DNA from: Pseudanabaenaceae cyanobacterium SKYG29
GTDB lineage: Bacteria; Cyanobacteriota; Cyanobacteriia; Pseudanabaenales; Pseudanabaenaceae
Direction of reading: 5' to 3'
Assembly (NCBI GenBank): GCA_025055675.1
Contig: JANWWT010000002.1
Span: 62,001 to 126,000, forward strand
Length of the DNA stretch: 64,000 bases
A model generated the notes under the pieces. It did not search any database. It was not told the origin of the DNA and saw nothing but the letters and a program-made list of their open reading frames with translations. Made by a program: the position numbers and the translations under genes. Below, in pieces: positions 1 to 64,000 of this stretch; positions within the stretch are counted from its first letter, which is position 1; every line of letters starts with the position of its first letter.

Positions 1-791
1 GCAACACTTCCTGTGTGGAAATGCGCTGCAATGGCAAACGCCTAATTTTTGATGCAGGTACAGGCATTCGTGTCCTCGGTGACCACCTGCTCCAGGAAAT
101 GCCCCTAGAGGCACATATCTTCTTTACCCACACCCACTGGGACCATATCCAAGGCTTTCCCTTCTTCACCCCCGCCTTTGTCAAGGGCAATACCTTCCAC
201 ATTTACGGCAAGGTCTCCCTCAATGGGGACACGATCGAGAAATGCCTCTGCAACCAAATGCTGGACCCCAATTTCCCTGTCCCCCTAGGTATCATGGGTT
301 CCACTAAGTACTTTTACAGCCTGGAATTTGGGCAGGTGGTAGATTTGGGCGATGGAGTAACTGTAGAAACAGGCAGGCTCAACCATCCAGGGGAGGCCAT
401 GGGTTATCGGGTGAGCTGGCAGAATCGAGCAGTTGTCTATGCCACTGATACGGAGCACTACAGCGATCGGGTGGATGAAAATCTAGTTTACCTCGCGCGT
501 AATGCGGATTTTTTAATCATGGACTGCACCTACACCGATGAGGAATACTGGTCAGATACTAGTCCCAAAGTGGGCTGGGGGCATTCCACTTGGCAAGAGG
601 GAGTTAAGATCGCCAAAGCTGCCCAGGTTAAGCATCTAGTGGTTTTTCACCATGACCCCGCCCACGATGACGACTTCCTAGACAAAGTGGGTGCAGAACT
701 AAAAGCGGCTTTTCCCAACGGCATAATGGCGCAGGAAGGAATGGTGTTAGCGGTAACGCAACAGGAGGAAGAATTATGCCCGATCGGATGA
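1..791 (+). CDS. MBL-fold metallo-hydrolase (5' partial)
   Basis: Metallo-beta-lactamase-fold hydrolase. The metal-binding motif HTHWDH lies about 40 residues after the GTG at 15, and later metal-ligand positions are visible in LNHPGEA, YATDTEHY and VFHHDPAHDD. The reading frame is open to the window edge and the codons before the GTG (Asn-Thr-Ser-Cys) match the conserved GGNTSC segment that precedes this domain. The true start therefore lies outside the window and the GTG is internal. Two-histidine MBL proteins of this type include phosphodiesterases and RNase Z-like enzymes, but the substrate cannot be told from sequence. The stop overlaps the start of the next gene by 16 bases, which suggests co-transcription. 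Confidence 0.85.
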   Translation, partial: NTSCVEMRCNGKRLIFDAGTGIRVLGDHLLQEMPLEAHIFFTHTHWDHIQGFPFFTPAFVKGNTFHIYGKVSLNGDTIEKCLCNQMLDPNFPVPLGIMGSTKYFYSLEFGQVVDLGDGVTVETGRLNHPGEAMGYRVSWQNRAVVYATDTEHYSDRVDENLVYLARNADFLIMDCTYTDEEYWSDTSPKVGWGHSTWQEGVKIAKAAQVKHLVVFHHDPAHDDDFLDKVGAELKAAFPNGIMAQEGMVLAVTQQEEELCPIG

Positions 792-1027
792 TGTTTTTTG
801 AAGATACCTATGTGGTGCTCTCCCCGCGCTTAGAACAACAGTTTGTCTCTTACGCGGAACTCAGGCAAATTTTGGCTAGTCTGTTAGACCAAGCGGGGGT
901 GGAAATACCAATTGATCTACGGGGACTCCATCGGGAAGCACAAATTGACCGTTTACTGGCTACAGTGTGTGAGTTTAGCACCGCTGAGGGAGTGTGGCAG
1001 TGGTATGTGGTCAGGCTAGAGAAATAA
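776..1027 (+). CDS. crr7: CRR7-like protein (NDH-1 assembly/stability factor)
   Basis: A small soluble protein of 83 residues whose N-terminal MFFEDTYVVL and C-terminal end WYVVRLEK match my memory of the chlororespiratory reduction 7 (CRR7) family of cyanobacteria and chloroplasts. In plants CRR7 is needed for accumulation of the thylakoid NDH complex; the cyanobacterial protein is presumed to help NDH-1 in a similar way. The ATG overlaps the end of the upstream hydrolase gene and an AGGAGG-type ribosome site (aggaggaag) lies just before it. The assignment rests on recalled family features, not on a search. Confidence 0.7.
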   Translation: MPDRMMFFEDTYVVLSPRLEQQFVSYAELRQILASLLDQAGVEIPIDLRGLHREAQIDRLLATVCEFSTAEGVWQWYVVRLEK

Positions 1028-1064
1028 ACAAGCTATGTTAAGATTCTTCAAGGATTAGGGGAGT

Positions 1065-2108
1065 GTGAGGGTGATGAATTCCTACCGCAGTCATGCCAAA
1101 CCTATCCCCATGGGGGTCATAGGGGTAGGCAATATGGGGCAACACCATGCCAGGGTTTTGAGTCTCCTCAAGGATGTGGATTTGGTAGGTGTGGCGGACA
1201 TAAATGTCGATCGGGGCTTAGATACAGCCAGCAAGTATCGGGTGCGGTTTTTTGAGGATTATCGAGAATTGTTGCCCCTGGTGGATGCGGTGTGTATTGC
1301 TGTCCCCACTAGACTCCATCATGAAGTGGGTATGACCTGTCTAAAAGCGGGAGTGCACGTCCTGATTGAGAAACCAATTGCCGCTACCATTGCTGAGGCG
1401 GAATCCCTAGTCAATACAGCCGCAGAAACCGATCGGATTTTACAGGTGGGGCACATTGAAAGATTCAATCCCGCTTTTCAAGAGTTAGCAAAGGTGTTAA
1501 AGGGGGAGACAGTATTAGCGATCGAAGCCCATCGCCTCAGTCCCTACTCCCACCGCGCCAACGATGTGTCCGTGGTGTTTGACCTAATGATCCACGACAT
1601 TGACCTCTTGTTAGAATTAGTGCCAGGGCAGATTACTAGACTCAGTGCCAACGGTAACCACGTCTCTGGGTCGGGCTTTTTAGACTATGTGACCGCCACG
1701 ATCGCCTTTGATAACGGGGTAATCGCCACGCTCACCGCCAGCAAAGTCACCCATCGCAAGCAGAGACGGATTGTTGCCCACTGCAAAAACTCCCTTACGG
1801 AGGCGGATTTCCTCAACAATGAGATTTTAATTCACCGCCAAACTGTTACTGCCAATGCGGATTACAGTCAGGTACTCTATCGTCGCGATGGGCTGATTGA
1901 GAAGGTCTATACCAGCAACATTGAACCTCTCTATGCTGAATTGGAGCACTTTGCAGCCTGTGTGCGGGGGGGGAAGCAACCTTCTGTGGGAGGAACACAA
2001 GCTTTGCGTGCCCTGCGGATTGCCAGTGTGATTGAACAGACAGCCCTTGATGGTCAGACCTGGTACAATCATGAGTTCAATCTTAGAGAAATCCTGCGCA
2101 CCAATTGA
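1065..2108 (+). CDS. Gfo/Idh/MocA family oxidoreductase
   Basis: NAD(P)-dependent sugar-type oxidoreductase of about 347 residues. The N-terminal Rossmann nucleotide motif reads GVGNMGQHHARVL and the diagnostic catalytic-region motif HVLIEKPIA follows near residue 100. HIERFNPAF and a C-terminal GFO_IDH_MocA domain with HDIDLLLEL agree with the family. The substrate is unknown; members act on inositol, glucose derivatives or nucleotide sugars. The start could be GTG 1065 or ATG 1074; the purine-rich stretch GGGGAG just upstream fits the ATG slightly better. The 3' end overlaps the next gene by 38 bases in another frame. Confidence 0.88.
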   Translation: MRVMNSYRSHAKPIPMGVIGVGNMGQHHARVLSLLKDVDLVGVADINVDRGLDTASKYRVRFFEDYRELLPLVDAVCIAVPTRLHHEVGMTCLKAGVHVLIEKPIAATIAEAESLVNTAAETDRILQVGHIERFNPAFQELAKVLKGETVLAIEAHRLSPYSHRANDVSVVFDLMIHDIDLLLELVPGQITRLSANGNHVSGSGFLDYVTATIAFDNGVIATLTASKVTHRKQRRIVAHCKNSLTEADFLNNEILIHRQTVTANADYSQVLYRRDGLIEKVYTSNIEPLYAELEHFAACVRGGKQPSVGGTQALRALRIASVIEQTALDGQTWYNHEFNLREILRTN

Positions 2109-2550
2109 CCCGGAGGTTTTTCGTCCCTTTGGGCAGGTCATTTACCCCACGATCGATGGCAAGATTTGGGATGCGGAAGAGGCACAGTTGGATTTGAGCC
2201 AAGGGGTACCCCGTGTTTACCTGATGCAGCTATCAGACCAGGGTTTGGTTTTCGACAGAATTACACAACACCGCCGCGTCACCCAATGCTTAGCTTCTGT
2301 AGCAGGGCAGGAGTGGTTTTTGGGGGTAGCTAGTCCTACTATTCCGGCGGCTAAACTGTCAGTGGCAGATATACATTTATTTCGCATTGTGGGAGTTTGT
2401 CTGGTCAAATTAGAGGTGGGCACTTGGCACGCCGGTCCGTTTTTCCGCCAGCCTGAAATGGTATTTTTTAATCTGGAATTGCAAGATACAAATATCAATG
2501 ATCATCACTCTGTGCAATTAGGGCAGCCCATCCGCTTTAGGATTGAATAA
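2071..2550 (+). CDS. Ureidoglycolate lyase (AllA family)
   Basis: A protein of 159 residues resembling AllA-type ureidoglycolate lyase, a cupin-like enzyme that splits ureidoglycolate into glyoxylate and urea late in purine/allantoin breakdown. Family features are the N-terminal PEVFRPFGQVI segment, the central RVYLMQ, ITQHRRVTQCLAS and WFLGVASP blocks, and GTWHAGPFF, which carries a histidine typical of the fold. I chose ATG 2071 (MSSILEKSCAPID) because the family starts close to the ProFGxVI segment; the longer open frame from 2032 would add 13 unrelated residues. No other allantoin-pathway gene is nearby, so the function in vivo is inferred. Confidence 0.75.
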   Translation: MSSILEKSCAPIDPEVFRPFGQVIYPTIDGKIWDAEEAQLDLSQGVPRVYLMQLSDQGLVFDRITQHRRVTQCLASVAGQEWFLGVASPTIPAAKLSVADIHLFRIVGVCLVKLEVGTWHAGPFFRQPEMVFFNLELQDTNINDHHSVQLGQPIRFRIE

Positions 2551-2557
2551 TCCAGTT

Positions 2558-3493
2558 TTATACTTTTATTTTGACATGACCAAACAAACCCTGGGGTCGC
2601 AACAATAGCATTAAAAATAGAATGCCAAAGGCAACAGCTTCACGGTAGGCATTCCACTGGGCTGGTACGAGGGATTCGGCTATGCCAATTGTAAATCCCG
2701 CTAGTACTGCCCCCCCAATACTCCCCAAGCCCCCTAACACAATTACAGCTAATCCCTTCAACCCAAAACTAATGCCGAAATACGGACCAGCAATACTGAC
2801 ACTTGCTCCCACTAAGGACCCTGCTACTCCCCCTAAAAAGCCTGACAGAAAGAAGGTAAGCGTAATAAATCGATCGGGGTCAATCCCCAATAAAATAGCC
2901 ACATTAGGGTCTTCCGCCACAGCTTGCAGGGCTTTTCCCCACTTAGTGTAGTTGAGGAGAAAGGTGAGAAGTGCCAGAATGACAACGGACACAGCAAAAA
3001 TTAGCACTTGGGCAGTTCTGACTTTGATATTACCGACAGTGAGGGCAGTGGGGAGATTGCCGAAAATATCGCTTTTGAAGGTGTAAATTTCCGCACCTAC
3101 CAGGTATTGAATGAGGTTAACTATAACCACTGCCACGCCCAAACTGGAGATGAGAGTAAGTAAGCTATCGGCCTGTCGGTAGCGCAGGGGACGAAAACAC
3201 CATCGCTCAATGGCCACACTAACCAAACCAGCGATCGCGCTCCCCGCTATCACGGCTAGGGGAAAGGGCAAGTGGAGAAATTTGGGTAGAGATTGATTAG
3301 CTAAAAGCCCGTTGAAGCCAAATTTACCACCATGCCAGCAATAGGTGAGATAAGCACCCAGCGTAAATATAGCCCCATGGGCAAAGTTGATAATCCCTAA
3401 CACGGAAAATACAAGGGTATAGCCGAGGGCAAAAATGGCATAAACACTGCCAATAGAAATACCATTAGCCAGTTGCTGCCAAAAAACGTCCAC
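2558..3493 (-). CDS. Branched-chain/neutral amino-acid ABC transporter permease (LivH type)
   Basis: Integral membrane permease of 311 residues with about eight hydrophobic segments. The start MDVFWQQLANGISIGSVYAI, the GIINFAHGAIFTLGAYLT segment and the C-terminal GGLGSIGGAVLAGF and LRPQGLFG motifs are typical of LivH-type permeases. In cyanobacteria the neutral amino-acid uptake system N-I uses such a subunit (NatD) with NatA, NatB, NatC and NatE encoded at scattered loci, which agrees with this gene standing alone. It is convergent with the ureidoglycolate lyase, with only 7 bases between stops. Confidence 0.85.
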   Translation of the reverse strand: MDVFWQQLANGISIGSVYAIFALGYTLVFSVLGIINFAHGAIFTLGAYLTYCWHGGKFGFNGLLANQSLPKFLHLPFPLAVIAGSAIAGLVSVAIERWCFRPLRYRQADSLLTLISSLGVAVVIVNLIQYLVGAEIYTFKSDIFGNLPTALTVGNIKVRTAQVLIFAVSVVILALLTFLLNYTKWGKALQAVAEDPNVAILLGIDPDRFITLTFFLSGFLGGVAGSLVGASVSIAGPYFGISFGLKGLAVIVLGGLGSIGGAVLAGFTIGIAESLVPAQWNAYREAVAFGILFLMLLLRPQGLFGHVKIKV

Positions 3494-3533
3494 CCCTGTT
3501 GTGCTAGGTTAGAAGAGTTGCGATCGTTATTTT

Positions 3534-4187
3534 ATGCTAAGGGGATTGCCGTTTTGGTTGATTTGGTTGGGATTTGTTACCTATGCGTTTGTGTTGGCAC
3601 CGCCCGATCGTCCTGACACCTTAGACTTGATTCAACGCCTGATCAATATGGACATAGAAGGGATCAATCCAGCGATCGTGGCTTTGTTTAATTTGATGGG
3701 GGTGTATCCCTTAATTTATGGCTGTCTGTTGTTTGCCGATGGACAGGGGCAGAAGGTGCGGGCATGGCCCTTTTTCTTGGGGTCAGTGTTTGTGGGAGCC
3801 TTTGCCTTACTACCCTATTGCGCCCTCCGTGAACCCAATCCCCAATTCCGAGGTACTCCCAACTGGTGGATCAAAGTGACAGATTCCCGCATCACAGGCT
3901 TTTTACTGGCTATAGGCACCATATTCCTACTGCTTTACGGTATTAAGTACGGGGATTGGTCTGATTTTGTCTATCAGTGGCGCACCAGTCGTTTTATCCA
4001 CGTTATGAGTTTGGATTTTGCTCTCCTCACTCTCCTCTTCCCCTGGCTGCTAGCTGATGACATGGCAAGGAGAGGTCTCCAGGACAACTACCTGCTCTAC
4101 CTGTTTGTCAGTACTGTGCCTCTCATCGGTCCCGCCGTCTATCTCACCATCAGACCCAATCTCATCCCTGCCTCCGCCACTGCTTAA
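3534..4187 (+). CDS. Conserved cyanobacterial membrane protein of unknown function
   Basis: A 217-residue protein with about five to six hydrophobic stretches (for example PFWLIWLGFVTYAFVLA at the N terminus, PFFLGSVFVGAFALLPYCA, and a C-terminal YLFVSTVPLIGPAVYLTI). It resembles uncharacterised membrane proteins of cyanobacteria and plastids, but I do not recognise a domain with an assigned reaction. It is convergent with the YifB gene and their ends overlap by 4 bases. The start is 40 bases from the divergent permease gene, so the two may share a promoter region. Confidence 0.75.
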   Translation: MLRGLPFWLIWLGFVTYAFVLAPPDRPDTLDLIQRLINMDIEGINPAIVALFNLMGVYPLIYGCLLFADGQGQKVRAWPFFLGSVFVGAFALLPYCALREPNPQFRGTPNWWIKVTDSRITGFLLAIGTIFLLLYGIKYGDWSDFVYQWRTSRFIHVMSLDFALLTLLFPWLLADDMARRGLQDNYLLYLFVSTVPLIGPAVYLTIRPNLIPASATA

Positions 4188-5704
4188 CTGCTGAAACGAT
4201 CGAGGGTGCGATACTGAATTGCTTCTGCCACATGATGGGCTTGGATAAAGGGGGAATGGTCAAGGTCAGCGATCGTTCTGGCTACCTTTAACACGCGGTC
4301 ACTGGCGCGGGCGGATAGTCCCAACCGCCGAATTGCTCCTTCCAAAAGAGAACGACTGCGATCATCTAGCTGGCAAAACTCCCGCAGGTGGCGGGTCTGC
4401 ATCTGGGCATTACAACGAACAGAACTCTCCTGGGCAAAACGTTCCTGTTGCCACTGTCTAGCTTGGGTAACACGCTCTCTGACTACTGCTGAGGGTTCCC
4501 CTGTGGTGCTAGAGGTAATTTCTTCTGGTTTGAGGCGGGTAACTAGGACTTGCAAATCAATGCGGTCCATCAGGGGACCGGAAAGACGTGCCCAGTATTG
4601 CTCCCTCTGTTTGGGACTGCAGGTACAGGGTTGGACGGGGTCACCCCAATAGCCGCAGGGACAGGGGTTAGTGCTTGCCACCAGCATAAACTTAGCCGGG
4701 AACACCACTGATTGCTTGGTGCGGGAGATAGTGACAAACCCATCCTCTAGGGGCTGGCGCAAAAAATCCAACACATCTCGCTTAAATTCGGTCAGTTCAT
4801 CCAAAAACAACACCCCATTGCTAGCCAGAGAAATCTCCCCCGGTCGGGGAAAACTGCCACCCCCCACCAACGACGGACCCGATGCGGAATGATGGGGACT
4901 ACGAAAAGGTCGATCGGTAATCAAGCCCTTTCCCTGCAATAGTCCTGCCACTGAGTAAATGCGGGTTGTCTCCAATGCCTCTTCTGGTGTCATGGGGGGG
5001 AGAATAGAAGGTAAACAACGGGCTAGCAAAGTCTTGCCTGCTCCTGGCGGTCCGACAAAGATCAAATTGTGTCCCCCGGCAGCGGCAATTTCTAGAGCGC
5101 GACGGGCATGGCTCTGTCCCTTTACCTCCCGCAAGTCGTAGCTGGGAGTATTCACCACAGCTTGTTCTGGCTGCTGATAAATTGGCTCTTGATAACTGGC
5201 AGGGTCTTGGAGGAATTGCAACACCTCTCCCAGGTGGGAAAAGGCATAGACGGCTATTTCTCCTACTACCTTTGCCTCTGCCCAGTTGTCCTTTGGCACA
5301 ACTACACCCCGTTTCCCTAGTTGTCTGGCGGTAGCCGCGATTGGCAATACACCACTGACACCCCGCAAACTGCCATCTAAAGACAGCTCCCCTAAAAACA
5401 AGAGGTCGGCGGGTACTTGTACTTGCTCCGTTGCCGCTAGGACTCCCAAACTGATGGGCAGGTCAAAACTGGGCCCCTCCTTACGCAGGTCAGCGGGTGT
5501 GAGATTGACCACAATTTTACGCAGGGGAAAAACATAGCCTGTGTTTTTGATGGCTGCTTTCACCCGCTCTTTGCTCTCCTGCACTGCTGTATCCGGCAAC
5601 CCCACCACTGCCATCCCTGGCAATCCCGCCGATATATCCACCTCTACTCCCACTTCCACCGCATCAATCCCCACGATCGTGGCACTGGCAACCTTAGCAA
5701 GCAT
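4184..5704 (-). CDS. YifB/ComM family Mg-chelatase-like AAA+ ATPase
   Basis: A full-length 506-residue YifB-family protein. The N-terminal ChlI-like domain begins MLAKVASATIVGIDAVEV and contains GLPDTAVQESKERVKAA. The AAA+ core has Walker A GPPGAGKTLLAR and Walker B GVLFLDEL, followed by the cysteine-rich STNPCPCGYWGD segment and a C-terminal helical domain ending in HHVAEAIQYR. The homologue ComM is a hexameric helicase that drives branch migration during natural transformation; that role is known for other bacteria and inferred here. The gene stands alone and is divergent from the aldo/keto reductase. Confidence 0.92.
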   Translation of the reverse strand: MLAKVASATIVGIDAVEVGVEVDISAGLPGMAVVGLPDTAVQESKERVKAAIKNTGYVFPLRKIVVNLTPADLRKEGPSFDLPISLGVLAATEQVQVPADLLFLGELSLDGSLRGVSGVLPIAATARQLGKRGVVVPKDNWAEAKVVGEIAVYAFSHLGEVLQFLQDPASYQEPIYQQPEQAVVNTPSYDLREVKGQSHARRALEIAAAGGHNLIFVGPPGAGKTLLARCLPSILPPMTPEEALETTRIYSVAGLLQGKGLITDRPFRSPHHSASGPSLVGGGSFPRPGEISLASNGVLFLDELTEFKRDVLDFLRQPLEDGFVTISRTKQSVVFPAKFMLVASTNPCPCGYWGDPVQPCTCSPKQREQYWARLSGPLMDRIDLQVLVTRLKPEEITSSTTGEPSAVVRERVTQARQWQQERFAQESSVRCNAQMQTRHLREFCQLDDRSRSLLEGAIRRLGLSARASDRVLKVARTIADLDHSPFIQAHHVAEAIQYRTLDRFSS

Positions 5705-5763
5705 CCCTTTTCCCCCTTCCTGCTTCGATCGTATAGAATATCTGCAGCTATTGCAGGCTAAGC

Positions 5764-6804
5764 ATGGAATATCGGGAGTTAGGCAAGACAGGGGTCAAGG
5801 TTTCTGTACTCTGCCTGGGTACGATGACCTGGGGTAGGCAAAACACGGAAGCAGAAGGTCACGCCCAAATGGACTATGCCCTCGATCGGGGTATCAATTT
5901 TTGGGACACAGCCGAACTCTATGCCATTCCCCCCACCGCTGATACCTACGGCAAGACGGAAACTATCATTGGCACTTGGTTTGCCTCCCGCAAAAAACGA
6001 GACCAGGTGATTCTTGCCACCAAGATAGCAGGGCCAGGACTGAGTTGGATTCGCAACGGGGAAAAGTACGATCGGCGCAATATTTTCCTGGCAGTAGAAG
6101 GGAGTCTCAAACGCTTACAGACGGATTATATTGACCTCTATCAACTCCACTGGCCCAACCGCGGTAGCTATCACTTTAGCCGCCATTGGCAGTATGCCCC
6201 CCAATTCGATCGGTCGGAGGTGGAAGCCAACATGATCGAGGTGTTGCAGGCACTCCAAGATTTAATCCAGCAGGGCAAGATCAGATTTATTGGACTGTCT
6301 AATGAAACCGCCTGGGGAACCATGACTTACCTGCACCTGGCGGAAAAACTCAATCTACCCCGTGTAGTCTCCATTCAAAATGAGTACAGTCTCCTCTGCC
6401 GTTTGTTTGAGCCGGACTTACACGAAATTGCCGTAACGGAGAAGGTGGGGTTACTAGCTTGGTCACCTCTAGCAACGGGTATGCTCACAGGTAAATACTT
6501 GGATGGACAGCGACCGCCTGGCTCCCGCTGGACTTTACCGGGCAACATGAATTCCCATCGCAACACCAAGCAAGCCAACAGTGCTGTCCATGCCTACAAA
6601 GCAGTAGCGGCAAAACATGGTCTCAGTCTGCCCCAAATGGCACTGGCTTTTGTGCGGCGGCAACCTTTTGTTACAGCAGCCATCATTGGTGCTACCACTA
6701 TGGATCAACTTCGCCACAACATTGATTCTATAGGAGTGGAACTCTCCCCCGATGTCCTAGCTGATATTGAAGCTGTCCGCCGTGATTACCCTATGCCCTA
6801 CTAG
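5764..6804 (+). CDS. Aldo/keto reductase (Tas-like)
   Basis: NADP(H)-dependent aldo/keto reductase of 346 residues with a TIM-barrel pattern. The N terminus reads [20 protein letters not shown]. The catalytic tetrad is visible: Asp and Tyr in FWDTAELY, Lys in LATKIAGP and His in LYQLHWPNR. The C-terminal cofactor-binding segment [14 protein letters not shown] is typical. It resembles the Tas subgroup, whose physiological substrates are not well defined. The DUF2256 gene begins 2 bases after its stop and is probably in the same transcript. Confidence 0.9.
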
Positions 6805-6806
6805 CT

Positions 6807-6968
6807 ATGTCCTACAAAGGTAATAAGTCCCACCTACCCCAAAAAATCTGTGCTACCTGCGGCAAACCTTTCACCTGGCGCAAAAAATGGGCAGACTGCT
6901 GGGAGGAAGTAAAATACTGCAGCGATCGTTGTCGTCGCCACAAACCACGGTCTGTAAACAACTCTTAA
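6807..6968 (+). CDS. DUF2256 small zinc-binding-like protein
   Basis: A short gene of 53 residues beginning [19 protein letters not shown]. It has two cysteine pairs, CATC and CSDRC, around a basic/aromatic middle ([12 protein letters not shown]), and a basic tail. This is the DUF2256 pattern, a small protein common in cyanobacteria and proteobacteria with a likely zinc site and no established function. The ATG follows the aldo/keto reductase stop by 2 bases, so translation is probably coupled. Confidence 0.85.
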
Positions 6969-7023
6969 CACAACTTCCCTCTGCCCTCGGTTAGACTGGA
7001 GATGTCCGTTAAGTTTTGTGTCT

Positions 7024-7137
7024 ATGATTGAGCCAATTTTGCTGGGAATGGTGCTGGGGCTGATTGTGATTACGCTGGGTGGATTGTTCTTTGCTGCCTA
7101 TCAACAGTACCAACGCCAACCTTTTTCTAATAAATAA
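7024..7137 (+). CDS. petG: Cytochrome b6f complex subunit 5 (PetG)
   Basis: A 37-residue single-span membrane protein starting MIEPILLGMVLGLIVITLG and continuing through LFFAAYQQYQR. It matches PetG, a small subunit at the periphery of the thylakoid cytochrome b6f complex that is required for its stability. The usual proline in the GLIPVT segment is replaced by valine (GLIVIT), and the tail QPFSNK is shorter and less acidic than usual. It is monocistronic in appearance: the DUF2256 gene ends 55 bases upstream and a repeat array follows downstream. Confidence 0.88.
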   Translation: MIEPILLGMVLGLIVITLGGLFFAAYQQYQRQPFSNK

Positions 7138-7217
7138 CTATTGCCCCCGATCGGTCTTGTCGGTATCATAGTAAATCCTTGCTTCCCTAGGAAGCCTAGT
7201 TTTCCAGTCTCTGCTTC

Positions 7218-7310
7218 GGCAAGCTCAGCAAGCACGGCAAGCTCAGCAAGCACGGCAAGCTCAGCAAGCACGGCAAGCTCTGGTTCGACGAGCTCTGGTT
7301 CGACGAGCTC
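7218..7310. repeat. Two abutting short tandem repeat arrays between petG and rpsF
   Basis: Three perfect copies of an 18-base unit, GGCAAGCTCAGCAAGCAC, occupy 7218-7271. They run into two perfect copies of a 15-base unit, AGCTCTGGTTCGACG, at 7276-7305 plus the partial unit AGCTC. The units share the AAGCTC/GAGCTC core, so the second may derive from the first. Both resemble the short TTCGACAAGCTCA-like intergenic repeats seen in many bacteria. Open frames cross the array on both strands but only encode low-complexity Ser/Ala or Glu/Leu strings, so I treat it as non-coding. Confidence 0.9.
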
Positions 7311-7359
7311 ACCAGGCAGGGGCTGGGGGCAGTAAGTCACTAGTCCACAAGGAGAAACT

Positions 7360-7746
7360 ATGAATCGTCTGTACGAAACTATGTACATCATCCGTCCCGA
7401 TCTGCCTGACCCAGATGTGGAGGCGGTAATTAACAAATATCAAACGCTCCTGCAGGAAAACCAACAGCAGGGGGACTACATTATCGTGCAAAATCGGGGC
7501 AAACGCCGCATGGAATACAAAATCAAAAAGCATCGGGAGGGGATTTATGTGCAGATGAACTACAGCGGTCCCCCCACGATCGTGGCTGCCTTGGAAAAGA
7601 TGATGCGGATTGATGAAAATGTCCTGCGCTTCCTTACCCTAAGTAGAGAGTTGGAAGATTTAGCTGATAATGAGAAACCCCCTGCCTTGGAAGTTCCCAC
7701 GGCCCAGGAAGTGACCCCAGTTGCTGAACCGGCGGAAGTTAGTTAG
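7360..7746 (+). CDS. rpsF: 30S ribosomal protein S6
   Basis: Ribosomal protein S6, which binds the platform of the 30S subunit with S18. The first hundred residues show the conserved YETMYIIRPDL start, the NRGKRRMEYKIKKHREGIYVQM-type core and the RIDENVLRFLTL segment. The protein has 128 residues with an acidic, Pro/Val-rich tail that is longer than the core fold needs. An AAGGAG ribosome site lies 6 bases before the ATG. The tandem repeat array lies immediately upstream, so it sits in or near the 5' leader. Confidence 0.95.
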   Translation: MNRLYETMYIIRPDLPDPDVEAVINKYQTLLQENQQQGDYIIVQNRGKRRMEYKIKKHREGIYVQMNYSGPPTIVAALEKMMRIDENVLRFLTLSRELEDLADNEKPPALEVPTAQEVTPVAEPAEVS

Positions 7747-7749
7747 TCT

Positions 7750-9099
7750 GTGCTGGGGGCAGACACGATCGTTGCCATTGTTACTGCCCTTGGCAGTGTG
7801 GGGATTGTCCGTCTGTCAGGTGCGCAGGCAGTAGCGATCGCGCAAAAAGTCTTTCGCACTAAAGGCAAGTGGGAGAGCCATCGCATTCTCTACGGGCAGG
7901 TAGTTGACCCTCAGAGCCAAACAACAGTTGATGAAGCTCTAGTTTTATACATGGCAGCCCCCCGTTCCTACACGAGGGAGGATGTGGTGGAGTTTCAGTG
8001 CCATGGGGGGACAGTAATTGTCCAGCAAATTCTGGAACTTTGTCTGAGGCAGGGAGCACGCCTCGCTAATCCAGGCGAATTCACTTTGCGGGCATTTCTC
8101 AACGGACGGATTGACCTTGCCCAGGCAGAGAGCATCAAAGACCTAGTGGGAGCGAAATCCCCCCATGCCGCCCAGTTAGCCCTAGCGGGACTGCAGGGTA
8201 AACTCTCCCAACCCCTCAAACAACTGCGTGCCAAATGTCTAGACATCCTCACCGAGATAGAAGCCCGCCTGGACTTTGAAGAAGATTTGCCTCCCCTCGA
8301 TGCAGAAGCAATCAAAACCCAGATAAAAGGCATCAAACAACAAGCTGCTCTCTATCTAGCTACGAAAGACAGGGGGGAACTGATTAGGTCAGGTATCAAA
8401 GTTGCCATTGTTGGTCGTCCTAATGTGGGCAAATCCAGTTTATTGAATGCTTGGAGTCGTACCGATCGGGCAATTGTGACAGACATTCCCGGCACTACCA
8501 GAGACATTGTGGATTCCCAGTTAGTGGTGGAAGGCATACCGATTACTGTCTTGGATACAGCTGGCATTCGTGATACCGACGACCTAGTGGAACAAATGGG
8601 TATGGAACGATCGCGTAAAGTTGCCCAACAAGCAGATTTAGTCTTGCTAGTCATTGATGTCAGTGTAGGATGGACACCTGAAGACCAAAAGATATATGAA
8701 CTAGTAAAAGAAAAACCGATCGTTTTAATCCGCAACAAGACCGACCTGGGAGAAAAAGACAACATCCCTGCCCTTGACATTCTTGCTTCTGTTAGAACTG
8801 CCGTTGCCCAAGGAGAAGGCATCTGGGAATTGGAATCCACCATCCTCAAAATCCTCAATGCCCAGCAGATACAAGCACAAAACCTGGACTTTGCCATCAA
8901 TCAACGACAGGCAGAGTGTCTTTATCGGGTAGTTGAGAGTTTAGAGCGAGTAGAAGAGGCAATCCACCAAGGACTGCCCCTCGATTTTTGGACGATCGAC
9001 CTGCGGGCTGCCATCCGTGCCGTGGGGGAAATTACTGGGGAAGAAATTACAGAATCTCTCCTTGAGCAAATCTTCAGTCGTTTCTGCATTGGTAAGTAG
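7750..9099 (+). CDS. mnmE: tRNA uridine-5-carboxymethylaminomethyl modification GTPase MnmE
   Basis: MnmE (TrmE), which with MnmG installs the cmnm5 group on wobble uridine of certain tRNAs. The N-terminal tetrahydrofolate-binding domain ([17 protein letters not shown]) is followed by a G domain with [28 protein letters not shown] and NKTD, and the C terminus ends with the invariant FCIGK. The length of 449 residues is normal. The GTG at 7750 starts 4 bases after the rpsF stop. A hairpin plus T-run at 9138-9161 may end the transcript. Confidence 0.95.
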
Positions 9100-9109
9100 A
9101 ACTAAACGG

Positions 9110-9316
9110 AGATTACCAAAAAATTGGGTCTAAAGCCTCGCCCTGCAAGGCGACTTTTTTTGTTTAGTTTGTGGTACAGTAGCATCAACAGTACCCAAGG
9201 GCATTGGGGGAACTGCGGCTTGTGAGCCTCGCGACTCGGGTGAGCGTCGCCGAACACCGAACGCTGAACCAAGAACAAGAATCCTTGTCCTTCAGGACAG
9301 GGAGTAGGTCAAGATG
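9110..9316 (+). mobile_element. IS200/IS605-like remnant or miniature element with omega-RNA-like 3' end, no tnpB
   Basis: The 3' part contains a strong hairpin, CCTTGTCC-TTCA-GGACAGGG at 9283-9302, preceded by AAGAACAAGAAT and followed by AGTAGGTCAAG. This arrangement is typical of the right end of IS605/IS1341-type elements, where the end also forms the omega RNA used by TnpB. The region before it (ACTGCGGCTTGTGAGCCTC, CGCCGAACACCGAACGCTG) is like the structured scaffold in such RNAs. A second hairpin, TCGCC-CTGCAA-GGCGA, at 9138-9153 could be the left end. About 200 bases hold no tnpA or tnpB. Exact ends are uncertain; the family reading is from memory of such elements. Confidence 0.6.
9138..9161 (+). 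terminator. Possible rho-independent terminator after mnmE
   Basis: The inverted repeat TCGCC/GGCGA with a six-base loop is followed directly by seven T residues. It lies 39 bases after the mnmE stop. It could end that transcript, and it could equally be the left-end hairpin of the IS605-like remnant; the two readings are not exclusive. Confidence 0.5.
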
Positions 9317-9394
9317 TGTAGTGCAAGAGAGTGATAATACTGTAAACCAGCATCACAACTTAGGAAGTAGAGATAATTTGGCATGTCAAACTGT

Positions 9395-10513
9395 TCAAGT
9401 TTGCAGGGTTTTCTGTTGATTGAGGTCAACAATTTCCCCCGATAAAAACTGGCGATTCATTTCCCGAATTTTGGCAGCAGCTTCATCGTAAAGGAAAGGC
9501 AGCGTAGCATATCTCACCCCTTTGGTTACAGGTGTTGCCTCATGCAAAATGGAGCAGGAAAAAACAACGCAGCCTCCCGTTGGTGCACGATAGGTGCGAC
9601 TGCCGTACTCAGGAAACCGTAAATCCCCCCCCTCATACTCTTCGGCATTTAAGTTGATCGTCACAGCAAAGCGGCGATGGGCTGTCCCCTTAGTTGTGTT
9701 ATCGCGGTGAGGACGGAAAAAGCCCCCCACTTCCCCTTCATAACAAGCTACGATAAAACGCTCGATACGAGTAACATGGAAGTTAAAGGCTTTGGCAATT
9801 TCTGGTACCAACCGTCTAACTAAACAAGCACGAAAATGGGCTTTAATCTCTTCCGATTGAATTTCATAGTCTTTCCGCCGTTTGAAGGAATAGTCCTGAA
9901 CTCCGATCGTTTTACCGTCTTTCTCCCGCATAAATCCCGATTCACTCCCGCCATGGGTCTGATAAAGACGAATTAACTCTCGACAAAATTCTGGTTCAAA
10001 CACACGGGGTACAATCAGTATAGGGGCAGTCAAAGGTACCTGGGCATAGTCATCGATCGGGGGCAAACTCTTAAGGACGTTATCAAGAATAAGATTGTGA
10101 TTTTCATTGATGGGAATATTTGCTAATACCCGCAGATTGGGATCAAGGACGAGAGTGAAAGGTTGAAATACGAAACCCGCACCTTCTTCTGCCCTGACTG
10201 CACCATAGCGCTTACTAACTTCCAAGTTAAAGTCCCAGAAAAAGCGAATGCCAGGGATTATTTGAGTGACTCGATGTTGCTCCTTGTCCTGGGGGTCAAT
10301 GCTCACGCCGAAGAAACACAGGTTAGAATCATCGAAACGGGGGCGCAGGTCTTGATAAATAAATCTAAGCAGAGGGGGCACCTGGGGCAAAGTTGTAGAC
10401 CCAAAGAAAGAAAGGACAACATAACGCCCCGCCACTGTGTCAAAGTTATAGTTGGGATTAGTCGTGCATTCACACTTAAACCAGGGAGCAGGATCACCTA
10501 CCAATAGCGGCAT
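9395..10513 (-). CDS. Peroxiredoxin-like domain fused to a 2OG-Fe(II) oxygenase
   Basis: A two-domain protein of 372 residues. Residues 1 to about 150 look like a thioredoxin-fold AhpC/TSA domain (LLVGDPAPWF, GRYVVLSFFGST, FFGVSIDPQD). Residues about 165-355 look like a prolyl-4-hydroxylase-type oxygenase: iron ligands HRD in the PHRDNTTKG segment and the distal His in CSILHEATPV, with the 2-oxoglutarate-binding Arg in KGVRYATL. The peroxidatic cysteine expected after the GRYVVL strand is absent (GSTTLPQVPP), so the first domain probably has no peroxidase activity. The substrate is unknown. The fusion is long compared with single-domain hydroxylases of about 200-230 residues. Confidence 0.8.
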   Translation of the reverse strand: MPLLVGDPAPWFKCECTTNPNYNFDTVAGRYVVLSFFGSTTLPQVPPLLRFIYQDLRPRFDDSNLCFFGVSIDPQDKEQHRVTQIIPGIRFFWDFNLEVSKRYGAVRAEEGAGFVFQPFTLVLDPNLRVLANIPINENHNLILDNVLKSLPPIDDYAQVPLTAPILIVPRVFEPEFCRELIRLYQTHGGSESGFMREKDGKTIGVQDYSFKRRKDYEIQSEEIKAHFRACLVRRLVPEIAKAFNFHVTRIERFIVACYEGEVGGFFRPHRDNTTKGTAHRRFAVTINLNAEEYEGGDLRFPEYGSRTYRAPTGGCVVFSCSILHEATPVTKGVRYATLPFLYDEAAAKIREMNRQFLSGEIVDLNQQKTLQT

Positions 10514-10754
10514 AAGCGTTTTGGGGATAGACTGCAGTCATAGATTAACATAAAGAGATGGACTGCTTGTTCTGTCCAGGGTTGCTGCTGCACGAAAATC
10601 ACCCCCAGCTCTAATAAGTTTTATCGAGTAGAGAGTACGTAAGTTTGTAAAAAATCCAATCACAAAGTATGAAAAAAGTAAAAAACAGATAACTAACTGA
10701 GCAAAAGATGAGTTTATGCTTAACAGTGGTTAGAGACATGAGCAGGAGACAAAG

Positions 10755-11591
10755 ATGAGTACTTTTGAGGGAGTGGTATTGCCAGAAATGATTGAGAGTG
10801 CCATCATTAATGGCGAAATGAGTTTAGTGTTTCAGGTACAGAGTTGTCTGAGTACAAATAGTTTATTTGGTGTAGAAGCTCTAACTCGTTGGCGAGCACC
10901 TAATGTAGGAAGAATTGATACTAGTAAAATGATTAGGGCGCTGGAGAGTAGCAGTTTATCCTTAGTAAGACAGTTCCATGAGTGGCTACTACAGGAAGCC
11001 TTCGGTTACATATCCCTATGGCAAGAAATTGGTATAAGAGTGCCAATTTACATCAATTTTTCTAGTCGCTACCTCCAGTGCAAGGAATCACTGCATTACA
11101 TTCTCTACTTAGTCCAGGAATATAAGATTGACCCCCATTATCTAGGAATTGAACTGACAGAAACTGCTCCAATTACCGATCGGGAGGAAATCTTTTTTGT
11201 TCTACACCATCTCCATCTTCTAGGTGTTAAAATTGTCCTCGATGATTTCTGCACTTCCTACTGCTCTCTAGAATATCTCTGTGATTTCCCTGTGGATGTT
11301 ATTAAACTAGATAAAACTTTTACCAAAGGTTTAGTAGACCCTTCCCCTGACCGACGGGCTGCTATTACTACAATCTTGCATCATGTGACCACGATGGCAC
11401 ATAATTTAGGGATAGCTGTTTTAGCGGAGGGTGTGGAAACGATCGAGGAATTGGCAGCCGTAACTGAACTGGGCTGTGATGCTTACCAGGGTTATTTGCT
11501 AAGTCCCCCTGTGCCTGCTCCCCTTGCTCGTATTATGCTTACTGACCAAGCTAGAAGTGGATTGAATAGATTTCCTCTCCGCACTGCCTAG
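10755..11591 (+). CDS. EAL-domain protein, probable cyclic-di-GMP phosphodiesterase
   Basis: A stand-alone EAL domain of 278 residues with no GGDEF, PAS or membrane segment. Residues needed for catalysis appear intact: Glu in GVEALTRW, Asn in YINFSSRYL, Glu in IELTETAP, the Asp pair in VLDDFCTSY, Lys in VIKLDKTF and Glu in LAEGVETIEEL. Cyclic-di-GMP hydrolysis is therefore likely. The canonical DDFGTGYSSL reads DDFCTSYCSL, a conservative change. The 240-base upstream spacer has AT-rich sequence but no clear promoter. A purine-rich GCAGGAGAC lies before the ATG. Confidence 0.88.
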   Translation: MSTFEGVVLPEMIESAIINGEMSLVFQVQSCLSTNSLFGVEALTRWRAPNVGRIDTSKMIRALESSSLSLVRQFHEWLLQEAFGYISLWQEIGIRVPIYINFSSRYLQCKESLHYILYLVQEYKIDPHYLGIELTETAPITDREEIFFVLHHLHLLGVKIVLDDFCTSYCSLEYLCDFPVDVIKLDKTFTKGLVDPSPDRRAAITTILHHVTTMAHNLGIAVLAEGVETIEELAAVTELGCDAYQGYLLSPPVPAPLARIMLTDQARSGLNRFPLRTA

Positions 11592-11602
11592 TAACTCTCT
11601 TC

Positions 11603-13600
11603 TTAAGAACGATGTAAAAGGCGGTCTCTCAATTTTTTAATCCGATCGCGCAGGACTGCGGCTTGTTCATAGGCTTGTCGGCGGGCAGCTTCTTTCATTT
11701 CTGCTTCCAGCTTTTCTATCAGTTCGGGTAGTTCATCGAGACTAAGTTCTTGGCTGTGATTTGCCAGATATTCAACTTGTTGTTCGTTCAAACGCCGAGA
11801 GATCGACAAGAATTCCAAGATGGCATTACTCGATCGTTTGACTATCGGCTGGGGTGTAATACCGTGCTTTTTGTTGTACTCTATCTGCAAGGCGCGGCGG
11901 CGGGCAGTTTCATTAATAGCTTTTTCCATGCTCTCTGTCAAACGATCGGCGTACATAATGACTTGTCCATTGACATTGCGGGCTGCCCGACCAATGGTTT
12001 GAATTAACGATCGTTCCGCTCGCAGAAATCCCTCTTTATCGGCATCTAAAATGGCAACCAAGGATACTTCGGGTAAGTCCAAACCTTCTCTTAGTAAATT
12101 GACACCAATTAAAACATCAAAGTCACCGTTTCTAAGGGCTTGCAGGATTTCAATTCTTTCGATCGGTTTCACATCGGAATGGAGATAGTGCACCGCAATA
12201 TTTCGTTCCTGTAGGTAGGTAGTTAAATCCTCTGCCATGCGCTTAGTTAACGTAGTGATTAAAACCCGCTCTTTTCTTTGCACCCGTAGCTTTATTTCTC
12301 CTAACAAATCATCCACCTGTCCTGTGGTAGGGCGGACAAATATTTCGGGGTCAAGGACACCTGTTGGTCTAATAATTTGTTCTACAACTTGCTGGGATAC
12401 TTCTAATTCCCAATCACCGGGCGTAGCAGAAACAAAGATACATTTCTCTACTAATTCCCAAAACTCTTCTGCTTGGAGAGGGCGATTATCCGCTGCACTG
12501 GGTAGACGAAAACCATGTTCTATTAAAGTCAACTTGCGCGATCGATCGCCATTGTACATGCCCCGTAATTGCGGTATGGTGACATGGGATTCATCCACAA
12601 CTAGTAGCCAGTCCCTGGGAAAATAGTTGACTAAACAAGCGGGGGGGCTACCTGGTTTTCGCCCGGCTAAATGGCGGGAATAGTTTTCAATACCGTTGCA
12701 ATAGCCCACTGTTCTGAGTAACTCTAAATCATAGCGTGTACGTTGCTCGAGGCGTTGGGCTTCTACTAATTTATTAGCTTGGATTAACTCTGCTAACCGT
12801 TCTTCTAGTTCCTGTTCAATCTGTTGGCAAGCTGCTTCTAGTCTTTCTTTAGGGGTGACAAAGTGACGGGCAGGATAGATATTGACCGCCTCTAAGCTTG
12901 CTAAAGTTTCCCCCGTCAGTGGATCAAGATAACGGATTGCTTCAATTTCATCACCAAAGAATTCTACACGAATAATCCGATCGTCATAGGCGGGTCCAAT
13001 TTCCAAGATATCCCCCTTCACACGAAATTTACCCCTGCCCATTTCTATGTCATTGCGGTCATATTGTACTTCTGCTAATGCGAGGAGTAATTCCCGTTGA
13101 TTGACCTCTGTACCCACGCGTAGAGGAATTGCCGCATTTAAGTATTCTTCAGGGATACCTAAACCATAAATGCAACTCACAGAGGCAACTACTATCACAT
13201 CTTCTCGCTCAAATAACGATCGGGTAGCAGAGTGCCTGAGCATATCAATCTCGTCGTTAATAGAGGCACTTTTGGCAATGTAAGTATCAGTGACAGGGAT
13301 GTAGGCTTCGGGCTGATAATAATCGTAATAACTGATGAAATACTCAACAGCATTGTGGGGGAAAAATTGTCTTAACTCATTACACAGTTGGGCAGCCAGG
13401 GTTTTGTTGGGCGCTAATACTAAAGTCGGGCGTTGATACTGGGCGATTACATGGGCGATCGTCATGGTTTTGCCTGTGCCCGTTGCTCCTAACAAAGTCT
13501 GATAACGATAACCTCTGCGTAAACCCTCTAACAACTGAGCGATCGCTTTGGGTTGGTCGGCTGTGGGTGCCCAGGGAGCTTGGATATTAAACCGCGCCAT
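11603..13600 (-). CDS. uvrB: Excinuclease ABC subunit B
   Basis: Full-length UvrB of 665 residues, the DNA-damage verification helicase of nucleotide excision repair acting with UvrA and UvrC. Walker A GATGTGKT lies near residue 40, followed by the beta-hairpin [12 protein letters not shown], the helicase motifs DESHV and [29 protein letters not shown], and a C-terminal UVR domain ([19 protein letters not shown]). It is monocistronic in appearance and convergent with the EAL gene, 11 bases apart. Confidence 0.97.
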
Positions 13601-13723
13601 AAATCATCCACCAATCATTTGTTATTATTCTCTGCCCCACAGCATAATCCAACATCAGTCTGCAGGTGTTGTTTGCTCCTCTTCTCCTCTTCTATCATGC
13701 AAATACTCTTGGGAGAATAAGGA

Positions 13724-15043
13724 ATGATAGGCGGCACAAACCCCGACGTATTTGACTGCTACGAGGCATGGTATCCTGTTGCCTATGAACGGGACTTGGA
13801 TAAGGGCAAGCCCCAGAGTTTTACCCTACTGGGTCAACCCCTCGTGATTTGGTGGGATGGTCAGTGGCGGGTGTTTGCCGATCGGTGTCCCCATCGTCTT
13901 GCCAGTCTCTCGGAGGGGAGAATCAATGAAGAGGGCTACTTGGAGTGCCCCTATCACGGCTGGTCTTTCAACGGCAAGGGAGATTGTCAGAGAATTCCCC
14001 AGCAACCAGAGGGTGGCGCTGCCCATCATTCCCAGCGGGCTTGTGCTCAAGTGTATGCAGCAGCAGTCAAGCAGGGATTGTTATTTGTCTATGGTAAGCC
14101 AGGGATAGAAGCAAATCCAGTAGAAATTCCTGTTGTACCGGCGATCACTGAGGCGGAAACTGACCCCCAAGAGTGGGTCTGTCTGGATACTTTTCGGGAC
14201 TTGCCCTACGATGCTTTCACTCTGCTGGAGAATGTCCTAGATTCCAGTCATTTGCCTTTCACCCATCACCGATCGGTAGGCAATCGTGCCAATGCTGCTC
14301 CTATGGAGTTGAAGATTTTGGAGTCCAATCGCGCAGGGTTTGTCGGTTTTTGGGCGGAAGGACCCCGCAAAGGCCAGTTGGGCAGTCAAACCACCTATTT
14401 TGTTGCCCCCAATCTAATGTGGCATGACCTCACTTCCCAACAATTTGGACGCACCTTGACGGTTGTCTATGCTACTCCCATCGACAAAGGCAGATGCCGT
14501 CTATTTGCCCGCTTTCCCTTCAAGTTTTCCACCAAAATTCCCCGCTTAATTTTTCGCCTAACCCCCCTCTGGCTGTCTCACCTGGGACAAAATGGGGTTT
14601 TAGAAGATGACCAAATCTTCTTACATCACCAGGAACGCTACCTGGAAGCAATGGGGGGTAGTGCCAATGTGGGACGGGCGTTTTATCTGCCGACAAAGGC
14701 TGATTTATTTATCTTAGAATTCCATCAGTGGTTACATCACTACCAAGTTGATCCCTTCCCTGGGAAAAAATTACCCCCCCCTCTCCCCAGGGAACAACTC
14801 CTCGATCGGTATTACTCCCATACCCAGCACTGTGCTAGTTGTCGGAGTGCGTTGCACCAGATTGAACGGTTACGCCATCTGTCTGTAGGACTAGCGGGCA
14901 TAGGGTTAGTTTGTGTAGTATTTAACTGGCAGACAGTAGGAGCCCTAGTTGGGTTATTGGCGGGGGCAAGCTGGCTGGGGTTGAGCGTTGTGCGTCGCAA
15001 ATTCTATCAAGGGCGAGAGATTCCCCCGCGCAATCTATCCTAG
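13724..15043 (+). CDS. Pheophorbide-a-oxygenase-like Rieske oxygenase
   Basis: A 439-residue Rieske non-haem iron oxygenase. The [2Fe-2S] motif is CPHRLASLSEGR then CPYHGWSF near residues 50-75. The mononuclear iron site is seen in ENVLDSSHLPFTHH. A C-terminal CASC pair near residue 370 and one or two hydrophobic segments (GLAGIGLVCVVFNW, VGALVGLLAGASWLGL) are hallmarks of the PAO/TIC55/PTC52 family of cyanobacteria and plastids, which are membrane-bound and take part in chlorophyll metabolism or redox control. The precise substrate here is unknown. The end overlaps arsC on the other strand by 9 bases. Confidence 0.87.
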   Translation: MIGGTNPDVFDCYEAWYPVAYERDLDKGKPQSFTLLGQPLVIWWDGQWRVFADRCPHRLASLSEGRINEEGYLECPYHGWSFNGKGDCQRIPQQPEGGAAHHSQRACAQVYAAAVKQGLLFVYGKPGIEANPVEIPVVPAITEAETDPQEWVCLDTFRDLPYDAFTLLENVLDSSHLPFTHHRSVGNRANAAPMELKILESNRAGFVGFWAEGPRKGQLGSQTTYFVAPNLMWHDLTSQQFGRTLTVVYATPIDKGRCRLFARFPFKFSTKIPRLIFRLTPLWLSHLGQNGVLEDDQIFLHHQERYLEAMGGSANVGRAFYLPTKADLFILEFHQWLHHYQVDPFPGKKLPPPLPREQLLDRYYSHTQHCASCRSALHQIERLRHLSVGLAGIGLVCVVFNWQTVGALVGLLAGASWLGLSVVRRKFYQGREIPPRNLS

Positions 15044-15430
15044 TCGCCCCAGGAGATTTTCTACCCTGGCTTTCACTTCATCCCGCACTCGCCTGTAGGT
15101 ATCTAGGTCTTTGCCCTCTGGGTCTTCTAGCTGCCAATCCTCAAAAATATCCCTAGTCACCCATGCCGGCGGCAAATTGACACCACAGCCACACAAAGAG
15201 ATGACCGCATCAAAATCAGTGGGTTGGAAATCGCTTAGGGGCTTAGAATTCTGCTGGCTAATATCAATGCCTACTTCTGCCATCACCGCGATCGTTTTGG
15301 GGTCAATAAAACTAGCTTCCAAACCAGCGCTGACCACCTCTACTCGATCCTTAGCAAGGGCTTTGGCAAACCCCTCTGCCATTTGGGAGCGGCGGGAATT
15401 TTTCTTACAGACAAACATCACTTTTTTCAT
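15035..15430 (-). CDS. arsC: Arsenate reductase, LMW-phosphatase-like (ArsC)
   Basis: A 131-residue reductase that converts arsenate to arsenite. The phosphate-loop motif C-x5-R is CKKNSRR with Cys8 as nucleophile. Cys80 and Cys82 in SLCGCGVNLPP provide the redox pair, in the same positions as in the glutaredoxin-dependent enzyme of Synechocystis. The conserved FEDWQLEDPEG segment follows. It lies 3 bases after the acr3 stop on the same strand, so the two form an arsenic-detoxification operon. An arsH gene, found between these two in some cyanobacteria, is absent. Confidence 0.93.
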   Translation of the reverse strand: MKKVMFVCKKNSRRSQMAEGFAKALAKDRVEVVSAGLEASFIDPKTIAVMAEVGIDISQQNSKPLSDFQPTDFDAVISLCGCGVNLPPAWVTRDIFEDWQLEDPEGKDLDTYRRVRDEVKARVENLLGRLG

Positions 15431-15433
15431 AGT

Positions 15434-16588
15434 TTACTCCTCTATTTCAAGGGGATTAGCGGGTAGACAACGGGGGTCAAAGAGAGACGCTTTACTGGGG
15501 TCGCGGGGAAACCAAAACGCTGTGCGCTTGCAGATTTCTACTAACATTAACATGACAGGTACCTCAATTAACACCCCCACTACCGTCGCCAAAGCGGCAC
15601 CGGAATTAAGACCAAATAAAACGATCGCTGTTGCAATTGCCACCTCAAAGTGATTACTAGCACCGATTAAAGCAGCAGGGGCCGCATCTTCATAGATTAA
15701 GCCCAATTTGAGACCCGCTACATAGGAAATCAAAAAGATAAAATTAGTTTGAATAAATAGAGGTATGGCAATTAGCAAAATATGGAGGGGGTTGTTGACA
15801 ATTAAATCCCCCTTGAAGGCAAACAGAAGAATCAGAGTTGTGAGGAGGGCAGTGATAGCAATGGGATTGAGATAGTGGAGAAACTTAGTTGCAAACCACT
15901 CTTGCCCCTTATGCTTAAATATCCAATAGCGGCTATAAATTCCTGCTGCTAGGGGAATACCCACATACACTAAAACTGACAGTAAAATGGTCTGCCAAGG
16001 TACAGGGAAATTACTAGTAGACAGCAGGAGCTTGCCCAGGGGAGCATACAAAAATAGCATAGTCAAAGAATTGATAGCTACCATCACCAAAGTATGTCCC
16101 TGATTACTGTAGGAAAGATAACCCCACATCAACACCATCGCTGTACAAGGGGCAATTCCCAGCAGAATACAACCAGCAATATAGGAGTCAGTAATGTTGA
16201 CCTCTACTCCCCTAATTATCTCTGTCTGGGTCAGCCAGGGACGAAACAAATTTCCCAGAAAGAATTGGGCAAATACGACCATCGTAAAGGGCTTAATTAA
16301 CCAATTAACTACTAGGGTTAAGAGGACAGGCTTAGGAGTTTGGGCAGCTTTCACGATCTGGGAAAAGTCAATCTTAACCATGATGGGATACATCATAAAA
16401 AATAAACAAATAGCAATTGGAATTGATACCTGATATATCGCCATCCGATCGAGGGCTTGTGCTAGTTGGGGAAACACTTTGCCCAAAATAATCCCCGCAA
16501 TTATGCATAGAAATACCCAAACTGTCAAATACTTCTCAAAAAAACTAAGACCACTACCCGCCTTAACTGGTACGCTCTTGTTTGCCAA
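15434..16588 (-). CDS. acr3: Arsenite efflux transporter, ACR3 family
   Basis: A membrane protein of 384 residues with about ten spans, matching ACR3-type arsenite/proton antiporters. The conserved cysteine segment [13 protein letters not shown] is in the fourth span, and [16 protein letters not shown] in a late span is also diagnostic. It exports the arsenite produced by ArsC. The start is TTG 16588, supported by AGGAG seven bases upstream; no in-frame ATG is close. A perfect inverted repeat at 16624-16641 overlaps a possible -10 box and is a good candidate for ArsR-type repression. Confidence 0.93.
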
Positions 16589-16623
16589 ATCCTTACTCCT
16601 AACTCCTGACTCTTCTTAGGTTA

Positions 16624-16641
16624 TATCAAATAATATTGATA
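16624..16641. promoter_or_regulatory. Candidate ArsR-type operator upstream of acr3
   Basis: Perfect inverted repeat TATCAA-ATAATA-TTGATA. The half sites ATCAA and TTGAT spaced by six are of the kind bound by ArsR/SmtB repressors. It lies 35-52 bases before the acr3 start and overlaps a TATAAC -10-like sequence read on the minus strand. No arsR gene is present in the window, so a repressor would have to act from elsewhere. The functional assignment is inference. Confidence 0.55.
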
Positions 16642-16671
16642 CGTCAATGGCTATGGCAAAATAGCTATATG

Positions 16672-17334
16672 CGAGTACAGGACTTTCACTCCATGAGGTT
16701 GCGGTATCTCCCCCTGGCAGCAGGGACAATTGTGGGAGTTGGTTTAGTGCTAAATCGTCTGTTTACGCCTGATTTATTGCCGAGTCAAGCCCGATCGGAT
16801 GCTTTAGGTATATTGGCAGCTGCTATGTTAATTCTTGTCTTTCTTTTATGGCAAAGTATCCAACCTGTCCCCCCAGAAGCAGTGCAGTTAAAGGGAAGCG
16901 ATCGGTTTTATCTCCACCCCGATTTACCGCCAGAATTACAAACAGAATTAGCGTGGCTGTCCCACACATTATTAACTCTAACTGTTACTCGTTCTGTGGT
17001 CATCTGGTATGAAAATTGTCTGCTATTAGCACGGGGTATCCTACCCGAAAAAAACATGGAGCAGCCAGGCCAGTTAGTACAAACTGTCATGACAAAACAA
17101 AAGCCTCTGTACCTTGTACAGCTAAATTTGTACCCTGGTAAAGTCGAATTTGACTACCTACCAGAAAATACCCAGAGTGTAATTGTGCAACCCTTGGCGG
17201 GGAAAGGGGCGTTAATTTTGGGGTCAAATGTGCCCCGTAGTTACACCAACCAAGATGAGGCTTGGATTACATCCCTGGCAGCAAAACTTACTTATTCTCT
17301 GGCGCACTTAAATCAGAAGGCACCGCGGGAATAG
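16672..17334 (+). CDS. Cofactor assembly of complex C, CCB2/CCB4-type protein
   Basis: A membrane-anchored protein of about 220 residues. Two hydrophobic segments near the N terminus (LPLAAGTIVGVGLVLNRL and LGILAAAMLILVFLLW) precede a soluble domain beginning PPEAVQLKGSDRFYL. This layout and sequence match the CCB2/CCB4 family, which helps attach the single-thioether haem ci to cytochrome b6 in the b6f complex. I chose ATG 16672 over the upstream ATG 16636 because the latter would place coding sequence over the acr3 operator palindrome. The 3' end overlaps the convergent secG gene by 47 bases. Confidence 0.75.
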   Translation, partial: RVQDFHSMRLRYLPLAAGTIVGVGLVLNRLFTPDLLPSQARSDALGILAAAMLILVFLLWQSIQPVPPEAVQLKGSDRFYLHPDLPPELQTELAWLSHTLLTLTVTRSVVIWYENCLLLARGILPEKNMEQPGQLVQTVMTKQKPLYLVQLNLYPGKVEFDYLPENTQSVIVQPLAGKGALILGSNVPRSYTNQDEAWITSLAAKLTYSLAHLNQKAPRE

Positions 17335-17593
17335 CACTGGCAGCGGGAGGTGGTGAGGGAACATTGGGGGTGTTAGGTTTGACCCAGCCTGCTCCTAGAA
17401 TAATGGCAATGCCCAGGAAAGCAATTAGTAGCGTCCAAGTGGTTTGATTGAGGGTTTGCTCCGCCGTTTTAGTAGTAGCAAAGCTCTGTCCACCAATTCC
17501 ACCTAAGCCGTCCCCCTTGGGGCTATGGAGTAGGACAAAAAATATAAGCAAAATGGCAACAACAATCCACGTGACCTGTAAGAAACTGTACAT
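17288..17593 (-). CDS. secG: Preprotein translocase subunit SecG
   Basis: A 101-residue SecG, the small subunit of the SecYEG channel. Two spans (FLQVTWIVVAILLIFFVLL and LLIAFLGIAIILGAGWV) flank the conserved cytoplasmic loop LHSPKGDGLGGIGGQ. The Pro/Ala-rich C-terminal tail extends beyond the minimal fold and is encoded opposite the end of the CCB2/4-type gene. It lies 5 bases downstream of tilS on the same strand and may be cotranscribed with it only if the order tilS-secG is an operon. Confidence 0.9.
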   Translation of the reverse strand: MYSFLQVTWIVVAILLIFFVLLHSPKGDGLGGIGGQSFATTKTAEQTLNQTTWTLLIAFLGIAIILGAGWVKPNTPNVPSPPPAASAIPAVPSDLSAPENK

Positions 17594-17598
17594 AACAA

Positions 17599-18579
17599 CT
17601 AGTTAACCTCTGGGGAAATTTTAGCAAACTGTAAGTGCAACCAGGGATGTTCTACCACCACTATCGCTTTACCTGGTAGGGGGTCGCATTGACTGCGGTT
17701 AGGACTATCAATGAGCTTTACTACCTTTTCAATATGGTCAAATTCCAGTTGCTGGGGGATGTAAATCTGGAGAAATTTACGTATCATACGCCTCTGTACT
17801 GACCGCGGATAGCTTTGCAAAACAGTCCGATCGATTTGCGGTAGGTGGGCATCTAATTGATGTTTTTGCCAGAGGCTATCTATGTATGCCTGCCAAAATT
17901 TTACATCCTCAGTCACAATTTCCGCTGTGTGGACGAGAGTCGCTTCTAACTGGGGATTAAAGTGCTGTTTTAAGTAGGGGAAAACCTCATTGCGTAAGCG
18001 ATTACGTTTGTATCTGTTGTCAGAATTGGTACTGTCCACCCAGATGGGTAACTGATAGAAATGGCAGTAGGCTAAGGTTTGCGCTCGGCTAATACCTAAC
18101 AGGGGTCGCACCAATTTTATATGCTCACTTAGAGGACGCTCCCACGTCAAAGATTGCATACCCTCTAATCCTGCTCCCCGCAAGAAGTTAAATAATACTG
18201 TCTCCGCCCGATCGGTTAGAGTGTGTCCTGTGGTAATGATACTAGCGCCTATCTCTGCTGCTATTTCTGTTAGCATTTGGTAACGCCATTGCCGCGCTTT
18301 TTCTTCACTGGCGGGAGGATCAGCCGCAGTCCTACAGTAAAATGGCAAGCCTAGAATTTCGGCAACCTTGGCAACATGGCGAGCATTGTCTGAACTGTCT
18401 GAGCGCCATCGGTGATCACAGTGAGCAATTGCTAACTGCCAGTGATGTTTGCTTTGTAAAGTCTGTAGTAAATGAGCTAAACACAGAGAATCCTGCCCCC
18501 CCGAAACCGCAATCAAAATGCTAGAATAATCTGGGAGCAGGGTAATAGTTTGCTGAAACTTAATGCGGACATCCTTCAA
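17599..18579 (-). CDS. tilS: tRNA(Ile)-lysidine synthetase
   Basis: TilS, which modifies cytidine 34 of the CAU-anticodon isoleucine tRNA to lysidine so it reads AUA. The PP-loop motif AVSGGQDSLCLAHLL lies near residue 25, with AHCDHRWR and the TGHTLTDRAETVLFNFLRGAG segment downstream. The length of 326 residues matches the short cyanobacterial form. The ATG is one base after the stop of a 42-codon gene, so the pair is probably co-translated. Confidence 0.93.
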   Translation of the reverse strand: MKDVRIKFQQTITLLPDYSSILIAVSGGQDSLCLAHLLQTLQSKHHWQLAIAHCDHRWRSDSSDNARHVAKVAEILGLPFYCRTAADPPASEEKARQWRYQMLTEIAAEIGASIITTGHTLTDRAETVLFNFLRGAGLEGMQSLTWERPLSEHIKLVRPLLGISRAQTLAYCHFYQLPIWVDSTNSDNRYKRNRLRNEVFPYLKQHFNPQLEATLVHTAEIVTEDVKFWQAYIDSLWQKHQLDAHLPQIDRTVLQSYPRSVQRRMIRKFLQIYIPQQLEFDHIEKVVKLIDSPNRSQCDPLPGKAIVVVEHPWLHLQFAKISPEVN

Positions 18580-18580
18580 A

Positions 18581-18709
18581 TTAGGCTACACGATCGGTTT
18601 CACCGCTAAAGGGCTGCTCTCCTGTCTTGGGATAGTTATCCTTGGCAGGACCAAAAATACGCATAATCGCATCTTCAATGTAACGGATTAACTGTTGTAA
18701 AGCTTTCAT
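18581..18709 (-). CDS. Small conserved-looking cyanobacterial protein (42 residues)
   Basis: An open frame of 42 codons starting MKALQQLIRYIEDAIMRIFG and ending SGETDRVA. It has a good ribosome site, GGGAGAAGG, immediately upstream, and its stop is one base before the tilS ATG. The N-terminal half is an amphipathic helix and the rest a polar Pro/Gly segment (PAKDNYPKTGEQPF). It resembles small hypothetical proteins I recall from other cyanobacteria, but I know no function. Good start signal, tight spacing and cyanobacterial codon use make it likely to be real. Confidence 0.7.
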   Translation of the reverse strand: MKALQQLIRYIEDAIMRIFGPAKDNYPKTGEQPFSGETDRVA

Positions 18710-18923
18710 ATCCTTCTCCCTACTAAACGCAACTTGTTTAATTCCATTCTACCTATTTTTTAGGTCATCTAGGGACTATTGCGACTTTGATATAATTTGC
18801 ATCATCTGTTAACAATTGCTACAGTAAATTGATAGATTTACCCACTTTCCTACTCCCTTGCCCGACCAAGTAAAATTACAGTGCACTGATTTCATTAACT
18901 TTTGTTACAATAGATTAAGGACT

Positions 18924-20351
18924 ATGAAGGAGACCATGACGACATTTACCCGATCGGACTGGCAAAAAGGCTACAAATCCCAGAGAGGGGAATACGCCTA
19001 CTGGGTGGAGGAGGTGAGGGGTCACATTCCCTTGACAGGTACGCTGTTTCGCAATGGACCTGGATTACTCGATCGGAATGGACAGGCATATGGTCACCCC
19101 TTTGACGGCGATGGGATGGTCTGTCGTTTCACCTTTGTGGAGGGGAAGGTACACTTTTGTAACAAGTTTGTCAGAACGCCGGAATTTTTAGCGGAAGAAA
19201 GGGCAGGTAGGATTTTATATCGGGGTGTATTTGGTACACAAAAACCAGGGGGATGGTGGCAGAATTTCCTAGACCGCAAGTTGAAAAATATTGCCAATAC
19301 CAATGTCATCTATCATGGTGGCAAACTGCTAGCGCTATGGGAGGGAGGGCAGCCCTATCGTCTGAATCCTTACAATTTGGACACGATCGGTGTGGAGAAC
19401 TTCAACGGCGCCCTGGCACCAGGACAGGTCTTTACTGCTCATCCGCGGTTTGACCCTGATACAGGCATACTGTGGGGTTTTGGTGTAGAGCCAGGGTTGA
19501 AGTCCCGCATTCGGGTTTTTACTGTTGACGGCGGGGGTAACTATCAAGAACAATATCAAACTAAGGTGCCCGGTTTTTGTTTTCTCCACGACTTCGCTTA
19601 CACTCCTGAGTATCAGATATTTGCGCAAAATCCTGTCACGTTCGATCCTCTACCTTTTCTCCTAGGCTTCAAGACGGCGGGGATGTGTTTAGAATTAAAG
19701 CCCGATACACCAACAGTGCTACTAGTTTTTGACCGATCGGGTAACTTGCAAACCTATCCTACTGACCCCTGTTTTATCTTCCATCACAGCAACGCTTACA
19801 TAGAGGGGGAAACAATTGTCTTAGATTCTATTTGTTACGCCACCTATCCCAAATTGGAACCCAACATTAACTTTCTGGATGTGGATTTCGATCGGGTTAT
19901 TCCTGGGCAATTGTGGCGGTTTTACATCAATCAAAGGACGGGTAAAGTCAAAAGACAACTGCTCCTTAGTCGTTCCTGTGAATTTCCTAGCGTCCATCCC
20001 CAGTACTTAGGTAAGAAATACCGCTACATCTACATGGGCTGTACAGCTAGGGAAGCAGGTAATGCTCCTCTGCAGGCTATCATCAAATTGGATTTAGAAA
20101 CAGGTACACAGCAAATTCATAACTTCGCCCCCAGGGGTTTTGTCGGTGAGCCTGTATTCATCCCCAATAGTGCCATAGAGAACGACGGCTGGGTGGTGAC
20201 CCTAGTGTTTAATGCGGAAAAAGAACGATCGGAATTAGTCATTTTAGATGCTCGCCACATAGACAGGGAGCCCGTAGCAGTTGTAGGTTTGAAACATCAT
20301 ATTCCCTATGGTTTACACGGCAGTTTCACTAGGGAATTATTTTTGAATTAG
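18924..20351 (+). CDS. Carotenoid oxygenase (apocarotenoid cleavage type)
   Basis: A carotenoid cleavage dioxygenase of the RPE65/ACO family, a seven-bladed propeller using iron held by four histidines. The four appear in VFTAHPRFDP, CFLHDFAYTPEY, FHHSNAYIEG and YGLHGSFTREL. At about 475 residues it matches Synechocystis-type apocarotenoid 15,15'-oxygenase, which makes retinal from apocarotenals; the exact substrate is inferred. The start may be ATG 18924 or ATG 18936; the latter has AAGGAGA just before it. The longer frame from 18858 lacks a ribosome site. Confidence 0.88.
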   Translation: MKETMTTFTRSDWQKGYKSQRGEYAYWVEEVRGHIPLTGTLFRNGPGLLDRNGQAYGHPFDGDGMVCRFTFVEGKVHFCNKFVRTPEFLAEERAGRILYRGVFGTQKPGGWWQNFLDRKLKNIANTNVIYHGGKLLALWEGGQPYRLNPYNLDTIGVENFNGALAPGQVFTAHPRFDPDTGILWGFGVEPGLKSRIRVFTVDGGGNYQEQYQTKVPGFCFLHDFAYTPEYQIFAQNPVTFDPLPFLLGFKTAGMCLELKPDTPTVLLVFDRSGNLQTYPTDPCFIFHHSNAYIEGETIVLDSICYATYPKLEPNINFLDVDFDRVIPGQLWRFYINQRTGKVKRQLLLSRSCEFPSVHPQYLGKKYRYIYMGCTAREAGNAPLQAIIKLDLETGTQQIHNFAPRGFVGEPVFIPNSAIENDGWVVTLVFNAEKERSELVILDARHIDREPVAVVGLKHHIPYGLHGSFTRELFLN

Positions 20352-21222
20352 TCTTTACAGGGGGTAGATTTAAGCTGAGCTGATGTCTACCAACAGTTTA
20401 GTATTTCTGTTGTGCCATGTCGATGATTTTTGTCGAGAGTTGGAATCCTAGTGGCATCAACTCATGCTAAATTCTGGACAAGAGCAAAGATAGAAAACTC
20501 TGTTCCTTCCTATCCCCTAAGGCAATCCAGCAGCTTTGCATCTTGATACAAGACTCAACATGCCTCTAGTGAAAACCACTCAAGTATTGACTCAATTGCT
20601 AGCACTGTCACATAGTAGTCTTGCCATAGACTTTCGGTTTGTGCTCTAGCAACGTACCTCTCTTTCCTAGCAACCTGTCCAATTCCCAGTATCTATTGCA
20701 CAATCTGTACAATACCGCTATGTCCCCACTAGCTCCTGTTGCTAGATAACACTCTCTCTTGCTCTGAATCCATTGTTACTTGCCCTGTACCTCTTAACCC
20801 CTACAATTGTTGTAGTCGGCGCAAAGCAGGAATGGACTTATAGCTAGCAAAGTCTCTATCTGTCACAGCAACCCCTCCGATACATAAATTATAAATGTAG
20901 ACTTAGAGTGTTACTAGTACATTGATAGCACTATGACTAGTAGTGGCGTAGCTATTTATGGGAATGTAGGCGATTGAGGTAGTCTTTAAGAGCAAATGTT
21001 TATCTAATCCTAGCCCATAAACTGAATTATTACCCTAGCTGGAGCGGCAAAATTGTTCTTCCCTGGCACAACTCTACTCTAAACGATCGATGCAGGTCTT
21101 TGTCTTCGCTACCATAACTAAGCTCTGGGCTAGTACAACTCCTAGAAGAACGGCACACGGACCCCATAATAACCCATGAACCTAGAAATAATCTAGGCTT
21201 GTCATAGCTAACTATCTATAAA
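20352..21222. other. Gene-poor stretch between the carotenoid oxygenase and the radical-SAM gene
   Basis: No intact gene is visible in these 870 bases. The middle holds decayed transposase sequence on the minus strand (separate entry). The part after 20905 has further short frame fragments on the same strand, such as one reading KDLHRSFRVELCQGRTILP, which may be earlier parts of the same dead transposase. All frames are broken by stops every few codons. Confidence 0.6.
20521..20905 (-). pseudogene. Decayed DDE-type transposase remnant, copy A
   Basis: Read on the minus strand, a fragment AVTDRDFASYKSIPALRRL is followed by several more stretches interrupted by stops. The DRDFASY string resembles the second catalytic Asp block of IS4-like DDE transposases; the family is a guess. 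A related, colinear stretch at 31797-32113 shares blocks such as tcttgatacaagact (20541-20555) and acttatagctagcaaag (20836-20852) with nearly the same spacing, so both are decayed copies of one element. No terminal repeats were recognised. Confidence 0.5.
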
Positions 21223-21249
21223 TTGGCAATTTTATGCCCCCAGTATAAT
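21223..21249 (+). promoter_or_regulatory. Sigma-70-like promoter for the radical-SAM gene
   Basis: A perfect -10 box TATAAT at 21244-21249 is preceded by TTGGCA at 21223-21228 with a 15-base spacer, slightly short. Transcription would begin near 21256, giving a leader of about 18 bases before ATG 21274. This supports the downstream ATG over the earlier in-frame start at 21223, which lies inside the promoter. Confidence 0.55.
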
Positions 21250-21273
21250 AGGAACAGTCATTTTAGGTTGGCT

Positions 21274-23787
21274 ATGCTCAATCCCCTCATCACTCCTGCA
21301 ATTGTCAAACCAGCTCGCTATTTGGGCAATGAGTATGGCGCAGTGCATAAATCCTGGGACAGTGCTATTGTGCGCTGGTGTCTCACTTACCCAGAGGTGT
21401 ATGAGGTGGGAGCTTCCAACCTGGGTCACATTATTCTCTATAGTATTCTCAATCAGCAGGAGGGGCAGCTGTGCGATCGTTCCTATCTGCCGGGTGCTGA
21501 CTTAATTGCCAAACTACGGGAAACGAACACCCCTCTGTTTGCTGTGGAGTCCCAACGATCGCTCCTGGAGTTTGACATTTTAGGATTTAGCCTCAGCTAT
21601 GAGTTGGGGGCCACCAATATTTTGGAGATGCTGGATTTAGCCCAGATTCCCCTGACCTGGTGGGAACGGAATGACACTAGCTATCCTTTAATTTTTGCGG
21701 GGGGACAGACGGCTACTTCTAACCCTGAACCCTATAGCGATTTCTTTGACTTTTTTGCCCTGGGGGATGGGGAAGATTTACTGCCAGAAATTGGCGAGGT
21801 AGTTAAGGAGTGCAAATTAGCAGCTCGATCGCGGCTGGAAACTCTACTGGCTTTAACAAAAGTGCCAGGGGTGTATGTACCCCAGTTCTATCGGGTGGAG
21901 GCATCTGGTGCTGTAGTGCCCGATCGACCCGATGTGCCTAGACGGATTCGCCGGCGTGTGGCTACTCCCAGACCAGAACACAGCATCGGTTTAGTGCCTC
22001 TAGTGCAGACAGTCCACGATCGGTTGACGATTGAGATTCGGCGGGGTTGTACAAGGGGATGTCGGTTCTGTCAGCCGGGAATGCTCACGCGCCCAGCGCG
22101 GGATGTTGACCCCCAAGCAGTGGTGGAGACAGTGGAGCGGGCAATTAGAGAGACTGGTTACAATGAGTTCTCCCTTTTGTCTTTGTCCTGTTCTGATTAT
22201 CTGTCTTTGCCAGCGGTAGGGATTGAAATTAAGAACCGCTTGCAGAATGAGGGTGTAACTCTTTCCCTCCCCAGTCAGAGAATCGATCGGTTTGATGAAA
22301 ATATTGCCCATATTTTGCGGGGTGAGGGGAGGCAACAGGGTCTCACTTTTGCGCCAGAGGCGGGCACGCAGCGCCTGCGGGATGTGATTAATAAAGACTT
22401 GACGGATGAGGATTTGTTGCGGGGGGTCAAAACTGCCTACGAACAGGGGTGGGACAAAGTCAAACTCTACTTTATGATCGGGCTGCCCACGGAAACAGAT
22501 GGGGATGTGGTAGCCATTGCCCACACGATCGCTTGGCTGCAAAGGGAATGTCGGCAAAAAGGGAGAAAGCCCCTATCAGTGAATGTGACAATTTCCAATT
22601 TTACGCCCAAACCCCACACGCCCTTCCAGTGGCACACAGTGTCTACGGCAGAGTTCATCCACAAGCAAAATTTACTCAAGGAGGAGTTCCGTCGCCTGCG
22701 GGGGGTGAAGGTCAACTATACGGATGTGCGGATTTCAGCGATCGAGGACTTTTTAGGCAGGGGTGATCGGTCGCTGGGCAGGGTGATTTACCAAGCCTGG
22801 CGGTTGGGGGCGGGTATGGATGCTTGGTACGAAAGTATTGACAAGGCTTTTGCCGCTTGGGAGGAGGCAATCAACCAGGCAGGGTTACAGTGGAAATTAC
22901 CAGCAATTCCATTGGATGCTCCTACTCCCTGGGATCACATTGATACGGGGATTAGCAAGGAGTGGCTGCAGAAAGATTATGAGTTGGCATTGGCGGCAAA
23001 AGTAGTGCCCGATTGCTCCTTTAACAGTTGTTATCACTGCGGGGTCTGTGGACCCAAATTTGGTCACAATATTGTCATTCCGCCACCCCCCATTCCTGCC
23101 TACGAACCACCGATCGATCGCTCCCAGATGCCCAAGGTGCAGCGTTTGCGCCTGACGTTTGGCAAGTTGGGTAAGATGGCTCTCATTTCCCATCTCGATT
23201 TGGTGAGGTTTTTGGAGCGGGCAGCGCGACGGGCAGGGATTCCTTTTGCTTTGACAGGGGGCTTCCACCCTATGCCCCGTATTGAAATTGCCAATGCTCT
23301 GTCTCTAGGCTACACGAGTACGGGGGAAGTGGCGGATTTTGAGCTAATTGAGTACATGAGTCCCCAGGAGTTCTATCAGCGCTTGCAAGCCCAGTTGCCA
23401 GAGGAAATGCCCATCTACGATGTCAGTGAAATTCCTTTGTCTGCTCCCTCGGCGGCTATGGGGTTGAGACGGGCTGTCTATACCCTCACTCTGCAAGGGG
23501 CAGCAGCGGAAGTACTGGCACAAGCGATCGCCCAGGTGCTTACCTCCCCTTCTATCTCTATGGAAAAGACCAACAAGAAGCAGCAGACCCAAACGATCGA
23601 TTTACGTCCTCTGTTGTTTGACCTGCGCCTAGTCAGCTCTGATCCCCTGCAGGTGCAGTATGAAGGTAGTCTTGTAGCAAATGGTACCACTCTCAAACCT
23701 GATTACGTTTTGTATATGCTCCAGCAATTCTGTACCTCTCCTCTCACTCTGCTCCAGGTAAGGCGCGATCGGTTAGTTTTTGCCTAG
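21274..23787 (+). CDS. Radical SAM protein with B12-binding-like region and DUF2344 domain
   Basis: A protein of 837 residues in the TIGR03960 family with a C-terminal DUF2344/TIGR03936 domain. The N-terminal third resembles the cobalamin-binding-like domain (LGHIILYSILN, FDILGFSLSYELGATNILEML). The radical-SAM cluster motif C-x3-C-x2-C is RRGCTRGCRFCQPG. A cysteine group CYHCGVCGPKFGHN separates it from the C-terminal domain with LISHLDLVRFLERA and GGFHPMPRIEIA. The family is widespread and linked to RNA modification in some genomes, but the reaction is not known to me. ATG 21274 is chosen because a TATAAT promoter lies directly upstream. Confidence 0.88.
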   Translation: MLNPLITPAIVKPARYLGNEYGAVHKSWDSAIVRWCLTYPEVYEVGASNLGHIILYSILNQQEGQLCDRSYLPGADLIAKLRETNTPLFAVESQRSLLEFDILGFSLSYELGATNILEMLDLAQIPLTWWERNDTSYPLIFAGGQTATSNPEPYSDFFDFFALGDGEDLLPEIGEVVKECKLAARSRLETLLALTKVPGVYVPQFYRVEASGAVVPDRPDVPRRIRRRVATPRPEHSIGLVPLVQTVHDRLTIEIRRGCTRGCRFCQPGMLTRPARDVDPQAVVETVERAIRETGYNEFSLLSLSCSDYLSLPAVGIEIKNRLQNEGVTLSLPSQRIDRFDENIAHILRGEGRQQGLTFAPEAGTQRLRDVINKDLTDEDLLRGVKTAYEQGWDKVKLYFMIGLPTETDGDVVAIAHTIAWLQRECRQKGRKPLSVNVTISNFTPKPHTPFQWHTVSTAEFIHKQNLLKEEFRRLRGVKVNYTDVRISAIEDFLGRGDRSLGRVIYQAWRLGAGMDAWYESIDKAFAAWEEAINQAGLQWKLPAIPLDAPTPWDHIDTGISKEWLQKDYELALAAKVVPDCSFNSCYHCGVCGPKFGHNIVIPPPPIPAYEPPIDRSQMPKVQRLRLTFGKLGKMALISHLDLVRFLERAARRAGIPFALTGGFHPMPRIEIANALSLGYTSTGEVADFELIEYMSPQEFYQRLQAQLPEEMPIYDVSEIPLSAPSAAMGLRRAVYTLTLQGAAAEVLAQAIAQVLTSPSISMEKTNKKQQTQTIDLRPLLFDLRLVSSDPLQVQYEGSLVANGTTLKPDYVLYMLQQFCTSPLTLLQVRRDRLVFA

Positions 23788-23799
23788 GCTCTTGCCAAG

Positions 23800-25677
23800 T
23801 CAAGGGGAAGTTTTCCAGAGCAATAAACCCATCGCCAATAGCAACCCCACCAAAATTGTCAGGGCGTACTGCTGCGATCGTCCCGTCACAGTGTATTTTA
23901 GGGTTTCCCCCGTAAACACAGAGGCTATGCCCAAAAAGTTGACTAAGCCATCCACTACAAACCGATCGAGCCAGCCTACTAAGCGCGACCCCTGACCCAC
24001 AACAAACACGGCTGTACTGCGATAGATTGCCTGTACATAAAGGTCATTTGCCAACAAGTTTTGGATTGATTTCCAGACCAAGGAGACTGGCGGGGGCGGC
24101 AAAGTTACTGTAGCACCAGGGGCATAGATATGCCAGACGTAAATTTTGCCACTCCAGAGCAACCCGATCGTGCCTGAGGTTACGAGCAAAGCAATTTCCA
24201 ACCAGGGGTTATGTAGTTGAGGGGGGTAGAGTCCCCACTGCCAGACCAAGATAGGGGCGAGGAGATTCACAATAGTCAAGGACACCGTGGGCACAGCCGC
24301 TAACCAGAGCACCTCAGGGACACGGCGTGTTTTGGGCTGGGGCTTGCCGAGGAATACCAAACTAAACACCCGCATCAAGCCAAAGGCAGTAATCCCATTT
24401 ACTGCTAAACCCACCGCCACTAACACAGGGGCACTGAGCCACAAGCTGTCCACATAATTTAACAGTGTCCAAAATGTCCCTAGGGGTAGGAGACCCACGG
24501 CAGACAAACTGCCAACAGCAAACCCCATCGCTGTAGCGGGCATGCGCAGACCAATACCCCCCATTTCTGTCAAATCCTGGGTCATGGTGGTCATCATAAT
24601 CCCCCCCGTACTCGTAAACAGGAGGGCTTTTGCCACAGCATGGGTCAGGAGAAATGCCAATGCCACTTCCGTATGTTCCGTCCCCACCGCAATAAACACT
24701 AAACCCAAATGGGCACTGGTAAGGTGGGACAACGCCCGTTTAATATCAATTTGGGCGATCGACACCAAAGCTGCCCCCACCGCCGTAATCGTCCCTAAAA
24801 CTAAGAGAGCATCCAGCGCGATCGGGCTAATGGCTAGGACGGGGGTCAACTTAATCAGGACATAGGCTCCACAAGCCACCACCACTGAGTTACGCAACAC
24901 AGAAGCGGGGTTAGGACCCTCCATCGCCTCATCTAGCCATAGGTGTAAAGGGAACTGGGCACATTTACCCACGGGACCTGCGATCAAAGCAATACCCAAC
25001 AAATTTGCCCATAGCGGATGGGATTCCGCCCACAGCACCGTATCAGGGGAAGCTGCCCACGCTGCTAGGTCAGAAAAATGCAAACTATCTGTCAAGGTGG
25101 AAAGCCCAATCAAACCCATGAGTAGAACTAAATCCCCTACCCGCTTTGTCCAAAAGGCATCCCGTGCTGCCGTTACCACTAAAGGCTGAGCATACCAAAA
25201 CCCTACCAGCAGATAGGTAGAGAGGGTGAGCATCTCCAGCAGCCCATAGCTGAGGAAAAAGGAATCACTCATGGCAATCCCTGTCATCGCCGACTCGAAA
25301 AATCCCATCAAGGCATAAAAGCGTGCCAGGGACCAGTCCATCTCCAGGGACGCTAGACCATAGAGCTGGGATAGAAAGCTGATCAACCCAATCAGAAAAG
25401 CTGCCCCCGTCGTCGTGGGCGAAATATCCAAAGTCAGAGTCAAACTAAAATCGCCAATTTCCAGCCAGCGATACTCGATCGGATTCGGCGGTGCCTGCCC
25501 CAGGAAAATAACCAAGCTATGGGCAAGGGCCAAGAAAGTCGCCACTAAATTCAAATAGGCAGCGGGTCTCTGGCCCGTTCTCTGCACGAACCCCAACGAC
25601 CAGGGTAAAGTTGCCACTGCCCCCAGCAGCCCATACAAAGGGATCAACCACACCCAGTCCCGCAAGATATCCACCAT
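23800..25677 (-). CDS. ndhF4: NDH-1 subunit NdhF4 (CO2-uptake complex)
   Basis: A proton-pumping antiporter-like subunit of NDH-1 with about 14 spans and 625 residues. The core has MSDSFFLSYGLLEMLTLSTY, the LHLWLDEAMEGPNPASVLRNS block and HAVAKALLFTS, typical of NdhF3/NdhF4 of the CO2-hydrating complexes instead of respiratory NdhF1. I favour NdhF4 because the gene is divergent from ccmK, the arrangement known from Nostoc-type genomes. NdhF4 normally works with NdhD4 and CupB; neither gene follows here, since the next gene is the convergent radical-SAM gene 12 bases away. Confidence 0.8.
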   Translation of the reverse strand: MVDILRDWVWLIPLYGLLGAVATLPWSLGFVQRTGQRPAAYLNLVATFLALAHSLVIFLGQAPPNPIEYRWLEIGDFSLTLTLDISPTTTGAAFLIGLISFLSQLYGLASLEMDWSLARFYALMGFFESAMTGIAMSDSFFLSYGLLEMLTLSTYLLVGFWYAQPLVVTAARDAFWTKRVGDLVLLMGLIGLSTLTDSLHFSDLAAWAASPDTVLWAESHPLWANLLGIALIAGPVGKCAQFPLHLWLDEAMEGPNPASVLRNSVVVACGAYVLIKLTPVLAISPIALDALLVLGTITAVGAALVSIAQIDIKRALSHLTSAHLGLVFIAVGTEHTEVALAFLLTHAVAKALLFTSTGGIMMTTMTQDLTEMGGIGLRMPATAMGFAVGSLSAVGLLPLGTFWTLLNYVDSLWLSAPVLVAVGLAVNGITAFGLMRVFSLVFLGKPQPKTRRVPEVLWLAAVPTVSLTIVNLLAPILVWQWGLYPPQLHNPWLEIALLVTSGTIGLLWSGKIYVWHIYAPGATVTLPPPPVSLVWKSIQNLLANDLYVQAIYRSTAVFVVGQGSRLVGWLDRFVVDGLVNFLGIASVFTGETLKYTVTGRSQQYALTILVGLLLAMGLLLWKTSP

Positions 25678-25981
25678 TCTTAGCTCCTACCTATAAGTTC
25701 TTACTATCTATGCAATTTGAAAACATCATTAGCTCTTATATTGATCATAGACACCCCTAAATAATATGCTTAGACTAAGTTCACCTCGACCTAAAATGGA
25801 CTTTATAGCAAACCCCGTAGATAGGGGATCAATCTATCGCAAAATGGGGATAAACTATAAACCAGCCTAAAAGTAGTAGGTGAATTTTTAGGTTAGTCAT
25901 TCGGTGAGGCTCACGATCCGAAGTATTTATACCTAGCTATTTTGCGATTGATTAAGTAAATTGTAGGGTGATTAGTAAACT
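25678..25981. promoter_or_regulatory. Divergent regulatory region between ndhF4 and ccmK2
   Basis: A 304-base AT-rich spacer serves two divergent inorganic-carbon genes. It holds an inverted repeat TAGAT-N9-ATCTA at 25818-25836, a size and T-rich/A-rich symmetry that could bind a LysR-type regulator of the CcmR/CmpR kind. I found no exact copy of the TCAATG-N10-ATCAAT motif reported for NdhR. Several AT-rich -10-like boxes are present but I cannot pick one. No open frame of note lies inside. Confidence 0.45.
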
Positions 25982-26290
25982 ATGCCTATTGCCGTCGGAA
26001 TGATTGAAACCAGAGGTTTCCCTGCTGTAGTGGAGGCAGCGGATGCCATGGTGAAAGCTGCGCGAGTGACCCTCGTGGGCTACGAGAAAATTGGCAGCGG
26101 TCGTGTCACAGTAATTGTCAGGGGTGATGTCTCGGAGGTACAGGCATCGATCGCGGCGGGAGTAGAGTCGGCGCGGCGAGTAAATGGGGGAGAAGTTCTC
26201 TCTACCCATATTATTGCCCGTCCCCACGAAAACTTGGAGTACGTATTGCCCATTCGCTATACCAAAGAAGTGGAGCAATTTTCCTTTTAG
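25982..26290 (+). CDS. ccmK2: Carboxysome shell hexamer protein CcmK2
   Basis: A single bacterial-microcompartment domain of 102 residues beginning [19 protein letters not shown]. The pore-region KIGSGRV and the edge-lysine segment DAMVKAARV are intact. It forms the hexagonal facets of the beta-carboxysome shell and admits bicarbonate. The short C terminus (EVEQFSF) matches CcmK2, while the next gene has the longer CcmK1 tail. It is the first gene of the operon and has no strong ribosome site; its leader is AT-rich. Confidence 0.95.
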
Positions 26291-26294
26291 GGCT

Positions 26295-26310
26295 GTGAGT
26301 AACGGCTCAC
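26295..26310 (+). terminator. Small hairpin between ccmK2 and ccmK1
   Basis: Inverted repeat GTGAG-TAACGG-CTCAC directly after the ccmK2 stop, followed by TTTCTGTT. The T-run is broken, so it is weak as a terminator. It may lower read-through or protect the ccmK2 end of a processed transcript. The functional reading is inference. Confidence 0.35.
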
Positions 26311-26395
26311 TTTCTGTTAAGAGATATGGGTTAGTTGCCCAGTACTTGGCAAAATGTTTATTAGGTTTGTGTGTTGATTTAGTAGGAGGAAAACA

Positions 26396-26737
26396 ATGGC
26401 AATTGCAGTTGGTATGATTGAAACTTTGGGCTTTCCTGCTGTAGTGGAAGCTGCCGATGCGATGGTAAAAGCGGCGCGGGTGACGCTTGTAGGTTATGAG
26501 AAGATCGGGAGTGGGCGCGTCACCGTAATTGTGCGGGGGGATGTGTCAGAGGTACAAGCTTCTGTAGCAGCGGGGACAGAGTCAGTCAAGCGGGTGAATG
26601 GTGGTCAGGTGCTTTCTACTCACATCATTGCCCGTCCCCATGAAAACCTGGAGTATGTGTTGCCTATCCGTTATACCGAGGAAGTGGAGCAGTTCCGCGA
26701 CAATGTCAATGCTATTCGCCCCATGAACCGTCCGTAG
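26396..26737 (+). CDS. ccmK1: Carboxysome shell hexamer protein CcmK1
   Basis: A second bacterial-microcompartment-domain protein of 113 residues, starting [19 protein letters not shown] and nearly identical to CcmK2 over the domain. It has an extra C-terminal tail, [19 protein letters not shown], as in CcmK1 of Synechocystis. Shell hexamers of CcmK1 and CcmK2 assemble into the carboxysome facets. The AGGAGG ribosome site 6 bases upstream is much stronger than that of ccmK2. The ccmL ATG begins one base after its stop. Confidence 0.95.
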
Positions 26738-26738
26738 T

Positions 26739-27041
26739 ATGCGGATTGCCAAAGCGATCGGTACGGTGGTCAGTACCCAGAAAGAGCCTACCCTAGCGGG
26801 GACGAAGTTTCTCCTAGTGCAGTTTATCGATGAGAAGGGGGAACTTACCAATCACTACGAAGTGGCAGCAGACACTGTGGGGGCGGGGATCGAAGAGTGG
26901 GTCCTAGTCAGCCTCGGCAGTGGTGCCAGACAGATACGGGATGGGGAAAACCGCCCGATCGATGCGGCAGTGGTAGCAATCATTGACACAGTCACGATCG
27001 GCAATCAATTTCTTTACAACAAGCGCTTACAATCGCGGTAG
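26739..27041 (+). CDS. ccmL: Carboxysome vertex pentamer protein CcmL
   Basis: A CcmL/EutN-type protein of 100 residues, starting MRIAKAIGTVVSTQKEPTLA. The conserved KFLLVQFIDEKG, DTVGAGIEEWVLVSLGSGAR and DAAVVAIIDTV blocks are present. It forms pentamers that close the vertices of the icosahedral shell. It follows ccmK1 and ccmM starts 6 bases after its stop, so the operon is tightly packed. Confidence 0.96.
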   Translation: MRIAKAIGTVVSTQKEPTLAGTKFLLVQFIDEKGELTNHYEVAADTVGAGIEEWVLVSLGSGARQIRDGENRPIDAAVVAIIDTVTIGNQFLYNKRLQSR

Positions 27042-27047
27042 GAAGTT

Positions 27048-28889
27048 ATGACTATCACCATAGCGCCCCAAGCCCATGTCCATCCCCTCTCCCGTGTCAG
27101 TGGGGAGGTGCACATTGCCCAAGATGCGGTTTTAGCCCCAGGGGTAGTAATTCATTCCCAGGCAGGTACGCCCTTCTATATTGGCGGGGGGGCACGGCTG
27201 CAGGAGGGCACGATCGTGGGAGGGATAGCGCAAGGGCGCGTGCTGGGCAAGGACGGCAAGGAGTACGGTGTATGGATCGGGGCAAAGACTGTCCTGACCC
27301 ATTTTTGTTTAGTTTATGGACCCTGCTTCATTGGGGAAAACTGCTTCATAGGCTTTCGCTCCACTATTTTTAACAGCAGAATTGGCGATGGCTGTATTGT
27401 GATGATGCATGCTGTTATCCAGGATGTGGAGATTCCCCCAGGGAAGTATATTGCCAGCGGGTCAGTGATTACCACCCAACAGCAAGCCGACCATCTCCCC
27501 GATATTACCCCTACCGATCGGTTGTTAGCGGAGCAACTGGGGGGAATAGCAATGCCCAGAGTGACCACCCAACCAAGCATCGTTACTAATGGACAGCAAG
27601 AGAGTACAGATATGAAGGAAGGAATAGAGCTTGCTCCCCTGGTGCGGCAGTTACTAGCCCAAGGGCATCGGGTAGGGGCGGAGTATGCTGATACAAGGCG
27701 ATTTAGGACAAGTTCCTGGCAGAGCTGCGCCAATATTCATGCCACTGATGAGTACACCGTACTGCGGAACTTACAAGCCTGCCTAAAGGAACATGAAGGA
27801 GAATATGTGCGCCTCGTGGGGATTGACCCCAAATCGCGGCAAAGGGTGATGGAACAAATTATTCAACGTCCTGGCGAAACTCCTATCGTTGTCCCTACTG
27901 CCAATCCTAGCGGTACAACCACCGCTAAAGTAAGTGCAGCGCCCCCAGTAACTCCCCAAAATGGCAATGCCCCAGACTGGACAACCCAAGTCCGTCAACT
28001 CTTAGCGCAGGGCTACCGTATTGGCACAGAGCACGCGGACGAGCGCCGCTTCAGAACTAGTTCCTGGCATAGCTGCAAACCGATCGAAGCCACCAGTGAA
28101 AGTGGGGTAATTGCAGCCCTCAACGCCTGTTTAGCGGAGCATGCGGGAGAGTACGTGCGGCTATTTGGTATTGACCCCAAGAACAAAAAGCGGGTGGGGG
28201 AAATGATCATCCAACGTCCTGGACAAGTGGCAACTGCTCCCGTCAATACTGCTACGACAACCCAAGGAGCTGCCTCCCCTACTGTCCAACTCAACCCCGA
28301 TGCTGACCTTGCTACCCATGTACGTTCTCTTTTGAGCCAGGGCTATCGCATTGGCACAGAACATGCGGACGAACGTCGCTTCAGAACCAGTTCCTGGCAT
28401 AGCTGCAAACCGATCGAAGCTACCAGTGAAAGTGCCGTTATGGCAGCCCTCAATGCCTGTTTAGCGGAACACGCTGGGGAGTATGTGCGCATGTTTGGCA
28501 TTGACCCCAAGAACAAAAAGCGGGTAGGGGAAGTAATCATTCAGCGTCCCAATGGCAAAGCTCCTGGGCAGACGGCACCTGTCAGCAATGCAACTGTTGC
28601 TACAGCCAGCCCCAGCTACAACAATCTGCCACCCGAAGTAGTACAACATATCCGTCAGATCCTCAGTCAGGGCTACAAAGTCAGTGCTGAGTACGCTGAT
28701 GAAAGACGGTTCCGCACCAGTTCCTGGCAAAGTTGTCCGCCCATCCCCGGCAATACGGAAGGGGAAGTAGTGAGAGCCTTGGAACAACTCTTGAGAGAAC
28801 ACGCAGGGGACTACGTGCGCCTAATCGGTATGGATGGCAAGACCAAACGGCGTGTCCTAGAAACCATCGTGCAACGTCCTAAACGTTAG
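27048..28889 (+). CDS. ccmM: Carboxysome scaffold protein CcmM
   Basis: A 613-residue CcmM. Residues 1 to about 165 form a gamma-carbonic-anhydrase left-handed helix; four Rubisco-small-subunit-like modules follow at about 193-275, 312-391, 421-501 and 530-613, each with RRFRTSSW, joined by Pro/Thr/Ala linkers. The modules bind and cluster Rubisco. By comparison with the Thermosynechococcus domain, His75 is Gly58, His102 is kept as His85 and His107 is Tyr90, so zinc binding is doubtful. The Cys194/Cys200 disulfide is also absent. Modules 1-3 keep a cysteine pair (227/245, 343/361, 453/471); module 4 has one. ATG 27612 (Met189) could start a short CcmM form just before module 1. Confidence 0.95.
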
Positions 28890-28891
28890 TC

Positions 28892-29410
28892 ATGTACCTT
28901 GCTTCCCTCCAACCCCTCACCACAGCTTACACCTACGGCAATGTGGCAGTTGACCCAACAGCAGTGATTGCACCAGGTGTCCTGCTCCAGGCAGACGAGG
29001 GCTGTAGGATTACTATTGGGGCAGGGGTATGTGTAGGGATGGGAACGATTATCCATGCCCACAAAGGGGACATAACGATCGGGTCTGGGGCAAACCTAGG
29101 GGCAGCAGTACTAGTGGTAGGGAAAGTAGAAATTGGGCAGGGGAGCTGCATTGGCACAGGGGCAACGATCTACAACATCGACATTGGCGCAGGGCAAATA
29201 ATCCCCTCAGGGGCACTGATTACCCAGGAAACCCCTTCTCCCCCGTCGCAAGAAACTACAGCCCAAGAAGGTACGCCCCCTAGTGAACCTACTCCCACTG
29301 CCCAGATTGAAACAGAAGTACGCCAAGTGCAGCAGGGAGTCTCCTATGGACAGATGCAGCTAAATCGTCTGATGGTCAAAATCTTTCCCCATCGGCAGCC
29401 TAGTTCCTAA
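28892..29410 (+). CDS. ccmN: Carboxysome adaptor protein CcmN
   Basis: A 172-residue protein with an N-terminal hexapeptide-repeat helix (residues about 15-115, e.g. ITIGAGVCVGMGTIIHAH) and a Pro/Thr/Glu-rich linker. The C-terminal amphipathic encapsulation peptide reads SYGQMQLNRLMVKIFPHRQ. CcmN binds CcmM through its N-terminal domain and shell proteins through this peptide, linking core to shell. It starts 2 bases after ccmM. Its end overlaps the convergent ParA-like gene by 4 bases. No ccmO, rbcL or carbonic anhydrase gene follows. Confidence 0.93.
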   Translation: MYLASLQPLTTAYTYGNVAVDPTAVIAPGVLLQADEGCRITIGAGVCVGMGTIIHAHKGDITIGSGANLGAAVLVVGKVEIGQGSCIGTGATIYNIDIGAGQIIPSGALITQETPSPPSQETTAQEGTPPSEPTPTAQIETEVRQVQQGVSYGQMQLNRLMVKIFPHRQPSS

Positions 29411-30099
29411 CGCTTTTGCCAATCGCGTTCAATTTCTTCCGCTACCCGTCTGTAATCTGACTCTGCTTCCTTAGCATTCTTACCCCGCCATTGCAGGATC
29501 GATTTTCCCTCTAGGGCAGCCCGTTCGTGGGCTTTGTAGGCACGCACAAAGGCATGACAGGCGGGAATACCGACGGACATCAGTGTATTCTGGGCTTCTA
29601 GGGCTTCAGCAAGACTGCGGGGATCAACTCGAGTCAGTAACACTCTGTGGGCAACCCCAGCGGGCAAAACAGAAGATTTAACGGTTTCAATCAACGCCGC
29701 CAAGTCCATCGGCGCAGGGGGGGTCGGCAACAACAAATAGTGGGAGAGTTTAACTACCGTCGCTAAGGTGTGGGAGCCAAGGTTAGGGGGAGTATCAATC
29801 ACAAGTAGGTCATATTCCCTAGTGGTTGTTATGTCCTGCAGACGCTCCCGATCGGTTATTGCCACCAAATCAAAACCTATGTCTAATTCCGATCGTTTTA
29901 CCCACCAATGGGAAGAACGCTGGGGGTCAGTATCGACCAACAACACCCGTCTGGTTTCGCCAAAGATAGCTGCCAGATTGACTGACGTAGTAGTTTTTCC
30001 TACTCCTCCTTTACCGTTGACAATGGCTAAGATGTGCACAGATGTTAAGAGGGCAATGTAGAGTTTATTCAAAATTGTGGCACTAATCGTTACATCCAA
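29407..30099 (-). CDS. ParA-family ATPase
   Basis: A deviant Walker ATPase. The P-loop reads KGGVGKTTTSVNLA, the switch DTPPNLGSHTL and the Walker A' VDTDPQRSSHWWVKR are present. The frame from ATG 30099 gives 230 residues, but the family usually begins just before ILAIVNGKGG, so GTG 30039 (VHILAIV) is an equally good start with 210 residues. The gene has no ParB partner nearby. ParA-like McdA proteins position carboxysomes and are often encoded near carboxysome genes; because this one is directly beside ccmN, such a role is possible but the adjacent McdB is not seen. Confidence 0.85.
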   Translation of the reverse strand: MDVTISATILNKLYIALLTSVHILAIVNGKGGVGKTTTSVNLAAIFGETRRVLLVDTDPQRSSHWWVKRSELDIGFDLVAITDRERLQDITTTREYDLLVIDTPPNLGSHTLATVVKLSHYLLLPTPPAPMDLAALIETVKSSVLPAGVAHRVLLTRVDPRSLAEALEAQNTLMSVGIPACHAFVRAYKAHERAALEGKSILQWRGKNAKEAESDYRRVAEEIERDWQKR

Positions 30100-30111
30100 C
30101 TACAGTTAGAC

Positions 30112-31609
30112 TTACTTAATGTGCACAAGGAAGATAGTTTTGGGGTCAGTGGCAAACTGGCAAACTTCACCGTAGATTTTACGGGGAGAATTACTACCGC
30201 AGTGCAAAGAGGAGACCATAGCATCGTACTCTGCCTGAGAAAGGACCTGGGCATGAATACCATAGCGTTCTAGCTTGACATAGCCCCAAAACCAGTTGTT
30301 ATAGATGTACTTAGGTACAAGTATACCTATGAGAGGGAACTTTTTTTCCACTAATTTCACCTCTGGCGCACTCTTTTGTATGCCGTGGAGAATTAAGACA
30401 TCGTTATCCTTGAATCCCAAGGATAGCAAATCTGTGGATATGTTAGTGTACAGTATGTTGTCAAATCTCTCTTGAAATCTAAGTGCATTTGCATAAGATA
30501 TACAGATGACGAAACAAAAAGCAATTGGGATAACTACCAACCAAGAGAGTGGTTTTAGCCTGTGTGACAAGAATACATAGCAGCAGTTTCCCAATAGAAT
30601 AACTCCAGCAAAACCAATAAAAAGACGGGGATTGTGTAAAGGATATTTTAAGAAAGACAGAATGCCAAAGGAAAAGAAAAATACGACGAAGGGAATAAGC
30701 AACAACATAGTTGATAGTAGAAATACGATTCCTCTATTGAGTCTTAGTTTGAATAATCTAATCGTAGCCCATAGGTTAGCGAGAGTAGAAGTGACTAGGA
30801 TTGGATACAGGAGCCAATTAGAAATACCCTTCAAGCTGGAGTAAATGTGTCCGACAAAGTCCAGGGCATTTTTAATAATTTGAGTTAACGAGCTATTAGG
30901 ATCAACAGTTTGGCTATACGTCATACTATATTCTCCTGCTAGAAGGGGCTTAGCTATCAGGAAGTAGTAGATAGTATATGAGATGAGAACATTAGCTAAG
31001 AAAGAGATCAGCAGCAGTAAGTTTGATTTAATAGTTTCCTTGGTAATATCAGAGATTAAAAAGTTAGACATAACGTAGATTAACACAAAACTAAATGCCA
31101 GGTTCATAGAAACCTGATACAGGCAAAGGGAAGCATTAATACATGCTACCAGTATGAGCTGCCATATTAGAAAACTATGTATCTTATAATCATTCTTGAG
31201 AAAAGCAAAGGGAACTGCTAATACTAGAACTGATAGACCCATTGGTAGTGAATCATACTGGTAGGATAGATTTTCTAGGAAAAAAGGGTTTAGAGCAACA
31301 ATAAAGTGGTAGACCCTCTATTTGAGGCATAATCGATCGGCATAGAACTAAACCTGCTATACCTGTTGCTATTGCGCCCAATATCTGTGGCAGAGGATAA
31401 ATGTTTTGTAGTGGCGTTCCACCCGCAAGCATTTGCATAACTAATGAAGCCAAGGGTCTAGCGTTGTTATCCCAGCCGGAGTAACCATACATTGATCGAC
31501 CCATGTCATCGATATAAAGAACATTAGCAGAGAGGATTGGCATTACATACAAAACTGAGAGGAGTGCCACTACCCCAATGTCTATTTTGTTAAACTTTGA
31601 TAAACACAT
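30112..31609 (-). pseudogene. GtrII-like glucosyltransferase gene broken by a frameshift
   Basis: Two open frames on the minus strand read as one protein of about 498 residues if a single frameshift near 31313-31318 is repaired. The N-terminal frame (31609-31253) has SANVLYIDDMGRSMYGYSG and the C-terminal frame contains many hydrophobic spans. Its upstream extension reads RVYHFIVALNPFFLENLSY, which continues the first part exactly. This is the layout of the GtrII family, membrane glucosyltransferases that decorate surface polysaccharide. The region is AT-richer than its neighbours and flanked by transposase remnants, so it may have been acquired. A sequencing error cannot be excluded. Confidence 0.7.
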
Positions 31610-31796
31610 AGAAATTTTGGCTCAAATTACAGTAATACTAACATACTCACAGATTACGCTCAATACCAATAATTCTGGAAGGCAGTTGCAAGGGAAAAAC
31701 CACGGCTGGAAAATGTTACTCTAAACCCTGTGAATCTAAAAAACTAACTCTGTACTAACTAAACTGAGATAGCTGGACAGAGACAATAGTGTTGCG

Positions 31797-32113
31797 TCTT
31801 GATACAAGACTTAACCTTCCTCCACCCCAAAATTACCACATAGCGACTTAATGGCTTGCACAGTCACATAGCACACTTTTTCCAGGTATTGGTTGTATAA
31901 CCTGTACCGCTATATCTGCACTACCCCTTCATTACTTAACTTACATCTATCAGATTAGTTGCTAGATAAAATGCACTCTTACGCCGAATACCACACCCAC
32001 TAATCCATGGATACTTGCTCTGTAACTTTCAACCTTCATAACAAATTGTTGTTCTGTCTGACACAAAGCGAGGATGAACTTATAGCTAGCAAAGCCTCTA
32101 TACGTCACAGCAA
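31797..32113 (-). pseudogene. Decayed DDE-type transposase remnant, copy B
   Basis: On the minus strand the fragment FAVTYRGFASYKFILAL corresponds to AVTDRDFASYKSIPAL in copy A at 20.8 kb. Shared DNA blocks, including tcttgatacaagact at 31797-31811, GTTGCTAGATAA near 31970 and acttatagctagcaaag at 32078-32094, are colinear between the two with small length differences. Both copies are full of stops. The catalytic Asp string has changed to TYRG here, so this copy has decayed further at that point. Confidence 0.5.
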
Positions 32114-32265
32114 AGTGGCTGGTAGTTAAGTTTTACCTGCTGGCAATTTGGTAGTCAGATGAATTACTAGGGAGTTGGTAGTGTAAGGACTGACCAAGTT
32201 TGAATTCAACTTTATGTTGTGTTACCTTAACAAATGTACTAGTATTTACACGGATGTTTGGTAGC

Positions 32266-32583
32266 TTAAGCTTTGGGAAAATATGACCCGTTGAACAGGG
32301 ACTGCCGCTGAAGATAGGGATTTAGGTAAGTGTTGGGTTGAGAGTAATCATTGGTAGACAAGGCTGGGAATAAAGACTGACAGTTTTGGGAAAATGCTTT
32401 AGCAAAGAGCGTAAGTTTTCTACTTTTCTTTGTGGTCGGCGTGGATTTTACGCCTTGTTCTTGTAGGTATCGACAATCATTACATATTATTGACTCAATT
32501 GCTGCAGTTCTCTCCCAACTTTCACTATCACGATTTCCTCTGCCTGAGTTACCTTTGTAGATCAGAAAAGCACTGAGTTTGGT
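32266..32583 (-). pseudogene. Stop-free fragment lacking a start, probably a decayed gene
   Basis: On the minus strand 105 codons run without a stop from just after a TGA at 32584-32586 to a TAA at 32266-32268. It includes the strings WERTAAIESIICNDCRYLQ and KSRKLTLFAKAFSQNCQSL. There is no start codon near its beginning, and the frame before the TGA is also open for about 30 codons. It may be a broken gene related to the neighbouring transposase remnant. I do not recognise a family. Confidence 0.35.
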
Positions 32584-32712
32584 TCAATCATTGCCAAGCA
32601 AGTCTTGGAGTAAACAATGGATGAATTGCACAAGATGTCCCTTTGCCTGTTTGGATTTAAGGTGATTCCTACACCCTTTTGGGGTTCAAGGGTCATACAA
32701 CCCCTTAATTAT

Positions 32713-33600
32713 TTATTCTACGATTAGTTGGTTGCTAGTGTCAAAAGTGACAGTAAAGGTAGCTACCCGATCGGGTTTAATATCCTGGTTTTGTCGGCGC
32801 AGAGTTTCCAGGGGTAGTTCCTCCTGCATGCGGTTTAACACTTCTTCCGCCGCTTCTCCCAGTCTTTCTCTGGTCGCCGGTGTTTCTTTATAAGCAACTA
32901 TCCTACCATTTTGGTCAACCGTCACTTGGTAGGTAAGAGGCACATCAAAGGTACGAGCATTAACCCAGGTGTCATTGAGGAGAGCGAGTAAATCCTCACG
33001 CAGTTTTTCCAGCTCTTCTACATTGGTAATTGGTTGGGGGGGAACAACAGGGGTGGGAAGAGGACTGACAGGGGTGGGTAGGGGAGGAGGTTCTTGACGT
33101 TTTGGTTCGGGAATGGGCACAAACCACAGAGCTAAAGCTACAGCCAATACACTGGTAATACCAACCACAGCAGGAACAGCAGGACTGACAGGAGTGACAG
33201 GCGGTCTCAGCTCCGGTAGGGCAATCACCACATCAGGTAGGGTTTGGGTATCTAGGCACAATTGATCGAGGGCTTCCATCAAATCAAATAACTGCACTCG
33301 ATCGAGGTCTAGTTCTATTTCCCCATCCTCTGTAGTTATGTGCAGGTGGTATTGGTAACCCTGGGGCGTAATTTTAATGTGGTCGTGATGATACTCGGTT
33401 ACATCCCCGCTGAGCAACTGCTGACAAAAATAACTAACCCCCTGGACTAGATAGGTAAGCAATTCTTTCCCGCCGCTGATTTCCTTACCCCCCACCTGAC
33501 AACTAAAACGGGTCAGGAGGGTCATTTGCTGGTCATCCGTTGTACTTAGTCCCTCCAGGAGGAGGGCGCAACTAGGAGTAATGTAAGACCGCTGTAACAC
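32713..33600 (-). CDS. DUF4335 protein, single-span
   Basis: A 295-residue cyanobacterial protein. An N-terminal domain of about 130 residues (QRSYITPSCALLLEGLS) is followed by a transmembrane segment near residues 145-163 (VGITSVLAVALALWFVPIP), a Pro-rich linker and a C-terminal globular domain (LTYQVTVDQNGRIVAYKE). This matches DUF4335. Its function is unknown. The start codon overlaps the DUF3038 stop by one base, and the two families are regularly neighbours in cyanobacteria, which suggests a shared process. Confidence 0.75.
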   Translation of the reverse strand: MLQRSYITPSCALLLEGLSTTDDQQMTLLTRFSCQVGGKEISGGKELLTYLVQGVSYFCQQLLSGDVTEYHHDHIKITPQGYQYHLHITTEDGEIELDLDRVQLFDLMEALDQLCLDTQTLPDVVIALPELRPPVTPVSPAVPAVVGITSVLAVALALWFVPIPEPKRQEPPPLPTPVSPLPTPVVPPQPITNVEELEKLREDLLALLNDTWVNARTFDVPLTYQVTVDQNGRIVAYKETPATRERLGEAAEEVLNRMQEELPLETLRRQNQDIKPDRVATFTVTFDTSNQLIVE

Positions 33601-34151
33601 TATTCGACTGCCCCATCCATCAAACTATGCCACAGACGCTGTTCCCCCCCACTGCCACTGATAAAAAATAGTTCTACTAATAATTGCAATGCCATCTCCC
33701 TCCCCTCTGCTGGGGATAACTTAGTGCGCATGCGGTGGGCATAGAGTTCTTGGAACCGATCGATGTAAAAGTCCACATACCCCTGATTCTGTTGTATGCC
33801 TAGGGACTCCAGTTTCCCCTCCAGTTGTTGTTGGTAGGTGGTCACCAGAAAGCGTAGGACAGTGTGTAGTTGTCGCGCTACCTGACACACAATCGCTACT
33901 AAAGCTTTGGCTTCTTCCCATTGTAGGAAACCCCTTTGGTAGGACTTGCGTAGGGGATTAGTGTTGCGCAACCGCCAGAAAGCCACCCGATGCGGTACCC
34001 ACTTTTCCAGCCCCAATTCCTGCACTGCCGTTAACAATACCTCCACTGCTTCCAGGTGTAATGCCTCAAAAGCCGTCATCATGTTATCCAAATGCATTGC
34101 CACCGATCGGGGACAACGGGGGAGTAGGTCTGTGGGCACCTCCAGGGGCAT
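33600..34151 (-). CDS. DUF3038 protein
   Basis: A mostly helical soluble protein of 183 residues with no signal or membrane segment. Conserved-looking blocks are LDNMMTAFEALHLEAVE, NPLRKSYQRGFLQWEEAKA and the C-terminal RLWHSLMDG. It matches my memory of DUF3038. The start touches the rpsD stop and its stop touches the DUF4335 start, so rpsD-DUF3038-DUF4335 probably form one transcript. Confidence 0.75.
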   Translation of the reverse strand: MPLEVPTDLLPRCPRSVAMHLDNMMTAFEALHLEAVEVLLTAVQELGLEKWVPHRVAFWRLRNTNPLRKSYQRGFLQWEEAKALVAIVCQVARQLHTVLRFLVTTYQQQLEGKLESLGIQQNQGYVDFYIDRFQELYAHRMRTKLSPAEGREMALQLLVELFFISGSGGEQRLWHSLMDGAVE

Positions 34152-34759
34152 CAGGCTTGCCGTGAGTAGAACTCAACAACTAGTAGCTCATTGACGTTTA
34201 GGGCTACCCATTCCCGCTCAATCACACCGTTTACCTTGCCTATCAATTTCGTCTTATCTAATTCCAAATGACTAGGAATGTTGGCCAGCCCAGGGTATTC
34301 CAAATTTTGCTGCACAAGTTGGCGCGATCGTTCGTTTTCTCTCACCCCAATTATATCGCCAGGGCGACAGCCGTAGCTAGGAATGGTGACAATGCGGTTA
34401 TTGACAGTGATATGTCCGTGACTAACTAACTGGCGGGCGGCGGGAATTGTAGGAGCCATTCCCAAACGGAAGACCGTGTTATCTAGGCGCATCTCCAGGA
34501 GTTGCAGGAGTACTAACCCCGTAGAACCCTTGACGCGGCGTGCTCGTTTGACGTACCGCAGGAGTTGTCTTTCACTCAGACCGTAATTGAACCGTAACTT
34601 TTGTTTTTCCTCTAGGCGGATAGCATATTCTGATTTCTTCTTGCGGTTCTGCCCATGTTGCCCTGGTGGATAGGGGTGTTTGGGCTGCTTGCGCGTTAAG
34701 CCTGGTAAATCCCCCAAGCGGCGGACAATCCTTAACCGTGGTCCCCGATACCGAGACAT
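34151..34759 (-). CDS. rpsD: 30S ribosomal protein S4
   Basis: S4 of 202 residues, an early 16S rRNA binder. The start [21 protein letters not shown], the [20 protein letters not shown] region, the S4 RNA-binding domain ([31 protein letters not shown]) and the C-terminal VVEFYSRQA are all standard for the cyanobacterial/chloroplast form. It is not in a large ribosomal cluster, which is usual for rpsD in cyanobacteria. It is divergent from recR with a 68-base spacer. Confidence 0.96.
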
Positions 34760-34809
34760 GAATTTCCTTGCAAAAATCTACAGCCTTTCTAGTATAAAGT
34801 TAGGTAGGT

Positions 34810-34815
34810 TGTCAA
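34810..34815 (-). promoter_or_regulatory. Possible -35 box for rpsD
   Basis: Read on the minus strand, a perfect TTGACA lies in the short spacer between rpsD and recR. It is followed by AT-rich sequence including TATACT, but the gap to that box is only 13 bases, so the -10 element is uncertain. Confidence 0.35.
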
Positions 34816-34827
34816 CGCAAATATTTT

Positions 34828-35421
34828 TTGTATACTCCCCCCCTTGCCCGCCTGATTGAACAGCTACAACGGCTGCCAGGGATTGGACCCAAGTCAGCCC
34901 AGCGGTTAGCTCTCTATTTACTGTCCCGCCCCGAGGAGGAAGTGACGGCTCTAGCTCAGGCTATCCTGGAGTGCAAGGAAAGGGTGGGGCACTGCCAAGT
35001 GTGTGGTTATCTTTCCGTTGACCCTGTATGCGAGATTTGCCGTAACCCCGATCGGGATGACTCTACCATCTGTGTGGTCTGCGATAGCCGCGATGTGATT
35101 GCCCTGGAAAAAACACGGGAATACTGGGGCAAGTACCATGTGTTGGGGGGGGTAATTTCCCCCATGCAGGGGATCGGTCCTGACCAGTTAAATATCCAGA
35201 CGTTGGTGCGGCGGGTAGCCCAGGGGGGAGTCAAAGAGGTGATTCTGGCTATCAATCCCACAGTGGAGGGGGAAACAACGACTTTCTATGTGGGCAAGTT
35301 ACTCAAGGAATTTACCAAGGTGACGCGCATTGCCTTTGGCATTCCCATGGGGGGAGATTTGGAATACGCTGATGAAATGACCCTGATTAAAGCGATCGAG
35401 GGCAGGCAGGAGTTAAAATAG
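34828..35421 (+). CDS. recR: Recombination protein RecR
   Basis: RecR of 197 residues, which with RecO and RecF loads RecA at gaps. The helix-hairpin-helix start [20 protein letters not shown], the C4 zinc motif [16 protein letters not shown], the Toprim segment [15 protein letters not shown] and the [13 protein letters not shown] block are intact. The only usable start in frame before the conserved region is TTG 34828, and no good ribosome site precedes it, so expression may be low. Confidence 0.94.
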
Positions 35422-35442
35422 CGGAGTGTTTGGAGAACGGGT

Positions 35443-36297
35443 GTGGATTTTCAGTCAGTCATCCTCACATTGCAAAATTACTGGAGCGATCGGGGTTGCC
35501 TCATTGCCCAACCCTACGACATGGAAAAGGGAGCCGGCACTATGAATCCCCATACTTTTTTACGCGCGATCGGTCCTGACCCCTGGCATGTAGCTTATGT
35601 GGAACCCTGTCGCCGCCCCACGGATGGACGCTATGGCGAAAACCCCAACCGTCTCCAGCATTATTACCAGTTCCAAGTGTTGTTGAAGCCTTCCCCCGAT
35701 GATGTCCTAGAGCAATACCTAGACAGTTTGAAGGTGTTGGGCATTGACCCCGCTGACCATGACATTCGGCTTGTAGAAGATGATTGGGAATCCCCCACTT
35801 TGGGAGCCTGGGGTGTGGGCTGGGAAGTATGGCTTGATGGCATGGAAGTTACCCAGTTTACCTATTTTCAGCAGGCGGGGGGTCTTGACTGCCGTCCGGT
35901 GTCCGTAGAAATTACCTATGGTTTAGAGCGGTTGGCAATGTACCTGCAGGGAGTGGATTCGATTTTTGATATTGTCTGGCGGGGCAACATCACCTATGGT
36001 CAAGTACACCATCGCAATGAGGTGGAGCAGAGCTACTACAACTTCGGCAGCAAGGGACAAAACAACCAACGACTGTTCCAGCTCTTCCAGGAATATGAGA
36101 TGGAGGCGCAGGAGCAAATCAAGGCGGAACTACCCCTGCCTGCTTTTGACTACGTTTTGAAGTGCTCCCATACCTTCAACCTCCTGGACGCTAGGGGTGT
36201 AATCTCCGTCACGGAACGCACTCGGTATATCGCCCGCATCCGCCAGCTTGCCCGCCAAGTCGCCAAACTCTACCTAGAATCTAGCAGTACTGGCTGA
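35443..36297 (+). CDS. glyQ: Glycyl-tRNA synthetase alpha subunit
   Basis: The catalytic alpha chain of the bacterial alpha2beta2 glycyl-tRNA synthetase, 284 residues, starting at GTG 35443 with [19 protein letters not shown]. The signature blocks [38 protein letters not shown] and [14 protein letters not shown] are present. The beta-chain gene glyS is not in the window, as is common in cyanobacteria. The 3' end overlaps the convergent TerB-like gene by 17 bases. Confidence 0.96.
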
Positions 36298-36907
36298 CAT
36301 CTTCCCCACACTCATCGGCCAAGTAGGACAGGGAACGGAAACGTAAGCCTATGAGTTGGTCATAGAGGGGATTTAATTTACACATGGCGGGAATATGCAT
36401 GATCTTTTTGCCAAATAAAATTACATCCCGTTCAAACGGACACTGGGCGGGAATCACACGGCACAAAAAGTGAGCTAGGCGGCGGTCTTTGATTTCTAAA
36501 CGATCGAGCCAATTTTTCACAGGGGTAAGAACGTCATGTTCTACTCCCAGGGGATTGTTGAGATGGGCACGTAACTCAACCATTTCCTTCATCTCCTGCC
36601 CAAGGGCACTAGCGTACTGGTGGATTAATTGATCCTCCGTGTCTGAGTATTCCCCATCTACCATCGCCATCATTACCGCTGTGCGCAGAAAATGTTGCGC
36701 TAAGTTGTCGTCTTTGCCAAAGGCAGTGGCCAATTCAGTGGGGGAGATAGGACAAAGTAATCGGGGATCGTCACTCTCTAGATGTTCGGACTGTTGTAAC
36801 TTCTGTAAAAGTTCCTGCTCGTCTTGGGTGAATTTACCATCTGCTAGAGCAACACTGAGTAATCCCCGTAGCCAAGCGGTCATCTGGGTTGGTGTGTAGG
36901 TAGTCAT
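36281..36907 (-). CDS. TerB-like protein with Mo-dependent nitrogenase C-terminal domain
   Basis: A 208-residue soluble protein. Residues about 1-115 are helical and TerB-like ([19 protein letters not shown] and [19 protein letters not shown], both acidic metal-site-like loops). The C-terminal part has [33 protein letters not shown] and [13 protein letters not shown], the pattern of the Mo-dependent nitrogenase C-terminal domain (Mo-nitro_C). The name comes from a historic fusion; the family is common in cyanobacteria that do not fix nitrogen and its role is unknown. No nif gene is present here. Confidence 0.8.
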
Positions 36908-37035
36908 AGCCCCCTTTTGCGCACCTCTAGCATCCTACTACCTTCTCTGATGCACGCCAATATTTGTTAGAAATTTCCTTGGATTTTCCCTACAATCATA
37001 ACAAAATTACTATAGTTCCACCCGGCAGAGAGGTT

Positions 37036-38850
37036 ATGTCCGCTACGTTAAAGGTTCCTGCTAGTTCGCTGCGCCGCGTCAAAACAGCTATGGAAAAGGT
37101 CGGCATTTCCAGTCAAAAAGCTCTAGCAGAGGCAGTGGGCATCTCTCTGTACAAAGTGCGGGAGTTCATGGCGGGCAGACCGATCGATGCTACTACTTTT
37201 ATTCAAATTTGCGAGAAGCTGGAATTGGATTGGCAAAAGTTGACTAGGGTTTCTCCCGCTAAAGCAGAGGGGATTCTAGGTAAAGAAGCTGCTCCCCCTG
37301 CGTCACCACCAGCGCTGGTTCCCCCGCCTACGCCTAAACGATCGGTCATTCCCCGTCTCGCTTCCCATCTGTTTCGCGCCAATTTGCCTCAGGAGGTCGC
37401 TCCCCCTTCTCCCCTAGAGGAAACAGTACCCAATGCAACGTTAGACACACCGAGCGAGGAGCACGCCGCCGTGCACCAAAGCTTGCCCGCCCCAGTAGAA
37501 ACTCCCCCTTTATCAATATCGGAGGAAGCTGTACCCACGGTAGTTATCACTGCCCCTACCTCCCCTCCACCGATCGAGGAGCAACCAGAACCCAGGGTGG
37601 TCATTACTGCTGACAGCCCAACTGCACCAATGGCGGAGAAGACTGTACCAACGGTGGTCATCACCGCAGATGTCCCTGCTGCGCCAAGCGAAGAGCTTGC
37701 CCCACCCATCCCGATCGTGGAGAAAACGGCAGCAACGGTCGTGATTACTCCCACCGTACCCCCTGCTCAGAACATAGAAATTGAACCGCCTACCTTTACC
37801 ATCGCTGCAACCCCCAGTGTAGAGGAAATGATTGTCACTGAGGAGGGGAATCTGCCGGTCATTGAACCCGTTGTACCCCACCGTGAACCCCCGATCGATT
37901 GGGCAAGTATCTTGGAGGGAGCACGCACGCTGGTAGCAAACGCTCAGTGGGAAGAGTTAGCCCAGGTACTGCAAAGGTTTGACTTGAGCCAGACCCATCT
38001 CTACGACTTATTTCTGGAATTGGCGGAATCCCTACTACCTCCCCATTGGCGGCAGGGTGGTCGGCGGGTATCTGACCCCATCTTGCACGGGTGGATACTG
38101 GCTCTCGCGGGTATAGTCGCTCATTACTTAGAACTTTATCCCCAAGCCCTCGCCTACCTCGAACTTGCCCTCAAATTGGTCAAGCAATATCCCGATCGTG
38201 CCTTGGAATTGCAATGTTTTAAGGGCTTAGCCCAGCTGCATTACGCTTTGGCTAACTATCAAGCTGCCATTAGCTACTATCAGCAGTACTATGATCTAGC
38301 AGAACTAGAAGACCGATTCCAGGAACAAGCCCAAGTTCTACACCAACTAGGCAACATCTACTTTGCCCTGCGCCAGTATCGGACAGCTATCGGTTATTAT
38401 CAGCAGTTTCTGAACCACACTGCCGCGGAACTCCTGGAAACTGAAACCCATAAAACCCTCTACAACATAGGTGCTTGCTATATCAATCTCAAACAGTACG
38501 AACAAGCTATCAATCACCTGCAAAAACTGGCTAGTCTGGGGCAAGATGAACCCACCCAACAAGCTCGCACTAACTTGCAACTGGGACTAGCCTACGCAGG
38601 ACTGGGATTGCACCACACTGCCCTGGAATATCTAGAAAGAGCACGCTCCCTGGCAGCTCCTCTCAACTACCCCCACTTAGATATGCAGATATGGCGCGGT
38701 CTGACCTTGAGCTATCTAGGTCAAAATAACTACAGCCAAGCCGATCGGTATGGCAGAAAATGGCTAACTTTGGCAAAGTTGATAGGCGATCGGGACGAAC
38801 AAGTTAGAGCTATCTATTATCTGCGGCGGGTAAACCGAACATCGGCTTAG
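37036..38850 (+). CDS. HTH-like and tetratricopeptide-repeat protein with proline-rich middle
   Basis: About 604 residues from ATG 37036, preceded by the purine-rich GAGAGG. Residues about 10-70 resemble an XRE-like helix-turn-helix (KALAEAVGISLYKVREFMAG). Residues about 80-285 are Pro/Ala/Glu/Val-rich with a repeated VVIT string (TVVITAP, RVVITAD, TVVITAD, TVVITPT). The C-terminal half has several TPR units, for example YQAAISYYQQYYDLAEL, RQYRTAIGYYQQFLN and KQYEQAINHLQKL. Proteins like this may act as scaffolds or regulators, but I know no specific function. An upstream start at 36964 lacks a ribosome site. Confidence 0.8.
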   Translation: MSATLKVPASSLRRVKTAMEKVGISSQKALAEAVGISLYKVREFMAGRPIDATTFIQICEKLELDWQKLTRVSPAKAEGILGKEAAPPASPPALVPPPTPKRSVIPRLASHLFRANLPQEVAPPSPLEETVPNATLDTPSEEHAAVHQSLPAPVETPPLSISEEAVPTVVITAPTSPPPIEEQPEPRVVITADSPTAPMAEKTVPTVVITADVPAAPSEELAPPIPIVEKTAATVVITPTVPPAQNIEIEPPTFTIAATPSVEEMIVTEEGNLPVIEPVVPHREPPIDWASILEGARTLVANAQWEELAQVLQRFDLSQTHLYDLFLELAESLLPPHWRQGGRRVSDPILHGWILALAGIVAHYLELYPQALAYLELALKLVKQYPDRALELQCFKGLAQLHYALANYQAAISYYQQYYDLAELEDRFQEQAQVLHQLGNIYFALRQYRTAIGYYQQFLNHTAAELLETETHKTLYNIGACYINLKQYEQAINHLQKLASLGQDEPTQQARTNLQLGLAYAGLGLHHTALEYLERARSLAAPLNYPHLDMQIWRGLTLSYLGQNNYSQADRYGRKWLTLAKLIGDRDEQVRAIYYLRRVNRTSA

Positions 38851-38938
38851 GGAAATTCTGTCTAAATGGACACAAACGTCATCTTGTCAAGGGGTTATTA
38901 TACTTATTAACAAGACTTTACAAATTGGAGGTAAGACT

Positions 38939-39109
38939 ATGGGTATACCGTTAGAGCTAACCCTTGAGCAGGAGTTCAACCTGAAAGTCTATGAAGAACA
39001 GGTGAAGAAGCTCACCCTGGAGCAGTCCCAAGAATTTGTCCTAGAGCTATTGCGGCAGCTGATGATCAAAGACAATGTGATCAAGCACCTGCTGAAGCAG
39101 ACAATCTAG
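38939..39109 (+). CDS. nblA: Phycobilisome degradation protein NblA
   Basis: A 56-residue protein starting MGIPLELTLEQEFNLKVYEE and continuing VKKLTLEQSQEFVLELLRQL. This is the short helical NblA adaptor that directs phycobiliproteins to Clp protease during nutrient starvation. A strong GGAGG ribosome site lies 7 bases before the ATG. A clear terminator follows 10 bases after the stop, so it is a single-gene unit. Expression is usually induced by nitrogen or sulfur starvation, but I see no certain regulator site. Confidence 0.92.
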   Translation: MGIPLELTLEQEFNLKVYEEQVKKLTLEQSQEFVLELLRQLMIKDNVIKHLLKQTI

Positions 39110-39118
39110 GAGTTCTTT

Positions 39119-39154
39119 GACTGCCCTACGCGGGGTGGGAGCAGTCTTTTTTTT
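39119..39154 (+). terminator. Rho-independent terminator of nblA
   Basis: A six-base stem GACTGC/GCAGTC encloses a GC-rich loop and is followed by eight T residues (39147-39154). It begins 10 bases after the nblA stop and is the best intrinsic terminator in the window. Confidence 0.85.
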
Positions 39155-39958
39155 ACAAGTGGTTAAATCGCCACCATAGCAGACCCCCAGATCAGGCAAC
39201 CAGCGAGAAAGTAAAGACAAAGTGGAAAAAGAGCTTGACGACGCGGTCAAGAACAAAAATTAGGTACCTGTAGCAACAAGCAACCCACGAGAAATCAGGA
39301 AACTGGTTTGCGGAGTCTATGCAGTCGGGACGATAGTCAGGGGGGCATTTGCTAATCCCTACTCCCTAGGTCAACCGCTCAATTGCAAACGAAAGGAAAC
39401 AGATAAACTAACCAGGGAAGGGAAGGAAAAAGCCCAAAATGACAACTCCAACAAATTCATTTGCCGTTAATGTAGGAACTCCTAACAATTCAGCAATTAA
39501 CCTATTCCCCAGGATCGTAATTCTGATGTGTCATAGACAAACCTGACATCAAGATGCACCAGGTTCGGTGAGCAGCATAACACCAACCCGATAATCAAAG
39601 CTACTAACTGTCCCGATTGCACAGAGTTTTGGCAACTACAGCGAATGTCGCCTATCTGAGTTATTAATCAATGAGTTACATCTATCGGCACAGGTACCCC
39701 TAGGCTGCAACCAGCTCTGGTGAGTAACCAATCGAAAGATGATAGTTTGTTTAGTTCATACCGTTAAATTTGATAGGTGTAGATTATTTAGGTTGTCTAA
39801 AGTGCCGTTGGCTCTAAATTTTGCAAAAAGCCCCGCAGAAGTGACTAGCCCTATGCAAAACTCTAAACCCCCTACTACATTCTTTCTTTGGTAGCATCAG
39901 GATAAGCTCTGGGTGGTCAATAAATTGATGACCCCAATTGTTACTATTATGCCATACC
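39155..39958. other. Gene-poor stretch between nblA and sbcC
   Basis: I see no convincing gene in about 800 bases. Frames are short and broken on both strands. A few fragments on the minus strand (such as VMLLTEPGAS near 39570) might be mobile-element debris, but no match to the transposase copies at 20.8 or 32.1 kb could be made by eye. No repeat array, tRNA or clear promoter was found. Confidence 0.55.
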
Positions 39959-42379
39959 CTATTGATTGACCAAGACGGTATATTGTCTGATGGGATCAAA
40001 AGCAAGGCGGATAGTTTGGTGGAGACTTTCTTTGATGTCTTCTATGTGGGTAATGATCAGGACTTGCTCAAACTGTTGTTCTAAACCATAGAGTAGTTGC
40101 AAGACGTTTTCTCGTCGATTTTGATCCAAGGAACCAAATACTTCATCTAAAATTAACAGCGAAAAGGGCTGTCCTGTGCGTTCTGTAATCATTTGGGAAA
40201 TGGCTAATCTCAAACACAGGTTGACAATATCCTCTTCTCCCCCGGAGATAACGGGCTTGCTTTCCCCTTGGGATTTGACAATCACTTGATATTTGTCATC
40301 TAGCTCCAGTCCGTCATATCTACCATCGGTCAACTGCTGCAGAAAATAACTAGCAGTCTCTGCTAGCCTCGGTCGGATTTGTTTAGTCAGATATTCCCGC
40401 AGTTCCGTAAAGGCTTGGTCTAATTCTTTCAAGGTGAAGTATTCAATCCCGATCACTTTTCTCTGCTCTTGCAATCTCTGGTATTCTGTCTGCTGTTGCT
40501 GTAGTTCCTGGAGCTGCTGTTGATAGAGGTGCAAACGCTCTTGGGTAGTTTGGTATTGGGTATTAAGCTTTTGGTAGAGGTCTTCTGTGGCTTGGAATTG
40601 CTGCTGGCGTTGGCGAAATTCGGCTTCCCTGTAGTCAAGGCTAGTCACCTGTTGCTGTAGTTGCTCTATTTCCTGTAGGACTGTTTGCCAATCCCCTTGT
40701 TTTTGCTCTAGTTGTTCTACCACTTTCCGAAAGTGCCCAGGGGTTTGCGATAGTTTGAGGAATGTTTCATACTGGGGACGCAGTTGCTGTAGCTGCTCTT
40801 GCACAAATTGATAATGATCGGGGTCAAAGGTTACGGGTTCCTGCTGTTGCCCTAACTCTTGCAGTTCTTTTTGTTTTTGAGCAAGCTGCTTGTGTAATAT
40901 CTCTCTCTTACTCAGGTCTTGAGCAAGACTTTTTTGCCGATTTTGTCCCGCCTGTAACTGGGATTGTAAGTCCGATCGGGCTGTCTCTAGTGCTAAGATC
41001 GGTTCTGGTTTTACTTGCAGTTTTCTTAGCTGCTGTTGCCAAGTTTGTAGGTGCTGTTCACATTCCTGGATATGCCTAGCGAAGTGATGTATCACTGTCT
41101 CGTACTCTTCCCTTAGAGGGCGTTCGCAGGTGGGACAAATTCCCTCTGCTCCAGCAGCTAAGATTGTCTGTTGTTGTTTTTTGAACCGCTCTAGGGTTTG
41201 TTTTTCTGTTTTAATCTGTGCCTGCAGGTCTGCTTGCTGTTGTTGCCACTCTAGGATGGCTGCATTGATCTGCACTGCAAGATGATCAATCTGTTGTTGG
41301 TAGTTTGTCAGTTCCGCAGTGAGGTTTTGGAGTTCTAGTTCGATCGGTAGCAGTAGCTCAATTTCTGCGGTGATTTCTGTAATCTCCTGTTGTAATTTTT
41401 GATATTTCTCCTTCGTTTGTCTTGCTCTTAAAAAGGATTCGTACTGTGATTGTAGGGTTTGATATTCCGTTTGCATGTCTTGGTAATGTAATGCTAGGGA
41501 TTGCAGCTGCGAGAATTGCTCTAGTTCCGTTTCTAATTTGTGCCTGTCTGCCTGTAATTGCTCTATCTCAGCGGTTAACTGTTGGGCCCGTTGCTGATTG
41601 GTCTCTAGTTTGTGCTGTAATTGCAAAAAGTGGGTGCGCCGATCGTTGATCTCCTGCCACCGTTTCTGCTCTTGCTCCCGTTGTTTTGTTATTTCTGTTA
41701 ACTGTTGTTGGACTGCCTGCAATTCCGCCGTGGCTGTAGCTAATTGTTGCTGTTGCCGCTGGAGGCGCTCTTCCAGTCCCGCTAAAGCTTGTAATTGTCC
41801 CTCTATGTTGTCCTTTTGTCTTTCTGTTTGCTTGATGTCATATCTAAGGGTATTAGGTTTGTCCGCTTTGCCCTGCACTTCCTCAATCCTTTCGTAGCCC
41901 AGCATTCTGGCAATGAATCTTTCTCTATTTGCTCCCCCCTCGATCGCTCCTAAAAATTGCAATTCCTTTTGCCCTGTGAAATAGCTGTTGAAAAATTCTT
42001 GGTAGTTCATGCGCAGAAGCTGTTCCAGTTTTTCATCTACTCCTTTAACGGAAGTAGCAATTAGCTGACCCTCTTGCCACAGTTGAGCTTCACTTCTGTT
42101 GCCTTGGCTGCGTTGAATACGATAGCTATGTTGCTGCCAGATAAACTCTAAATCTACTACTACTTCCGCCTTGCCAGGGGCATAACGCCAAATCAACGTG
42201 TCTTTACTGCCTCGTAAAACTCCTGGTTTGTTGCCGTAAAATGCCCAAGCGATCGCCTCTAAGATTGTACTCTTGCCCGCACCATTGTCTCCCAATATCC
42301 CCGTCAAACCCTGCCCAAACTGTATGTAAGTGTCTCTGTGTTGGCGGAAGTTTTGCAGATGCAGCGATACAAGAAACAT
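39959..42379 (-). CDS. sbcC: SbcC/Rad50-like SMC-family exonuclease subunit
   Basis: An 806-residue SbcC-like ATPase. Walker A is GDNGAGKST (residues 30-38). Long Gln-rich coiled coils flank a zinc hook CPTC near residue 420. The C-terminal half has the signature VISGGEEDIVNLCLRLAIS and Walker B LLILDEVFGSLD. With SbcD it would cut hairpins and blocked DNA ends. It is shorter than E. coli SbcC (about 1050), in coiled-coil length, and resembles the archaeal/cyanobacterial Rad50-like form. No sbcD is adjacent. Confidence 0.9.
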   Translation of the reverse strand: MFLVSLHLQNFRQHRDTYIQFGQGLTGILGDNGAGKSTILEAIAWAFYGNKPGVLRGSKDTLIWRYAPGKAEVVVDLEFIWQQHSYRIQRSQGNRSEAQLWQEGQLIATSVKGVDEKLEQLLRMNYQEFFNSYFTGQKELQFLGAIEGGANRERFIARMLGYERIEEVQGKADKPNTLRYDIKQTERQKDNIEGQLQALAGLEERLQRQQQQLATATAELQAVQQQLTEITKQREQEQKRWQEINDRRTHFLQLQHKLETNQQRAQQLTAEIEQLQADRHKLETELEQFSQLQSLALHYQDMQTEYQTLQSQYESFLRARQTKEKYQKLQQEITEITAEIELLLPIELELQNLTAELTNYQQQIDHLAVQINAAILEWQQQQADLQAQIKTEKQTLERFKKQQQTILAAGAEGICPTCERPLREEYETVIHHFARHIQECEQHLQTWQQQLRKLQVKPEPILALETARSDLQSQLQAGQNRQKSLAQDLSKREILHKQLAQKQKELQELGQQQEPVTFDPDHYQFVQEQLQQLRPQYETFLKLSQTPGHFRKVVEQLEQKQGDWQTVLQEIEQLQQQVTSLDYREAEFRQRQQQFQATEDLYQKLNTQYQTTQERLHLYQQQLQELQQQQTEYQRLQEQRKVIGIEYFTLKELDQAFTELREYLTKQIRPRLAETASYFLQQLTDGRYDGLELDDKYQVIVKSQGESKPVISGGEEDIVNLCLRLAISQMITERTGQPFSLLILDEVFGSLDQNRRENVLQLLYGLEQQFEQVLIITHIEDIKESLHQTIRLAFDPIRQYTVLVNQ

Positions 42380-42389
42380 AGTTCATTAA

Positions 42390-42635
42390 TCAATCGGCTC
42401 CTTCCTTACCAAAGAGATTGCGACGGGAAGCTTCCAGTTTTTCCCACAGGTCTTTGATCTGCTCGTAGGCTTCTAGGGGCGTGATTTTACCACTGTTTTC
42501 TAGAGCACAGATAATCCCTACCCGTCCCGCAAATTCCTGGAGGTTGGCATCAAGCAGCAGATTCTCTGGTGTAAATTCGCCGCGAAATGGTCTTTGGGGG
42601 TATAAAAATTCGTCTTTGTTGGGTGTTGGTGCCAC
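42390..42635 (-). CDS. DUF7219 family protein
   Basis: An 81-residue cyanobacterial protein with DEFLYPQRPFRGEFTPENLL and NLQEFAGRVGIICALE followed by a helical ITPLEAYEQIKDLWEKL segment. This matches the DUF7219 pattern as I recall it. No function is known. The ATG overlaps the rpsT stop by one base, and sbcC begins 10 bases after its stop, so rpsT-DUF7219-sbcC may be cotranscribed. Confidence 0.75.
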   Translation of the reverse strand: MAPTPNKDEFLYPQRPFRGEFTPENLLLDANLQEFAGRVGIICALENSGKITPLEAYEQIKDLWEKLEASRRNLFGKEGAD

Positions 42636-42934
42636 TAGCTTGCCTCTGTCCCTAACAGGGCTTTGGTGCGACGCGTCAGACGAGCTTTGCGCCGATTGCC
42701 AGTATTGCGGTGTATCACCCCCGTCTTCACTGCTCGATCGATTTTGCTAAATGCCAGGGCTAGGCGCCGATCGAGGTCTGCTTTGTTTTCGTCGGTGGGG
42801 TTGGCTTTATATAATTCCAGGGCACGGAGGTAGTTTTTAGTCAAGGTGGCAATGGCTGACTTGTAGGACTTGTTGCGGAGGCGATTCCGCTCTGCTATCT
42901 TGGCTTTTTTGGCTGCCGACTTGATGTTTGCCAT
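42635..42934 (-). CDS. rpsT: 30S ribosomal protein S20
   Basis: S20 of 99 residues, starting [20 protein letters not shown]. The basic helical bundle with [16 protein letters not shown] and the C-terminal [14 protein letters not shown] are typical. It binds the 5' and 3' minor domains of 16S rRNA. It is divergent from the small zinc-ribbon-like gene, with about 60 bases between. Confidence 0.95.
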
Positions 42935-42996
42935 GAAAAGTCTTGGAAAAGTGCATACATTATTCTAACATAGGGTAATGAATTGCACAAAAATTT

Positions 42997-43248
42997 ATGG
43001 ATGCATTCAGCTCATTTCCCCCCCCTTGGACGGCAGCGGCAAAACATGGGGTTGATTTTACCTGCCCTAGCTGTGGTCGGAGTTCCCGTGCCGCTAAGGA
43101 TGTGTGGATTAACCGCCGCTCGCCTCTGTATCGGGATAATCGCCGCGTGTGGCAGGAGTTTTATCTCTGTGAGTGTGGCACAGCTTGGTGGGGTTGGAAT
43201 GATGAACGCCCCCCTTCGCCTTTGGTCATTGAGTTGCGGGAGGAGTGA
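42997..43248 (+). CDS. Small zinc-ribbon-like cyanobacterial protein
   Basis: An 83-residue protein with a cysteine pair CPSC near residue 23 and a second CEC group near residue 59 (LCECGTAWWGWNDERPPSP), the spacing of a zinc ribbon. A basic middle (NRRSPLYRDNRRVWQEF) could touch nucleic acid. I do not know its function. The dcd ATG follows directly after its stop, so the two are likely coupled. Confidence 0.65.
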   Translation: MDAFSSFPPPWTAAAKHGVDFTCPSCGRSSRAAKDVWINRRSPLYRDNRRVWQEFYLCECGTAWWGWNDERPPSPLVIELREE

Positions 43249-43827
43249 ATGCTAAAAAACGATCGGTGGATTATCGAACAGGCAAAGCAGGGGATGATTG
43301 ACCCCTTTGAACCGTCTTTGGTATCTGAGGTGGAGGGACGTAAGGTAGTCAGCTATGGTCTTTCCAGTTACGGTTATGATGTGCGCCTGGCTCCCAACGA
43401 CTTCCGTATTTTTCGCCATATCCCTGGCACGGTCGTCAATCCCAAAAATTTCAATCCCCAAAACCTAGAATCTGTCCCCCTACAACGGGACGAGTACGGG
43501 GAGTTTTTTATCATTCCTGCCAATTCCTACGGTTTGGGAGTCTCCCTGGAACGTCTGTGTATTCCCCCTAACATCACGGTCATTTGTATCGGTAAATCGA
43601 CGATGGCACGCTGCGGCATTATTGCCAATATCACTCCCGTTGAAGCTAGTTGGCACGGCTTTCTCACCCTGGAATTTAGCAATTCTTCCAGTGCTGATTG
43701 TCGTATCTACGCCAATGAAGGAGTAATCCAACTCCTGTTTTTCGAGGGGGAACCCTGCCAAACAACTTACGCCGATCGTAAGGGGAAATATCAGAATCAG
43801 CCCCAGGCTGTCACCTTTGCCCGTTGA
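43249..43827 (+). CDS. dcd: dCTP deaminase
   Basis: A 192-residue Dcd, which turns dCTP into dUTP as a source of dTMP. The N-terminal VSYGLSSYGYDVRLAPNDF segment, the active-site GKSTMARCGI with Ser/Arg, and TPVEASWHGFLTLEFSN are diagnostic. The enzyme forms trimers. The end overlaps the convergent ccb1-like gene by 17 bases. Confidence 0.95.
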   Translation: MLKNDRWIIEQAKQGMIDPFEPSLVSEVEGRKVVSYGLSSYGYDVRLAPNDFRIFRHIPGTVVNPKNFNPQNLESVPLQRDEYGEFFIIPANSYGLGVSLERLCIPPNITVICIGKSTMARCGIIANITPVEASWHGFLTLEFSNSSSADCRIYANEGVIQLLFFEGEPCQTTYADRKGKYQNQPQAVTFAR

Positions 43828-44299
43828 GGTATGCCTCCAGTTGGCTGAGGGTGTCGCGGTGCCCTTGGACTAGTACATGGTCGTTGCGGGTGATAATTTG
43901 TACCTGTTCTAATTTCTGTGCCCCCCGCCAGTAAAACCAGCCCGCTAGGGGCGCTCCCCCCACTAGTAGGTAAAGACTATTCCCCCCTTCAGGGAGCAGA
44001 AAGGAGAGCACTAGACTAAGACAGAGAAGCCCGATCGCTGCCAGTACTGTTAAAAATAGGGCTAATCCCACACTGCCCTTAATTTTGCCCTCCAGAATGA
44101 CCATATCCCGATCGGGGTCAATTGCCTTTATGCGGTAACCTAATTGCAGCAGGTAATCCCGCAGGGGTGGGACAAGTTGAGGGTCAGATAGCGCCAGTTC
44201 AGCCCTACGCTCCTTCACGGAACCTGCCACAAAGAAGACTAAGCCCACTAAGAGCAGGAAAGTCAATACCAGGGTGGAATAATAACTGAGTTCGCTCAC
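43811..44299 (-). CDS. Cofactor assembly of complex C, CCB1-type protein
   Basis: A 162-residue membrane protein with an N-terminal span ([19 protein letters not shown]) followed by [13 protein letters not shown], a soluble stretch with [10 protein letters not shown], and two further spans ([19 protein letters not shown] and [18 protein letters not shown]). This order and the SVK(E/D)R and [12 protein letters not shown] blocks match the CCB1/DUF3529 family needed to attach haem ci to cytochrome b6. The start overlaps the hemE stop (ATGA), so haem synthesis and haem insertion genes are translationally coupled here. Confidence 0.75.
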
Positions 44300-45327
44300 A
44301 GGGATTTGACAGTTTCAAAGAAGAAGCGGACGTTTTCTTCGGGGGTGGTGGAGAGTACCCCGTGCCCCAAATTCATAATATGTCCTTTTCCTCCTGCTTG
44401 CTCTACCACTAGCTCAATCTGTGCCCGAATGTAATCTTGGGGAGCAAACAAAATACAGGGGTCAAGGTTACCCTGCACGGCGATATTTTCCCCCAGTCGC
44501 TGGCGCGCTTCCTTCATGTTTACCATCCAATCCAGACTGATCACATCCACCCCCGTCTGGGCCATGCGTTCCAAAATGCCAGCACTGCCGCAAATATAGA
44601 GAATGAGGGGAACATCGGGATAACGATCGTGGACATAATCAACAATCTGTTTGGTATAGGGCATGGCAAAGGTTTCGTATTCCGTCGGTGCCAGATTCCC
44701 TGCCCAGGAGTCAAATAGCTGGACAGCCTGTGCCCCAGATTCAATTTGGTAGCAAATATAAATAGCAATATTTTCCGCCAGGATGGAGAGAAACTTGTGC
44801 AGCAGTTGGGGGTTCTGGTAGGACATGGATTTGATCATGACAAAGTCTTTAGAACTTTTCCCCTCGATGGCATAGGCAGCTAACGTCCAGGGAGCACCGA
44901 CAAAACCTAACACCACTGCTTGGTCTTTCACTTCCTGTCTGAGGGTGCGCAATATCTGCTTGATGAATGGCAAAGATTCATTGGGTTTGAGGGTGTAGAG
45001 ACGATCGACCTGTTCTTTCGTGCGAATCGGGGGGTCAATAATTGGTCCGCGGCTTTCAATTATGTCAAATTCAATCCCCATACCAGGGAGAGGGGTCAGT
45101 ATGTCGGAAAACATGATCACCCCGTCGGGATGAAAAGCATGAAAGGGCTGCAGGGAAATCTCCACCGCGATGTCGGGATTCTCCGAGCGTTGCCTAAAGT
45201 CAGGATAGCGCTCCCTCAGTTCCCGATAGGCTTGCATGTACCTTCCCGCTTGCCGCATCATCCACACCGGCGGACGGTCTAAGGTTTCTCCCCGCGCTGC
45301 CCGCAATAACCGATCGTTACCCCCCAT
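44296..45327 (-). CDS. hemE: Uroporphyrinogen decarboxylase
   Basis: HemE of 343 residues, which removes four carboxyl groups from uroporphyrinogen III to give coproporphyrinogen III on the route to haem and chlorophyll. The signature [20 protein letters not shown] lies near the N terminus, with [27 protein letters not shown] and the C-terminal [15 protein letters not shown]. No TTG or extra domain is seen. It is followed by the ccb1-like gene with a 4-base overlap. Confidence 0.97.
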
Positions 45328-45489
45328 TCTTAAAATATTCCTCTATTTACAGCAGTGTCCATTATATTGCCTGTATATCTAGCTTAGCCACAGTGGGGGC
45401 TTTGACACCCACCAAGTGAGTACAAATCCTTAAAAATTTTAAGATATATTGTGAATGGTAAATTTTTTTATAGTTTAAGGGCGCAAATT

Positions 45490-45876
45490 ATGCTCTCCCC
45501 CCCACCCATTCCCTCCCGTACTGATGCTTTGCCCCGCTTTCCCTGGCGCTGGCTGGTGTTCGTGGTGTTGGCAGGGGTATTGGTAGTGCTGCTATGGCTG
45601 TGGTGGTTTCCCCCTGCCGATGCCTATACCCGATCGGTGTTATCCCTCAAGGGGGACGCGGAAAAGGGACGGTCGATTTTTGTCATGAATTGTGTACCCT
45701 GTCATGGGCAGTGGGCGGAAGGGGAAGTGGGTCCCAGTTTACATGGGGTGGCAAGGCACAGGTCGAGACAACAGTTGGTACATCAAATTATCAGCGGTGA
45801 AACGCCCCCCATGCCTAAGTTCCAAGCGGAACCGCAAATGATGGCGGATTTACTGGAGTACCTCAATCAGCTTTAG
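45490..45876 (+). CDS. cytM: Cytochrome c-M (CytM)
   Basis: A membrane-anchored c-type cytochrome of 128 residues from ATG 45490. One span ([20 protein letters not shown]) near residue 20-40 precedes a small class-I cytochrome domain with the haem motif CVPCH and the axial Met in TPPMPKFQ. This fits CytM, which tunes photosynthetic and respiratory electron flow in cyanobacteria. The upstream GTG at 45451 would add 13 residues after a weak site. The palindrome CTTAAAAATTTTAAG lies at 45429-45443 in the leader. The end overlaps obg. Confidence 0.87.
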
Positions 45877-46848
45877 TTCCTGCCAGACCCGATCGAGGAG
45901 TTGATCAATCCCTGTGCGCGTAGCAGCGGAGATAAGGAGAGGGGGAAAACCGAGAATATCGGCAAACTGGGCTTGCCAGTGGTGGGGGTCTGCTACTGCA
46001 TCGATTTTGTTGAGGGCAAGGATGCGTCGTTTTTCTGGTAAACCGTGACCATAGGCGGCTAGTTCCTTGAGGATTGTGTGATAGTCACCGATCGGGTCAG
46101 GAGCTGTCAGATCAACCAAATGGATGAGCAAGCGCGTTCGTTCGATGTGGCGGAGGAAGTCATGGCCTAGTCCTACGCCTAGGTGGGCACCCTCAATCAG
46201 CCCAGGAATGTCAGCAAAAACTACGCCATCGCCATCGGGTTTGGAGACTACCCCTAAATTGGGAACTAGGGTGGTAAAAGGATAATCGGCAATTTTGGGG
46301 CGGGCTGCTGAAACAACCGAGATAAGGGTGGATTTGCCCGCATTGGGTAAGCCAATAATACCCACATCCGCTAGGAGTTTTAGTTCTAGCCGCAGATGCC
46401 GCCGTTCCCCTGGCAAGCCCGGCAGAGCATATTCAGGAGCGCGGTTGGAATTGCTAAGGAAATGCTGATTGCCTAAGCCCCCCTTGCCCCCCTTGGCTAC
46501 TACCAGTTCCTGTCCTGGCTCTGTGAGGTCTCCCAAAATCTCGTCCCGATCGATGTCAATTACCACTGTGCCACAGGGCACTCTGATGCGGGTATCAGCG
46601 CCATTTGCCCCCGTCATGTTGTTGGGACCACCCCGTTTGCCAGGTTCCGCCTTAAACACCTTCTGGTAGCGAAAATCTAGGAGGGTTTGCAGGTCATGGG
46701 TAGCCACGAGAATCACGGAGCCACCCCAACCGCCATTGCCCCCTGAGGGTCCCCCCGCTGGCACATACTTTTCCCTGCGGAAGGCCACAATACCGTCGCC
46801 CCCCTTGCCCCCCTGCACAATAATTTCCGCTTGGTCAATGAATTGCAT
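45850..46848 (-). CDS. obg: Obg family GTPase
   Basis: ObgE/CgtA, a ribosome-assembly GTPase. From ATG 46848 the Gly-rich OBG domain begins [19 protein letters not shown] and is followed by the G domain with [36 protein letters not shown] and NKID. Its length is about 332 residues. The longer frame to 46944 adds a 32-residue stretch unrelated to the family and overlapping the EVE gene, so I reject it. The start overlaps the upstream EVE gene end by 14 bases. Confidence 0.94.
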
Positions 46849-47257
46849 CGCTGTAGTTGGCCAACTGCAATAGCAACTGCCAATGCTCAGGACTGACAGG
46901 TACAACCGACAAGCGGCTGTTAGTGAGCAAAGCAAACCCGACAAAACCAGGGTGAGATTTAATTTTAGCCAAACTAACGGGCTGGGGGAGAGGCGCTACC
47001 TTTTCCAGGTCAAATACTACTAACTTAGGGTCATTGTGTTGGGGGTCGGGATAGGGAGCAGAAATTACTCTGGCAATTCCGACTGCCCGCCGCTCTTCTC
47101 CCGTGTGGTAAATCAGGGCTAAGTCCCCCACTTGGATGGTCCTGATGTATTTCAAGGCTAAATTGTTCGCCACCCCGTCCCAAACGGTAGTCCCATCCCG
47201 ATCGAGGTCACTGTAACTGTAAACGTGGGGTTCCGTCTTCAGCAGCCAGTATGCCAT
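46835..47257 (-). CDS. EVE domain protein
   Basis: A 140-residue protein starting [18 protein letters not shown], with [38 protein letters not shown] and the C-terminal [13 protein letters not shown]. This is the EVE/PUA-like fold, which binds modified bases; human THYN1 is a relative. No modification enzyme is adjacent. The stop codon of the preceding gene 47258 abuts the start, and its own end overlaps obg by 14 bases. Confidence 0.88.
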
Positions 47258-47917
47258 CTAAGCCTTGGGAGTGAGGAGCTTGACTTGAGCGATCGGGGCA
47301 CGACAGTTATCGCCCAGCAAATAGGCATAACCATCAGCAGTTTTCACCCCCACACAGGGATAGAGGTACACAAACAAATCCCCTAGGTTTTCATCAATTA
47401 ACAGCTGGAATTTGGGCAGACCCTCAATCATCTCCCCCTCTAGGAAATTTTCCTTGGGTGTTTGGCGCAGGAGGGAGGTAAACGTAAAAGTGTCGTTGAC
47501 TTGGGCATATTCCTGGCGCTTACCCCAGTCTAGTAGTTCGTAGGTAATTGCAGACCCGATCGTAGTTGTCCAAAATGCCTTGGTTGTCAATTCCTGTGAC
47601 GCTTGCTGTGCCTGCTGGGCGAGGACAGACCGATCGATGTTGTCCCAGCCGTACATAGTAAGTACCCACTCATAGCTTTTACCGTAGGGTTGCACCAAAA
47701 CTGTTACTGTATTACTGTAAGCACTATCTGCAGGCAAGCGGGAGAGGGCAGGACCTACCTGCCAGTCCAAACGACGATAGAATTCCTCCACAGCTTCCAG
47801 TTCCGCTCGGATTGCCAGCCATGCCCATTGGGTAGTTTTGCCCTGCAGCCAGGTGAGATAGTCGATATAGCCAACGGGGGGCGCTTCCGCGTGTACCTCA
47901 ATTTTGCGCATAGCCAA
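47258..47917 (-). CDS. Conserved hypothetical protein
   Basis: A soluble protein of 219 residues without signal peptide, membrane segment or motif I recognise. Features are RKIEVHAEAPPVGYIDYL at the N terminus, several WxW/YGWD aromatic groups and a C-terminal CRAPIAQVKLLTPK. It starts divergently about 105 bases from psaC. It is likely real because the frame fills the gap to the EVE gene exactly. I do not assign a function. Confidence 0.6.
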   Translation of the reverse strand: MAMRKIEVHAEAPPVGYIDYLTWLQGKTTQWAWLAIRAELEAVEEFYRRLDWQVGPALSRLPADSAYSNTVTVLVQPYGKSYEWVLTMYGWDNIDRSVLAQQAQQASQELTTKAFWTTTIGSAITYELLDWGKRQEYAQVNDTFTFTSLLRQTPKENFLEGEMIEGLPKFQLLIDENLGDLFVYLYPCVGVKTADGYAYLLGDNCRAPIAQVKLLTPKA

Positions 47918-47977
47918 CCTGAATATTAAGTTGTTTTAAGTTATTCTACCTTCTTTAAGCACAGGGCAAATCTCTAG

Positions 47978-48268
<291 letters not shown>

Positions 48269-48298
48269 CTATCATTGCGCGGGGGGGAGTGCTAGCAG

Positions 48299-48667
48299 TT
48301 ACTCCTCCTTGCTTTGTAGCCAGTATTTGACTTGTTGTTCCACATTGGCAATATCGATCGGCTTAGGGATGTAGTCATTACACCCCGCTGCCAGAGCAGA
48401 TTCGCGGTCTCCCTTCATAGCATGGGCAGTGATCGCAATAATGGGAGTTTTATTACCACTTTGACGGATTTGGCGGGCAATTTCCCAGCCATCTACTTCG
48501 GGTAGGGCGAGGTCGAGGAGGATCAAATCCGCCCGATGTTTTTGCAGCCAAGCAAGGGCATCTTTGCCATTGTTGATACACACTAATTGGTAGTCATCCT
48601 CGAGGACTTGTTTGAGGAGGATTTGGTTGTCGATGGAGTCTTCAATAATCAGAATCAGACGGTTTAT
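48299..48667 (-). CDS. Stand-alone response regulator with apparent AUA start
   Basis: A 122-residue CheY-like receiver. The acidic pair EDS near residue 9, the phospho-acceptor Asp in LILLDLALPEVDGWE, Thr in IAITAHAM and Lys in DYIPKPID are intact. The only standard start codon (ATG 48583) would delete the first 28 residues, including the acidic pocket. In frame, the sequence ATA at 48665-48667, 7 bases after AAGGAG, gives the normal start NRLILIIEDS. The ATA overlaps the asparaginase TAA stop (ATAA), so re-initiation after termination is plausible. The gene ends 30 bases from psaC, convergent. Confidence 0.8.
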   Translation of the reverse strand: MNRLILIIEDSIDNQILLKQVLEDDYQLVCINNGKDALAWLQKHRADLILLDLALPEVDGWEIARQIRQSGNKTPIIAITAHAMKGDRESALAAGCNDYIPKPIDIANVEQQVKYWLQSKEE

Positions 48668-49602
48668 GTCAGTTCTCCTTCTACTTCCAAGCGACTAAAT
48701 TCCCCTACCCTGGCAAATGTGTCTGCCAGTTGGTCAGTGATCGCTGATTCTACCCACCCCAGCTGCCGCAGGACATAGATAGCAACTGCCTGTTTTGCTC
48801 GCTTGCTGCCGTCAGCAACTTTGATAGCGATGCCTAGTCCTTCTGCTATCTTACCTAAGCACTGTAGGCCCTCTGCACCCGATTTGCTTAGAATTGTCCC
48901 TCCAGTTACCGTCATCACTTCTGTATCAAACTCTCCCTTCCCTGCTACCAGTTCGGGATAGGTGGTCATGGCTCTAGCAATGCGCTCTAGGTGCAAGTGT
49001 TCATAGCCTGACAGAAAGGCGTATAAACTAGCCAGTTGACCAATCTCCAATAGATAGGTGGGAGCCGTACAGTCATCATGGGCATACACCAGTTCTGCAG
49101 GGGGCATATGCAATAGTTCCCCTAGTTTTTCCCGAATCAGTTGTTGGACAGGGTGGTCGCGGTCAGTGTAAGTGGCAATATCCCAGTTCTGCTGGCGACA
49201 AACGGCTAGCATCCCCGCATGTTTACCAGAACAGTTGTGCTGTAGGGAGCTGTCCCGATCGCCTTTGGGGCATTTGAGGTATTCGGGCTCCACATCACAC
49301 TGCCAGAGAATGTGGAAGACAAGGCGACTCTGTTCGATCGTTCCCTGGTGAGACCCACACATAAGGGCAAGGTGACGATCGTTGAGATGGAAACGGTCTA
49401 GAGTACCAGTGGTAACAACGGGGAGAGCTTGAATGGGTTTAAGGCAAGAGCGGGCAAAGATGGGGTGTTCAAAGTCACCAGCAGCAGCAATGATCCGACC
49501 GCGGTGATCGGCAACCGCCACATCACAGTAGTGAATAGATTCGGTGATACCCTCTCGCAACAGACGAACTACCAAGGGGGCAGAGCGGGGGCGACGGCTC
49601 AT
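48664..49602 (-). CDS. Asparaginase (L-asparaginase II family)
   Basis: A 312-residue protein of the PF06089 asparaginase family, starting PRSAPLVVRLLREGITESIH. Conserved stretches are FARSCLKPIQALPVV, ALMCGSHQG, HNCSGKHAGMLAVC and the C-terminal TGGTILSKSGAEGLQCL. It hydrolyses asparagine to aspartate and ammonia and is distinct from the amyloglucosidase-like IaaA type. Its stop overlaps the start of the response regulator. Confidence 0.9.
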   Translation of the reverse strand: MSRRPRSAPLVVRLLREGITESIHYCDVAVADHRGRIIAAAGDFEHPIFARSCLKPIQALPVVTTGTLDRFHLNDRHLALMCGSHQGTIEQSRLVFHILWQCDVEPEYLKCPKGDRDSSLQHNCSGKHAGMLAVCRQQNWDIATYTDRDHPVQQLIREKLGELLHMPPAELVYAHDDCTAPTYLLEIGQLASLYAFLSGYEHLHLERIARAMTTYPELVAGKGEFDTEVMTVTGGTILSKSGAEGLQCLGKIAEGLGIAIKVADGSKRAKQAVAIYVLRQLGWVESAITDQLADTFARVGEFSRLEVEGELT

Positions 49603-49673
49603 GTAGTCCTCCGGGGCGAAGCGCTAATAGGGGCAGGCAGTTTAAGGTAGGGGAGTGGTAAGCAGGGTAAATT

Positions 49674-50558
49674 ATGGAATCCCAATATTGGCAGTACCGC
49701 GAAGTATCTATTCACTACGTGCAGTTGGGAAGTAATCCCGACTATCCCCCCTTGTTGTTGGTACATGGGTTTGGCGCTTCTACGGATCACTGGCGTAAAA
49801 ATATCACAGAACTGGGGCAAGAGTTAGAGGTATGGGCAATTGACCTACTGGGGTTTGGCAGGTCACAGAAACCACGCTGGCGTTACTCCGCTGATTTGTG
49901 GCGGGATCAGCTCCTCAATTTTATCAAAGAGAAAATCCAACGACCGACCATTTTAGTAGGAAACTCCTTAGGGGGCTACGTCTCCCTGTGCTGTGCTGCT
50001 GATGCCAAGGAATGGGTGGCAGGTGTTATCCTCCTCAACAGTGCCGGTGCCTTCAGTGATTCTACCCCCCTCGGTGCCCAACCCCCAAGTCCTTGGACAA
50101 AGTTGCTCCGATCGGCTATCCGCGCTCTCCTGCAGCAGTCTTGGTTTAGTTATCTCCTCTTCCAATTTGTGCGGCAAAAATCGCAAATCCGCAAAACTCT
50201 GTTACAGGTCTATGTCGATAAGTCAGCTGTGACAGAACAGTTAGTGGAGGAAATCTATCGCCCCTCCTGTGACCCAGGGGCTGCCCATGTCTTTGCCTCG
50301 GTCTTTACCAGCCGCCAGGGACGTACGGTAGACCAACTACTGCAGACTATAGATTGTCCCCTACTGGCTATCTGGGGCACCGGTGACCCCTGGATGGACT
50401 GTGCTACTAGGAGTCAAAAATTCCGCACCTATTACCCCGACCTGCAGGAAGTTTTTCTCCCCGCTGGGCACTGCCCCCATGACGAAGCACCGAAAGCAGT
50501 CAATGAAGCAATTCGATCGTGGCTGCGGACCTGTGTTAGAGGCTGTACCGTTCCCTAA
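49674..50558 (+). CDS. Alpha/beta-fold hydrolase
   Basis: A 294-residue alpha/beta hydrolase. The oxyanion-region LLVHGFGASTDHW, the nucleophile elbow GNSLGGYVSL with Ser, the acid in GTGDPWMD and His in AGHCPHDEAP form the expected triad. It has no signal peptide. Cyanobacterial enzymes of this type include chlorophyll-related dephytylases and unassigned esterases, and the substrate is unknown. Its end overlaps the Hpt gene on the other strand by 23 bases. Confidence 0.88.
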   Translation: MESQYWQYREVSIHYVQLGSNPDYPPLLLVHGFGASTDHWRKNITELGQELEVWAIDLLGFGRSQKPRWRYSADLWRDQLLNFIKEKIQRPTILVGNSLGGYVSLCCAADAKEWVAGVILLNSAGAFSDSTPLGAQPPSPWTKLLRSAIRALLQQSWFSYLLFQFVRQKSQIRKTLLQVYVDKSAVTEQLVEEIYRPSCDPGAAHVFASVFTSRQGRTVDQLLQTIDCPLLAIWGTGDPWMDCATRSQKFRTYYPDLQEVFLPAGHCPHDEAPKAVNEAIRSWLRTCVRGCTVP

Positions 50559-50874
50559 ACAGTTGTTTAACTTTTTCTAATTCCACCGCCATCCGTTCCA
50601 GAGTGATAGCTAGGGAATCGATCTGCTGGGCTTTCGCCTCCCTTTCCAAGTTGACTGCCAGGGTTTGCATCTCTTGCGCTCCCACATTAGCACTTGCCCC
50701 CTTGATGTGGTGTGCCTCCTTGGCTACCCTATCCCAGTCTGTACCCCTCTGTGCTAGCTTGGCTGCTTCCAGGTGTAGTTCCGTGTCCTCTATATAGACT
50801 TGCAGTAGTTCTGCTTCAAAGTCCCGATCGTTGTCCGAGACAGTTGCCAGGTAGTTGAGGTCAATACTATGCAT
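50536..50874 (-). CDS. Hpt-domain phosphotransfer protein
   Basis: A single histidine-phosphotransfer domain of 112 residues, all helical. The phosphorylatable His lies in AHHIKGASANVGA and the family DRDFEAELLQVYIEDTE start is visible. It would shuttle phosphate in a multistep phosphorelay; a lone receiver gene lies 2 kb away at 48.3 kb but no kinase is nearby. It begins one base after the stop of the lipoprotein gene upstream. Confidence 0.9.
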   Translation of the reverse strand: MHSIDLNYLATVSDNDRDFEAELLQVYIEDTELHLEAAKLAQRGTDWDRVAKEAHHIKGASANVGAQEMQTLAVNLEREAKAQQIDSLAITLERMAVELEKVKQLFRERYSL

Positions 50875-50875
50875 C

Positions 50876-51739
50876 TCAGGGAGTAGGCTGAGGAGTTTCA
50901 GAGGCTACAGCTATGGCTTCTCCTACACCACGGCGGACTTCTGTACCGAATTGTTCCAGTACCACAGAGGGAGTCAAGCCAGTTATGTCAATTGCTTTCA
51001 CCAACACCTTGCCATCAGCAATCCTCTGACCAGGACGAATTGTGCGGCTAGGCAAGCGGTCACCAGGTATACTGGCGATTGCCAACACTTCGGAACCAAT
51101 TTGCAGAACTCCCGCAATACGCACTTGCTTGGCTTCCACAGGCTCCGGCGGCGGTGGAACTTCACTGGGAGCAGCAATTGGTTCTTTGACAACAATTGTA
51201 CCCCTCGGTGCTCTGGGGGGACGGGGGCGGGGTGGCGGAGCAGCTGTTGCCTTAGGCGGTGGCGGGAGCGGTGGAATTTGTGCATCCAGTTCTTGGAAGG
51301 GGTCCTTCCTCCCTTCAGTAGCTTTTAGTTGCTTGAGCCGTTCTTCCCGATCGATGGGGTCAATCAAATCAACAGGAGGTTGCACAATAGGGGGCGCGGT
51401 GAAGGGTTCAGCCATAGTGACTTTAGGTAAGGGCTTAGCTTCAGCTACCTTATCTTCTGCGGCAGGAATAACACAGGGCGGTATATTAGTCGCACTGCAG
51501 AAGCGTAATTGCTTGTTATTAGCTAATTCTCGCACCTGTTGACAGATTTGCCCTAAATTCCGCCTCTGCGTTTTAATTAGTCTGGGTTTGGGAATATTCT
51601 CGAAAGCTTCACGAGTGATATTGCCGTCTTTGTCAAAATAAACCGAACACTCCCTCGTCACCTCTTCGTTGGGGTCTCCACAGGCACTCAGTAGTCCCAC
51701 TAGCATCAGCCCCATTGCCACGGCGGAATATTTGCGCAT
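50876..51739 (-). CDS. Lipoprotein with PilP/GspC-like C-terminal domain
   Basis: From ATG 51739 the protein has 287 residues and begins with a lipoprotein signal, RKYSAVAMGLMLVGLLSAC, with lipobox LSAC at about residues 16-19. A Pro/Glu-rich middle follows and the last 85 residues (AGVLQIGSEVLAIASIPG, RPGQRIADGKVLVKAID, VVLEQFG) resemble the small beta domains of PilP and GspC. The next upstream gene encodes a paralogue. The longer frame to 51874 lacks a signal and overlaps the neighbour, so I reject it. Role in the pilus or envelope is inferred. Confidence 0.65.
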   Translation of the reverse strand: MRKYSAVAMGLMLVGLLSACGDPNEEVTRECSVYFDKDGNITREAFENIPKPRLIKTQRRNLGQICQQVRELANNKQLRFCSATNIPPCVIPAAEDKVAEAKPLPKVTMAEPFTAPPIVQPPVDLIDPIDREERLKQLKATEGRKDPFQELDAQIPPLPPPPKATAAPPPRPRPPRAPRGTIVVKEPIAAPSEVPPPPEPVEAKQVRIAGVLQIGSEVLAIASIPGDRLPSRTIRPGQRIADGKVLVKAIDITGLTPSVVLEQFGTEVRRGVGEAIAVASETPQPTP

Positions 51740-51803
51740 ACCTGACTTCAACTCCTTCGCCACGATTCTAGTCCCTTGGGGCAGATTTGGCAACCATAAA
51801 AAG

Positions 51804-52424
51804 TCATTCCTCTTGGTCAAGACCATGGGTGAATTCAGCATTGTTTTGTTCCAAAATGACAAGAGGACGCTCACTAACTTCGATCGTTTTTACCAGCACT
51901 TTGTTATCTGCTAAACGCTCCCCTTCTGTGACATATTGGGTTGTACCGCCCGGCACAGACACAATCGCATAGTTTTTGCCGCCAATTGCCATAGCGCCCA
52001 TGACTCTGATCTTTTCTGCTTCTAGGGGGGGAGGCGTGGTTTTTTCCACCACAGTTGGGGCAGGTAATTCTTCTTTTTGTGCTGGCACAGGAACTGTGGG
52101 TCTAGGGGGTAATTGTGGCATTGGGGGAGGGGGTAATGCTGTGGCAAAGGATGGGGGTTCAGGAGTTGTCTCTGGTATAGGTAGTTCCTCAACCACCGCA
52201 GGTGGACTCGCTAAATTAAAGGAAGGAATGCTACTTACTTCTCCTTTGGCAAACAGCACACCTGAATATCGAGGATTTGTTTTTACAGACTTATTTTTAC
52301 CAGAATCTGCCAGGTTAGGCAGTTCACCCGATCGGTCAATTCCTGAAAACAGCAAACTGTGGAGAATCCCTATCCCTATAACACAAGCCCCAATTGCCAC
52401 ATACCTCTTCATTGTTTTGGGCAC
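51804..52424 (-). CDS. Membrane-anchored PilP/GspC-like paralogue
   Basis: A 206-residue protein with one N-terminal span (YVAIGACVIGIGILHSLLF), a Pro-rich linker and a C-terminal domain (RVMGAMAIGGKNYAIVSVPG, TEGERLADNKVLVKTIEV, LVILEQNN). This C-terminal part lines up with that of the following lipoprotein gene (MGAMAIGG with AGVLQIGS, LADNKVLVKTIE with IADGKVLVKAID). The pair was probably made by duplication. Type IV pilus or secretion assembly is a guess from fold similarity; no pil gene is adjacent. Confidence 0.65.
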   Translation of the reverse strand: MPKTMKRYVAIGACVIGIGILHSLLFSGIDRSGELPNLADSGKNKSVKTNPRYSGVLFAKGEVSSIPSFNLASPPAVVEELPIPETTPEPPSFATALPPPPMPQLPPRPTVPVPAQKEELPAPTVVEKTTPPPLEAEKIRVMGAMAIGGKNYAIVSVPGGTTQYVTEGERLADNKVLVKTIEVSERPLVILEQNNAEFTHGLDQEE

Positions 52425-53771
52425 CTAAACCATCACCCTATTCCCTACTACAAAAGGCAAAAATTGTAAAGGCTTACCTCTAGTTTCACTGATAATTTTA
52501 CCCTGGGCATAGACCACCTGACCATTGACGATTGTATATTGGGGAAATCCTGTTAACCGCCAGCCAGTAAACGGGCTCCAACCGCATTTTGTCTGTAATT
52601 GTGTAGTTTCTACTGTTTGCCAGCGGTTAAGATCAACTAAGACTAAATCGGCATCCCAACCAACTCTAATTTCCCCTTTGCGGGGAATGCCATAGGCTAT
52701 AGCCACATTGCGACTCAACCAATTACTCACTTGGAAGAGAGTGCATTTGCCCTGGACAGCGGCTGTCAACATTAGAGGGAGAGAAGTCTCTACCCCTGGC
52801 ATACCTGAGGGGGAGTGGGGGTAGGGTTTGGCTTTTTCCTCTAGGGTGTGGGGAGCATGGTCAGTAGCAATAAAATCTAGAATACCGTCCTGTAATCCCT
52901 GCCAGAGGGCAGCGTTATCTGCTTCCGATCGCAGAGGCGGGTTCATCTGGGCTAGGGTGCCTAGGGTCTCGTAGGCAGCGGTATTGAGAAATAGGTGCTG
53001 GGGTGTAACTTCGGCGGTGATCCAGGGAGCCTTGTACTGGCGGAGGTAGTCCACTTCTAACTTAGTGGAGAGATGGAGAATGTGCAGACGACGACGATAC
53101 TTAAGGGAGAGATGTACAGCTTTAATGGTGGCTAGCAGAGCGGCTTGATCGTCTTGGATCAGGGAATGTAAACAGGGGTTAGCTGCCGGGAGATTGTCCA
53201 GTATTGCCGCTCGTCTCTGGCGAATACGCTGTTGGTCTTCCGCATGCACGGCAATTAGACGACTACCCTGGGCAAAAATTCGCTCTAACAACTCGTCGTC
53301 ATCTACTAGCAAATCCCCGTGCATTGACCCCATGAAAATCTTGATGCCGCAACAAGGCTCTACCTTCTCCAGTTCCTCTAGGTTGTAGCTGGTGGCACCG
53401 ATGAAAAAACCGTAGTTGACGATCGATTTTTCCCTGGCTCTGCGCAACTTATCTTCTAAGGTAGCCTGATTGACCGTGAGGGGTTTGGTATTGGGCATTT
53501 CCAAAAAACTGGTCACTCCCCCCCTAGCGCAGGCATAACTAGCGGTCTGTAAATCTTCTTTATGCTCCAACCCTGGCTCGCGGAAATGCACCTGGGGGTC
53601 AATTACTCCTGGCAGTAGAGTCAACCCCGTGCCATCAATTACCCGATCGGTCTCTAGGGCAATCTCTTCCCCAATTTGGGCTATCTTTTCTCCCTGTACT
53701 AGCACATCCAACTGTTGCACTGTCCCTGTTGGCAGGAGGACATGACTACCGCGAATTAACAAATCCTGCAT
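52425..53771 (-). CDS. pyrC: Dihydroorotase, class I subfamily
   Basis: A 448-residue amidohydrolase with the class I dihydroorotase layout, which closes the dihydroorotate ring in pyrimidine synthesis. Metal-site regions seen are GVIDPQVHFREPG, IKIFMGSMHGD (carboxy-Lys region), VHAEDQQR, HILHLST and IATDHAPHTLEEK. The first His of the usual HxH pair is Gln (DPQVHF). I recall this Gln in a subfamily found in many cyanobacteria, so activity may still be normal or this may be an allantoinase-like relative. The gene ends 1 base after the PilP-like gene start. Confidence 0.82.
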   Translation of the reverse strand: MQDLLIRGSHVLLPTGTVQQLDVLVQGEKIAQIGEEIALETDRVIDGTGLTLLPGVIDPQVHFREPGLEHKEDLQTASYACARGGVTSFLEMPNTKPLTVNQATLEDKLRRAREKSIVNYGFFIGATSYNLEELEKVEPCCGIKIFMGSMHGDLLVDDDELLERIFAQGSRLIAVHAEDQQRIRQRRAAILDNLPAANPCLHSLIQDDQAALLATIKAVHLSLKYRRRLHILHLSTKLEVDYLRQYKAPWITAEVTPQHLFLNTAAYETLGTLAQMNPPLRSEADNAALWQGLQDGILDFIATDHAPHTLEEKAKPYPHSPSGMPGVETSLPLMLTAAVQGKCTLFQVSNWLSRNVAIAYGIPRKGEIRVGWDADLVLVDLNRWQTVETTQLQTKCGWSPFTGWRLTGFPQYTIVNGQVVYAQGKIISETRGKPLQFLPFVVGNRVMV

Positions 53772-53782
53772 GGCCAGCTACC

Positions 53783-53812
53783 TTGACTCACTCTATTTTA
53801 TTGTGGTAGATT
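53783..53812 (+). promoter_or_regulatory. Candidate promoter for the str cluster
   Basis: TTGACT at 53783-53788 and TAGATT at 53807-53812 with an 18-base spacer fit a sigma-70-type promoter just before rpsL. A second TTGACA at 53821-53826 lies too close to the ATG to be the -35 box. The leader would be about 20 bases. Confidence 0.4.
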
Positions 53813-53838
53813 TTTAGACCGTTGACAAAATAGCCCCT

Positions 53839-54246
53839 ATGCCCACGATTCAGCAACTGATTCGGAGTGAGAGAACCGCTTTAAAGCAAAAGACCAAATC
53901 CCCTGCCCTTAAAGCCTGTCCCCAGCGGCGGGGAGTCTGCACTAGGGTTTACACCACCACCCCCAAAAAACCCAACTCTGCTTTACGTAAAGTAGCGCGC
54001 GTACGTCTTACCTCTGGGTTTGAAGTAACAGCCTACATACCTGGGATTGGTCATAATTTACAGCAGCACTCCGTAGTTCTGATTCGGGGCGGACGGGTTA
54101 AAGACTTACCCGGTGTACGTTACCACATCATCCGGGGCACCCTGGATACCGCAGGGGTCAAAGACCGCAAGCAAGGGCGCTCCAAATATGGGGCAAAACG
54201 ACCTAAACCAGGACAAGCCGCTGCTCCCACTGGCAAGAAGAAGTAG
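53839..54246 (+). CDS. rpsL: 30S ribosomal protein S12
   Basis: S12 of 135 residues, starting [18 protein letters not shown]. The decoding-centre loops [18 protein letters not shown] and [17 protein letters not shown] are intact; Lys at the streptomycin-linked positions is wild type. It is the first gene of the str cluster with rpsG, fusA and tuf. Confidence 0.97.
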
Positions 54247-54256
54247 GAGGTGAGAA

Positions 54257-54727
54257 ATGTCCCGTCGTAATCGTGCTATCAAACGTGTAACTCCCCCTGA
54301 GCCTGTTTACAACAGTCGCCTAGTTAATATGCTCATTAAAAGGCTGATGCTCAACGGCAAGCTGGCCCTGGCATCCCGTATTGTCTACAAAGCTTTGGAT
54401 TTGGTGGGTCAACGCACAGGTAATTCGCCCCTAGAGGTCTTTGAGCGGGCAGTCCGCAATGTCACACCCCTGGTGGAAGTCAAGGCAAAGCGAGTAGGGG
54501 GAGCCACCTATCAAGTGCCAATGGAAGTGCGCAGCGATCGAGGTGTTTCCCTTGCCCTACGATGGATTATCCAGTATGCCCGTCAGCGCAATGGCAAGGG
54601 GATGATCATCAAGTTGGCAAACGAGATTATGGACGCTTCCAACGAGACAGGGGGAGCTATTCGCAAGCGGGAAGAGACTCACAAGATGGCAGAAGCCAAC
54701 AAAGCCTTTGCCCACTACCGCTACTAA
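54257..54727 (+). CDS. rpsG: 30S ribosomal protein S7
   Basis: S7 of 156 residues, starting [20 protein letters not shown]. The 16S-binding helices and the C-terminal [12 protein letters not shown] end are standard. The GGAGG ribosome site in the short gap after rpsL is strong. Confidence 0.97.
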
Positions 54728-54789
54728 AGGCAGTTTGTGCTATTCTTTATACTGGTTTCAGATTTTCGCCCTGTGACGAGGACAACAAC

Positions 54790-56913
54790 GTGGCAAGAAC
54801 TATCCCCCTAGAGAGAGTACGCAACATTGGTATCGCCGCCCACATTGATGCGGGTAAGACGACGACAACGGAACGTATCCTGTTCTACTCCGGTCTCATC
54901 CACAAGATGGGGGAGGTGCATGAGGGTACATCGGTCACCGACTGGATGGCACAAGAGCGGGAGCGGGGTATCACCATTACAGCAGCAGCTATCAGTACCG
55001 CCTGGACTATAAGAGACCCCAACAACCCCAGTCAGCCCTTGCCTGGTGCACCAGAACATAGGATTAACATCATCGATACCCCTGGTCACGTTGATTTCAC
55101 GATCGAAGTAGAGCGATCGATGCGGGTACTAGACGGGGTGATTACGGTTTTGTGCTCGGTAGGTGGTGTACAGCCCCAAACAGAAACGGTGTGGCGGCAG
55201 GCAGACCGCTACAGGGTGCCCCGCATTATCTACGTCAACAAGATGGACAGGACAGGGGCTAACTTCTTCAAGGTGTATAACCAGGTAAGGGAACGGTTGC
55301 GGGCTAACGCTGTGCCTATCCAGATTCCCATTGGCAGCGAGTCTGACCTCAAAGGCATTGTTGACCTAGTGCGGATGAAAGCCTACATCTACTACGACGA
55401 CCTGGGTAAAGACATCAGGGTAGAGGAGATTCCTAGCGAAGTCAAAGAAGTGGCTGAAGAGTATCGGGTCAAGATGGTGGAATCGGTAGTAGAAACTGAC
55501 GATGACCTGATGACCAAGTACCTAGAGGGAGAAGACCTGACAGAGGAAGAGATTAAAGCAGCTTTGCGCAAAGGGACAATTAACGGCACGATCGTGCCCA
55601 TGCTATGTGGTTCCTCCTTCAAGAACAAGGGGGTACAGTTACTCCTGAATGCAGTGGTGGAGTACTTGCCATCCCCGATTGATATTCCCGCAATTAAGGG
55701 CAAATTACCCGATGGCACAGAAGTGGAGCGCAAAGCCAGTGACGAAGAACCGATGTCTGCCCTGGCATTCAAGCTGATGAGTGACAAATTTGGTGACCTG
55801 ACCTTCGTGCGCATATACTCAGGGGTGATGACCAAAGGCTCCTATGTCCTCAATGCCAGCAAGAATAAGAAAGAACGAGTATCCCGCCTAGTGGTGTTGA
55901 AGGCAGATGAACGGATTGAGGTAGATGAACTGCGGGCGGGCGACCTAGGGGCAATTATTGGTCTGAAGGACACCACCACAGGCGACACCCTCTGCGACGA
56001 AAGCGCGCCTGTCATTCTGGAATCCCTGTTTATTCCTGAAGCGGTGATTTCCGTAGCAGTGGAACCCAAGACCAAAGCCGACATGGACAAACTGTCAAAG
56101 GCACTGCAAGCACTGTCCAAGGAAGACCCCACCTTCCGTGTTTCTCTGGATACAGAGACCAATCAGACAATTATTTCGGGAATGGGTGAGTTACACCTTG
56201 AAATTCTGGTTGACCGCATGATGCGGGAATTCAACGTAGAAGCCAACGTGGGTGCACCCCAGGTAGCTTATCGGGAGACGATTCGCAAGCCTGTCAGTCG
56301 TGTAGAGGGCAAATTCATCCGCCAGAGTGGTGGTAAGGGACAGTATGGTCACGTAGTGATTGACCTGGAACCAGGGGAACCAGCCAGTGGGTTTGAATTC
56401 GTCTCCAAGATTGTCGGTGGGGTGGTACCCAAGGAATATGTGCCAGCAGTGGAGCAGGGGATCAAAGAAACCTGTGAATCAGGGGTACTGGCAGGGTATC
56501 CTTTGATTGATATTCGTGCTACCTTAGTGGATGGTTCCTACCATGAGGTAGACTCTTCGGAAATGGCATTTAAGATTGCCGCATCGATCGCCCTCAAAGA
56601 AGCAGTGATGAAGGCATCACCAGTCCTGCTGGAACCCATGATGAAAGTAGAAGTGGAGGTACCAGAGGATTACATTGGTACTATAATAGGAGATCTCAAC
56701 TCACGGCGCGGACAGATCGAAGGACAAACCGTAGAGATGGGAATTGCCAAGGTGACAGCGAAGGTTCCCTTAGCCCAGATGTTTGGCTATGCAACGGACA
56801 TTCGCTCTAAGACTCAAGGTAGGGGCATCTTCACTATGGAGTTTAGCCACTACGAAGAGGTACCTCGGAATGTTGCCGAGACTATCATTGCTAAAAGCAA
56901 ATCCAAGGAATAA
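54790..56913 (+). CDS. fusA: Elongation factor G
   Basis: EF-G, the GTPase that moves tRNAs during translocation. From GTG 54790 it has 707 residues beginning [21 protein letters not shown] motifs are [28 protein letters not shown] and [10 protein letters not shown]. The C-terminal domain IV/V segments [14 protein letters not shown] and [13 protein letters not shown] are present. The long upstream in-frame extension to 54562 overlaps rpsG and has no ribosome site, so I reject it. Confidence 0.96.
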
Positions 56914-56945
56914 TACATAGTAGGAAGGAAGGGACAACTCAAACA

Positions 56946-58178
56946 ATGGCACGCGAAAAATTTGAACGGAGTAAGCCTCACGTTAACATTGGCACGATCG
57001 GTCACGTTGACCACGGCAAGACTACTCTGACTGCGGCTATTACCATGACTCTGGCAGCAGCAGGAAAGGCGAAGCCAAAGAAGTACGATGAAATTGATGC
57101 TGCTCCTGAAGAGAGAGCGCGGGGGATTACAATTAACACTGCCCACGTAGAGTATGAAACGGAGAAGCGGCACTACGCCCATGTTGATTGCCCTGGTCAC
57201 GCTGACTATGTGAAAAACATGATTACGGGGGCAGCTCAGATGGACGGGGCAATTTTGCTAGTGTCAGCAGCGGATGGACCTGAACCCCAAACCAGAGAGC
57301 ATATTCTCCTTGCGCGCCAGGTAGGTGTACCACGGATGGTGGTGTTCATGAACAAGGCAGACCTGATGGAGGGGGAAGAGGAGTTGATTGAGCTAGTGGA
57401 GCTAGAGGTGAGAGAACTACTTAGCTCCTATGGTTTTGATGGAGACAATGTGCCCATCATTCTTGGTTCTGCCAAAAAAGCCCTTGACCATATGCTGGAA
57501 AACCCTAACACTCAGCGGGGGGAAAATCCCTGGGTAGATAAGATTTGGGAACTAATGGATGCAGTGGATGAGTACATTCCTACGCCTGAACGGGATGTTG
57601 ACAAACCTTTCTTGATGGCAGTAGAAGATGTATTCTCCATCACAGGTCGGGGTACAGTAGCCACGGGGCGGATTGAACGTGGTCGGGTTAAGCTGGGTGA
57701 TCAGGTGGAACTGGTAGGGATTAAGGAAACGCGCAGCACCACAGTTACAGGAATTGAAATGTTTAAGAAGACCCTGGACGAAGGTATTGCTGGCGACAAC
57801 GCTGGTCTACTACTGCGCGGTATGCAGAAGGACGATGTACAGCGAGGTATGGTGCTAGCAAAGCCTGGCTCAATTACGCCTCACACGGAATTTGAAGCAC
57901 AGGTATACGTCCTGACGGAAAAAGAAGGCGGTCGCAAAACTCCTTTCTTTGCCGGCTATCGTCCCCAGTTTTATGTGCGCACTACCGATGTAACAGGAAC
58001 AATTAAGTCCTTTACGGCAGATGATGGCAGTCCAGCAGAAATGGTGATGCCTGGTGACCGCGTGAAGATGACAGTAGAACTGATTAATCCTATTGCCATT
58101 GAGCAGGAGATGCGCTTTGCTATCCGTGAAGGCGGTCGTACAGTTGGTTCGGGAGTAGTGACTAAGATTCTTAAGTAG
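56946..58178 (+). CDS. tuf: Elongation factor Tu
   Basis: EF-Tu of 410 residues, which delivers aminoacyl-tRNA to the ribosome. G motifs are [27 protein letters not shown] and NKADLMEGE. The cyanobacterial insertion near residue 190 ([17 protein letters not shown]) is present. The ribosome site GGAAGGAAGGG precedes the ATG. rpsJ, which usually follows tuf in this cluster, is absent. Confidence 0.98.
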
Positions 58179-58231
58179 TATTGCCCGTGGTTACGGAGAA
58201 GTCAGACCAGCCTTAAGATAAAAATTTAGGG

Positions 58232-58669
58232 TTGGTCGACTTTATCTTGGAAAGGGTAGCAGCTTTAGGGTTAGACGTAGGACGGAAACGCATTGGTGTA
58301 GCAGGCTGTGATGGCTTGGGTCTGTTCGCCTGGGGCATCACCACGATCGAGCGCAAGAGCTGGGCACAGGACATGGCACAACTAGAGCAGATCGCCAGGG
58401 AGCGCCAGGTGGATGTTCTGGTAGTAGGGTTGCCCTACAACATGGACGGTAGTTTGGGGTACCAGGGGCGGCAAGTACAAAAGTTCGCTGAGCGTTGTAG
58501 TGAGTATCTCAAACTACCTGTTGAGTATGTGGATGAGCGGCTGACTTCCTACATGGCAGAACAACTCCTGCTTGAGGAAGGTGTTTCCCCTAGAGAATAC
58601 AAAGCCCTTGTCGATCGCAAAGCAGCGGCAATTATTTTGCAGCAGTGGCTCGATCAGCGGCGAAAATAG
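58232..58669 (+). CDS. ruvX: Holliday junction resolvase-like protein RuvX (YqgF)
   Basis: An RNase H-fold protein of about 140-145 residues. The acidic catalytic sites are in LGLDVGRKRIGVA, VVGLPYNMDG, YVDERLTSYMAE and the C-terminal DRKAAAIIL. It processes rRNA 5' ends in E. coli and resembles Holliday junction resolvases. The start is uncertain: TTG 58232 or TTG 58247 both fit, and no ATG is near. It heads the order ruvX-DUF3727-mltG-yqeG often seen in cyanobacteria. Confidence 0.87.
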   Translation: MVDFILERVAALGLDVGRKRIGVAGCDGLGLFAWGITTIERKSWAQDMAQLEQIARERQVDVLVVGLPYNMDGSLGYQGRQVQKFAERCSEYLKLPVEYVDERLTSYMAEQLLLEEGVSPREYKALVDRKAAAIILQQWLDQRRK

Positions 58670-58695
58670 GGTAGATTTTTATTATTATCTAGGAA

Positions 58696-59229
58696 ATGGG
58701 TATGGAGTCGGAAATCGTTACTTTGAAAGATGAACAGGGAAGGTCACTGTCTTGTATTGTGGAGAAAGTTTTGCCTGTGGAAGATGAGAAATATCTCCTA
58801 CTCCAACCCGTCGACCCCTGTGTGTATATTTTTGGCTGGGAAGGAGAAGGGGAGGAAAGTGCCCTCAAAGATTTAGATGACGAAGAGATAGACGTAATTT
58901 TTCCCACTGCCCAGGCGGTCTTGGCAGAATTAAATCTCAATTTGCTGCGCACCGCTTTTAGCTTGACAGTGGAGGGAGATATTCCCGAACCAGAGGAAGA
59001 AGACATTTATGTCCTCAATGAAGACGAAGAAACCTATGAAGAGCTACAACAACTAGCCAGTTTCTTCCATGAAGAGCAAGAATATGCCATTTTTGTTGCC
59101 CTAGAGCCGATGATTTTTTTTGCCAAATACAACGATAGGCAGGAGTTGGAAATCCTGGGAGAAGAGGAACTAGAAAATCTACAGATGCACCTAGAAGCTC
59201 TGATGCTTGATGAAGCGGAAAACGCTTAA
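58696..59229 (+). CDS. DUF3727 protein
   Basis: A very acidic protein of 177 residues (VTLKDEQGRSLSCIVEKVL, IPEPEEEDIYVLNEDEETYEEL) with no membrane segment. It matches the DUF1292/DUF3727 pattern common in cyanobacteria and plastids. No function is known. It ends 20 bases into mltG, so the two are translationally linked. Confidence 0.8.
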   Translation: MGMESEIVTLKDEQGRSLSCIVEKVLPVEDEKYLLLQPVDPCVYIFGWEGEGEESALKDLDDEEIDVIFPTAQAVLAELNLNLLRTAFSLTVEGDIPEPEEEDIYVLNEDEETYEELQQLASFFHEEQEYAIFVALEPMIFFAKYNDRQELEILGEEELENLQMHLEALMLDEAENA

Positions 59230-60229
59230 GCCGGGCTTATGGCTACTCTGTCTCCTGTGGGGATGGTTAGCAGGGTTACTGTGGCGGACAGGGACAGCTG
59301 CGCCCCAGGGCAACAGGCGTGTAGTGCGGCTCCATGTGCCCGCTAATACTCCCACCCAAGCACTGATTCAGGAATTGAGAGCCCAGGGGTTAATCCGATC
59401 GCCATGGGCAATGCGTCTATGGCTGCGGTTGACGGGGCAGGGCATTCAAGCAGGGACTTACGACTTGGCCAGCAATCAATCTCTTTTCCAAGTGGCAGGG
59501 CAATTGCAAAAGGGTTTTGTTGCCACTAATCGAGTCACTATTCCCGAGGGCTGGCGGATTGAGGAGATGGCAGCACACTTTGCCAGGTTGGGCTACTTCA
59601 GCAGCAGAGAGTTCAAACAGGCAACCCAGCGGGCTACTGCTCAATATTTTCCCGACTGGCTACCGCCCGAAGTGGATACCCTAGAGGGTTTTCTGTTCCC
59701 TGATACCTATGAATTGCCTTTGCAGGGGGTCACTGCCTCTGAGGTGGTGAAAATGATGACCGATCGGTTTGCTGCCGTTGCTTTACCCCTCTATCGGGAG
59801 AAAAATCAAACTAACCTTTCTTTAGTGCAGTGGGTAACTTTAGCCAGCATTGTGGAGAAAGAGGCTGTTTTGGACAGGGAACGCCCCACAATAGCAGGGG
59901 TATTTTGGCAGCGCTTACAGCGGGGCATGAAATTGGAAGCTGACCCCACGGTGGAGTACGGGTTAAACATTAAACAGACTCCTGAGGCACCCCTCACCCT
60001 GGAGCAGGTGCGTACCCCTCACCCCTTCAATACCTATGTCAACCCTGGCTTACCCCCCCACCCCATTGCTGCCCCTGGGTTAGCTAGTCTGCAGGCAGCC
60101 CTTGCCCCCCCCCAGACAGATTTTCTGTTTTTCGTCGCTCGCTACGATGGCAGCCACATATTTAGTCGTACACTGGAAGAACACGAACAAGCAGTGGCAA
60201 AGATAGCTGAACAGTTCCCTGGGCAATGA
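59210..60229 (+). CDS. mltG: Endolytic murein transglycosylase MltG
   Basis: MltG (YceG) of 339 residues. One N-terminal span (LKPGLWLLCLLWGWLAGLLW) anchors a periplasmic domain with RVTIPEGWRIEEMAAHFA, EGFLFPDTYELP, the catalytic-Glu region ASIVEKEAVLDRERP and EADPTVEYGLN. It cuts glycan strands and limits their length. I chose ATG 59210 over TTG 59207. The stop overlaps the yqeG ATG (ATGA). Confidence 0.92.
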   Translation: MKRKTLKPGLWLLCLLWGWLAGLLWRTGTAAPQGNRRVVRLHVPANTPTQALIQELRAQGLIRSPWAMRLWLRLTGQGIQAGTYDLASNQSLFQVAGQLQKGFVATNRVTIPEGWRIEEMAAHFARLGYFSSREFKQATQRATAQYFPDWLPPEVDTLEGFLFPDTYELPLQGVTASEVVKMMTDRFAAVALPLYREKNQTNLSLVQWVTLASIVEKEAVLDRERPTIAGVFWQRLQRGMKLEADPTVEYGLNIKQTPEAPLTLEQVRTPHPFNTYVNPGLPPHPIAAPGLASLQAALAPPQTDFLFFVARYDGSHIFSRTLEEHEQAVAKIAEQFPGQ

Positions 60230-60741
60230 AAGTCTGGCAATTACTAGTCCCTAAACTAGTGGTGAAGCAGCCCATCTGGCTGCTGGATGTGAATTCATTG
60301 CAACAGAAGGGCATCAAGGGCATGGTGCTAGATGTGGACAATACGCTCCTGGGCAACAGGGAAGTGGAAGTTTCCCCAGCCGTGCGCCACTGGGTAAAAC
60401 AGGTGCGCCAACAGATGCCCCTTTGGTTGGTCAGTAACAATTGTTGGCACAAGCGCATCAAAACCATCGCTGACTCGTTGGAACTACCTTTCTATGCCAG
60501 TGCTGCCAAGCCGTCCCGACGGTGTGTAAAAAAAGCGATCGTGGCAATGGGTCTGGAACCTGCACAGGTGGCAATGGTAGGTGATCGGCTGTTGACGGAC
60601 ATCTTAGTGGGGAATCGCCTTGGTATGTACACAATCTTGATTCAGCCCCCCGCCCCTGTAGAAGGGACATCCCGTCTAGTGCGAGAGGGGGAATTTTGGT
60701 TAGCCCGCCTATTTAACGCCAATTATCCCAGTTGTTATTGA
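60226..60741 (+). CDS. YqeG family HAD-type phosphatase
   Basis: A HAD IIIA phosphatase of 171 residues. The first motif is MVLDVDNTLLG and later motifs are PLWLVSNNCW, AAKPSRRCVKKA and VAMVGDRLLTDI. It resembles YqeG of Firmicutes and the plant/cyanobacterial phosphatidylglycerophosphate phosphatases, so a role in phosphatidylglycerol synthesis is possible. The end overlaps the FAD-oxidoreductase gene on the other strand by 29 bases. Confidence 0.88.
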   Translation: MKVWQLLVPKLVVKQPIWLLDVNSLQQKGIKGMVLDVDNTLLGNREVEVSPAVRHWVKQVRQQMPLWLVSNNCWHKRIKTIADSLELPFYASAAKPSRRCVKKAIVAMGLEPAQVAMVGDRLLTDILVGNRLGMYTILIQPPAPVEGTSRLVREGEFWLARLFNANYPSCY

Positions 60742-62683
60742 AAATTGAGGTATCGGGAAACCTAGTGGGATTGCCATTACTGTTGAGAATTTGTTGTAGT
60801 TCTTCCAGCAGGGGTTCCGATCGGGGCAAGTCATCTACCAGCGTGTAGGGCAGGATACCCTTGCGTAGGGCAAAATCAGCGGTAGTACCAGCGGCAGCCC
60901 CCGATGACCACTCAAAACTGTGCACACGATAGGCGGCAGCAGCAATGTGACTAGTAGCTATACTTTTGCCGGCTACAATTAAGTTGTCAATTTTCTGGGG
61001 AATCATGGCACGGAGGGGAATTTGGAAGGGATAGGCTGATCCTTGGGCACGGCGTTCCCCTGGGCGTTCCCGATTGCCTGGCAGCTCCACAGGGTATTTT
61101 TCCATACAGGGGTGAAAGTCAATGGCGTAATGCCCAATTCCCACTGAGTCCACAAAAATGGTGGAACGGGACCGTTTTTTCACCTGTTCAGGCTTGACCT
61201 GTCCTGTAATGACTGTAGCACTCTCTAAGCCTGCCAAGATCGCCATTACACTGCGGTACTGTGCGGGAGTCAGCACTTGCCGATAGTAGGGGTCTGTGTA
61301 GTCGCGGCGGGAGATGTCTAGTTCCGTCACAGTGAAGCCCTGGGGATGCCCCCAACCAGGACGACCAATGATGCGTCGACTTTCGCGGATGTAGGGGTAC
61401 TTAGACAAACCATGGGCTGTATTCATGGGGCTGGCAAACCCCTCTAGGTAACGGATGTTGGGATAGGGCTTCTTCACACCATCTCCCAGCTGGGAATCCG
61501 TTGTGCCTGAATGCAACCAGTGAAAATACCCCCTAGCCAGGAGTTCCCCCTGCCTCAGAGTTTCTACCCGCAGTCCCCCCTGCCAGCCCCCAGGTTTTAG
61601 TTGCCCCAGTTGCTGCAGTTGGTCTCTGGTGTAAATGAGGTTGTCCTTGCTGGTACCCGGACGGTAGTCGTTGCCCCATGTCCAGTTTTGCATGGAAATA
61701 TCCCCCACCACGATCGCATCATCGCGCTTGAAGTCGGCAAAGGGGAAATTGCGTTCAAATCTTTCTGGGGTAGGGGTGAAAATGCGCCGATAGGTGAAGA
61801 CAAAGGGAAAGCTAGCCAGATTGGGCAGTTCGTAGCTGTAGTAGGGAGCATAGCGCTGGTAAAAATCAGGTAGGGGAATCTCTTGAGGTTGGGCGGTGGC
61901 TTCCATGGCAAAAGTGTAGGTGAACCCCTGCGTGCAGTAGGGGTCAGGAACAGCACTAGAGGAGGAAGGTTCTAACACCGATCGGGCATCAATACCTAAC
62001 CTATAGGGGACATCCGCTAGGGCAACAATCTCGCCTGTCTCCGTCGCTTCAATGACAAATTGGGGGATAACACGGGTGATAGTTTTAGTGAACCGCGGAG
62101 AGTTCTCATAGCTGTAAGCCTCCGGCAGCAGTTGGGACAGAGGCAGGGTATTGAGGGGAAAAGCACCTGGAGCAGGGGTGTGGGTGATGACAATTGCCGA
62201 TCGGATTTGTCTGTCTTTAATTTCCAAGTCCTTCACTACGGAGGAGAGGAGAAGATGAAGTTTCCCCTTGCCCTTTTGTTCTGCCTCTTGCAGCATAGCG
62301 AGAATAATTTCATGGCCATCCTTGGGCAAAAAGCAAGCAGCACTTACCCAGCAGCCGCCAGGATTCTGTCTGCCATACCTTTGCACAATCCGATCCCGTA
62401 GTTCCCGATAACCCCGATCGAAAAATAATAGCTCCCTTTGGGTCGGTCGTTCATCTAGGGCTGCAGTACCCTGGGCGGAAATCTGTCCCCCTACCCAGTC
62501 TGTGATCTCCGTTAGGCAAACCGTCCTACCGGCAAGGAGCGCTTCATAGGCAGCCCCCGACCCCGCTAACCCACCCCCTACAATCAAAATATCGCAGCGC
62601 AACTCCCGATCGATTCTCTGCCCCCAGGCAAACAACGGACAAACTGCCACCAGGAACCCTAGCCCTAACCAACGCTGTAACAA
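60713..62683 (-). CDS. Exported FAD-dependent oxidoreductase
   Basis: About 656 residues from TTG 62683, which follows the ribosome site GGGAGGAG by 7 bases and begins with a signal peptide, LQRWLGLGFLVAVCPLFAWG. The dinucleotide fold is DILIVGGGLAGSGAAYEA. The FAD_oxidored (PF12831)-type core has GWVGGQISAQG-like and VIEATETGEIVALADVPYR segments and a C-terminal IDNLIVAGKSIATSHIA. The substrate is unknown; relatives include periplasmic enzymes with unassigned roles. A longer start at 62725 has no ribosome site. Confidence 0.8.
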   Translation of the reverse strand: MLQRWLGLGFLVAVCPLFAWGQRIDRELRCDILIVGGGLAGSGAAYEALLAGRTVCLTEITDWVGGQISAQGTAALDERPTQRELLFFDRGYRELRDRIVQRYGRQNPGGCWVSAACFLPKDGHEIILAMLQEAEQKGKGKLHLLLSSVVKDLEIKDRQIRSAIVITHTPAPGAFPLNTLPLSQLLPEAYSYENSPRFTKTITRVIPQFVIEATETGEIVALADVPYRLGIDARSVLEPSSSSAVPDPYCTQGFTYTFAMEATAQPQEIPLPDFYQRYAPYYSYELPNLASFPFVFTYRRIFTPTPERFERNFPFADFKRDDAIVVGDISMQNWTWGNDYRPGTSKDNLIYTRDQLQQLGQLKPGGWQGGLRVETLRQGELLARGYFHWLHSGTTDSQLGDGVKKPYPNIRYLEGFASPMNTAHGLSKYPYIRESRRIIGRPGWGHPQGFTVTELDISRRDYTDPYYRQVLTPAQYRSVMAILAGLESATVITGQVKPEQVKKRSRSTIFVDSVGIGHYAIDFHPCMEKYPVELPGNRERPGERRAQGSAYPFQIPLRAMIPQKIDNLIVAGKSIATSHIAAAAYRVHSFEWSSGAAAGTTADFALRKGILPYTLVDDLPRSEPLLEELQQILNSNGNPTRFPDTSIFNNNWDNWR

Positions 62684-62803
62684 TTCCTTGCTCCTCCCTA
62701 GCCCAAAATCGGGTCTATGATACAACAGACCTTACATCCTGTCCCAGCCTTCAACCAGGCTCACACAAGCTGACAGTCTTAGTATTAGTAGCTAAGCGGA
62801 GTG

Positions 62804-64000
62804 TCAAAGCAGTTTGACGAGGGGCTGCTCTGCCAGGAGTGTTTTACCTGTCTGTAAGTCCACCACTGTTAAACGGAGGTTTCTCTGATTGTCCACATAG
62901 AATGTCAATTTGACCCGATCGATACCTGGCTGGCCTGGGGGATCAAGTTGGGCAATTTGCGGTTGGCTTTCGTTGAGAGGCACAGCCCGAAAATAGGGTT
63001 GGTCTAACAGGCGGTTAATCAGTTGTCCCCGTTCAAAAATAATTTCCGTCGTGGCTTCCCCCAGTTCGCCAATGATTAGTTCTATGCCAGTTTGATCGGG
63101 ACTAGAGGCACCCAAAATCAGTTCGTAGGTGAGGGGATAGGTCTGTCCTTTCTTGATGATGGGATGCCAACTGTGCTGTTTTAATCGCTTGTCCCAATAC
63201 CGTATGCCGTAGTCATGGTACAGCCGGTCTTCCAGTTCCCATTCCCCTGCTTTGAGTGCCCCTAAAGCAATCGCTTCTAACGGTCTGTCGCATTCTACTT
63301 TCTCAGCTGAAAATTTCTGCTTGACCCATGCCTGCACTGCTGGCAGTAGAGATGTGCCCCCCACTAATAAAACCCGATCGATTTTCTCTAGGGGGATTTT
63401 GCCCACTGCCTGTTCTAACCGCTGGAAAAAGTGCTTTTCTGTGAGTATCTGTTGCAAACCAGCACGATCGAGTTCTAATTCTCTATCTTGCCAGGGAACG
63501 GCAGCACTCTCCTGCTGGGAGAGAGTAATTTTTAACTGTTCTGCTAGCTGTAGGGTCTCATTGGTGCAGGGCAGGTCGGGAAAATGTTGCACAATCCACC
63601 GATCGATGTCTAGCCCCCCCAAATTCTGTCCTACTTTGGCTATTATTCTGGCACTGGGCTTGAGTTTGGTCTCTTTTCTGTGATACCAACGGAGAATATT
63701 TCCCCAGCCTAAATCCCGATCGGGGGGTTGCCTTTCTACCAAAACTATATCCAAGGTGCCACCACCAAAATCTATCACTAACAGACGGGACTGCTCCTCC
63801 GGCACACCATAACCCAGAGCTGCTGCTGTCGGCTCATCTAAAATCCGCACCTGGTCAGTATTTGCTACACTCGCCAGCCAAGCCCCATAGGTTTCATAAC
63901 TATCGATCGGGACGGTGAAGACTAACCGGGAACAATCGATCAACTGTTCTAAAATCCGTTGTAAAAAGCGCTGTCCCAACCACTCAAAGCTAATTTCCCG
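62804..64000 (-). CDS. Hsp70-family protein (5' partial)
   Basis: The C-terminal part of an actin-fold Hsp70-like protein. Visible motifs are VRILDEPTAAALGYG, LLVIDFGGGTLDIVL, the GGLDIDRWIV segment and LLVGGTSLLPAVQAW. The frame stays open to the window edge with no start codon needed, so the N-terminal nucleotide-binding part lies outside. The substrate-binding part is short compared with DnaK, as in DnaK3-like or other divergent cyanobacterial Hsp70 proteins. Confidence 0.85.
   Translation of the reverse strand, partial: REISFEWLGQRFLQRILEQLIDCSRLVFTVPIDSYETYGAWLASVANTDQVRILDEPTAAALGYGVPEEQSRLLVIDFGGGTLDIVLVERQPPDRDLGWGNILRWYHRKETKLKPSARIIAKVGQNLGGLDIDRWIVQHFPDLPCTNETLQLAEQLKITLSQQESAAVPWQDRELELDRAGLQQILTEKHFFQRLEQAVGKIPLEKIDRVLLVGGTSLLPAVQAWVKQKFSAEKVECDRPLEAIALGALKAGEWELEDRLYHDYGIRYWDKRLKQHSWHPIIKKGQTYPLTYELILGASSPDQTGIELIIGELGEATTEIIFERGQLINRLLDQPYFRAVPLNESQPQIAQLDPPGQPGIDRVKLTFYVDNQRNLRLTVVDLQTGKTLLAEQPLVKLL

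Follow-up and report, generated by a model that had tools for sequence, protein, structure and literature searches.

The ccm cluster in the 64,000-nt stretch of DNA analysed here (the window) raises the question of how a β-carboxysome is supplied with CO2 when the N-terminal γCAL domain of its CcmM has lost most of the zinc site of a γ-carbonic anhydrase (γ-CA). The window belongs to a cyanobacterial genome (2.56 Mb, 97% complete) with one Rubisco large-subunit gene, and among named records the closest relatives found were 'Cyanobacteria bacterium M5B4' and an uncultured MAG of the Pseudanabaenaceae. The protein at the centre of the locus reaches 721 bits with the NCBIfam model for CcmM (cut-off 550) and has the CcmM layout, an N-terminal γCAL followed by Rubisco small-subunit-like (SSUL) repeats. 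Its gene stands in the order ccmK-ccmK-ccmL-ccmM-ccmN, with ccmL and ccmN recognised by profile match and the ccmK genes by inspection (Table 1). An internal Met (MKEG.ELAPLV, 27612 region, + strand), conserved in three members of the genus, lies ahead of the first SSUL repeat and could allow translation of a short, M35-type CcmM to begin within the gene. Immediately beyond ccmN, on the other strand (29407-30099, −), an ORF for a ParA-family ATPase with an intact GKGGVGKT motif is a candidate for McdA-like carboxysome positioning. Upstream of the cluster, also on the opposite strand (23800-25677, −), lies an NdhF3-family subunit of the NDH-1 complex (CO2-uptake type).

Table 1 Features of the locus; positions are those of the window unless contig positions are given
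Feature	Position	Strand	Basis or remark
ccmM, 613 aa (γCAL domain and four SSUL repeats)	27048..28889	+	ORF; Pfam RuBisCO_small x4 and hexapeptide repeats; NCBIfam CcmM
CcmM γCAL domain, residues 1-171	27048..27560	+	phmmer to 3KWD/3KWC/7O4Z; AlphaFold2 model; Foldseek
CcmM four SSUL repeats, approximate limits	27624..28886	+	Pfam PF00101, four stretches
His36-Ser37-Gln38-Ala39 codons, in place of Arg-Ala-Asp-Glu	27153..27164	+	phmmer alignment
Gly58 codon, where zinc ligand His75 would be	27219..27221	+	phmmer alignment; domain survey
His85 codon, sole zinc ligand retained (His102)	27300..27302	+	phmmer alignment; domain survey
Tyr90 codon, where zinc ligand His107 would be	27315..27317	+	phmmer alignment; domain survey
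CcaA-tail docking residue L66, retained; upstream of the other seven	27243-27245	+	7O54 contacts of PMC8580825 mapped on alignment
CcaA-tail docking residues F108, N109, R111, D126, E128, Q144, D148, all retained	27369..27491	+	7O54 contacts of PMC8580825 mapped on alignment
Residues 177-183, expected place of Cys194 and Cys200; no Cys	27576..27596	+	Sequence; motif survey
ccmL, shell vertex protein	26739..27041	+	PF03319, 106 bits
Two ccmK-type shell protein ORFs	25982-26290 and 26396-26737	+	ORFs; assigned by inspection
ccmN, adaptor to shell	28892..29410	+	NCBIfam CcmN, 128 bits (cut-off 100)
ccaA homologue, 236 aa	contig 272741-273448		Same contig, about 147 kb past window end

An earlier note on this DNA had proposed, by eye and at a constant offset of 17 residues, that zinc ligands His75, His102 and His107 (Thermosynechococcus elongatus CcmM numbering) are Gly58, His85 and Tyr90 in the window protein. 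The phmmer alignments bore this out: residues 5-167 align with T. elongatus CcmM (3KWD/3KWC) at an E-value of about 2e-60, and residues 5-164 with Synechococcus elongatus 7O4Z, both without a gap. The flanking motifs left no other register. In place of the three zinc-binding histidines of an active γ-CA, the window γCAL therefore reads G58/H85/Y90. The same note was right that the Cys194-Cys200 disulfide is missing; the C-terminal CxxxxxC pair of active CcmM γ-CAs is absent, and there is no Cys within residues 177-183 nor anywhere up to the first SSUL repeat. The loss of two ligands and the Cys pair was nevertheless an incomplete description of the erosion, since an Arg-Ala-Asp-Glu segment has changed as well. 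We take this segment to hold Arg59, Asp61 and Glu62 of Cam (register from the alignment). All three are replaced, by His36, Gln38 and Ala39, so that the Arg59 and Asp61 of an active γ-CA are gone; the equivalent of Cam Gln75 is retained as Gln52. More broadly, of the 58 positions at which at least 95% of the 187 intact domains agree, 10 are altered in all three members of the genus, including two zinc ligands and three positions of the Arg-Ala-Asp-Glu segment.

The structural alignment proposed in the earlier note was run with an AlphaFold2 model of residues 1-171 (pLDDT 86.6). In Foldseek, the model superposed on 7O4Z and 3KWD with an rmsd of 1.1 Å, and the γCAL fold is therefore predicted to be intact. 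The γCAL of S. elongatus PCC 7942 (7O4Z, 7O54; Zang et al. 2021, PMC8580825) has three zinc histidines, and its crystal contained a Ni2+ ion, whereas the window domain has lost two of the histidines together with the Arg/Asp/Glu segment. The T. elongatus BP-1 γ-CA (3KWC, 3KWD) is the same domain, 54% identical and ungapped; however, its three histidines, its activating Cys194-Cys200 disulfide and its setting in a strain without ccaA have no counterpart in the window CcmM.

If γCAL is inactive, another carbonic anhydrase must serve the carboxysome, as the earlier note had argued while adding that the absence of any such gene would make the case very interesting. That scenario is excluded: a Pfam search of the genome returned a single β-CA, encoded on the same contig, whose closest solved relative is Synechocystis PCC 6803 CcaA (5SWC, 264 bits). 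Searches of the genome for an α-CA, an iota-type CA and a further γ-CA found none. The CcaA homologue has the β-CA zinc ligands in place (Cys39, His98, Cys101), as well as Asp41-Arg43; it is shorter than the Synechocystis protein, with a short linker ahead of its docking tail. ccaA is followed by an ORF similar to the ferredoxin-thioredoxin reductase catalytic subunit (L001:2164-2526), which was not seen at any of the other ccaA loci, including that of the close relative G002.

The S. elongatus CcaA tail, GWLAPEQQQRIYRGNAS, binds γCAL through contacts that include Trp257, Gln262, Gln263, Arg265 and Tyr267 (PMC8580825). At its C-terminus, the CcaA homologue of the window genome carries WLPPEQQERIYRG, the γCAL-docking motif of S. 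elongatus; the full tail reads SWLPPEQQERIYRGSHSLTR, of which SWLPPEQQERIYRG corresponds to the γCAL-binding C2 peptide of PMC8580825 and carries the docking pattern W...PEQQxRIYRG. Equivalents of all five contact residues are present at equal spacing in the window genome and in both other sampled members of its genus, G002 and G001. Note that hits in the tail search depended on stringency, with 28/30 for a looser pattern and 3/30 for the stricter first one. On the CcmM side, all three genus members have the same docking partners as S. elongatus, L81, F123, N124, R126, D141, E143, Q159 and D163 in the numbering of that species (8/8). One of the two head-to-head contact residues, Arg164 in S. 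elongatus, is His149 in two of the three.

Given that CcaA is present and that neither its docking tail nor any of the eight docking-site residues has been lost, we conclude that the window CcmM is most likely a non-catalytic β-carboxysome scaffold, in which γCAL persists as a folded module for docking and assembly that recruits CcaA (probability roughly 0.9). The scaffold role suggested in the earlier note is thus by far the best reading of the ligand, pocket and Cys losses, the predicted fold and the retained docking site. We infer that γCAL is inactive, that it forms trimers and binds the CcaA tail, and that CcaA is active. With two of its three zinc ligands gone, along with the activating disulfide and the Arg/Asp/Glu residues of the pocket, γCAL would be permanently without catalysis, and its trimer would bind the C-terminal helix (WLPPEQQERIY) of a separate β-CA. 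Before shell closure, docked CcaA would enter the condensate in which the four SSUL repeats gather Rubisco, and it would then supply CO2 inside the shell. In S. elongatus, CcmM docks CcaA and concentrates it with Rubisco before the shell closes (PMC8580825). The window protein would be a clean natural example of an enzyme domain that has lost its chemistry and kept its scaffold role.

Alternatively, γCAL may be inactive while CcaA acts at some other place in the cell, with the carboxysome receiving its CO2 by a different route. There is a precedent in Microcoleus sp. IPPAS B-353, whose CcaA has been reported as a non-carboxysomal CA (PMC5472144). However, conservation across the genus of the docking tail and of every docking-site residue, together with the lack of a further CA of the classes searched for in the genome, makes this reading improbable.

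The substitutions are fixed in the sampled genus: G002 (92% identity) and G001 (76-77%) carry the same Gly/His/Tyr triplet (L032 and L033 are probably these same two genomes), and none of the three members differs at His36, His85 or Tyr90. Nei-Gojobori ω for the γCAL part was 0.076, 0.060 and 0.071 in the three genus pairs, with synonymous sites near saturation in two of them; in the closest pair, ω was 0.08 for the SSUL part and 0.04 for CcaA. The domain is maintained under strong purifying selection and is not decaying. The residue losses are beyond chance, because 187 of the 224 distinct γCAL domains surveyed retain all three histidines and the domain is under purifying selection.

Such constraint might be read as a sign that the vacated pocket has been repurposed. 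The genus-wide Gly58/His36/Tyr90 set (with Gln or His at position 38), held under strong purifying selection, could form a novel site for a metal or a ligand, with a regulatory role in the assembly of carboxysomes or the docking of CcaA; we regard this as a long shot. It is highly improbable that γCAL has remained a carbonic anhydrase by rearranging its metal site, for instance into one using His85, the new His36 (for Cam Arg59) and Tyr90 as ligands. The identity of these residues across the genus and the selection on γCAL would fit such an enzyme, but the scaffold role accounts for that selection, CcaA is present in the genome, and the acid-base residues and activating Cys pair have been lost along with the ligands. 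We give almost no credence to an assembly or alignment artefact, for which general caution toward metagenome assemblies is the only argument, since the alignment to two solved CcmM domains is ungapped and the same triplet occurs in two further genomes of the genus, which refutes sequencing error as its source.

The double ligand loss had been described as more radical than in inactive relatives; the survey does not support this. Outside the genus, the 224 domains include two-ligand losses reading YHQ (six rows), QHQ, NHQ and EHR (two each) and RHY (one), and three-ligand losses reading YYQ (two rows) and QCY (one), so the claim of uniqueness was rejected. These CcmM proteins, from family f13 and others, resemble that of the window in lacking two or three ligands and the Cys pair and in always occurring with CcaA, although their replacement residues differ from those of the window genus. 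A tree of 174 γCAL domains, built without the ligand columns, needed 10 changes between intact and eroded labels on the best topology and at least three on supported branches. On this best tree, the eroded domains of f13 and others are separate from the window genus, with weak support, and the losses look independent. Within the window's own family, genus g6 contributes two strongly diverged γCAL domains (L141 in G007 and L146 in G012; about 41-43% identity) that read gap-His-Cys in a poorly alignable stretch; CcaA in these two genomes is 65-66% identical to that of the window genome.

According to PMC9120777, PMC5472144 and the review PMC13249358, each of which cites Peña et al. 2010, CcmM is active in strains without CcaA and in most cases inactive in those that have it. 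In our 291-genome search, CcaA homologues were separated from other β-CAs by a clean gap (7.6e-49 or better vs 6.6e-22 or weaker). For 178 genomes, data on both proteins were available, taking the best CcmM copy per genome; one further genome had a partial domain only. At least two zinc ligands were lost in 21 of the 178, three of which lacked all three, and CcaA was present in 21/21 (Fisher p = 6e-4 against intact genomes, ignoring shared ancestry). With any ligand loss, the figure was 31/32 (p = 3e-4, likewise ignoring shared ancestry). Conversely, 48 of the 49 genomes without CcaA, several of them incomplete, retained all three histidines. A tree-based paired test of CcaA against ligand loss yielded three supported pairs only.

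The Cys pair was found at 47/48 testable loci of CcaA-less genomes; in CcaA-bearing genomes, it was found at 51/96 intact loci and at 2/35 eroded or partial ones. This distribution would be expected if, in the presence of CcaA, the activating disulfide were lost before the metal site, and suggests an order of events in which CcaA was acquired, the disulfide was lost, and the metal site was lost last. In the window's own family, the genera without CcaA (G003, G004, G008, G009, G010, G013) retain both triad and Cys pair and have the apparently active form of CcmM. The window genus is an extreme but recurrent case of the known division of labour between CcmM and CcaA. Earlier publications already pair inactive CcmM with CcaA; what is new is how far the erosion has gone and the wider scale of the survey. 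No statement was found in the open-licence literature on how far the metal site is dismantled in this genus, on the recurrence of such dismantling or on a disulfide-first pattern, which is no proof of novelty.

Several genomes in the survey stand apart. The only eroded CcmM in a genome without detected CcaA reads HHY and retains the Cys pair (L096 in G061, a fragmented assembly with 8% contamination). G016 and G095, both listed as 99% complete, have CcaA and no CcmM γCAL match at E <= 1e-20. Six genomes encode a second, short CcmM with γCAL and one SSUL repeat (about 309-337 aa; L150 in G037, L158 in G056, L111 in G176, L223 in G112, L207 in G205 and L225 in G217); a search of the window genome found none. 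The short copies retain the three zinc histidines, Arg/Asp/Gln and the CxxxxxC pair. Three of the six genomes (G037, G056 and G176) combine an intact short copy with a full-length CcmM that lacks a ligand, which suggests that the short form is a dedicated γ-CA paralogue.
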